32,665 nucleotides of DNA, taken from Spirulina subsalsa CS-330 (GTDB lineage: Bacteria > Cyanobacteriota > Cyanobacteriia > Cyanobacteriales > Spirulinaceae). The stretch is taken from positions 1-32,665 of the forward strand of contig NZ_JAQMTY010000019.1 of the NCBI RefSeq assembly GCF_028330765.1, read 5' to 3'. Under the pieces are notes generated by a model. The model did no database searches. It was not told the DNA's origin and was given only the letters and a program-made list of their open reading frames with translations. This document shows positions 1 through 32,665 of this stretch, piece by piece. Made by a program: the position numbers and the translations under genes. Within the stretch, counting starts at the first letter, position 1; each line of letters begins with the position of its first letter.

Positions 1-606
1 ATAGACACTGCCTGCGAGGATGCCGATTGTGGCAATATCTAAGGCGGTTTTGCGGAAGCGGAGTGATGCGGCTTGGGCTTGCCAGTGGGCGATAAGGTGT
101 AAACCGTAGAGGTAGAGCCAGGGGAGGAGGCCGAAGGGGGGAAGTTCACTATTCCAGAGGCGAACGGCTCCGCCGACGGAGAGGGCGTAGAGGGGAAGGG
201 TGCAAGCCAGGACAATTTGGACGGGTTGGGGGATTTTGAAGTGTTTGGCGATCGCAAGCCACCCCAGACTGCCGCTGATCAGGAGTAAATAGGAGGTAAT
301 CCGGGCGGCAATGCCCAGGGGCAGACCGAGGGCGATGAGGGGGTAATACAGCAGGGTCATGCCGGGGGGATACCAGACAATCCAGGTTTGGGTATCTTGG
401 GCGATATCGGTGGCGCTCGGAAGGGTGAGGCTCTGGAGCCAGGGGGTTACGCCTTGGCTCAGTTGTTGGGCGGATTTGAGTAGAACGGCGGCATCGTCAC
501 TGATGTAGTAGGGAATGTGCCAACTGATGGCGAACAGGAGGGTGAGGTTAAAGAGGGCGATCGCATCGGGAACGCGAGCATGTCGCCAGGGACGAAACAT
601 AGGCAT
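1..606 (-). CDS. Partial multi-pass membrane protein, probable GT-C type glycosyltransferase (5' part only)
   Basis: The reading frame is open from an ATG at 606 to the window edge, giving 202 residues without a stop; the C-terminal part lies outside. A second in-frame ATG at 600 is a possible start. The protein is hydrophobic with several likely membrane spans. The first, at about residues 15-30, is followed by an Asp-Asp pair (residues 37-38) in what would be the first periplasmic loop, then a WYPPG motif (about 78-82) before the next span. An acidic pair in the first outer loop and a PPG-containing loop are typical of lipid-linked sugar-using GT-C glycosyltransferases (GT39/PMT-like). The family assignment is inference, because the conserved C-terminal half is missing. 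It is on the same strand as pyrR, 32 bp downstream of it. Confidence 0.65.
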   Translation of the reverse strand, partial: MPMFRPWRHARVPDAIALFNLTLLFAISWHIPYYISDDAAVLLKSAQQLSQGVTPWLQSLTLPSATDIAQDTQTWIVWYPPGMTLLYYPLIALGLPLGIAARITSYLLLISGSLGWLAIAKHFKIPQPVQIVLACTLPLYALSVGGAVRLWNSELPPFGLLPWLYLYGLHLIAHWQAQAASLRFRKTALDIATIGILAGSVY

Positions 607-638
607 GATGGAGAGAACGATTGCTGGACTGCGGTGGA

Positions 639-1178
639 CTAATCCGCTCGGATCAGTTCGACGGCATCGTGGCCGTCGTAGCCTTGGAGATAGACGCGCA
701 CTTGTTCTTCGGAGGCGGTGGGTAGATGTCGCCCGGTGAAGTCGGGGTGAATGGGCAGTTGACGATGGCCGCGATCGACTAATACCGCAAGATAGATGCG
801 ATCCGGACGGCCAAACTCCCCGACGGCGTTGAGGGCTGCCCGCACGGTACGGCCTTTATAAATCACGTCATCGACGAGAACGACGATGCGATCGGTGAGA
901 TCGCAGGGCATGGCACTTTTGGCGGGGGTGCGCATGCCGATGGCCCTGAGGTCATCGCGGTAAAAGGTGATGTCAAGCTGACCGACGGGAATGTCGCAGG
1001 GTTCTAGGGCCATCATTTGGGCGGCGAGGGATTCGGCGAGGGGAACGCCCCGCGTGTGGATGCCGACGAGGACGACGCGGGAGAGGTCGCCGACCTTTTC
1101 GATTACTTCGGAGGCGAGGCGGGTGAGGGTGCGGCGAATTTCGTCGGCGGAGAGGATTTCAACAACGGTGGCAGCCAT
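639..1178 (-). CDS. pyrR: Bifunctional pyrimidine operon regulator / uracil phosphoribosyltransferase PyrR
   Basis: This 179-residue protein is the usual PyrR length. It contains the type I phosphoribosyltransferase PRPP-binding loop [17 protein letters not shown] at about residues 100-116. The N-terminal half has the PyrR pattern around [11 protein letters not shown] (residues 39-49), and the C-terminal half has [14 protein letters not shown]. The frame is open upstream to 1319, but ATG 1178 gives the normal family start (MAATVVEIL); the extra 47 residues look non-coding. PyrR proteins convert uracil and PRPP to UMP, and in many bacteria bind pyr mRNA to control attenuation. No PyrR-binding attenuator is recognisable here and no pyrimidine gene is adjacent, so an RNA-regulatory role is unproven in this genome. 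It lies 94 bp downstream of the caspase-like gene on the same strand. Confidence 0.93.
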
Positions 1179-1272
1179 AGGCGATCGCAATTCAAACCAG
1201 TAGAACGTATCTTCCTCGCTTACCATAGCCCAATTCTCCGGCAGACTTAACCACGAGAGCGGCTCTTTTCCC

Positions 1273-3462
1273 TCAAACCACCTGATATACCAAGGGCAAT
1301 ACCGCCCAGGCTTCCACATGCAAGGCGTAATGATCGCCGCTGGTGTCGGCGTGGGTGAGGGGTTGGCTGGCGGCGTGGAGGTCTTTGAGGAGGGCTTGGG
1401 TGAGGGGGAGGGGTTTGTCGAGTTCGATGAAGCGATCGCCGTCGCCCTTGGGGGGTGGCAATTGGGCCAGATAGGTGCGCATGGTGGGGAATGGGGCCCG
1501 ACTACAGATGATATAGAGTTGGGTGAGTCCGGACGTGCCTGCCATTAGGCCGGTGAGGGTCGAGGGGTTCGAGGGGTGGGGCAGTGTCAGGGAGGTGTTA
1601 GCCTCAATGACCCAATGGGATGCGTCGCTGGTGGCGGGAGGATAGAGGGCGATCGCTTTACTGCGACTATCCAACCCCACCACCATCGTATAGAGGGGTT
1701 GATCACCAAAGTTTTCAATCTGGTATTGCACCATTCCCCCAAGGGGTAGGGTGGTGAAGGCTTGGGTGGTGAGATCCGCCACGGGGGGCGCGATCTGACG
1801 AGCGCGGCGGGTGGTTTGGATGGCGAGGAGACTGGGCTGGGGTTTGATCAACCGGAGCGAAACCTGGACGGGGAGTTGCGAGGAACCCGCATTCACCAAC
1901 AAACGCCACCATTTGGCAGCGAGGAGGGTGGCAAAGGTGGGCACTAAGCGATTGATCGCGAGTTTAACCGCTTCTTCAGACCCGCCGATGGTGTTGGCAA
2001 TGGGCACACCGCCGGCTGAGTAGAGTTCATAGCCTTGGATGAGGTTTTTTTGGGTGCTGGCGATCGCCACGGGAGTGACAGAACCGCTCCGACTGAGGAG
2101 GTAGTCCGTTGCTTGCTCCCCGGCGAGCACCACATTAGCCACACTCTTGATATTGGCGAGGGCGCTGGTGGCATCGACCCGCTCAATCCGTTGCAGGCTG
2201 TGATCCAGGGCAATGGTTAACCCCAAATTACGCGGCAAGGCTCGCACCCATTCCTGAACGCGATCGCCCACTTGGGGCCGGGGTTCATTGTCCAAGGACA
2301 TCGCCTTCGCCGTCAGTTTCAACGCCGAGCGCAATTGGAGAATGCCCCCCACCTCGCCCTTCTCGGTCATGACTCGAACCTGCGATCGCCCCTCCATCTG
2401 ATTCCACACCCACGGCACCATCCCCCCCAATTTCAACTGCACCTCGTTGGAATTGGGGTCTACCGCCGCCACATAACCTTCCACTCCCGTCGGGGCGATG
2501 GGGGTAATGGCGTAGGGAAGCACCGCTTGCGGGGTCTTGGCTTTGCCCCACAGGTACGGTTGTTGATCGGCAATGGGAACGAGGGTTTCGCTTAAATGTT
2601 TGAGGGTCATCAAGACCGTGGGCGAAGGGGTCATTTCCCAGAGCCATTGGGTGAGGCTATAGGTCAATAAGCCCGCACTAAAGCCCCGCCAGCGGCCTTC
2701 GAGGGCAGCTTCACTGCCCAAGAGCACCCCTGGATATTGCTCCCAACGGGATGCGGAGGAATGGCCAAGGCGTGTTTTTTTGCCAAGGCTTTGCTGGAGT
2801 TGGGCCGCCACTGCTAATTCTGCTTGGCTAGGGTGTTCGGCGGGGGCATCGGGATGAGCCCGCGATCGCCAACTCCCCTGGAGCAATTGCCCAAAACTTT
2901 GATAGGCGGTATCGAGCACCACCGTCACCCGCCGCGTTGCCAGGGACTGCACCAGCAGCAGCAGCGTTTCTTCGAGAATGCCATTGCCCACCACTTCCGT
3001 CGCTTCGGCGGTTTCGCGGTCTACCGAGACGAGGCGATTGGTGAGGATCGTTTGTTCCGGGTCGCAGTGGACTTGGGCCCCGTAGCCGCTGAAGTGAAAG
3101 ACCACCGTATCGTCTTCCTGGGCCTGTTTGATCAGATGTTCTTGGAACGCCGTTTCAATATTTTCCCGTGTCCCTTGTTGATCCGTAATCGTGACAATAT
3201 CCGCCGGCTGGAACCCCAACCGATGGATCAACACTTCCCGCTGCAATTCCACATCCATCCCACACCCTTCTAAAGAGGGATGGTGGGGATAGTTGTCGAT
3301 CCCCACCAAGAGCGCAAGTTTGCGGCGATTTGTTGCGGTGACGGTTTTTTGGTACTCTGTCGCAGCCGCTGCCCAACTGGGGGGTGGAGCGATCGCGCCT
3401 GCTCCAGTGGCCAGTAGTGTGAGCCCGACCTGTTGCAAAAAGGTACGTCGATCCAATCTCAT
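1273..3462 (-). CDS. Tat-exported caspase-fold (peptidase C14) protein with lost catalytic dyad: pseudo-orthocaspase
   Basis: The 729-residue protein starts with a twin-arginine signal (DRRTFLQQ, residues 4-11), a hydrophobic stretch and a likely cleavage after the SWAAAA region. A caspase p20-like domain follows at about 48-300: [12 protein letters not shown] (48-59), [12 protein letters not shown] (120-131) and [13 protein letters not shown] (179-191). In active members the p20 motifs read SGHG and D-x-C, giving a His/Cys dyad. Here the His position is Tyr127 and the Cys position is Ala186, so proteolysis is not expected. Cyanobacterial caspase homologues with a replaced dyad (often Tyr/Ser) have been described as pseudo-orthocaspases; Tyr/Ala is the combination seen here. 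The C-terminal 350 or so residues resemble the accessory region of cyanobacterial caspase-like proteins, but I recognise no named domain there. The role is probably scaffolding or binding in the periplasm; this is inference. Confidence 0.85.
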
Positions 3463-3620
3463 ACCAACCTATGCTGCTGATGTGCGAATGCTTTGCTATC
3501 AGCCTATCAGCAATTGGACATCCTCAACAGATTAAAAACCCAATACCGATAAGCTGACATTATACGAGAGCGCGTCTCAACCCAACCCCCGTCATCCCTG
3601 TAACCCATCCCTACAACCAA

Positions 3621-3643
3621 ACAAGGGGCTTAAAGCCCCTTGT
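3621..3643 (-). terminator. Hairpin at the 3' end of sat, probable intrinsic terminator
   Basis: The arms ACAAGGGGCTT and AAGCCCCTTGT flank a single base. The hairpin lies 34 bp downstream of the sat stop codon. Read on the minus strand, the stem is followed by the T-rich tract TTGG/TTG. It also faces the caspase promoter region. Nearly the same palindrome occurs at 20918-20943, so this is a repeated terminator module. Confidence 0.6.
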
Positions 3644-3676
3644 CTTTCACCGTGAAGCCGATGTTGACGGCGGGCC

Positions 3677-4840
3677 CTAGCCCTGCATCGCTCGGATCAA
3701 CTCCTGCGCCACTTCCGGCCGCGAAAATTCCGGCGGCGGTAACTTCCCGTCCCGCAACAAGGCCCGCACCTTCGTCCCCGACAGATGCACCCGTTCTTCC
3801 GGCGCACTCGGACTCGTTTTCGTCGTTGCCATCTGACCCGTGCGGGTGCAATAGAAAGCGTGCTCAAACTTCATCGGGATAATCCCCAATTCATCCGGCT
3901 TAAACTCATCAAAAATATGCTGAGCATCATAGGTTCCGTAATAGTCCCCCACCCCCGCATGATCGCGTCCAACGATGAAATGGGTACAGCCGTAATTCTT
4001 CCGAATCAGAGCATGGAAAATCGCCTCACGGGGCCCCGCATAGCGCATCGCCGAGGGGTTAATCGCCAAAATCACCCGGTCTTGGGGGAAATAGCGATCC
4101 ATCATGATTTCATAACATCGCATCCGTACATCCGCCGGAATGTCATCGCTTTTCGTCGCTCCAACGAGGGGATGCAAAAAGAGACCATCAACGGTTTCAA
4201 GGGCGCATTTTTGGATATATTCGTGGGCGCGGTGGATCGGGTTGCGGGTTTGGAAGCCCACCACGGTTTTCCAGCCTGCCTCTTGAAACTTCGCCCGCGA
4301 CACTGCCGGATCAATCTGATACTGCGGAAAGAGCGGATGGGGATCGCGCTGCAACAACCAAATGGGCCCCGCTAGATTAATCGGCCCTTGGTCGTACACC
4401 ACTTTCACGCCGGGGTGCTTGTCTTCGTCGGTGCGATAGACGTTCACTGCTTCGTGGGTTTTGTTGTAGCGGTATTTTTGGGTCAGTTCGAGCACGCCGA
4501 CAAATCGCCCGGTGGGATCATCCAAACGCACCCAGCTTCCTTCTTTGAGGGGTTCGGCGATGTCTTCGGTGACGGAGAGGGTGACGGGGACGGCCCAGGG
4601 TAAACCGTTGGCGAGGCGCATATCGGTGACGACGGTTTCATAGTCCCCTTGCTCCATGAAGCCGATGAGGGGACTAAAGCCACCGATCGCAATCATGACT
4701 AAATCGGAAAAGGCCCGCTCATCAAGTTGAACGCGGGGCAAGCTTTCGGCCTGTTCGCGAAATTCGTTGCCTTCGGCTGCGGTGGCAATCCGATTAATTA
4801 AATGCCCGCCGTGGGCCGGAATCTGATCGTGGGTGCTCAT
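3677..4840 (-). CDS. sat: Sulfate adenylyltransferase (ATP sulfurylase)
   Basis: This enzyme catalyses the first step of assimilatory sulfate reduction: ATP plus sulfate gives adenosine 5'-phosphosulfate and pyrophosphate, in the cytoplasm. The 388-residue protein matches the single-chain bacterial type without a fused APS kinase domain. The signature motifs are intact: [11 protein letters not shown] (about 197-207), which binds ATP and sulfate; [10 protein letters not shown] (264-273); and [12 protein letters not shown] (291-302). A PUA-like N-terminal region precedes the catalytic domain. The frame extends 14 codons upstream to 4882, but ATG 4840 ([10 protein letters not shown]) is the expected start. 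It is apparently monocistronic, with a hairpin terminator at 3621-3643 and a roughly 400 bp upstream intergenic region. Confidence 0.96.
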
Positions 4841-5139
4841 AGGTGCTGGATTGTTTGGAGTTCCGGCTATTGATCCTAGCAAGAGGTGGTCTGTTCCGCA
4901 TAGTTTTCAGATTGGGCGGGGCCGGGTTGGCAGGGCGGGGCAAGGGGATGATGACTATGGGGAACGATGGGAGGAATCGGAGGGCAGGCAGGATGTCAAG
5001 GTGGTTTTACCTGAAAAACTCTATCTGTCGTCAGGGACGGTGTTGCGATCGCCTGCCCCGGACTCTTGTTTTTAAATTGACCATTGACAGACAAAACACG
5101 CATTTTGGGTTGAGAATTGCTGGTGCTGATTTTGGCAGA
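4841..5139. other. Non-coding region upstream of sat and of the AbiF RNA unit
   Basis: About 300 bp with no convincing gene. Short open frames here have no start context or family resemblance. It must hold the sat promoter, reading leftward. The ten bases ATTGACAGAC occur twice (5083-5092 and 5139-5148). The second copy forms the -35 box of the RNA promoter described next; the first lacks a credible -10 box at the right distance. Composition changes from GC-rich to AT-richer near 5070, which may mark the left edge of an acquired segment. Confidence 0.5.
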
Positions 5140-5168
5140 TTGACAGACCAAGAGCAATTAGCTACACT
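5140..5168 (+). promoter_or_regulatory. Sigma70-type promoter of the small RNA upstream of abiF
   Basis: A perfect -35 box TTGACA (5140-5145), a 17-base spacer and a -10 box TACACT (5163-5168, four of six consensus positions) predict transcription from about 5174-5176. This is among the best promoter matches I see in the window, and it points at the structured RNA and abiF. Confidence 0.6.
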
Positions 5169-5174
5169 AGACTG

Positions 5175-5234
5175 TAATAGAACCCGCCCAGGCTCTCGTA
5201 TGCAAGTACATCCTCAAAGTGGCGGGTCATTTTT
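5175..5234 (+). ncRNA. Short structured RNA with its own terminator, candidate abiF-associated RNA
   Basis: The predicted transcript of about 60 nt runs from the promoter at 5140-5168 to a T-run at 5230-5234. A 7-bp GC-rich stem, ACCCGCC (5182-5188) with GGCGGGT (5221-5227), encloses a 32-nt loop. Inside the loop, AGG (5190-5192) can pair with CCT (5212-5214), and GTA (5198-5200) with TAC (5207-5209). The outer stem followed by TTTTT is a plausible intrinsic terminator, so the RNA could be released as a discrete molecule. Abi_2/AbiF genes in many bacteria are preceded by a conserved structured RNA (the abiF RNA motif), and position and size fit. No covariance-model comparison was possible, so family membership is inference. 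Confidence 0.6.
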
Positions 5235-5246
5235 ATGATTTAAATA

Positions 5247-6128
5247 ATGTCCCAGCGTTTTACAAAGTCTCCTAAAACTGTTGCAGAACAAATTTTACTG
5301 TTGCAAAAGCGTGGGCTAATCATTCCTGATCATAACGACGCTGAACAGTCTCTTTCTCAGATTAATTACTATCGACTGAAGGCATATTTCCTGCCCTTTG
5401 AGCGAGATCATACCCATATATTCAAAGAAAATACGAGTTTTTCTGATATTTTAACCCTCTACACTTTTGATAGGAAGCTTAGACTTCATCTCTTAGATGC
5501 CCTAGAGCGTATCGAAATTTCGATCAGGCGACATTTCGCCTATGAGCTTTCTATGGATTCTGGTGCTCACGCTCATTTACAATCAGGGCTTTTTAATCGC
5601 TATTGGCAATCAAATATTGAGTATCTTAAGCAGCGAGTCCAGGAATCTACTGAAGACTTTATCGAGCATTTCAAAAACAATTATTCTGAGGATCTACCTC
5701 CTCTTTGGGTCGTTGTAGAGGTAATGTACTTTCGTACAGTATCATATTGGCTTTCATCACTCAAAAAAGATATTGTGAAGCGAAGAATTGCCAAGCACTA
5801 TCAAATTAGTCCACAAGTTTTAGTCTCTTGGGTACATTACCTTTCAGTCATCAGAAATACCTGTGCTCATCATTCGAGACTTTGGAATCGGGAAATTTTG
5901 ATCCAACCCAAACAGGTTAAACAAAAGTCTCATATCTTAAACGGTGTTCTAACGACTCAAGGACGAACTTATAATGCCTTAGTGATTATGCTTTATTTAA
6001 TGGATCAAATCGATCCCAAGCATCAGTGGGGAAAACACCTGTTGACTCTAGTTGAATCTTGTCCACAGCCTAAAGCATCAATGGGGTTTCCTGAGGGGTG
6101 GGAACGTTGTGCAATTTGGCAAAGATAA
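5247..6128 (+). CDS. AbiF/Abi_2 (AbiD) family abortive-infection protein, HEPN ribonuclease-like
   Basis: The 293-residue protein fits the Abi_2 family from end to end: N-terminal KTVAEQILLLQKRGLII, then the INYYRLKAYFLPFE block (39-52), FDRKLRLHLLDALERIEISIR (74-94), DLPPLWVVVEVMYF (149-162), and the hallmark SVIRNTCAHHSRLWNR (200-215). Arg203-Asn-x3-His208 in that block is an RX4H HEPN ribonuclease motif. Abi_2 proteins act in phage defence by abortive infection, presumably by cutting RNA, and AbiF-like HEPN proteins have been proposed as relatives of Cas13. The ATG lies only 12 bp after the T-run of the upstream RNA and has no clear Shine-Dalgarno sequence, so expression may need read-through of that terminator. 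Base composition is AT-richer than sat and lpdA, which suggests horizontal acquisition. No other gene is paired with it. Confidence 0.9.
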   Translation: MSQRFTKSPKTVAEQILLLQKRGLIIPDHNDAEQSLSQINYYRLKAYFLPFERDHTHIFKENTSFSDILTLYTFDRKLRLHLLDALERIEISIRRHFAYELSMDSGAHAHLQSGLFNRYWQSNIEYLKQRVQESTEDFIEHFKNNYSEDLPPLWVVVEVMYFRTVSYWLSSLKKDIVKRRIAKHYQISPQVLVSWVHYLSVIRNTCAHHSRLWNREILIQPKQVKQKSHILNGVLTTQGRTYNALVIMLYLMDQIDPKHQWGKHLLTLVESCPQPKASMGFPEGWERCAIWQR

Positions 6129-6154
6129 TGGTGATGTGGCTTGTGAGCAAGTAG

Positions 6155-6171
6155 GGTGGGCAGTGCCCACC
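6155..6171. repeat. Short perfect palindrome after abiF
   Basis: GGTGGGCA and TGCCCACC flank a single G (17 bp), 26 bp after the abiF stop codon. It has no T-run, so it is a weak terminator at best. It resembles the short dispersed inverted repeats common in cyanobacterial intergenic DNA, and may help isolate abiF from lpdA. Confidence 0.5.
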
Positions 6172-6352
6172 AGAGATAAGGGTTTCTCTCCTGACTTAGG
6201 CACAACCGAGGGCTGAGGGTCGTTGAAGCCCGATCGCTGACCCTGGGACAGGTTTAGGGGGCGCGAGAGTGCGATCGCTTCTCCTTTATAATTGTTGGGC
6301 TGCCGTTGCTCAACGACCGGCAGCCAGTAGACCAGCAAGTAACACAGATCCT

Positions 6353-7777
6353 ATGAGTTTCGATTATGACGTGATCATTATTGGTGCAGGGGTTGGCGGC
6401 CATGGGGCAGCCCTGCATGCGGTGCAATGTGGATTGAAAACCGCGATCGTAGAAGCCGCCGAGATGGGAGGAACCTGTGTGAATCGGGGCTGCATTCCCT
6501 CCAAGGCCTTGTTAGCCGCCTCTGGGCGCGTGCGCGAACTGCGCGATCGCCATCATCTTGAAGCCATGGGAGTCCACCTCAGCAGCGTTAGTTTTGATCG
6601 AGGCGCGATCGCGAACCACGCCACCAACCTCGTCGATAAAATTCGCGGCGACCTCACCAACAGCCTCAAACGGTTGGGAGTGGACACCTTGACCGGCTGG
6701 GGACGCATCGACGGGCCGCAAAAAGTCGGCGTGAAATCCGGCAACAGTGAAAGCTTCTTCACCGCCAAAAACATCATCATTTCCACTGGCTCCGTTCCCT
6801 TCGTTCCCCCCGGCATCGAAATCGACGGCAAAACCGTCTACACCAGCGACGACGCGGTACGCCTCGAAAGCCTGCCCCAATGGATTGCGATTATCGGTAG
6901 CGGCTACATTGGCCTGGAATTTTCCGATGTCTATTCGGCCCTGGGTTGCGAAATCACGATGATCGAAGCCCTCGATACATTGATGCCCGGTTTTGACCCC
7001 GATATCGCTAAAATCGCCGAGCGCCTCCTCCTCAAAGGCCGTGACATCGAAACCTATCAAGGCGTGCTTGCGAAGAAAATCACCCCCGGTGCGCCCGTGG
7101 TGATCGAACTCGCCGACGCGAAAACCAAAGAAACCATCGACGTGCTCGAAGTGGATGCCTGCCTCGTCGCCACGGGGCGAATTCCCGCCACGAAAAATCT
7201 AGGGCTGGAAACCGTGGGCGTGGCCACCGATCGCCGGGGTTTCATTGATGTTAACGACAAAATGGAAGTGATCCTCGACGGTCAACCCGTGCCCAACCTC
7301 TACGCGATCGGGGATGCGACGGGTAAGATGATGCTGGCCCATGCGGCTTCGGCTCAGGGGGTAGTGGCGATTGAGAATATGTGCGATCGCACCAAAACCA
7401 TCCAATACAACAGCATCCCCGCCGCTGCCTTCACCCATCCGGAAATCAGCTATGTGGGCCTCAGCGAACCCCAAGCTAAAGCTAAAGCGGACGAAGAAGG
7501 GTTCAAAATTGCCACGGCGAAAACCTATTTTAAAGGCAACTCCAAAGCCCTGGCCGAAGGGGAAACCGACGGCATCGCTAAGATCATCTATCGCCCGGAT
7601 ACGGGGGAATTGCTCGGCGTGCATATCATCGGCATCCATGCATCGGACTTGATCCAAGAGGCGGCCAATGCGATCGCTGACGGCAAACCCGTCCAAGCCT
7701 TGGCCTTCAATGTCCACACTCACCCCACCCTCTCAGAAGTCCTCGACGAAGCGTTTAAACGCGCCAAAGTCGCGTGA
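6353..7777 (+). CDS. lpdA: Dihydrolipoyl dehydrogenase (E3 of 2-oxo acid dehydrogenase complexes)
   Basis: The 474-residue flavoprotein reoxidises dihydrolipoamide with NAD+ in the pyruvate dehydrogenase and/or glycine cleavage systems. It shows an N-terminal FAD Rossmann motif ([14 protein letters not shown], 7-20), the redox-active disulfide TCVNRGC (Cys42 and Cys47), an NAD-binding Rossmann motif in the middle ([13 protein letters not shown]), the second FAD motif ([18 protein letters not shown]), and the C-terminal active-site His/Glu pair in HTHPTLSE (about His457 and Glu462). The frame is open 28 codons further upstream, but ATG 6353 ([11 protein letters not shown]) is the family start. 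trpC follows after a repeat-containing gap of about 105 bp. Confidence 0.95.
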
Positions 7778-7778
7778 T

Positions 7779-7855
7779 CCCCTCACCCAACCCTCTCCCG
7801 CTGGAGAGGGCTTTTCGCCTCCTTTCTCCCGTGGGAGAAGGGCCGGGGATGAGGG
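7779..7855. repeat. Double-hairpin intergenic repeat, copy 1
   Basis: The segment between lpdA and trpC consists of two adjacent imperfect palindromes: CCCTCTCCCG with its complement CTGGAGAGGG, then CTTTCTCCCG with TGGGAGAAGG. It is bounded by CCCTCACCC and GGGGATGAGGG. Related copies lie at 10329-10422 and 15976-16051. All three sit immediately after a stop codon, as expected for a REP-like element tolerated downstream of genes that may also attenuate transcription. Confidence 0.7.
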
Positions 7856-7882
7856 CAACATAGATACTGTTCCAACCAACCC

Positions 7883-8770
7883 ATGGAAATTCGCCGCATT
7901 AATCCGAGTCCATCCGTCAATACTGATCCCCTCTGCTATCAAGCCCGACGGCCCGATAGTGAGCCACGCCATATTTTGGAAAAAATTGTTTGGCATAAGG
8001 AGGCAGAGGTGGCGCGGTGGCGCGATCGCACCCCCTTGATTCAACTACGTCAACAGATCCAAGCCGTTGCCCCACCCCTCGATTTTTACGCAGCCCTGCG
8101 GGAGAGTGAGCGGCAACCCGCCCTGATCGCAGAGGTAAAAAAAGCCTCACCGAGCAAGGGTGTGATTCGGGAAGACTTTGATCCGGTGGCGATCGCCCAA
8201 GCCTACGAACAGGCCGGGGCGAATTGTCTCTCGGTGCTCACCGATGCGGAATTTTTCCAAGGCAGTTTTGAAAATCTGTCCCTCGTCCGGGCAGCGGTTA
8301 ACATCCCGCTGCTCTGTAAAGAATTTATCCTCTACCCCTATCAAATTTTTCTCGCCCGTAAGCATGGGGCCGATGCGATTTTGCTGATTGCGGCGATTTT
8401 GAGTGATCAGGATTTGACCTATTTCGTTAAAATTATTCGCAGTTTAGGCATGACCCCGTTGCTTGAAGTGCATAATTTAGCAGAATTAGATCGCGTCTTA
8501 GGCATTGATAGGGTTAATTTAGTGGGGATTAATAATCGCAACCTTGCGGATTTTTCCGTGGATTTAGCCACCACCCGTGACTTAATCACCGCCCGTCAGG
8601 AGGCGATCGCGGCCCGCAATATCCTCCTTGTCAGTGAATCGGGAATCCATACCCCGGCTGACCTTGCCACGGTACAAACTGCCGGAGCAAACGCCGTTTT
8701 GATTGGGGAATCCCTCGTTAAACAGCCCGATCCCGGTGCTGCGATTCAGACCCTATTCCAAGATCGCTAA
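7883..8770 (+). CDS. trpC: Indole-3-glycerol phosphate synthase
   Basis: This enzyme forms indole-3-glycerol phosphate from CdRP, the fourth step from chorismate in tryptophan synthesis. The (beta/alpha)8-barrel motifs are all present: [15 protein letters not shown] with its catalytic lysines, [59 protein letters not shown] and AVLIGESLV. At 295 residues it is longer than the usual 250-270; the extra length is an N-terminal segment (about 1-35) typical of cyanobacterial TrpC proteins. It is monofunctional, with no fused TrpF. It follows lpdA on the same strand. No trp leader peptide or T-box is apparent. Confidence 0.95.
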
Positions 8771-8841
8771 GATTGTGAAGATAGTGCGATCGCTTCATCC
8801 CTATGGGACAATAACTATACCTTTCGCCCCGCCCCTGCTCC

Positions 8842-9123
8842 ATGGATCAAATCCCATTACCTTCACTGGTTCATTACGAACTGCTGCTCCAACTCCTGGA
8901 GCGTCAGAGTATTCATGCGGTAGATCACAATTCAGCCCTCCGGGAGCAGATTCAACAACTGATCATCACGATTCGCAAAGCCTTGGCCCAGCAGCGTCAG
9001 ATTGAAACAATCTGCAATCAGGCCAATATTGACTATGAGCATCGCTGGTCGTTGAATAGTGTGGGCGCGATGGCCAATGATGACGATGCGTTGCCACAAG
9101 TGTTCCAAAGCCTCGAACAATAA
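8842..9123 (+). CDS. Small conserved cyanobacterial protein (DUF5340-like), function unknown
   Basis: This is a 93-residue acidic helical protein starting MDQIPLPSLVHYELLLQLLE. Residues 10-70 look like two or three amphipathic helices rich in Gln, Leu and Ile. There is no signal peptide, membrane span or catalytic motif. The N-terminal LPLPSxVHYELLLQLLERQ pattern resembles a cyanobacteria-restricted family annotated DUF5340, recalled rather than searched. The gene sits between trpC and the aminotransferase on the same strand. Confidence 0.7.
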   Translation: MDQIPLPSLVHYELLLQLLERQSIHAVDHNSALREQIQQLIITIRKALAQQRQIETICNQANIDYEHRWSLNSVGAMANDDDALPQVFQSLEQ

Positions 9124-9176
9124 CACCCTAGACCCGCTGGTTTGGGTTGCACCCCACTTCTTTTAACTTTCACGCC

Positions 9177-10328
9177 ATGAACGATAAACAAATGCTGATG
9201 ATTCCGGGGCCGACTCCGGTTCCCGCCCGTGTCCTGCAAGCCATGGCCAAGCACCCCATCGGCCATCGCAGCGGTGCATACAATGCCATCCAAGCGGAAG
9301 TGACCGCCAATTTAAAATGGCTCCACCAAACCGAACATGATGTGATGGCCCTCACCGTCAGCGGTACGGGAGCGATGGAAGCCGGGATGATTAATTTCCT
9401 CAGCCCTGGCGATCGCGTCATCACCTGCTGCAATGGTAAATTTGGCGATCGCTGGGCCGAAATCTGCACCGCCTACGGCCTCAATGTCGAAAAAGTCACC
9501 GCCGAATGGGGCAAACCCCTCAACCCCGACGATGTCCGCGCCAAACTCCAAGCCGACACCGCCAAGGACATCAAAGCCGTCATCCTCACCCATTCAGAAA
9601 CCTCCACCGGGGTGCTCAATGACCTTGAGGCCATTAACGCCGCCGTCAAAGAACACGGCACAGCCTTGATCATGGTGGATGCGGTCACCAGCCTCGGCGC
9701 GATTTCCGTACCGATTGATGATTGGGGCCTTGATGTGGTGGCCTCCGGTTCGCAAAAAGGCTACATGATCCCCCCCGGTTTGGGCTTCGTCGCCGTCGGG
9801 CCAAAAGCCTGGGCCGCCTACGAAACCGCCACCTTGCCCCGCTACTATCTGGACTTGGGCAAATACCGCAAAGCCACAGCCAAAGACACCACCCCCTTCA
9901 CGCCGCCCGTTAACCTCATCTTCGCCCTCCAAGCGGCCCTACAGATGATGCGCACCGAAGGTCTAGAGGCCATTTTCGCCCGCCACGCCCGTCACCAAAA
10001 AGCAACGCGGGCCGCGGTGCAGGCCTTGGGCTTGGCGACCTTGGGGGCGGATGATTGCGCGAGTCCGGCGGTGACGGCAGTGATGCCTACCCAAGTGGAT
10101 GCCGAGGCGATTCGCAAAACCATGAATCAAAAATTTGATATTGCCCTAGCGGGGGGACAGGATCACCTCAAAGGGAAGCTGTTCCGGATTGGCCATTTGG
10201 GGTTTGTCTGCGATCGCGACATCCTCACGGCGATCGCTGCCCTTGAAGCCACCTTACAAGAGCTTGGCTGTGAAATCACGCCCGGCGCAGGCGTAGGCGC
10301 GGCCGCCGCCGTCTTCGCCCAGAGCTAA
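9177..10328 (+). CDS. Class V aminotransferase, alanine/serine-glyoxylate type
   Basis: The 383-residue PLP enzyme belongs to the AGT/SPT group. MLMIPGPTPVPARVL at the N-terminus, HRSGAYNAI (30-38), VSGTGAMEAG (61-70), VDAVTSLGA (167-175, the Asp that contacts the PLP ring nitrogen) and SGSQKGYM with the Schiff-base lysine Lys194 are all intact. The C-terminal FRIGHLGFVCDRDIL is also typical. In cyanobacteria such enzymes transaminate glyoxylate from photorespiration, using alanine or serine as donor. The family has also been mislabelled as a soluble hydrogenase small subunit in older annotation. The frame starts at 9147, but ATG 9177 (MNDKQMLMIPGPT) is the better start. The carboxysome gene ccmP lies downstream, an apt neighbour. 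Confidence 0.9.
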   Translation: MNDKQMLMIPGPTPVPARVLQAMAKHPIGHRSGAYNAIQAEVTANLKWLHQTEHDVMALTVSGTGAMEAGMINFLSPGDRVITCCNGKFGDRWAEICTAYGLNVEKVTAEWGKPLNPDDVRAKLQADTAKDIKAVILTHSETSTGVLNDLEAINAAVKEHGTALIMVDAVTSLGAISVPIDDWGLDVVASGSQKGYMIPPGLGFVAVGPKAWAAYETATLPRYYLDLGKYRKATAKDTTPFTPPVNLIFALQAALQMMRTEGLEAIFARHARHQKATRAAVQALGLATLGADDCASPAVTAVMPTQVDAEAIRKTMNQKFDIALAGGQDHLKGKLFRIGHLGFVCDRDILTAIAALEATLQELGCEITPGAGVGAAAAVFAQS

Positions 10329-10422
10329 CCCCCTTGCCCTCATCCCCCGGCCCCTTCTCCCGTGGGAGAAGGGGCGCTATCGTATTCCCCTCGCCCCGTG
10401 GGAGAGGGGCGAGGGGTGAGGG
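10329..10422. repeat. Double-hairpin intergenic repeat, copy 2
   Basis: This is a longer member of the family seen at 7779-7855. CCCCTTCTCCCG pairs with TGGGAGAAGGGG, followed by CCCCTCGCCCCG with GGGAGAGGGGCGAGGGG. It sits directly after the aminotransferase stop codon and before ccmP. Relative to copies 1 and 3, the order of the TTCTCCC and CTCTCCC hairpins is reversed, so it is inverted. Confidence 0.7.
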
Positions 10423-10479
10423 CGATTGAGTGACCCCCCCAACCCAGTACAATGCTGTTAGCCAAAATGGAGAATTCTC

Positions 10480-11124
10480 TTGGGGATTGAGTTACGGAGT
10501 TACGTTTTTTTAGATAGCTTGCAACCCCAACACGCGGCCTATATTGGCACAGTAGCGTTGGGGTTTTTGCCGCTACCGGGGGATAGTTCCCTGTGGATTG
10601 AAATTTCACCGGGGATCGAGATTAACCGGATTACCGATGTGGCGTTAAAAGCGACCGTGGTGCGTCCGGGGGTGCAGTTCGTTGAACGCCTCTACGGGTT
10701 GCTAGAAATTCACGCCAGCCGCCAAGGGGAAACCCGCCAAGCTGGGAAAGCCATTTTAGAATCCCTGGGGGTGCGGGAGCGCGATCGCCTCAAGCCGCGC
10801 ATTGTCTCCAGCCAAATTATCCGTAACCTCGACCCCCACCAAGCCCAACTGATCAACCGCACCCGACGCGGTCAGATGATGCTCGCGGGCCAAACCCTCT
10901 ACGTTCTCGAAGTACAACCGGCCGCCTATGCTGCCCTCGCCGCCAACGAAGCCGAAAAGGCCGCCCAAATTAATATTTTGCAAGTATCTGCGATCGGTAG
11001 TTTTGGCCGCCTTTATCTCGGTGGAGAAGAGCGGGATATTCTCGCCGCCTCCCAAGCCTTGATCGCTGCCCTGGAAAGTGTTTCCGGCCGGGAGCACGAA
11101 CCGCCAAAACAGCAAAATGATTAA
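10480..11124 (+). CDS. ccmP: Tandem-BMC carboxysome shell protein CcmP
   Basis: The 214-residue protein carries two bacterial microcompartment domains, about 1-100 and 105-205. Each contains the shell-protein pattern of a strand followed by an Ala-rich helix ([36 protein letters not shown]). CcmP is a minor beta-carboxysome shell component; known CcmP trimers stack in pairs and form gated pores thought to pass larger metabolites such as RuBP and 3-phosphoglycerate. The start is TTG at 10480, supported by GGAGA at 10469-10473 with seven bases of spacing and by the conserved beginning [12 protein letters not shown]; there is no in-frame ATG. It stands away from any ccmKLMN operon, as is common for ccmP. 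Confidence 0.9.
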
Positions 11125-11251
11125 GCATGGTGATCGGAACGGTACGATCGCAGGCTGCCAGTGTCGTTCGGGTCGGGCTTGAAGCCTGGATTTCGGAAAC
11201 AGATCTGTTATCGTTGGACTGATTATTCTGGGTTGTTAACCCCGTAGACTG

Positions 11252-11929
11252 ATGAATCACTTTACTGTTTTGATGCAGTTTTTGCGCGATCGCCCCAAAT
11301 TCTTCGAGACTGTCCAAAGCGAAAAATATCTTCACCAGACCGCCCTTTCACTGCTGATTTGCAGTTCTTGCTTTTTTGCCCTCTACGGCATGATTTTGGG
11401 ATCATTTAGCGGGGGCTTACAAATCTTGGTCTCTGCGGTTAAGCTGCCGGCCCTTTACCTGCTGACCCTGGCCATTTGTTTACCCGCCCTCTTTTTCTTT
11501 GAAGTGGTGGCTGGGTCAAAACGAACCTTTTTACAATACCTCGTCCTGCTCCTGGCCTCCATGGGGGTAATTGGGGTAATGCTCCTGGGGTTTGCGCCGG
11601 TAACCCTCTTTTTTCGCCTCTCGCTGAATGACTATGCCTTTTTCCAACTCTTGAATATTGTGATTTTGGGGGTCGGGAGTGTCATCGGAGTTCAGGTGTT
11701 TTATCGCGGCATGCTGGCGATCGCAGACTCTGATGGTCAAGAGCTTAAACGTCGCCGCACAGCCATGAAACTGTGGTTATTTTTATACGCCTTCGTCGGC
11801 AGTCAGTTGGGCTGGACGCTACGCCCCTTTTTTGGCAATCCGGGGCAACCCTTTCAACTGTTCCGGAGCCTGGAAAGCAATTTTTTCCTGCATGTTTTGC
11901 ACCTGTTTGGGGATTTACTCGGACTTTAA
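11252..11929 (+). CDS. Cyanobacterial integral membrane protein of unknown function
   Basis: This 225-residue protein has about five hydrophobic segments (near residues 30-55, 62-85, 92-118, 128-150 and 172-190). A short cytosolic-looking N-terminus contains RDRPKFFETVQ, and a basic loop (LKRRRTAMK) precedes the last span. It resembles Yip1-like cyanobacterial membrane proteins with a GTLRPFFG-like motif (here WTLRPFFGNP) near the C-terminus. It has no catalytic signature. It is followed after 54 bp by another membrane protein gene on the same strand, so the two may be cotranscribed. Confidence 0.75.
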   Translation: MNHFTVLMQFLRDRPKFFETVQSEKYLHQTALSLLICSSCFFALYGMILGSFSGGLQILVSAVKLPALYLLTLAICLPALFFFEVVAGSKRTFLQYLVLLLASMGVIGVMLLGFAPVTLFFRLSLNDYAFFQLLNIVILGVGSVIGVQVFYRGMLAIADSDGQELKRRRTAMKLWLFLYAFVGSQLGWTLRPFFGNPGQPFQLFRSLESNFFLHVLHLFGDLLGL

Positions 11930-11983
11930 GCAACGACCGCATGGCGGGGCGCGATCGCGCCTCATCCTCACCCAAGGCTTGGT

Positions 11984-12652
11984 ATGACAGACTTTACCGA
12001 TTTAGAAATTTCCCCCACCCAATGCCAAGAACTCTTGGCGATTGATACGCTCATCCCCCTGGTTTTAGATGGTTTACGGGTTGTCTATTTGCGGCAACCC
12101 CAAGCAATCGGGCCGTTTTTACTCACAGAAGGGTTTATCTTCTTGGGGATTTTGATCGTGGTTTTACCCCTGGTGCTTGTGGTGAGTAGTAATGTCCTGA
12201 CCTTGGACGGCACGACCACCTCGGCGATGCTGCTGCAATTGACCCTGGGGATCGCGTTGGTGGTGTGGGTCGGGGTGAATGGTCTGTTGGGGTGGCGGGC
12301 GTGGCGGTGGCGCGCGATCGCTCTCCTATACCAACGCATCGAGCAATATAACCACCTCGTCAAAACCCTAGCCTGGGCGGCCCAACTGTCCACCCCGACC
12401 CCCGCCCCCGAAATATACGAAACCCTGGCCGCCCTGCGCACCAGCCTGCTGGGGCGGATTCAACTCGAACAACTCCACTCCCGTCACCCTGGCCACCCCC
12501 TTCACCATCAAACGCTGATCGCCCAGCTAGATCAGCAACTCGACACATTACTCCACACCGACACCGAAGATCCCAATGCCGAAGCCGCCCGACTGCTGCA
12601 CGATGCTGTGGCATTGGGGATACAGGTTCACCGCGAAATGCGCCGTCTCTAA
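11984..12652 (+). CDS. Membrane protein with two N-terminal spans and a helical cytosolic tail, unknown function
   Basis: The 222-residue product has two strong hydrophobic stretches, about 45-68 and 80-103, each followed by positively charged or Trp/Arg-rich sequence (WRAWRWRAIALLYQR). The C-terminal 110 residues are alpha-helical, with repeated His and Leu, and end in HREMRRL. I recognise no named domain. It lies 54 bp downstream of the previous membrane protein gene. The next gene runs towards it from the opposite strand. Confidence 0.7.
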   Translation: MTDFTDLEISPTQCQELLAIDTLIPLVLDGLRVVYLRQPQAIGPFLLTEGFIFLGILIVVLPLVLVVSSNVLTLDGTTTSAMLLQLTLGIALVVWVGVNGLLGWRAWRWRAIALLYQRIEQYNHLVKTLAWAAQLSTPTPAPEIYETLAALRTSLLGRIQLEQLHSRHPGHPLHHQTLIAQLDQQLDTLLHTDTEDPNAEAARLLHDAVALGIQVHREMRRL

Positions 12653-12748
12653 TCCAGGAGAGCGATCGCCAAGGCTATCCTTCCCGGTCGGCAAACTCGC
12701 TGTCCCATTAACCCACCAACAAGAAGAGACGTTTTGAATTCGCCCCAG

Positions 12749-13258
12749 TTACGGCGTGATCAGCGAAGCCACGCCAAAGGTGGCATTAAACTCACGACAC
12801 CAGATCGCGGCAGATTGGTAAGTTTCTAGATCCACATCAGCGGGGATCGCATAGGTTTGCTCGCCTGTGACGGATGCTAAGAGGTCGAGGATAATGTAGT
12901 CGCCTTCTTGGATGCCGTAGGCGGGGGGATCGGTGACTTCGAGGATGTTGGGGGCTTTGTGGAGAACGACGGTGAGGTCGGGGCCGGGGTCGGTTTTGAA
13001 ATCTTCGCCGAGGATGAGGACGCGATCGCCATCCGTTTCTTCAATCGTGACCGTGCCGCTGGTGGGGTGTTCCGCATCTTGCCAACTGCCGCTACGCACG
13101 ATCGCACCGTCAGCTACTGGGGCCGGGGCTTCGGTAGGGGCGGAGGTTTGATCCGCTGCTGGGGCGGGTTCGGGGGTTGGGGGGGCAGAGTTGGCGCAAC
13201 TGGGTAAGACGAGGAAGGCAACGAGTCCGGTGGCGAGCAACGGGGAGAATTTAAACAT
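12749..13258 (-). CDS. DM13-domain lipoprotein
   Basis: The 169-residue protein begins with a lipoprotein signal peptide; the lipobox VLPSC places the lipidated Cys at residue 21. A Pro/Ala-rich linker (about 25-50) follows, then a DM13 domain (about 55-167): sGSWQDAEHPTSGTVTIEE, LGEDFKTDPGPDLTVVLHK, YIILDLLASVTGEQTYAIP and the closing WCREFNATFGVASL. DM13 is a beta-sandwich thought to bind a redox cofactor or to take part in extracytoplasmic electron transfer; its function is not settled. The strongly conserved Cys of the last motif is present (WCREF). It lies 24 bp downstream of ruvB on the same strand and is probably cotranscribed with it. Confidence 0.85.
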   Translation of the reverse strand: MFKFSPLLATGLVAFLVLPSCANSAPPTPEPAPAADQTSAPTEAPAPVADGAIVRSGSWQDAEHPTSGTVTIEETDGDRVLILGEDFKTDPGPDLTVVLHKAPNILEVTDPPAYGIQEGDYIILDLLASVTGEQTYAIPADVDLETYQSAAIWCREFNATFGVASLITP

Positions 13259-13282
13259 CAGTGAGCCTCAAGGGTAGGGGGA

Positions 13283-14362
13283 TTAAAAGAGGGTGGTTTG
13301 GGTGGATTCTGGCGAGTAGCCCAGGTGTGCATAGGCGTTGGGGGTGGCGACGCGGCCGCGGGCGGTGCGGTTAATGAAGCCAATTTGCAGCAGGTAGGGT
13401 TCGTACACTTCTTCGATAGTACGCGAATCTTCACCAGTGGCAGCGGCGATCGCCTCCACGCCCACCGGCCCGCCGTTGAACTGTTCGATCATGGTCGTCA
13501 AAACGAGGCGGTCTGTCCAATCTAACCCCCTAGGGTCGACGTTGAGGAGTTCAAGGGCAGCGGTGGCGACGGCGGCGGTGATGTCCCCTAGGGCTTTCAC
13601 TTGGGCGTAGTCACGGATGCGGCGCAGGAGGCGGTTGGCGATCCGGGGTGTGCCACGGGCGCGGCGGGCGATTTCGGCGGCTCCGTCGGGGGTGATCGGA
13701 ACGGCAAAGAGGGCAGCGCTACGGGTGACGATCGCACTCAATTCGTCCACGTCATAAAACCGCAACCGTTGAATCAGGCCGAAGCGATCGCGCAGGGGAG
13801 ACGTGAGCGCCCCCATGTTCGTCGTCGCACCGATGATCGTGAAGGGCGGTAGGGGGAGGCTACGGGTGCGGGCGGATTGGCCTTTGCCGATGGTGATATC
13901 GAGGCGAAAATCCTCCATGGCGGAGTAGAGCAGTTCTTCGGTGATGCGGTTGAGGCGGTGGATTTCGTCGATGAAGAGAATATCGCCTTTTTGGAGATTG
14001 ACCAAGAGGCCGGTGATGTCGCGGGGGCGTTCGAGGGAGGGGGCGGCGGTGATTTTGCAGTTCACCCCCATTTCCGCCGCGAGGATCAGGGCCATGGTGG
14101 TTTTCCCCAGACCGGGCGGGCCGTAAAAGAGGGTGTGATCAAGGGGATCTTGGCGAGATTGGGCGGCGGCGATCGCAATCTGCAAGACGGCCTTTAAATC
14201 CTTTTGCCCCACATAGTCCGCAAGGGATTGGGGGCGAATGGTTTCCTCGGTTTGGGGGGTTTCTTCGGGGGCAGGGGTGGGGTCGAGGACTTCGCGGGGG
14301 GGACGGCGCGATCGCGATCGCTCTGCCTCGTTGCCATTGCCGTAGGTGCTTTGAATCGCCAT
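13283..14362 (-). CDS. ruvB: Holliday junction branch migration DNA helicase RuvB
   Basis: RuvB is the hexameric AAA+ motor that, with RuvA, moves Holliday junctions during recombinational repair. The 359-residue protein shows Walker [10 protein letters not shown] (81-89), Walker B with LFIDEIHRL (129-137), sensor 1 GATTN (178-182), the SPLRDRFG segment (188-195) with its arginine finger region, sensor 2 [14 protein letters not shown], and the C-terminal winged-helix domain ending in [10 protein letters not shown]. The N-terminal 40 residues are a charged, Pro-rich extension before [11 protein letters not shown], common in cyanobacterial RuvB. cobU lies 27 bp upstream and the DM13 lipoprotein gene 24 bp downstream, which suggests one leftward transcription unit. 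Confidence 0.96.
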
Positions 14363-14389
14363 GATTTCCCCGCCATACTCTGCCCCAGT

Positions 14390-14962
14390 TTAACGAAGCT
14401 CCGGCGATTCCTCCAACGGCGGCAGCGGGGTTCCGAGTTTGACTAAATCCAGCGCATAGCCCCCCGTGATCAGATACACCGCAGCACAGCAGGGACTGAG
14501 GCGACGCACCAACGCACCGAGGCGATCGCGAAAGATCCGCCCCAAGGGATACACCGGCACTAAGCCCCAGCCCACTTCCTCCGCCACAAAAATCAAGGTT
14601 CCCTCACAGTTCTGCACGGCGGCGATCAACTGCTCAACCTGGCCGAACCACTCCCGGTCGTCCGCCTCTAACCAACTGGCGAGCCATGTGCCGAGGGAGT
14701 CGATTAGGTAGCAGTGATCGGCCTGGGTTTGAGCGGTGAGATAGGCCGGCAGGGTGACGGGAATATGTTCGGTGTGCCAATGGGCGGGGCGGCGATCGCG
14801 GTGGCGTTCAATTTTGGCCTGCCATTCGGGATCATCGGGTAAACGTTGGGCGGTGGCGATGTAGGTAACGGGTTGGCCGGTGTCGTGGGCGGCTTGTTCA
14901 GCCCATTCACTTTTGCCGGAACTGGCGGGGCCGGTGACTAAAATGCAAAGAGGAGAAGCCAT
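14390..14962 (-). CDS. cobU: Adenosylcobinamide kinase / adenosylcobinamide-phosphate guanylyltransferase
   Basis: This bifunctional cobalamin enzyme phosphorylates adenosylcobinamide and transfers GMP to it when the B12 nucleotide loop is assembled. The 190-residue length is typical. Evidence: P-loop TGPASSGKS (about 10-18), the ARHRDRRPxxW-type guanylylation region RHRDRRPAHWHT (53-64), LIDSLGTWLASWL (about 85-97), the FVAEEVGWGLVP signature and GRIFRDRLGALVRRL near the C-terminus. It starts at ATG 14962 and is divergent from the proline-rich gene at 15085. No cobalamin riboswitch is visible in the 122-bp divergent intergenic region. Confidence 0.93.
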   Translation of the reverse strand: MASPLCILVTGPASSGKSEWAEQAAHDTGQPVTYIATAQRLPDDPEWQAKIERHRDRRPAHWHTEHIPVTLPAYLTAQTQADHCYLIDSLGTWLASWLEADDREWFGQVEQLIAAVQNCEGTLIFVAEEVGWGLVPVYPLGRIFRDRLGALVRRLSPCCAAVYLITGGYALDLVKLGTPLPPLEESPELR

Positions 14963-15084
14963 TAAACTGGGTGCAGATCATGAAGAACAATAAGCGAGAC
15001 CATACAATGAAAGGCAGATTTATCATTAATAAAGATTGCTCGACCCGTGGCGCGATCGCATGATGCTCAATCAGTGGCAACCCC

Positions 15085-15972
15085 ATGAAACCTGAACTTC
15101 GACGGATTGAAACCACCCTGCAACATTTAGAAGGACAACGGCAAGCTCCGTCGGCTCCCCCTGCCTCTGCACCGCCGCGATCGCCCCAACTCCCCTATAT
15201 GCCGCCGCGCACCGCTCCCTACCCCACGCCCCAACCGCCGCGCCCGGTTTCTCCCCCCGGTGGGATCAATCCCCCCCCCCGCTCCACGGGTCTGCCGCCC
15301 ATGCGATCGCCCCAAACCCCCCACGCTTACCGCACCAACCCCGCCAACCCCCCCCGACCCATTTCGCCCCCGTCCTTTCGCGTCCAATCCCCCCCTCAAT
15401 CCTCCTCTCCCCAACGTCCCCCCACCCCTCAAGCCCAGCCCGCGCCTCCCCCTCCTCCACCCCAACGCCCCCCCGCCCCATCGGGGGGACAGATTACCCA
15501 TGTGCCCGCCGGTCGCCTCAGTCACCATCGCCACAACGTTAACCCCGCCCTCGCCACGAATATTTTGCGGGAAATTGAAGCGGTCATCGTCGGCTGGCAA
15601 CGGGAACTGAAACAAATCCTGATTCAGATCCAAAACCTGTATCTAGAAGGGCCGATGGTGGATGGTTGGCTGGAATCCCAAGAGGCCGATCCGGCGCGAT
15701 CGCTCCCCCAAACGGCCCGCCAACAGATTGAATCAAATTACGGACGGGTCAGTTATGAATTTCCCCGGTCAGGGTATCGCCTCTGTGGCCGCGATGATCA
15801 AGGGCGAGTCTGGTCGAAACCCTGCCCGCCCCATCAGGTGGCTGGGGTGAGTATGGCGATCGCCCGGTATCAAAAACTTCGCCAACTCCTCAAGAAAAAA
15901 CAGGGTTTAGAGCAGCGTTTAAGCAACATCGCCGAAACCCTCGTTTTGGTGCATCGTCGCCTGAAGAGTTAG
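15085..15972 (+). CDS. Proline-rich N-terminal / conserved C-terminal cyanobacterial protein, function unknown
   Basis: The 295-residue protein has a short helical N-terminus (MKPELRRIETTLQHLEGQ) and then a low-complexity region at about 22-140 dominated by Pro, Ser, Arg and Gln (runs such as PPPPPPQRPP). The C-terminal domain, about 150-295, reads as a real fold: NPALATNILREIEAVIVGWQRELKQIL, a central GYRLCGRDDQGRVWSKPCPP segment, and a final coiled-coil-like helix (YQKLRQLLKKKQGLEQRL). It has no signal peptide. The Pro-rich stretch may be a flexible linker or a protein-binding region. I cannot name the C-terminal domain; proteins of this architecture occur in cyanobacteria. The poly-C runs make this gene prone to frameshifts in sequencing and replication. 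Confidence 0.7.
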   Translation: MKPELRRIETTLQHLEGQRQAPSAPPASAPPRSPQLPYMPPRTAPYPTPQPPRPVSPPGGINPPPRSTGLPPMRSPQTPHAYRTNPANPPRPISPPSFRVQSPPQSSSPQRPPTPQAQPAPPPPPPQRPPAPSGGQITHVPAGRLSHHRHNVNPALATNILREIEAVIVGWQRELKQILIQIQNLYLEGPMVDGWLESQEADPARSLPQTARQQIESNYGRVSYEFPRSGYRLCGRDDQGRVWSKPCPPHQVAGVSMAIARYQKLRQLLKKKQGLEQRLSNIAETLVLVHRRLKS

Positions 15973-15975
15973 TTG

Positions 15976-16051
15976 ACCCTCACCCAACCCTCTCCCGTGG
16001 GAGAGGACTGCTAACACCCTTCTCCCCGTGGGAGAAGGGCCGGGGATGAGG
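15976..16051. repeat. Double-hairpin intergenic repeat, copy 3
   Basis: This copy has the same two-hairpin architecture and order as copy 1 at 7779-7855. CCCTCACCCAACCCTCTCCCG opens it, with GGGAGAGG as the returning arm, then CCCTTCTCCCC with GTGGGAGAAGGG, ending in CCGGGGATGAGG. It starts three bases after the stop codon of the proline-rich gene. Confidence 0.7.
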
Positions 16052-16122
16052 AAATCGGGCGGGTTGCGTGTTAAGACAGGGGAGGTGCATGATTTACAGT
16101 TTTTGAATTTCACTAAAAAACT

Positions 16123-17055
16123 ATGATGGTGGCGATCGCAGCAATTATCTGTACTCACAATCGAGAAGACTACCTCGGCAAAGCGATCGATAGTCTGCTC
16201 ACGCAAGATCATGACGATTACGAGGTGATTGTTGTGGATAATGCCTCCACCGATCGCACCCGTGAGATTGTCGAAGCCCGCTTACCCCATCCCTGGCTAC
16301 GCTATTGCTACGAAGCAGAGGTGGGACTTTCGGCGGCTCGCAATCGTGGCATGCGGGAAACCGAGGCGGCGATCATTGCCTATCTTGATGATGATGCGAT
16401 CGCGTCTCCCGGCTGGCTGACGGCCTTAGAAGCGGGCTTTGAGGCAGACGAGGAGTTAGCGATCGCGGGCGGCAATGTTACTTTAATTTGGCCCGACGGC
16501 TGCACCTGCGCCCCCCCCTGGCTCTCCGACGGCCTCGCCGCCAACCTCGGAGCCTACGACCTCGGCCCCCAACCCCGCGCCATCACCCAACACAACCTCA
16601 CCCCCAGGGGCTTAAACTACGCCATCCGTCGCCCCTTTTGGGAACAAGTGGGAGGATTCGATCGCAACCTCGGCCGCGTCGGTAAAAATCTCCTCTCCAA
16701 CGAAGAACTGCGCATGACCGAACTCGCCCTCAAACGCGGCTGGCACGTCACCTATCTCCCCGCCGCCACCGTTGCCCACCATGTCACCCCCGAACGGCTA
16801 GAGCGGCGCTGGTTCCTCAAACGCGGCTGGTGGCAAGGGGTGAGCGAATCCTATCGCGAGCAACTCACCGGCGCGGGCGGCTGGGGCCAATTTCCCAGAG
16901 GCGGCGAGCGCATCGTTCGCGGCCTGTATAAATCCCTAAAATACATTGCTGATCCGGCATTGAGGTTTGATAATTTGGTGTATGCCTACGGTCAAATCGG
17001 CTATCTCATCACCTCCTTACGGGGCATCCTATTCCCGCCCTCGTTTAAATCCTAA
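16123..17055 (+). CDS. Family 2 glycosyltransferase
   Basis: The 310-residue GT-A fold enzyme has the nucleotide-sugar-binding start AAIICTHNREDYLGKAIDSLL (about 6-26), VIVVDNASTDRT (36-47), GLSAARNRGM (68-77) and the DXD-type metal-binding block LDDDA (88-92). An acceptor-side NYAIRRPFWEQVGGFDRNLGRVGKNLLSNEEL segment with the putative catalytic base region follows. It has no membrane span, so it acts at the inner face of the cytoplasmic membrane. The closest themes are exopolysaccharide and O-antigen glycosyltransferases; donor and acceptor cannot be inferred. It starts at ATG 16123 (16126 is a second in-frame ATG). It is followed 39 bp later by another GT2 gene and then by an acetyltransferase, suggesting a surface polysaccharide cluster. 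Confidence 0.9.
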   Translation: MMVAIAAIICTHNREDYLGKAIDSLLTQDHDDYEVIVVDNASTDRTREIVEARLPHPWLRYCYEAEVGLSAARNRGMRETEAAIIAYLDDDAIASPGWLTALEAGFEADEELAIAGGNVTLIWPDGCTCAPPWLSDGLAANLGAYDLGPQPRAITQHNLTPRGLNYAIRRPFWEQVGGFDRNLGRVGKNLLSNEELRMTELALKRGWHVTYLPAATVAHHVTPERLERRWFLKRGWWQGVSESYREQLTGAGGWGQFPRGGERIVRGLYKSLKYIADPALRFDNLVYAYGQIGYLITSLRGILFPPSFKS

Positions 17056-17094
17056 TGGTTTCAAGATTCCCCGCCCAACTAACGCCCTAATCCC

Positions 17095-18027
17095 ATGACT
17101 TCCTCCCCCGGAAAAATCCCGGTTTCTGTTTTGATTCCGGCTAAAAATGAAGAATCGAATCTCCCCGCCTGTCTCGACAGTGTGGCGCGGGCGGATGAAG
17201 TGTTTGTGGTGGATTCCCAGAGTAGCGATCGCTCCGTCGAAATTGCCGAGAGTCACGGCGCGACGGTGGTGCAATTTCACTTTAACGGCCGCTGGCCCAA
17301 AAAGAAAAATTGGTCTCTGGAAAATCTCCCCTTTCGCAATGATTGGGTCTTAATCGTCGATTGTGACGAACGCATCACCCCAGAACTGTGGGACGAAATC
17401 GCCCAACGCATCCAAGACCCCACCCACCAGGGTTACTATCTCAATCGTCGCGTCTATTTCCTCGGTAAATGGATTCGTCACGGCGGCAAATATCCCGACT
17501 GGAACCTACGTTTGTTTCACCACAGACTCGGCCGCTACGAAAACCTCAACACCGAAGAAATCCGCAACACCGGCGACAACGAAGTTCATGAACATGTCAT
17601 CCTCGACGGCTCTGTCGGCTATCTCAAAGAAGATATGCTCCACATCGATTTTCGGGATATCTACCACTGGCTAGCCCGCCACAATCGCTATTCCAATTGG
17701 GAAGCTCGCGTCTATTACAACCTCCTCACCGGCAAAGGTAAAGATGGCACGATTGGCGCGAATCTGTTCGGCGATGCGGTGCAGCGGAAACGGTTTTTAA
17801 AAACGATTTGGGTGCGATTACCGTTTAAGCCTACGTTGCGGTTTGTGTTGTTTTATATTTTGCGGTTGGGGTTTTTAGATGGCCATGCGGGCTATACCTA
17901 TGGCCGATTGTTGAGCCAATATGAATATCAAATTGGCGTAAAACTCTACGAACTGCGTAAATTTGGCGGGCAATTGAACGTTACCCCCACGAATGCCCAA
18001 CCCGCAAAATCGACCCATGAATCCTAA
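17095..18027 (+). CDS. Family 2 glycosyltransferase, WaaE/KdtX-like
   Basis: The 310-residue protein has SVLIPAKNEESNLPACLDSV (11-30), EVFVVDSQSSDRS (35-47), RWPKKKNWSLENLPFRNDW (66-84) and the metal-binding VDCDERIT (88-95). The RWP-KKNWSLE and VDCDER pattern is characteristic of the lipopolysaccharide-core GT2 group that includes WaaE/KdtX. The C-terminal half (YLNRRVYFLGKWIRHGGKYPDWNLRLF) is also conserved in that group. It probably adds a sugar to a lipid-linked or polysaccharide acceptor. The 3' end overlaps the acetyltransferase gene by 11 bp, so the two are likely translationally coupled. Confidence 0.88.
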   Translation: MTSSPGKIPVSVLIPAKNEESNLPACLDSVARADEVFVVDSQSSDRSVEIAESHGATVVQFHFNGRWPKKKNWSLENLPFRNDWVLIVDCDERITPELWDEIAQRIQDPTHQGYYLNRRVYFLGKWIRHGGKYPDWNLRLFHHRLGRYENLNTEEIRNTGDNEVHEHVILDGSVGYLKEDMLHIDFRDIYHWLARHNRYSNWEARVYYNLLTGKGKDGTIGANLFGDAVQRKRFLKTIWVRLPFKPTLRFVLFYILRLGFLDGHAGYTYGRLLSQYEYQIGVKLYELRKFGGQLNVTPTNAQPAKSTHES

Positions 18028-18616
18028 CCCCAACCCACCGCCGGATCTCGAAGGGTGCGATCGCGCCTGGGTGGATCTCAGCCGTTATGATCAATCCTTT
18101 TTTGATCGCGGTCGTCCCACTGTCGTCATTCTGCTCTGGTGGTTCGTGCAGGCGGTCTGTTTTCCCCTCACCCTGCATAACATGAGCGGCATTCGTTGCG
18201 CCCTGTTGCGCTTCTTTGGGGCCACGATTGGCACAGGGGTGGTGATTCGGCCCACGGCGCGGGTCACGTATCCCTGGAAAGTTGCGATCGGCGATTACAG
18301 TTGGATCGGCGATGATGTGGTGCTCTACAGCCTCGATCGCATCACCATCGGCGCTCACACCGTCATTTCCCAAGAATGCTATCTCTGCACCGGCAGCCAT
18401 GATATTAGCGATCGCACCTTCAAACTCAAAACCACCCCAATCACGATCGGCCATGGTGTGTGGATTGCCACGGATTGCTTCATTGCCCCAGGGGTGACGA
18501 TTGGCTCCAATACCGTCGTGGGAGCACGGAGCAGCGTCTTTCGCGATCTCCCCCCCGCGATGGTAGCCTGGGGCAATCCCTGCCAAGCGATGCGATCGCG
18601 CTTCCCCGATCCATGA
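18017..18616 (+). CDS. WcaF-like O-acetyltransferase with left-handed beta-helix fold
   Basis: The 199-residue protein (start at ATG 18017, MNPNPNPPPDLEG) has a variable N-terminus with a hydrophobic helix (VVILLWWFVQAVCFPL). A hexapeptide-repeat domain runs from about 70 to 190: ARVTYPWKVAIGDYSWIGDD, ITIGAHTVISQECYLCTGSHDI with the likely catalytic His, and ITIGHGVWIATDCFIAPGVTIGSNTVVGARSSV. This is the pattern of colanic-acid WcaF and related serine/sugar acetyltransferases using acetyl-CoA. The frame is open from 17993, but ATG 18017 fits better. With the two preceding glycosyltransferases it probably modifies an exopolysaccharide. Confidence 0.85.
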   Translation: MNPNPNPPPDLEGCDRAWVDLSRYDQSFFDRGRPTVVILLWWFVQAVCFPLTLHNMSGIRCALLRFFGATIGTGVVIRPTARVTYPWKVAIGDYSWIGDDVVLYSLDRITIGAHTVISQECYLCTGSHDISDRTFKLKTTPITIGHGVWIATDCFIAPGVTIGSNTVVGARSSVFRDLPPAMVAWGNPCQAMRSRFPDP

Positions 18617-18695
18617 TTGATCCAGTCTGAATGTTTGGAAGGTGTAGTTTGCGGTATGTAACAATAGAAAAAGAGTCTATTTAAGGAGTCCCACA

Positions 18696-18929
18696 GTGAC
18701 CAGAGACCTAGACCGTATTACTGTTAATCCACAAGTGTGTCTTGGGCAGCCGACGATTCGGGGAATGCGTATCACTGTGGGATTTGTCCTGAAGCTGCTG
18801 GCTAGCCAGCTATCTATTCAAGATGTTCTAGAAGCTTACCCGGAATTAGAGGAAGAGGATCTTCGTCAGGCTCTTAATTATGCGGCTTGGGCTGTATCCG
18901 ATCACATGATTAGCTTTACGTCAGCATGA
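18696..18929 (+). CDS. DUF433 protein, antitoxin of a toxin-antitoxin pair
   Basis: The 77-residue protein has the DUF433 pattern: RITVNPQVCLGQPTIRGMRITV (about 7-28), then a helix-turn-helix-like VLKLLASQLSIQDVLEAYPELEEEDLRQALNYAA (31-64). It starts at GTG 18696, backed by AGGAG at 18684-18688 with seven bases of spacing. The last bases overlap the start of the DUF5615 gene in an ATGA junction. DUF433 proteins are commonly the antitoxin partner of DUF5615 (PIN-like) toxins, and the helix-turn-helix suggests operon autoregulation. Confidence 0.85.
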   Translation: MTRDLDRITVNPQVCLGQPTIRGMRITVGFVLKLLASQLSIQDVLEAYPELEEEDLRQALNYAAWAVSDHMISFTSA

Positions 18930-19312
18930 ATCGTCTACGTCTGCTGGCTGACGTTCATATCTCTCCTTTGACCGTTGAGGCTTTAAGGTCTCAGGGATAC
19001 GACATCGTCCGAACTACAGATTCGTTGTCTGCGACTGCTGCTGACGCGGAGATTTTGGCACTTGCCAGAGTGGAAGGTAAAGTCGTTTTAACACAAGACT
19101 TGGATTTTTCCATGTTGGTGGCTCTCAGTAATTATGGACTGCCCAGTTTGATTACATTACGATTATCTTCTGCCAAACCTGATGTGGTTGTTCAAAGACT
19201 TTTAGCGGTTTTACCGATTGTAGAAACTGAGCTGACAGAAGGTTCAGCAATTACGATTAACGATGACCTGGTACGTGTTCGTAAACTTCCAATTCAACGC
19301 AGTGATATCTAA
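18926..19312 (+). CDS. DUF5615 PIN-like nuclease, toxin of the DUF433 pair
   Basis: The 128-residue protein reads LRLLADVHISPLTVEALRSQGYDIV (about 4-28), with Asp9 at the end of the first strand; AADAEILALARVEGKVVLTQDLDF (38-61) carries Asp40, Glu42 and Asp58/Asp60. This is the acidic arrangement of the PIN-like DUF5615 / Mut7-C family, expected to coordinate Mg2+ and cleave RNA. The 4-bp overlap with the DUF433 gene gives translational coupling. Together they form a small two-gene cassette AT-richer than the preceding glycosyltransferase operon. Confidence 0.85.
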   Translation: MNRLRLLADVHISPLTVEALRSQGYDIVRTTDSLSATAADAEILALARVEGKVVLTQDLDFSMLVALSNYGLPSLITLRLSSAKPDVVVQRLLAVLPIVETELTEGSAITINDDLVRVRKLPIQRSDI

Positions 19313-19426
19313 CTTCACCGTTATCGGGCTAAAAATCCATAGATTGTATGGCGAGATCAAATATTGTTGGATGTATTCTTGGTACTGCGGTTGGTGATGC
19401 GATCGCCCCTCCCCCCATAATCCCCC

Positions 19427-19467
19427 CACTCTCCCCACTCCCCACTCCCCACTCCCCACTCCCCACT
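19427..19467. repeat. Tandem CCCCACT repeat
   Basis: The heptamer CCCCACT is repeated about six times in tandem, with an imperfect start, ending next to the 3' end of the LysR gene. Such short tandem repeats of 7 bp are frequent in cyanobacterial intergenic DNA and change copy number by slippage. Confidence 0.7.
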
Positions 19468-20363
19468 CACATAAACACCCCCGCCTGGCGCAGCGCATCG
19501 AGAAACGCATAGACCGCCGGAGGATGGAGCGCATCCTTGAGCATCGCAATCCCGATCGTCCGAGTCAGCACACAGGGCAATTTACAAACCTTAATCCCCT
19601 TGGGAATGGGTTCCGCTGCCATCCGGGGCAAAATCGCCGCCCCTAAATTACGCAGCACCATCCCGATAATCGTCGAATCTTCCCGCAGTTCATAGGCAAT
19701 GTTGAGGGAGGTTTCAACGGTTTTTAAACAGTTATGGATGCGATGGGAACAGGTATTCACCGACGACACAATCAGCGGATAGGCGGCCAAATCAGCCCAG
19801 GTGAGTTGTGTGGGGCCGGTGAAGCTCGGCGGCATCAACGCTAGGTAGTCATCACAGAGAATTTCCCAGGTTTCAAACTCATCGCCTTCGGGTAATTCGG
19901 CAACGCTGAGGTCGGCTTGACCGTTGAGGAGGGCTTTTTCAATGTTGTAGAACTCGTCGAATTCGGTGATTTTGACTTTAATTGTCGGATAGAGGTCGTG
20001 GAGTCGCGAAATTGCGCTGGGCAAAAGGTGGGTGGCCATGCTGCGGTAGGCGGCGATGTGAACCTGTCCCCCCCGTAGACCCCGCGCTTGGTTGGCTTCT
20101 TGGGAAATATTATCGAGGTGTCTCAAGATCGCATGGGCTTCTTTCATGACGCGATCGCCCACGACGGTAAGCTGTGCCCCTTGGCGGCTGCGTTTAATCA
20201 ACTGCACGCCCAATTCTGCTTCGAGGGCGGCGATCGCATGACTCACCGTGGATTGCGAGAGATTCAACGCCAAGGCCGCCGCGCTGAATGTGCCGTGGTC
20301 GGCGATCGCCACCAGCGCCACCAACTGCGAGATCTTGAGTTTGTAGGGATTAAAAGAGTGCAT
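19467..20363 (-). CDS. LysR-family transcriptional regulator
   Basis: Starting at ATG 20363 gives 298 residues, the normal LysR length. The N-terminal winged HTH reads LKISQLVALVAIADHGTFSAAALALNLSQSTVSHAIAALEAELGVQLIKRSRQGAQLT, followed by a linker helix and the effector domain (about 90-298) with GGQVHIAAYRSMATHLLP and LGAAILPRM. The frame is open to ATG 20444, which would add 27 residues; the shorter form starts like typical family members. It is divergent from the small gene at 20585, and two LysR-type boxes at 20480-20507 sit just upstream, suggesting autoregulation and control of the divergent gene. The effector is unknown. It differs from what I know of NdhR, CmpR and RbcR enough that I give no symbol. 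Confidence 0.88.
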   Translation of the reverse strand: MHSFNPYKLKISQLVALVAIADHGTFSAAALALNLSQSTVSHAIAALEAELGVQLIKRSRQGAQLTVVGDRVMKEAHAILRHLDNISQEANQARGLRGGQVHIAAYRSMATHLLPSAISRLHDLYPTIKVKITEFDEFYNIEKALLNGQADLSVAELPEGDEFETWEILCDDYLALMPPSFTGPTQLTWADLAAYPLIVSSVNTCSHRIHNCLKTVETSLNIAYELREDSTIIGMVLRNLGAAILPRMAAEPIPKGIKVCKLPCVLTRTIGIAMLKDALHPPAVYAFLDALRQAGVFM

Positions 20364-20479
20364 CGATAACGAGAAACCCTGAGCAGAACCCATAAACGCC
20401 AAACCGTCCACCCCACCGGATTGCAGCAACACCGCCGCATTCATAGATTTCAGTATTAAGGCAGACTCCTGAGCAAACC

Positions 20480-20507
20480 ATCGAAAACTTCGATAGTTAG
20501 CATCTAT
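20480..20507. promoter_or_regulatory. Two tandem LysR-type operator candidates
   Basis: ATCGAAAACTTCGAT (20480-20494) is a perfect inverted repeat of the ATC-N9-GAT form, which also satisfies T-N11-A. ATAGTTAGCATCTAT (20493-20507) is a second T-N11-A dyad (ATAG-N7-CTAT) overlapping it by two bases. Both lie in the divergent region between the LysR gene and the gene at 20585. Confidence 0.5.
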
Positions 20508-20584
20508 TCTATCCGTTGTGTCAGAACAATGGAATCGTTACAGTGAAATTGTTCACCCAAAATAACACCCAGGGGGTTCATCCA

Positions 20585-20869
20585 ATGACGAATTTTAGCC
20601 TCACCGCCCAACAACAAAAACTTGAGAAGATCTACGGCAAATCTTCGACGGCTCACTATCTGAGTGCCAAGTTCACCCAAGAGTTTAAAGCGATGCTGGC
20701 TTGGATGATTCACCACCTCACACAAGCCAATGAGCCGCGCATTTGGATACGCCACGACGCGCAGGGAAGTCCTCAATTTCACGCCTACGATCCCCGCACG
20801 CAAAAACGTTTTTACGGGGATTCAGAACAGGATTTACGGGTTTGGCTCGAAGCCCGTTACAGCGGTTAA
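20585..20869 (+). CDS. Small conserved cyanobacterial protein, function unknown
   Basis: This is a 94-residue soluble protein (start MTNFSLTAQQQKLEKIYG; ATG at 20585 chosen over an upstream in-frame ATG at 20516). The N-terminal half is helical and rich in Gln and Lys; the C-terminal half contains RIWIRHDAQGSPQFHAYDP and QDLRVWLEARY. There is no catalytic motif, signal peptide or membrane span. It is transcribed divergently from the LysR regulator and is followed by a strong hairpin terminator at 20918-20943. It is a candidate target of that regulator. Confidence 0.65.
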   Translation: MTNFSLTAQQQKLEKIYGKSSTAHYLSAKFTQEFKAMLAWMIHHLTQANEPRIWIRHDAQGSPQFHAYDPRTQKRFYGDSEQDLRVWLEARYSG

Positions 20870-20917
20870 CGCTTACAGCATCTGACATCCTGGATTGCAG
20901 GGTGCGATCGCCAGAAC

Positions 20918-20945
20918 AAACAAGGGGCTTAAGCCCCTTGTTTTT
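20918..20945 (+). terminator. Intrinsic terminator after the small gene at 20585
   Basis: The perfect palindrome CAAGGGGCTTAAGCCCCTTG (20921-20940) extends by A/T pairs to 20918-20943 and is followed by a T-run (to 20945). The same core occurs at 3621-3643. Read leftward, it also lies just after the 3' end of the CHAT protein gene (stop near 20989) and may serve both genes. Confidence 0.75.
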
Positions 20946-20988
20946 AAACATACCATTTTTCTCGCTGATTAGTAATAGCAGTGATGAT

Positions 20989-23900
20989 CTACCACGGACT
21001 GCCCACCAGCATAAAACTACTCCAATAGTAAGGATGACTCAAGGCCGTGGATTGCGTCGATAACCACATTTCTGCGGTTAAGTGGTGTTGAATGCTGCTG
21101 TCCGTGAGCGGATTCAAGTCTCCATGAATGAGGCTGATTTGGGCTTGGCGTAATGCTTCGGATTTGGTCGTAATGTCCGCATGATTCAGATGCTCATAAA
21201 ACTGGCTCATCAGTTGCATTGTGCCCACGTCTGAAATCTTCCATAAACTTGCCAACACGGATTTTACGCCGGCTTGCACCGCTAACCCGGCAAATCCCAA
21301 TTCAGCGAGGGGATCGCCGAGGGCGGTTTCACAGGCGCTGAAAATTAATAATTCCACTTGGGGCGCATCATACCAGTTCAATTCTCGGAGCCGATTCATC
21401 GTGATTTGTTCATTACCCCAGAGTTGAATATAGGCGTTGTGGGCAGATCCGCGCCGGAATTCGGCATGGGTGGCTAGATGAACGATGTCAAAGTTTCGTT
21501 GATTGCTTTCGTGGTAGAGGTTCTCCCAGGTAAAGGCTTGATTGAGATAGATGGTGCTGGGGTTCATGGACTGGACGATCGCTAATTCTGCGGGAACGGC
21601 GGGCAAGGGGTCTAATTGTTGAAAATCTGAGGCTCCCATCGCTAAAACTGTCGCATTTTGGAGGGGTTGATACTCACTATTGGTTAGGCTGAGGCTCGGA
21701 ATTTGACCGAGACTGTATTTTTCAACGAGGAACTGTTTGCCATCGTGTAGCGCGGCCAGGGGTATGGCTCGCAGTTCTTCACCCATGGCAAAGACCAGAT
21801 TATCCACTCCCAAGGCTTCAATGGTGGATTCAATGGGCCGAATTAACCAGTCATACAGTTGTTGAGCGGGGGTGAAGTAATCATGACTAAATCGGTCTTG
21901 GATGTGGCGACGGAATTGGGCGATGGTGGTGCGGAGGCTTTGACGATCTGCGTCCGGTACGATGATGCGCTGGAGCTGATGATCCGGGGTGATGACAATT
22001 AATTCCAAGACATCAATTTGACTGACGGCATAGATCAGGGCGGGTACGGTTCCGGTTTGGGCGGTGATGCGCTCGAAGGTGTCGTGGATGGTAGCGATCG
22101 CATCCTCGCTATTGTCTGAGGAGGTGTCCGAGGTGTCTTGGGCGTTGTCCGTGCCGGCATCATCCACGATCCCATTGTTCCCAGGGGCGACCGTTGCGAA
22201 GACGGCAAATTCTTGACCCATGACCTGATCAAGCTGGCGGACTTGTTGGGCAATGGAAGCGTCTTGCAGTAACGATGAGAGGGTGGTTTCGCCCGGTAGA
22301 TACCAAGTGACCGCAAAGCCCCCTTCGTTACTGAACTGCTGAAAGTGAGATGTGCCACCGGCTTGACGGGCGATCGCCCCTAGAAAGTTTTCCAAGTCCA
22401 AGGGGCGCAGGGGACTCAATCCGGCGACGGAATCTAGGGGATCAGGGGTGATGGGGTCGAGGGGGTTGAGGGTGGAGGCGTTGGGGGAGGTGAGGCGGCC
22501 GGGTGTAATCAAGATCCCCGGCTGGCGATGTTCGAGGAGAAACGCCTGAGTGGGGGTGACGGTGGATAGATTGCCGGTGGCGATCGCGTCGGAACTGCCA
22601 TTCACGGCCGCATCACCGACGATAAACGGAACGAGACCCCGCCCCCCGTGATGAATGGCGATCGCGCCCCCCGCCGTCGCCCCCGCCGTGGAAATGCTCG
22701 CGGGCTGATGCCGCAATTGAAAATCATTATTCGCCAAACCCGTAATGCGCACATCGCCATCACTGCGGATCTCCACCCGTCCCCCCGCGCCCGCTTGGGC
22801 TTCCGTGTTAATGGGGCCCGTGATAATATCCCCCCGCGCCTGCAACACCACTCGTCCACCATTCCCACTGCGCGATCGCGTATCAATCGACCCAAGCGTG
22901 CCGTTAGTGGTGATAATCCTGCCCTGCCGACTGATGAAACTCAGGTCGCCACTCTCGCCACTCAACGCCGTGGTAAACACATTTTTCGTCAAAATATCCC
23001 CCCCCGCCGTCAGCGAGATATCCCCCCCAAACGTCGCATTCAAGGCCAACGCCGTTAAATCGATCGCCCCTTGGGCATTTAAGGTCATATCTCGCGTCAA
23101 GGGTGAAAAATTCCCCGTCAGCCGAATCGCCCCCCCACTCTCGATCATGAGGTCTGTTTGACCCCCGCCGAGATCTAAATTCACATCACGGATCGCGTCG
23201 GCGATCGTCACCGACACCACCCCAACACTCAGCGGATCAACATATAGATCATCCCCCGACTCCAACGCTTGATTCTGCTCAAACCGCGTCCGCGTCAGAT
23301 CCAGATCAAACCCATTCCCAGAATTATTCGCCAGAATATGCACCCCGCTCCCCTGCCTGCCGCCGCTATTCCCCGCAATCAAGGAATCAGCGATCGCAAT
23401 ACTCGTCGCCGGATCACGAAAATAGCTCGACAGCTTCACCGCCGAACCATTACTTTGAAGCTGATTATTCAAAATTGAGGTGCGATCGATCTGCACATCA
23501 CCCCGATCCACACGAATGCCTGCATAGACATTTTGATTATGATCAATCTGTGAATCAGTAATGCGTAACAGACTCATGGAACCGCTGAAATTTGGAAACA
23601 CCGCGCCCAACCATGGACGATGGTAGATCATGCCGCCCTCGATCGTTTCCGTATTTTCCGTGATTCGAGAATGATTAATCTCCATCGTCGTCGCGCTAGA
23701 ATTAATAATTCCTCCCTCGCTATTATTCCGCACCGTAACGTAATTCAACGTAATCTTACTCTGGGGATCAGGATTAAAAAAACTGGGTAACGTCGTTTGC
23801 AAACCGTAGACAATCCCCGCACCGCCATGATTAGCCGTTGTCACATGATTAATCGTTAAATTGCCATTATCACCCCAGTGATAGATGCCATGCTCAGTAC

Positions 23901-25638
23901 TATTTTTTACGGTGAGATGTTCAAGGGTGAAATTATCTGTTTCAGCATGGAAAATATTGCCTGTGATGCCGTTGCCATCAATGGTTAATTGATCTTCACC
24001 GGAACCCGTGAGGATCACGTCTTCGGTGATTTTGGGTAAATTGCTGTGCAGGGTAATCTGTTGGGGCGTTGCAAAATTTCCCAGCGTATCAAAGACAATC
24101 GTATCTTCCCCTGCACTGCCCATTTGTCCATCGATCGCACTATTCAGATTCGCCGCCACGATCGCTTCTCGTAAGGTCAATGCACCATCATTCGCCACAA
24201 TATCCGCCGCACTCTGCACCGTCAAAACCGCTAATTTTCCCTCCCAATCCGTCATGGTTTCGAGGGTGAACGGATTCCCGGATGCCAGGGTTCCCGTTTG
24301 AGCTTCGAGCGTCCAATCACCGTTAACCGTAGCGCTGCCCGTGATATTCGTAGAAGCTGCCACATTGGCCCCAGTGGTCTGGGCCAATTGCGTCACAAAG
24401 GCTTCCCCCACCGCCCCTAAAGCCGTGAAGCAACTGTACAACAGGAGATCGGCGCTGGCCGTGAGGCTATCCCCCCAGGCGGCGAGGTCGGTTGGATGGC
24501 GAGCGATCGCCGCTGAGTTTACCCATTGATTTCCCAGCCAAATATTCCCCGCGTTTCCTTCGGCCACAACGGCCACCGACTCCACCGGCCCCACCGCATC
24601 CCGAATCACCGCCAACTCCTCCGCGATCGCCGTCACCCCATTTTCATCCCGCTCGATGATCTGCGCGATCGTCCCCGCCGCCGTACCGTAGAGCAGTTGC
24701 TCCGGATTGTCCACCCGGCGATCGATAAACACCGCTTGGTCGGGATTCTCGCCCGTTGCACTGAACCGAATCACCCGCACATTACCCCCGACAAGCCCCG
24801 CATCGGTGGATGTGACCTGGCCCGCCGCGTAGAGGTCAACGGTTTGGCTAGTCACGGGGCCATGAATGGCCACATCCCCAGGGGATGGGATGGCGCTAGA
24901 ACCCGTGAGCAGACTGGGCAGATCTAACGGGGTGATTCCGGTCGTGAATATATCGGTGCTCACATCGAGGCTCAACAGCATTCCCGGCTGCGAGAGGGTG
25001 ACGCGGCGTTGACCGGGAATGGCCGCAATGGTTACATGGCCCTGAGTTGAGGCGATCGCACCATGGTTAACCACCGTACCGCCACTCAAATGCATATCCC
25101 CCGCAAGAGTCAACGCCCCCAAATTGAGAATCGCCCCCGGTGTTTCACTCAAAAATAAAAACTGATTGGGTGCGCCCCATAGTGAGGCATAATCATTGAC
25201 CCCAGTCGCGTTAAACCAACCGTTTTCAAACCCCATGCGATCGGCCGTGGTGGCGAAAAAATCACCGCCGATATTCAAACTCACCCCAGACCCAAAGACA
25301 ATTCCCGCCGGATTCATCAGGTAAAGATTCGGATTCGCACCAATCGCCCCATGAATTACCGAAGGATTCCCCCCGACGACTCGCCCGAAAATATTCACAA
25401 TGCCGGGATCGCTCAGAAAATTGGCAATTTCACCAGGGCTTAAGCCAAATTCTTGAAAGGAGTGAAAAAGGTTAGCTCCGGTTTGTGTGCCGCCGTTGAT
25501 CTGGTAGGTATTGCCGTTATATTGAATAAGTGTGCCTGTGCCATCGGGGGCGGCGGTGATGGATTGGGCTTGCACCATGACGGGGGTCATGGTTAGGGCT
25601 AAGGAAGTTGCACTGATGATCAGGGATAATATCCGCAT
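20989..25638 (-). CDS. Giant secreted protein: TPS domain, DUF4347-like region, parallel beta-helix and C-terminal CHAT protease
   Basis: From ATG 25638 the protein is 1549 residues (an upstream ATG at 25728 would add 30). It opens with a Sec signal peptide (MRILSLIISATSLALTMTP...VQAQS), then a filamentous-haemagglutinin-type TPS secretion domain including NPNLYLMNPAGIVFG (102-116). A DUF4347-like block follows (about 355-460, with LLLYSCFTALGAVGEAFV), then a long beta-helix region with Asn/Asp-rich right-handed repeats (about 480-1000). The C-terminal CHAT domain has an intact catalytic pair: His1391 in HLATHAEF and Cys1436 in FSACETALG. CHAT domains are caspase-like cysteine proteases. The TPS domain predicts export through an Omp85-type partner (not in this window). 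No TPR domain is seen; substrate and activation are unknown. This combination is known from filamentous and multicellular cyanobacteria. Confidence 0.9.
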   Translation of the reverse strand: MRILSLIISATSLALTMTPVMVQAQSITAAPDGTGTLIQYNGNTYQINGGTQTGANLFHSFQEFGLSPGEIANFLSDPGIVNIFGRVVGGNPSVIHGAIGANPNLYLMNPAGIVFGSGVSLNIGGDFFATTADRMGFENGWFNATGVNDYASLWGAPNQFLFLSETPGAILNLGALTLAGDMHLSGGTVVNHGAIASTQGHVTIAAIPGQRRVTLSQPGMLLSLDVSTDIFTTGITPLDLPSLLTGSSAIPSPGDVAIHGPVTSQTVDLYAAGQVTSTDAGLVGGNVRVIRFSATGENPDQAVFIDRRVDNPEQLLYGTAAGTIAQIIERDENGVTAIAEELAVIRDAVGPVESVAVVAEGNAGNIWLGNQWVNSAAIARHPTDLAAWGDSLTASADLLLYSCFTALGAVGEAFVTQLAQTTGANVAASTNITGSATVNGDWTLEAQTGTLASGNPFTLETMTDWEGKLAVLTVQSAADIVANDGALTLREAIVAANLNSAIDGQMGSAGEDTIVFDTLGNFATPQQITLHSNLPKITEDVILTGSGEDQLTIDGNGITGNIFHAETDNFTLEHLTVKNSTEHGIYHWGDNGNLTINHVTTANHGGAGIVYGLQTTLPSFFNPDPQSKITLNYVTVRNNSEGGIINSSATTMEINHSRITENTETIEGGMIYHRPWLGAVFPNFSGSMSLLRITDSQIDHNQNVYAGIRVDRGDVQIDRTSILNNQLQSNGSAVKLSSYFRDPATSIAIADSLIAGNSGGRQGSGVHILANNSGNGFDLDLTRTRFEQNQALESGDDLYVDPLSVGVVSVTIADAIRDVNLDLGGGQTDLMIESGGAIRLTGNFSPLTRDMTLNAQGAIDLTALALNATFGGDISLTAGGDILTKNVFTTALSGESGDLSFISRQGRIITTNGTLGSIDTRSRSGNGGRVVLQARGDIITGPINTEAQAGAGGRVEIRSDGDVRITGLANNDFQLRHQPASISTAGATAGGAIAIHHGGRGLVPFIVGDAAVNGSSDAIATGNLSTVTPTQAFLLEHRQPGILITPGRLTSPNASTLNPLDPITPDPLDSVAGLSPLRPLDLENFLGAIARQAGGTSHFQQFSNEGGFAVTWYLPGETTLSSLLQDASIAQQVRQLDQVMGQEFAVFATVAPGNNGIVDDAGTDNAQDTSDTSSDNSEDAIATIHDTFERITAQTGTVPALIYAVSQIDVLELIVITPDHQLQRIIVPDADRQSLRTTIAQFRRHIQDRFSHDYFTPAQQLYDWLIRPIESTIEALGVDNLVFAMGEELRAIPLAALHDGKQFLVEKYSLGQIPSLSLTNSEYQPLQNATVLAMGASDFQQLDPLPAVPAELAIVQSMNPSTIYLNQAFTWENLYHESNQRNFDIVHLATHAEFRRGSAHNAYIQLWGNEQITMNRLRELNWYDAPQVELLIFSACETALGDPLAELGFAGLAVQAGVKSVLASLWKISDVGTMQLMSQFYEHLNHADITTKSEALRQAQISLIHGDLNPLTDSSIQHHLTAEMWLSTQSTALSHPYYWSSFMLVGSPW

Positions 25639-25758
25639 TTTTTGGGGGGGGGTGGGGCGCGATCGCGCCGTGCTCATGTCCTGTAACCATCCCAATATAT
25701 TCAACCCTAACCCTACCAGCAACTTCATCGTACAATCACGGCTTTTGTGGGCTGGTTT

Positions 25759-26352
25759 TCATTCCACTGCTTCATTCACAGGCTGGACTGGAATCACCAC
25801 ATCCTCATAAACATCAGTCACCTCACAACTAAACTTAATCGTTTCTAACGTGAACGGATCGGATGAACGATATCGTGTGAGAAACCAAACCCCTTCCTGA
25901 TTGCGCCGAAAGCAATCAATGCGCTGTTGTTTTTGGCTAATCAGCACATATTCCTGGAGGGTTTCGATTTCGCTGTAGTCATCAAATTTATCCCCTCGAT
26001 CAAAGGCCTCTGTACTGTTTTACAATACTTCAATGATGATTTTTGGATATGCCTTGAAGTACATTGAGTTCTGATCTCTACTGTCGCAAGTGATCAATAA
26101 ATCAGGATAGTAATAACAATTTCGAGATACAATCTTGACCTTCATATCACTGGGATATAAACGACAGGGTTGGCTCCGAAGATGGGGACGTAGCAACGCT
26201 GTTAGATTCGCGCAGATGGTGACATGGGCATCACTTGCGCCTGCCATGGCATAAATAGAGCCATTGATATATTCATGCTTAATCGGACTATCCTTTTCGG
26301 CTTCTAGATAGTCGTCAGGGGTTACGGGTGAGGGGGAGTGAGCGTGAATCAT
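25759..26352 (-). pseudogene. Uma2-family (DUF820) nuclease gene interrupted by one in-frame stop
   Basis: Read as one frame from ATG 26352 to the stop at 25759, this encodes a 197-codon Uma2-like PD-(D/E)XK protein. It shows VTPDDYLEAEK, HEYINGSIYAMAGAS, the PDLLI catalytic block (Asp84) and IIIEVL with Glu108. Codon 111 is TAA (plus-strand bases 20-22 of the block at 26020-26022). Immediately after it, in the same frame, come NSTEAFDRGDKFDDYSEIETLQEYVLISQ and the rest of a normal C-terminus. The family has Ser there, and TCA to TAA is one base change. Without the stop the gene would be intact and of normal length, so the loss is recent or a sequencing error. It lies upstream of the CHAT gene on the same strand. 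Confidence 0.85.
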
Positions 26353-26428
26353 GATGGCGCGATCGCAGTATGAAACTGGTCAGGTTACTTAGAACAATAT
26401 TCTTTCGGTCGATATTGAGGCATGATAT

Positions 26429-26929
26429 TCAAGTTCTGAAGCGAAGATGGTTGAAGTTGAGCATATCGATCCCTATTGCAGTTAAATAGCTTGCTAATTT
26501 GAAATCGTCCGTCAACACCAGAAATCGTCCTGCTGCAACCTTCATGATGCCACAATCAGTTACGCCAAATGTGGTGAACTTAGGATTTTGAATGAGTTGT
26601 TTAGCAGGAACCTGTTGCTCATTAAACGTACTGGAAATTAATTGACTTAGGCAAAACAAGAATCCTTCTCTATCCCTAGAGTTAAGTTGATTAGCTAGAT
26701 TGTATACTTCTGTGAGAATATGTGGTGTTGTGATGACTTTTGTGAATTTAGCCAAAAGCTGATTCAGTAATTCAAAATCCTCAACTGTAAAATCGCGTGT
26801 GCGTTTGAAGGTCTCAATTCGATTTGGGTTGAGTCTGCCAACGACCCACAGTAAGAGTATGTTAGAGTCAACGAGAATGCCCTTTTGAAGGTAGCGACTG
26901 CACAGTTGAGCCAGATACTCATCACTCAT
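26429..26929 (-). CDS. PIN-domain ribonuclease, probable toxin
   Basis: The 166-residue protein has all four acidic positions of a PIN nuclease: Asp21 in ILVDSNILLLW, Glu74 in ILTEVYNLA, Asp125 in GVTDCGIMK and Asp141/Asp142 in VLTDDFKLASYL. PIN proteins are Mg2+-dependent RNases and the usual toxins of VapBC-type systems. Its first codon overlaps the stop of the gene at 26926-27249 (ATGA-type junction), the standard antitoxin-before-toxin order. It is AT-rich compared with ilvD nearby, which suggests acquisition. At 166 residues it is somewhat longer than typical VapC (about 130). Confidence 0.8.
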   Translation of the reverse strand: MSDEYLAQLCSRYLQKGILVDSNILLLWVVGRLNPNRIETFKRTRDFTVEDFELLNQLLAKFTKVITTPHILTEVYNLANQLNSRDREGFLFCLSQLISSTFNEQQVPAKQLIQNPKFTTFGVTDCGIMKVAAGRFLVLTDDFKLASYLTAIGIDMLNFNHLRFRT

Positions 26930-27249
26930 ACTGTACGGATTTTCATGGACTCAACATCACCCGTTTCAATATTAACCTTGAATACTTTATAAACCCGCTC
27001 ATAGATGGGTTTAACCATTGTTCCTTGAGCTTGGTTACTAGAAATCATAGCCAGAAGATCATGATTAGAACCCTGATCGGCTGTAACTGTTTCAACGGCA
27101 TAGCCCAAGGTTATTAACCAATGATGATCATCCTCGGATCGCTCAATTTCTTCAAGTCTCAAATCCTTGAGGTCATGAATGCCTACCGCGTTGACATTAC
27201 ATAAAAACTGTATTGCTTTGTCAACGGCGGATCTGATCTGAATGGCCAT
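26926..27249 (-). CDS. Putative antitoxin partner of the PIN-domain toxin, unknown family
   Basis: The 107-residue protein starts MAIQIRSAVDKAIQFLCNVNAVG (ATG 27249; GGAG nine bases upstream). An ATG at 27279 would add 10 residues. It is acidic (pattern DLRLEEIERSEDDHHW), with a C-terminal beta-rich segment IYERVYKVFKVNIETGDVESMKIRTV. It is not recognisably AbrB, RHH or Phd, so the antitoxin assignment rests only on gene order, the overlap with the toxin gene, size and acidity. Proteins of the form Val-Tyr-Lys-Val-Phe-Lys...Asp...Val-Glu-Ser-Met have been seen next to PIN genes in cyanobacteria; this is recollection, not a search. Confidence 0.5.
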   Translation of the reverse strand: MAIQIRSAVDKAIQFLCNVNAVGIHDLKDLRLEEIERSEDDHHWLITLGYAVETVTADQGSNHDLLAMISSNQAQGTMVKPIYERVYKVFKVNIETGDVESMKIRTV

Positions 27250-27573
27250 AATAAAGAACTCCAAAATATAAGATCTCAAGAGAATCTAACTTTAAAACTG
27301 GGGGAGATCAATGATAACGATCGCACCTTTTTTCATCCCCTGACCCTCACTAATCCATCATCAACCTGTGTCAATATATGTCAATCGGAGAGACGATATA
27401 GAGCCAGGGGAGTTGCACAGATGAGCAGACATGCGATCGCGCCTCATTCACCAGTGTAGTCAACCCTGGGGAAAATCTTAAGTTTCAATGAGGGTGTGGC
27501 GAGACGGTTCCCCCTTCATGTCACAGTGAGAACTAGACCAAAAGTACAGAATTGAGTTTGAGAGTGTAGCGTT
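27250..27573. promoter_or_regulatory. Divergent intergenic region between the PIN cassette and ilvD
   Basis: About 320 bp without a gene; it must hold the ilvD promoter and that of the PIN cassette. The heptamer TGTCAAT occurs twice with a 10-base period (27369-27375 and 27379-27385), the spacing of sites on the same DNA face, which suggests a regulator-binding site. I see no attenuator or leader peptide rich in branched-chain residues. Confidence 0.4.
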
Positions 27574-29259
27574 ATGTCTGAGAACCGGAGAAGCCAAGTT
27601 GTGACCCAGGGCGTGCAGCGATCGCCCAACCGTGCCATGCTCCGCGCTGTGGGGTTTGGGGATGATGATTTCTCCAAGCCGATCATCGGGGTCGCCAACG
27701 GATTCAGCACGATTACCCCCTGTAATATGGGCATCGGTGACTTGGCCAATACGGCAGAAGCGGCCTTAAAAACCGCCGGAGCCATGCCCCAAATTTTCGG
27801 GACGATCACGATCTCCGATGGGATTTCCATGGGAACCGAAGGGATGAAATATTCCCTCGTATCGCGGGATGTGATCGCCGATTCCATCGAGACGGTGTGT
27901 AATGGTCAGAGCTTGGATGGCGTGCTGGCGATCGGCGGCTGTGATAAGAATATGCCAGGGGCGATGATTGCCATGGCGCGGCTGAATATTCCGGCGATTT
28001 TTGTCTATGGCGGCACGATTAAACCTGGTCACTACGACGGGCAGGATCTCACCGTGGTTAGTTCCTTCGAGGCGGTGGGGCAATATAGCGCCGGAAAAAT
28101 TGATGAAACCACCCTAACGAATATTGAGCGCAACGCCTGCCCCGGTGCGGGGTCTTGCGGGGGGATGTATACGGCCAATACGATGTCCTCGGCCTTTGAG
28201 GCGATGGGGATGAGTTTGCCCTATTCTTCGACGATGGCGGCGGAGGATGCGGAAAAGGCCGAAAGTACGGCCCAATCGGCGGCGGTGTTGGTGAATGCGG
28301 TGCGTCAGCAAATTCTGCCGAGTCAGATCCTGACCCGGAAGGCGTTTGAAAATGCGATCGCTGTGATCATGGCTGTGGGTGGTTCGACGAATTCGGTGCT
28401 GCATTTGTTAGCGATCGCCCACACCGTCGGCGTTGACCTCACCTTGGATGATTTTGAAGCAATCCGCGCCCGCGTCCCCGTGATCTGCGACCTCAAACCC
28501 AGCGGCCGCTACGTGGCCACCAACCTCCACACCGCTGGCGGCATCCCCCAAGTGATGAAAATGCTCCTCAACCACGGCCTGCTCCACGGCGACGCGCTCA
28601 CCATCTCCGGCCAAACCATCGCCGAAGTCCTCGCCGACATCCCCGACGAACCCTCCCCGGATCAAGAGGTGATCCGCCCCTGGGACAATCCCATGTACCG
28701 CAGCGGCCACCTCGCCATTCTCAAGGGCAACCTCGCCACCGATGGCGCAGTGGCAAAAATCAGCGGCGTGAAAAATCCCCAAATCACCGGCCCCGCCCGC
28801 GTCTTCAACTCCGAAGAAGAATGCCTCGATGCGATCCTAGCCGGGAAAATCCAAGCCGGGGATGTGATCATCGTCCGTTACGAAGGCCCCAAAGGCGGCC
28901 CCGGTATGCGGGAAATGCTCGCCCCCACCTCCGCGATCATCGGCGCAGGTTTAGGGGATTCGGTCGGGTTGATTACCGATGGGCGCTTTTCCGGCGGAAC
29001 CTACGGCATGGTGGTGGGTCATGTGGCCCCCGAAGCAGCGGTGGGGGGTGCGATCGGCCTCGTCCAAGAAGGAGATTCGATCACCATCGATGCCCATGGG
29101 CGACTCTTGCAGTTGAATATTTCAGACGAAGAACTCGCCCAACGCCGCGCCCAATGGCAACCCCCCGCCCCCCGCTACACCCGTGGCGTGTTGGCGAAAT
29201 ATGCCAAACTCGTCTCCTCTAGCCACCTCGGAGCCGTAACCGATCGCGACCTGGGTTAA
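27574..29259 (+). CDS. ilvD: Dihydroxy-acid dehydratase
   Basis: This enzyme dehydrates 2,3-dihydroxy acids to 2-oxo acids, the third shared step of isoleucine and valine synthesis (and leucine and pantothenate precursors). The 561-residue protein is full length. The iron-sulfur ligand cysteines are present: Cys50 in TPCNMGIGD, Cys123 in GGCDKNMPG and Cys195 in [16 protein letters not shown]. The C-terminal swivel domain includes [12 protein letters not shown] and [11 protein letters not shown], which carries the active-site Ser. It starts at ATG 27574 ([13 protein letters not shown]). It is followed by a hairpin at 29285-29325. Confidence 0.96.
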
Positions 29260-29284
29260 TCGAGTCCCTTAATCCCTGTTTAAC

Positions 29285-29325
29285 AACCTCTCCCAGCGAC
29301 CCTAATGGGTATGCCGGGAGAGGTT
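29285..29325 (+). terminator. Hairpin after ilvD, terminator-like
   Basis: Outer arms AACCTCTCCC (29285-29294) and GGGAGAGGTT (29316-29325) enclose an inner stem ACCC-TAAT-GGGT (29299-29310). It begins 25 bp after the ilvD stop. A good T-run is missing, so termination may be partial. Confidence 0.5.
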
Positions 29326-29411
29326 TGGAAGAGGTCAAACGCTGATGAATTGAATTCTCCCATCCTGTCCGTTCGCTACACTTTAGAAATACTCCCCAGG
29401 AATTTCTACGG

Positions 29412-29975
29412 ATGGTTCATACATCAAAATCCCCATTGAGTTTGGCGGCATTTTTAGCAGAGCCAGACACCCAACCTGCACGGGAATATCTAAATGGCCA
29501 AATTGTCACCAAACCCATGCCCCAAGGACATCACAGCATTATTCAAGGTGAATTGGTCAGTGCGATTAATGGGGCAGTGAAGCGGGATAAAATTGCCCGC
29601 GCCTTTCCAGAGTTGCGCTGTACGTTTGGGAATTGGGCGATCGTTCCAGATGTGGCGGTGTTCACATGGGAACGAATTCCTCGGCTGGAGACGGGGCAGA
29701 CTGCAAATGTGTTTGCGATCGCGCCGGATTGGCTCATTGAAATCTTATCGCCCGATCAAGGGTCAACTAAAGTCGTCAAAAAAATCATCTATGCGTTGCA
29801 GCACGGCTCACAACTAGGGTGGCTGATTGACCCCGCAGAAGAGACCGTTTTTGTATATCGCCCAAAGCAGGAGATTGAGGTATTCGAGGGGGCGGCGGAG
29901 GGGTTGCCCGTGCCGGACTTTATGGATGGGTTTGAGTTGACGATTCAGGAGTTATTTGGGTGGTTAATGGAGTAG
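29412..29975 (+). CDS. Uma2-family (DUF820) PD-(D/E)XK protein, copy A
   Basis: The 187-residue protein has the Uma2 pattern: YLNGQIVTKPMPQGHHSIIQGEL (about 26-48), catalytic Asp80 in AIVPDVAVF, Glu110 in DWLIEILSPDQGSTK (106-120), and LVDP-like LIDPAEETVFVYRP. Uma2 proteins are predicted nucleases very abundant in cyanobacterial genomes, with no demonstrated substrate. The N-terminus MVHTSKSPLSLAAFLAEPDTQPA is typical of one cyanobacterial subgroup. It is intact, unlike the copy at 25759. Confidence 0.85.
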   Translation: MVHTSKSPLSLAAFLAEPDTQPAREYLNGQIVTKPMPQGHHSIIQGELVSAINGAVKRDKIARAFPELRCTFGNWAIVPDVAVFTWERIPRLETGQTANVFAIAPDWLIEILSPDQGSTKVVKKIIYALQHGSQLGWLIDPAEETVFVYRPKQEIEVFEGAAEGLPVPDFMDGFELTIQELFGWLME

Positions 29976-29984
29976 GTGCGTTGG

Positions 29985-30032
29985 CGTTAGCCTTGCGGAG
30001 CAACATCGTGTTAGTCTTGCGGGGCAACATCG
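29985..30032. repeat. Two tandem copies of a 24-bp repeat between Uma2 genes
   Basis: Copies at 29985-30008 and 30009-30032 match at 21 of 24 positions; the shared core includes CTTGCGG and GGGGCAACATCG or GGAGCAACATCG. They start right after the first Uma2 gene. Repeats with this GTTAGCCTTGCGG core are dispersed in several cyanobacterial genomes (recalled, not searched). Confidence 0.75.
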
Positions 30033-30120
30033 CGTCAAAGCACCTCACGAAAACAGGCTTAGGCGTGAAGGAGAGACAGTTTACAATGCAGAGTAAGGGC
30101 GCGATCCAGAGGTACAGGCA

Positions 30121-30777
30121 GTGAGTTCGCTCAAAACATCTTCAGAACCCGCATTACCGACCAATACTTGGATCGCGGCATCCTGGGAAGACTATCTTCA
30201 AATGGTTGCCAAGCCAACGCTGGCCAAAGCCAAAGGCTATTATCATCACAACCACATGAGGATTGAAATGTCACCCGTTGGCCATGATCATGCTGCCGAT
30301 AATGCCCTCATTGATTTTGCTGTGCAACTGTTTTGTACCCTGCGGGGGATTGCTTTTAGAGGATTGGTGAATTGCAGCTATCGTCAGGCAGGGGAGCGGG
30401 AATGCCAACCGGACTCATCCTATTACCTCCAAGAACAGGCACAAATGATTCCTTGGGGCACAACGATTGTGGATTTAAACCGCTATCCTGCGCCGGATTT
30501 AGTGATTGAGATCGCGGCTAGTTCGCTATTGGATGATCAGGGCAATAAGCGTGCCTTGTATGAGGTGCTGGGGGTCAAAGAATATTGGGTTGTGGATGTC
30601 CAGGCGATGACGGTGTTAGCCTATGCCCTCACCCCCCAGGGTAGCCAGCGGCTTGATGTTTCACAGGTTTTAGGTGGCTTGCCGATGGCGTTGCTGGCTA
30701 CGGCACTGGAGCGTAGTCGGCATCAGGATCAAGGACAGGTGGGGGCTTGGCTGTTGCAAGAGTTTTCAGGAGCATAG
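30121..30777 (+). CDS. Uma2-family (DUF820) PD-(D/E)XK protein, copy B
   Basis: The 218-residue protein from a GTG start (30121), with GAGG about eight bases upstream, belongs to a longer Uma2 subgroup. It has WEDYLQMVAKPTLAKAKGYYHHNHMRIEMSPVGHDHAADNALI, Asp98 in CQPDSSYYL, APDLVIEIAASSLLDD with Glu130, and YEVLGVKEYWVVDVQ (147-161), which is the family's typical C-terminal strand block. It is divergent enough from copy A (29412) that they are not recent tandem duplicates. The role is unknown. Confidence 0.85.
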   Translation: MSSLKTSSEPALPTNTWIAASWEDYLQMVAKPTLAKAKGYYHHNHMRIEMSPVGHDHAADNALIDFAVQLFCTLRGIAFRGLVNCSYRQAGERECQPDSSYYLQEQAQMIPWGTTIVDLNRYPAPDLVIEIAASSLLDDQGNKRALYEVLGVKEYWVVDVQAMTVLAYALTPQGSQRLDVSQVLGGLPMALLATALERSRHQDQGQVGAWLLQEFSGA

Positions 30778-30816
30778 CCCGTTTTTTTGTATATACTAAC
30801 GAGAAATACTAGAAGC

Positions 30817-31587
30817 ATGACAAAGACTCTAGCCGAAGATATTGACCGCTTGATTCAGAATATTGCCCGAATGTACGCAACAGAAGGCAATGCTAAATTG
30901 GTGTCAATCTTGGCTAACGCGAAGATTAAGGCAAAGATAACCGGCTACGACAACTGGAATGGTGATACAGATTTGTACACCATCTATATAGATATTCCTC
31001 GTCATATCTTTACTGAAATTCAAAACGAGATTGAGTATATTACAGAACAGCTAACTGAGAAGTTCTCTGTGTTCATACATCACTATGATTGCACATGGAT
31101 CGAGCGCATACACATAGCCCCCTCCATGATCCAAATTGATGATTGGCAGCAGAAGGCACTAGATTGGCTTGCTGGTAAAGGCATTACTAATCAAGGGCGT
31201 GTTAGGTCAGACAATATCGCGAATCGAAAGCAAGATGGTTTGCTCTTTCGTTCTCAGAATGAAATCCACTTCTACAATGCTCTCAAATCAAAAGGTGTTG
31301 CCTTTGCTCCCCTGCCAGTGTTTCTCCGTGGTGGGGAAACTTACTCTCGAATAGAACCTGATTTCATTATCGTGAAGGATGGTATTACTATGTGTGTTGA
31401 AATTGATGGGGATACAGTACATAATGAGACCCCAGCAGAAGCAAACTCTCGAACTCGTGTTTTAACTAACGAGGGTGTTGTAGTTGAGAGATTCTCCGCC
31501 AGTGAATGCTCAGATATTTCTAAAGCGATGAAGTTAGCGGATCATGTTATTGAATTACTACGCAAACATAAAGAAAATCGGTCTTGA
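30817..31587 (+). CDS. PD-(D/E)XK nuclease (DUF559/Vsr-like) with an unrecognised N-terminal domain
   Basis: The 256-residue protein (ATG 30817; a TTG at 30787 would add ten residues) has two parts. Residues 1-105 form an alpha/beta domain (MTKTLAEDIDRLIQNIARMY; DTDLYTIYIDIPRHIFTEIQNEIEYI) that I cannot name, though it has the feel of the N-terminal domains of AbiJ-like phage-defence proteins. Residues 140-250 form a restriction-endonuclease-like fold: FRSQNEIHFYNAL with Glu149, RIEPDFIIVKDG with Asp182, TMCVEIDGDTVHNE with Glu195/Asp197, and the VERFSASEC strand. This E...D...ExD pattern is that of DUF559 and Vsr relatives. The final Lys of the canonical ExK is replaced by Asp, as in some DUF559 proteins. 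AT-rich composition and a surrounding accessory region point to transfer. Confidence 0.7.
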   Translation: MTKTLAEDIDRLIQNIARMYATEGNAKLVSILANAKIKAKITGYDNWNGDTDLYTIYIDIPRHIFTEIQNEIEYITEQLTEKFSVFIHHYDCTWIERIHIAPSMIQIDDWQQKALDWLAGKGITNQGRVRSDNIANRKQDGLLFRSQNEIHFYNALKSKGVAFAPLPVFLRGGETYSRIEPDFIIVKDGITMCVEIDGDTVHNETPAEANSRTRVLTNEGVVVERFSASECSDISKAMKLADHVIELLRKHKENRS

Positions 31588-31736
31588 TATAGCGATCGCA
31601 CTTCTTATCGGATACGTTAATAGGGGAATGATTTATCAAAAAATAAATAATTATTGCTCCTACGCAACTCACCAAAACCCTTTGCGCAAGTAGCTGAAAG
31701 TCAATAATGAGGTAATTAGAAACGAAGGGATAAACG

Positions 31737-31976
31737 ATGACAGGTCAACTTAAACAAGCCATTCAGATTGCCCAATCGCTCTCGTTGGCAGAACAGCTAG
31801 AGTTGCTGCAAGCCCTCTCGGATATCATTCAGCAAACTCATTCCCAAAACACACAGACTCAACCCACAGAATACAATACGGGTTTCTCTACGGAAAGTTT
31901 GCAGAGATCCTGGCAGCAGGCAATGGCAGGCGAAACCTTGCCCCTTTCTCAACTCTGGGATGGTGATGAAGATTAA
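31737..31976 (+). CDS. Small helical protein preceding a ParD-like gene, unknown function
   Basis: The 79-residue protein begins MTGQLKQAIQIAQSLSLAEQLELLQALSDIIQQTHS, two amphipathic helices, and continues with a Gln/Thr-rich linker and a C-terminal WQQAMAGETLPLSQLWDGDED tail. The GAAGGGA sequence seven bases before the ATG is a good ribosome site. Its stop overlaps the next gene by 11 bp. Such small LAEQLELLQAL proteins occur in cyanobacterial addiction-type modules; the role is not established. Confidence 0.6.
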   Translation: MTGQLKQAIQIAQSLSLAEQLELLQALSDIIQQTHSQNTQTQPTEYNTGFSTESLQRSWQQAMAGETLPLSQLWDGDED

Positions 31977-32100
31977 TCTCACACCTGACCAAGAACGCTT
32001 TATTCAAACCAAGCTACAAACAGGTAAATACCGCTCCGCCGAAGAGGTCTTGGAGATTGTATTGCGGCTATTAGATGAATTACGATCGCGCCGAAGCTGA
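31966..32100 (+). CDS. ParD-like small antitoxin (ribbon-helix-helix), no adjacent toxin
   Basis: This 44-residue product starts MKINLTPDQERFIQTKLQTG, continues KYRSAEEVLEIVLRLLDELR and ends in RSRRS. That is the ParD/CC2985-type RHH antitoxin start (beta strand, then two helices), cut short at the C-terminus relative to the usual 70-90 residues, so the toxin-binding arm may be lost. It overlaps the preceding gene by 11 bp and is likely cotranscribed. No ParE-type toxin follows in the 350 bp downstream, so the module looks incomplete. Confidence 0.65.
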   Translation: MKINLTPDQERFIQTKLQTGKYRSAEEVLEIVLRLLDELRSRRS

Positions 32101-32123
32101 ATCAGCGATCGCCGATCTTGTAG

Positions 32124-32181
32124 GGTGCGTTCCTTAATGCAACTCTTGCTACTCCACTGAATAGATTTCTGGGAACGCACC
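32124..32181. repeat. Inverted repeat with 38-nt loop
   Basis: Perfect 10-bp arms GGTGCGTTCC (32124-32133) and GGAACGCACC (32172-32181). A related GTAACGCACC occurs near 32408. Elements of this TAGGGTGCGTT type are dispersed in cyanobacterial intergenic DNA and may be non-autonomous mobile elements. Confidence 0.5.
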
Positions 32182-32307
32182 ATGCTCATGCTTGAAGCAA
32201 TCGATCGCAGTCTAACAACGCCCATGCACCCGACCGTTGAGAGGTTATTTGATGAGTATTCAAGGATATCTGCGGCGGGTGAACGGGAACGTTATACGCT
32301 GAAATAG
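32182..32307 (+). CDS. Possible 41-residue small ORF or gene remnant
   Basis: An open frame from ATG 32182 to TAG 32307 encodes a protein with MHPTVERLFDEYSRISAAGERERY, which reads as plausible protein rather than chance. No family is recognised and there is no good ribosome site. It could be a gene remnant. Confidence 0.25.
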   Translation: MLMLEAIDRSLTTPMHPTVERLFDEYSRISAAGERERYTLK

Positions 32308-32448
32308 TTTGCAGCGGGGTGATAGGTGACGATCGCAGCGCGATCGCTGATCATGTAGGGTTAGCAGGAGAGTGATTTATCAATCAATCGATAATCTCTG
32401 TTCCTGTGTAACGCACCAGATCCTTTTTGAAACCAACCATAAAAATCC
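32308..32448. other. Gene-free stretch before the DUF433 gene
   Basis: I see no coding sequence or strong hairpin here, apart from HIP1-like GCGATCGC sites. It probably holds the promoter of the truncated DUF433 gene. Confidence 0.35.
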
Positions 32449-32613
32449 ATGAATTACCGAGATATCATTACCGTTGAACCTCAGAAGCGCGGTGGTAAAC
32501 CTTGCGTCCGTGGCTTACGGATCACGGTTTATCTTAAAATGTGCAAAGAAGACTCCCACTATAAAGCGAGTCCGAGTAGAGTTACCGAAGGTAACGGCGG
32601 ACGTGCCTTTTAG
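32449..32613 (+). pseudogene. DUF433 antitoxin gene truncated after 29 codons
   Basis: The first 28-29 codons, MNYRDIITVEPQKRGGKPC followed by VRGLRITVY, match the DUF433 N-terminus closely (compare 18696-18929). After ITVY the expected continuation (DVL...) is replaced by LKMCKEDSHYKAS and unrelated residues to a stop at 32613. The break, near 32533, coincides with the start of the possible insertion element. Confidence 0.7.
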
Positions 32614-32665
32614 TGGCGAGATGAATTTGCACCAACAAACAAATCGAGCGACAGCGAGTCCTTTA
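32533..32665. mobile_element. Possible terminus of an IS200/IS605-type or other insertion (partial)
   Basis: The sequence interrupting the DUF433 gene contains a perfect hairpin GTTACCGAAGGTAAC, an imperfect GACTC...GAGTC stem, and a repeat of AGCGAGTCC (about 32566 and 32652). Hairpin-rich ends with no direct-repeat borders fit the right end of an IS200/IS605 element, including the 3' part of a TnpB-associated RNA. No transposase is visible in the 133 bases before the window ends, so this is tentative. Confidence 0.35.

What the first reader, a model, noticed from the sequence alone, without database searches (positions are those of the whole stretch)
5140..6128. AbiF HEPN protein gene preceded by a stand-alone structured RNA with its own promoter and terminator
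Seen in sequence: TTGACA, 17 bp, TACACT at 5140-5168; a 7-bp GC-rich stem (5182-5188 with 5221-5227) enclosing 32 nt with smaller pairings; then TTTTT at 5230-5234; then an Abi_2 gene from 5247 whose protein carries RNTCAH (203-208). Established knowledge: Abi_2 proteins provide phage abortive infection, HEPN RX4H motifs cut RNA, and a conserved RNA motif upstream of abiF genes has been reported. Inference: the roughly 60-nt RNA could be an antitoxin, guide-like or activating partner of the HEPN protein, and the terminator just before the start codon could make abiF expression depend on read-through.
Basis: partly seen in the sequence, partly recalled or inferred. Interest (0 to 1): 0.8.

Follow-up and report, generated by a model that had tools for sequence, protein, structure and literature searches.

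The report
AbiF toxin gene with RNA antitoxin
The window carries a bacterial anti-phage toxin gene preceded by a small folded RNA of the kind that restrains such toxins, and relatives of that RNA turn up alone, without the toxin, in many phages, as if phages used it to disarm the defence.

Summary
A covariance model built from 21 homologous RNAs, window left out, finds window 5176-5231 at 52.6 bits, E 5e-15; genome-wide one other place scores below E 1. Seven of ten pairs show two-sided changes. It is an abiF-type RNA of a subclass that Rfam misses (RF03085: 13.9 bits, cut-off 37): second stem AGG/CCU and an extra hairpin, mostly GNRA-capped. The gene is an AbiD/F HEPN protein with RX4H. Best mechanism, carried over from published relatives and untested here: the RNA binds and silences the HEPN dimer, and its closing stem attenuates transcription. 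The kind is known. The unexpected lead: 140 of 147 model-confirmed viral contigs with such an RNA hold no Abi_2 gene in the record held, nor do 11 of 11 named phage records. Of 22 phage RNAs with a tRNA in the fetched locus, 11 lie within 25 nt of one. I read these as RNA decoys against AbiF; ten searches of an open-licence library showed no such reading. No decoy activity was tested.

The parts
5140..5168 (+). promoter-like site, TTGACA - 17 - TACACT
   Evidence: 10 of 12 matches; a similar site just before the RNA in chosen homologues
5176..5231 (+). abiF-type RNA, match of the held-out covariance model (transcript expected about 5175 to 5234, inferred)
   Evidence: R1, 52.6 bits, E 5e-15; RF03085 13.9 bits, below cut-off 37
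5182..5188 (+). P1, 5' strand
   Evidence: sequence; covariation of P1 on A2
5190..5192 (+). P2, 5' strand AGG (pairs with CCU 5212-5214)
   Evidence: sequence and model alignment; P2 covariation
5198..5209 (+). P3 hairpin GUAU-GCAA-GUAC (GNRA loop)
   Evidence: fold; class statistics; GUAU-GCAA-AUAC in the near-copy L059
5212..5214 (+). P2, 3' strand CCU
5215..5220 (+). 3' bulge CAAAGU
   Evidence: CAAA shared with the RF03085 consensus and with homologues
5221..5227 (+). P1, 3' strand
5230..5234 (+). T run after P1, candidate terminator tail
   Evidence: sequence; not called by the terminator scan
5247..6128 (+). abiF (AbiD/F, Abi_2) gene, 293 aa
   Evidence: Pfam 9.9e-56, PADLOC AbiD 6.8e-74, PDB 8vz6 E 3.5e-46
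5853..5870 (+). codons of the HEPN RX4H motif RNTCAH
   Evidence: R and H in 48 of 48 aligned homologues

Best explanation
A two-part abortive-infection module. A promoter makes a small RNA of about 60 nt whose closing stem P1 and T-rich tail stop most transcripts before abiF; read-through gives a little AbiF mRNA. AbiF forms a HEPN ribonuclease dimer, and the RNA (P1, P2, CAAA bulge, GNRA-capped P3) binds it and keeps it inactive. Infection or stress disturbs the balance, and the freed enzyme cuts RNA and halts the cell. Shown here: promoter-like site, RNA fold by covariation, homology of RNA and protein, intact RX4H. Inferred from published relatives: termination, binding, toxicity, neutralisation. 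The trigger is a guess.
For: Held-out RNA model match; covariation; R1 match before 52 of 59 AbiF loci, 20 of them model rows, 32 of the 39 others, and in 0 of 16 weak Abi_2-like loci; RX4H in 48 of 48; homology to 8vz6, named in PMC12737573 as the PbAbiF-ncRNA complex; RCd22 of C. difficile binds and neutralises AbiF and most transcription stops before abiF (PMC12373285); RNA class follows the protein tree, 12 changes against 24.9 shuffled.
Against: No expression or binding data for this organism. [quoted passage not shown] The U tract is interrupted (CATTTTT), and no terminator was called. Fold energy is ordinary. Seven of 59 AbiF loci have no R1 match (L002, L032, L056, L058, L070, L075, L076).
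Confidence: 0.8

Rival explanations
1. The RNA acts only in cis, as a leader attenuator of abiF, and does not bind the protein.
For: P1 followed by a T run 12 nt before the start codon. In C. difficile loss of the leader raises abiF expression 17-fold (PMC12373285).
Against: The conserved inner parts (P2, CUCUC or CUA, CAAA) are not needed for termination, yet they are kept; RCd22 works in trans by direct binding (PMC12373285); relatives of the RNA stand alone in phages.
Confidence: 0.12
2. The RNA guides or activates AbiF in a Cas13-like way.
For: AbiD/F groups with Cas13an HEPN domains (PMC12165695, passages).
Against: All of the model lies in stems, short loops and a bulge, with no long free segment; the published role of the RNA is inhibition.
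Confidence: 0.04
3. The hairpin is a chance stem or a plain terminator with no tie to AbiF.
For: Ordinary fold energy and chance-level promoter count.
Against: Held-out model E 5e-15; covariation.
Confidence: 0.01
4. On the phage copies: they are not decoys but leftovers of lost abiF modules, phage terminators or processing hairpins, or an RNA with some other partner.
For: No host AbiF was shown for any of these phages; viral records are mostly fragments; the closing stem could serve as a terminator; bacterial genomes also hold copies without abiF (9 of 22 places, five of them weak).
Against: Unsearched outer P1 pairs keep pairing through two-sided changes; the inner motif is kept in 11 unrelated or distantly related phage records without Abi_2; no other partner gene is shared widely (largest shared neighbour family 9 of 77 loci).
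Confidence: 0.35

Closest known systems
abiF RNA, Rfam RF03085
   Same: P1, P2, CUCUC and CAAA line up end to end; four homologues before cyanobacterial abiF genes do pass the Rfam cut-off
   Different: The window scores 13.9 bits against 37; longer apical part with P3, P2 AGG/CCU instead of AGC/GCU
RCd22-AbiF of Clostridioides difficile (PMC12373285)
   Same: Promoter, RNA, terminator, then an AbiF gene with R-N-x-C-A-H motif
   Different: RCd22 has two motifs and a separate terminator; the window has one motif whose own closing stem precedes the T run
PbAbiF-AbiFr, PDB 8vz6 (PMC12737573 passages)
   Same: Homologous protein over residues 8-292; one RNA per protein monomer is reported, which fits a single copy
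   Different: Distant protein (E 3.5e-46); AbiFr's sequence was not examined here
pseudo-ToxI of phage PhiTE (PMC3475682, abstract and outline)
   Same: A phage-borne copy of an RNA antitoxin that defeats an abortive-infection toxin: the model for my reading of the orphan phage RNAs
   Different: ToxIN is an unrelated toxin family, and there the effect was shown by experiment
abiF RNA of cyanophage S-CREM1 (PMC9964418, passages)
   Same: abiF RNA in a lytic phage, 51.6 bits to RF03085 in the paper; no Abi_2 in the record
   Different: In the passages seen, the authors do not read it as an answer to AbiF

Membership tests
abiF RNA (Rfam RF03085) | score at or above the curated cut-off of 37 bits | tested here: not met
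   13.9 bits; nothing at gathering. So it is not filed as an RF03085 member, but as a homologous subclass outside that model's reach
abiF RNA (Rfam RF03085) | homology to RNAs that pass RF03085: same P1-P2 fold | tested here: met
   R1 holds L022, L054, L055, L060, which pass RF03085, and finds the window at E 5e-15
abiF RNA (Rfam RF03085) | lies just before an Abi_2 gene | tested here: met
   RNA ends 15 nt before the start codon; Abi_2
AbiD/F (Abi_2) protein | Abi_2 domain over the Pfam cut-off | tested here: met
   189.4 bits, cut-off 25.6
AbiD/F (Abi_2) protein | HEPN RX4H motif | tested here: met
   RNTCAH 203-208
Type III toxin-antitoxin | RNA antitoxin binds and neutralises a toxic protein | not testable with these tools
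   needs experiment; shown for C. difficile AbiF in PMC12373285
Type III toxin-antitoxin | antitoxin repeats before the toxin gene | tested here: not met
   one R1 match in the window up to E 10. 'Works like' a type III pair is kept; membership in the classical ToxIN sense is not claimed
Cas13 / RNA-guided HEPN effector | guide segment or CRISPR array | not tested
   no array search was run; the RNA model shows no long free segment

The most novel reading that the evidence does not exclude
Phages of many lineages carry stand-alone abiF RNAs as decoys against AbiF, an RNA counter-defence parallel to pseudo-ToxI. 140 of 147 model-confirmed viral contigs (77 of 77 from two scans, 70 of the 80 fetched out of 93 hits of a third) have the RNA and no Abi_2 gene in the record held; so do 11 of 11 named phage records, on hosts of Mycobacterium, Acinetobacter, Aeromonas, Arthrobacter, Salicola, Synechococcus, Bradyrhizobium and a Paracoccaceae strain. 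One viral copy matches the RNA of an Acetobacter plasmid's abiF at 62 of 64 bases. Where the RNA abuts a phage tRNA, tRNA processing would release it.
Probability: 0.6. Interest if true: 0.85.

Novelty: new variant of a known kind. Interest (0 to 1): 0.6.

Why it matters
For the window: it extends the AbiF RNA-toxin pair, the proposed root of Cas13, to a cyanobacterial RNA subclass that the curated model mostly does not reach (4 of 20 cyanobacterial abiF loci pass), so its spread has been undercounted. For the field: if the orphan phage RNAs are decoys, phages of very different kinds keep a small RNA against AbiF, and what AbiF does during infection becomes testable with natural inhibitor RNAs. 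Their place beside phage tRNAs would also fit a toxin that cuts tRNA (inference; nothing here shows it).

Tried and rejected
Rfam on the window: nothing at gathering, nothing up to E 1 in 4800-6400. Single-sequence folding: not informative. Lactococcal phage sk1, named in a reference title (seen) as the source of DNA protecting phage 712 from AbiF: no R1 match up to E 5 in its 28 kb, so an abiF RNA that this model can see does not explain that protection. Relatives of the protein in viral contigs by peptide patterns: none. Empty site beside the ATP-sulfurylase gene: abiF lies there in the window and G444, 2 of 14 family genomes; in L206 the contig ends inside the sulfurylase gene; the lpd gene was in none of the fetched stretches, so no empty site was defined. 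Conserved partner gene beside the phage RNAs: the largest shared neighbour families are in 9 of 77 loci, mostly the same related contigs. Structure prediction was not run.

Told against my own reading. The viral scans ask for the motif, so model confirmation of their hits is not independent. The independent parts are: two scrambled patterns with 0 hits (the third pattern had no such control, and 10 of its 80 fetched hits were not confirmed); the unsearched outer P1 pairs (slid by +2 they still give 9 two-sided cells); Rfam's own model on named phages (over cut-off in 7 of 10 loci L183-L192, and in 0 of 5 others given: L050, L105, L113, L136, L144); Abi_2 searches of whole records. Many viral records are fragments and some are near-copies (69 distinct of 82 rows; one row, L158, is AbiF-linked). 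The window's own RNA has no viral match at E 1e-6 in BLAST. tRNA nearness: 12 of 79 located RNAs within 500 nt against 4.2 by random placement (S-CREM1 was not located by those patterns), but L183 and L184 were fetched as phage hits beforehand, 68 of 90 RNAs had no tRNA in the fetched locus at all; in scan 3, 2 of 80 lie within 25 nt against 0.15 expected. P2 class labels came from rough patterns: 9 of 48 rows fell in 'other', some by a miss of the pattern, and near-copies help the clustering. Whole-genome model searches score only part of the first-look candidates (150 of 1630, 15 per genome).

Full report
Observation. Every coordinate in the finding is correct. By themselves the promoter and hairpin are at chance level. 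The RNA has P1 5182-5188/5221-5227, P2 5190-5192/5212-5214, a P3 hairpin 5198-5209 (GUAU GCAA GUAC) and the bulge CAAAGU 5215-5220.

The gene. The 293-aa protein is Abi_2 by Pfam (9.9e-56), AbiD by PADLOC (6.8e-74) and matches PDB 8vz6, 'Abi family protein', over residues 8-292 (E 3.5e-46). A figure legend in PMC12737573 (passages) names 8VZ6 as PbAbiF-ncRNA. R and H of RX4H are present in 48 of 48 aligned homologues. NCBIfam gave nothing at E 0.001.

The RNA. Rfam at gathering finds nothing in the window. Asked permissively over 121 bases, RF03085 aligns end to end at 13.9 bits, cut-off 37, E 4.3 over all families, with a longer apical part than the consensus. I read the bases before abiF in homologues from cyanobacterial genomes, Bacteroidota and plasmids (15 of the 440 records with a match were fetched) and saw the same element in most. 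From 21 rows, without the window and its near-copy L059, I built model R1. On these rows all 210 cells are paired, 7 of 10 pairs show two-sided changes, 29 such cells against 5.3 in shuffles; slid structures score far lower. RNAalifold gives the same ten pairs. R1 finds the window at 52.6 bits, E 5e-15. Genome-wide only the window and C51 score below E 1 (150 of 1630 candidates scored).

Linkage to AbiF. R1 at E 0.01 or less lies before abiF in 23 of 27 cyanobacterial loci with Abi_2 at E 1e-20 or less, 17 of 17 Bacteroidota loci searched (18 fetched; L017 starts inside the gene) and 12 of 15 plasmid loci. That is 52 of 59; 20 of these are rows of the model, and of the other 39, 32 match, several being near-copies of model rows. 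Misses: L002, L032, L056 (E 0.016), L058, L070, L075, L076. Of 16 loci with only weak Abi_2-like matches, 0 have it. L042, a fragment of a true abiF gene and a model row, is counted apart. By eye L002, the second abiF of this genome, has a like layout with P2 CAC/GUG.

Subclass. Among 41 distinct RNAs with P2 AGG/CCU, 40 have a P3 of at least 3 bp and 29 a GNRA loop; among 41 with AGC/GCU these are 12 and 1. The window is of the first kind. RNA class follows the protein tree: 12 changes against 24.9 shuffled; the 7 AGG rows lie in one part of it, with one AGC row among them. At Rfam's gathering score 4 of 20 cyanobacterial loci given are seen. This is why I call it a variant of a known kind.

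Mechanism. PMC12373285 (abstract, first part of the discussion and passages) reports that in C. difficile RCd22 lies before abiF, shares its promoter, mostly ends at a terminator, binds AbiF and neutralises it in cis and in trans. PMC12737573 (passages) states that AbiF cuts single-stranded RNA and is held by AbiFr. PMC12165695 (passages) places AbiD/F with the Cas13an HEPN domains and calls RF03085 an RNA of unknown function. The antitoxin-plus-attenuator model for the window follows by homology; it was not tested. The paper that I recall as the source of RF03085 was not held.

Context. abiF lies beside the ATP-sulfurylase gene in the window and in a same-genus genome (G444; 96.9% protein identity), and was not found in the stretches fetched around that gene in the other 12 family genomes (one of these stretches is cut by a contig end). 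It behaves as an accessory gene.

Copies without abiF in bacteria. The own genome has a strong RNA near the end of contig C51 (53.6 bits), with no abiF in the bases left there. In 386 cyanobacterial genomes R1 hits 22 places in 19 genomes (15 candidates scored per genome). Compared, 13 lie beside Abi_2 and 9 do not; none of the 9 loci shows an AbiF frame, but five of the nine are weak (24.5-30.5 bits).

Viral contigs. PMC9964418 (passages) had reported an abiF RNA in cyanophage S-CREM1. I therefore scanned: AGG/CCU pattern 42 hits, AGC/GCU pattern 35, CGC/GCG pattern 93, of which 80 were fetched. Scrambled forms of the first two gave 0 and 0. R1 confirms 77 of 77 and 70 of 80. Abi_2 anywhere in the record held: 0 of 42 contigs plus S-CREM1, 1 of 35, 2 of 40, 4 of 40; the six of scan 3 are all among the 70. 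So 140 of 147 confirmed contigs lack it. As a contrast, 13 of 22 R1 places in cyanobacterial genomes lie beside Abi_2. The contigs may be fragments, so absence is firm only for complete phages.

Named phages. BLAST with two phage-type RNAs gave 29 and 73 records, many weak. I fetched ten loci besides S-CREM1. R1 finds the RNA in all eleven, weakest in Mimi (21.8 bits, partial). Rfam's model passes its cut-off in 7 of the ten. Abi_2: 0 of 11 records. Among them are Acj61 (Straboviridae) and T7-Ah, CRP-143 and Pasto (Autographiviridae), by their records. Of the anonymous contigs, L116 and L125 were looked at: both carry portal and terminase genes, with recombination or replication genes.

Signs of selection in phage copies. 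The two outer P1 pairs are not fixed by the patterns. On A4 (82 rows, 69 distinct, one of them AbiF-linked) they hold in 126 of 127 cells with 20 two-sided changes against 3.1 shuffled. Faith1 and DyoEdafos have CAUUGCC/GGCAAUG as P1, and Thibault another paired P1. The RNA before abiF on an Acetobacter plasmid (L069) and the viral L113 copy agree in 62 of 64 bases; with L116 it is 61 of 63. The window's own RNA had no viral match there.

tRNA neighbours. Of 90 phage RNAs examined, 22 have a tRNA in the fetched locus; 11 of these lie within 25 nt of one, and 21 have the nearest tRNA on the same strand. Six end -1 to 6 nt before a tRNA (S-CREM1, S-SZBM1, Faith1, DyoEdafos twice, L134); four begin 9-15 nt after one (L151, L160, L166, Arthrobacter phage Mimi). 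RNase P and tRNA 3' processing would free the RNA: inference.

Reading. The best account I have of the phage copies is a decoy that occupies AbiF, as pseudo-ToxI does for ToxN (PMC3475682, abstract and outline). Ten searches of the open library (listings, with passages of the papers named) showed no paper that says so. That library lacks most subscription papers, so this is a limited statement.

Noticed in passing
L050 147-198, - strand (own genome, contig C51): A strong abiF-type RNA of the AGG/CCU kind about 150 bases from a contig end, without an abiF gene in the bases left; the gene may lie beyond the end, or be lost.
   Followed up: partly
L002 (own genome, contig C73): A second abiF gene, 33% identical to the window's, with a hairpin of the same layout by eye (P2 CAC/GUG) that R1 does not find.
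   Followed up: partly
L077 1268-1319 and 1442-1487; the same in L057: Two abiF-type RNA matches (55.5 and 20.2 bits) before one abiF gene on a Picosynechococcus plasmid, recalling the two motifs of RCd22.
   Followed up: no
L183 2991-3041 and 4344-4379; L249 9276-9323 and 9403-9448; L108 295-349 and 3712-3750: Phage loci with two abiF-type RNAs each, the second weaker (24.5-27.7 bits).
   Followed up: no
L070, L075, L076, L058 upstream of abiF: AbiF loci with a hairpin just before the gene that R1 does not find; perhaps further RNA subclasses.
   Followed up: no
L151, L156, L160, L165, L166, L178 (viral contigs): RNAs whose P1 is cut to the inner pairs; L151, L160, L165 and L166 have phage tRNAs on the same strand within 500 nt. 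Perhaps the terminator part is lost inside a tRNA transcript.
   Followed up: no
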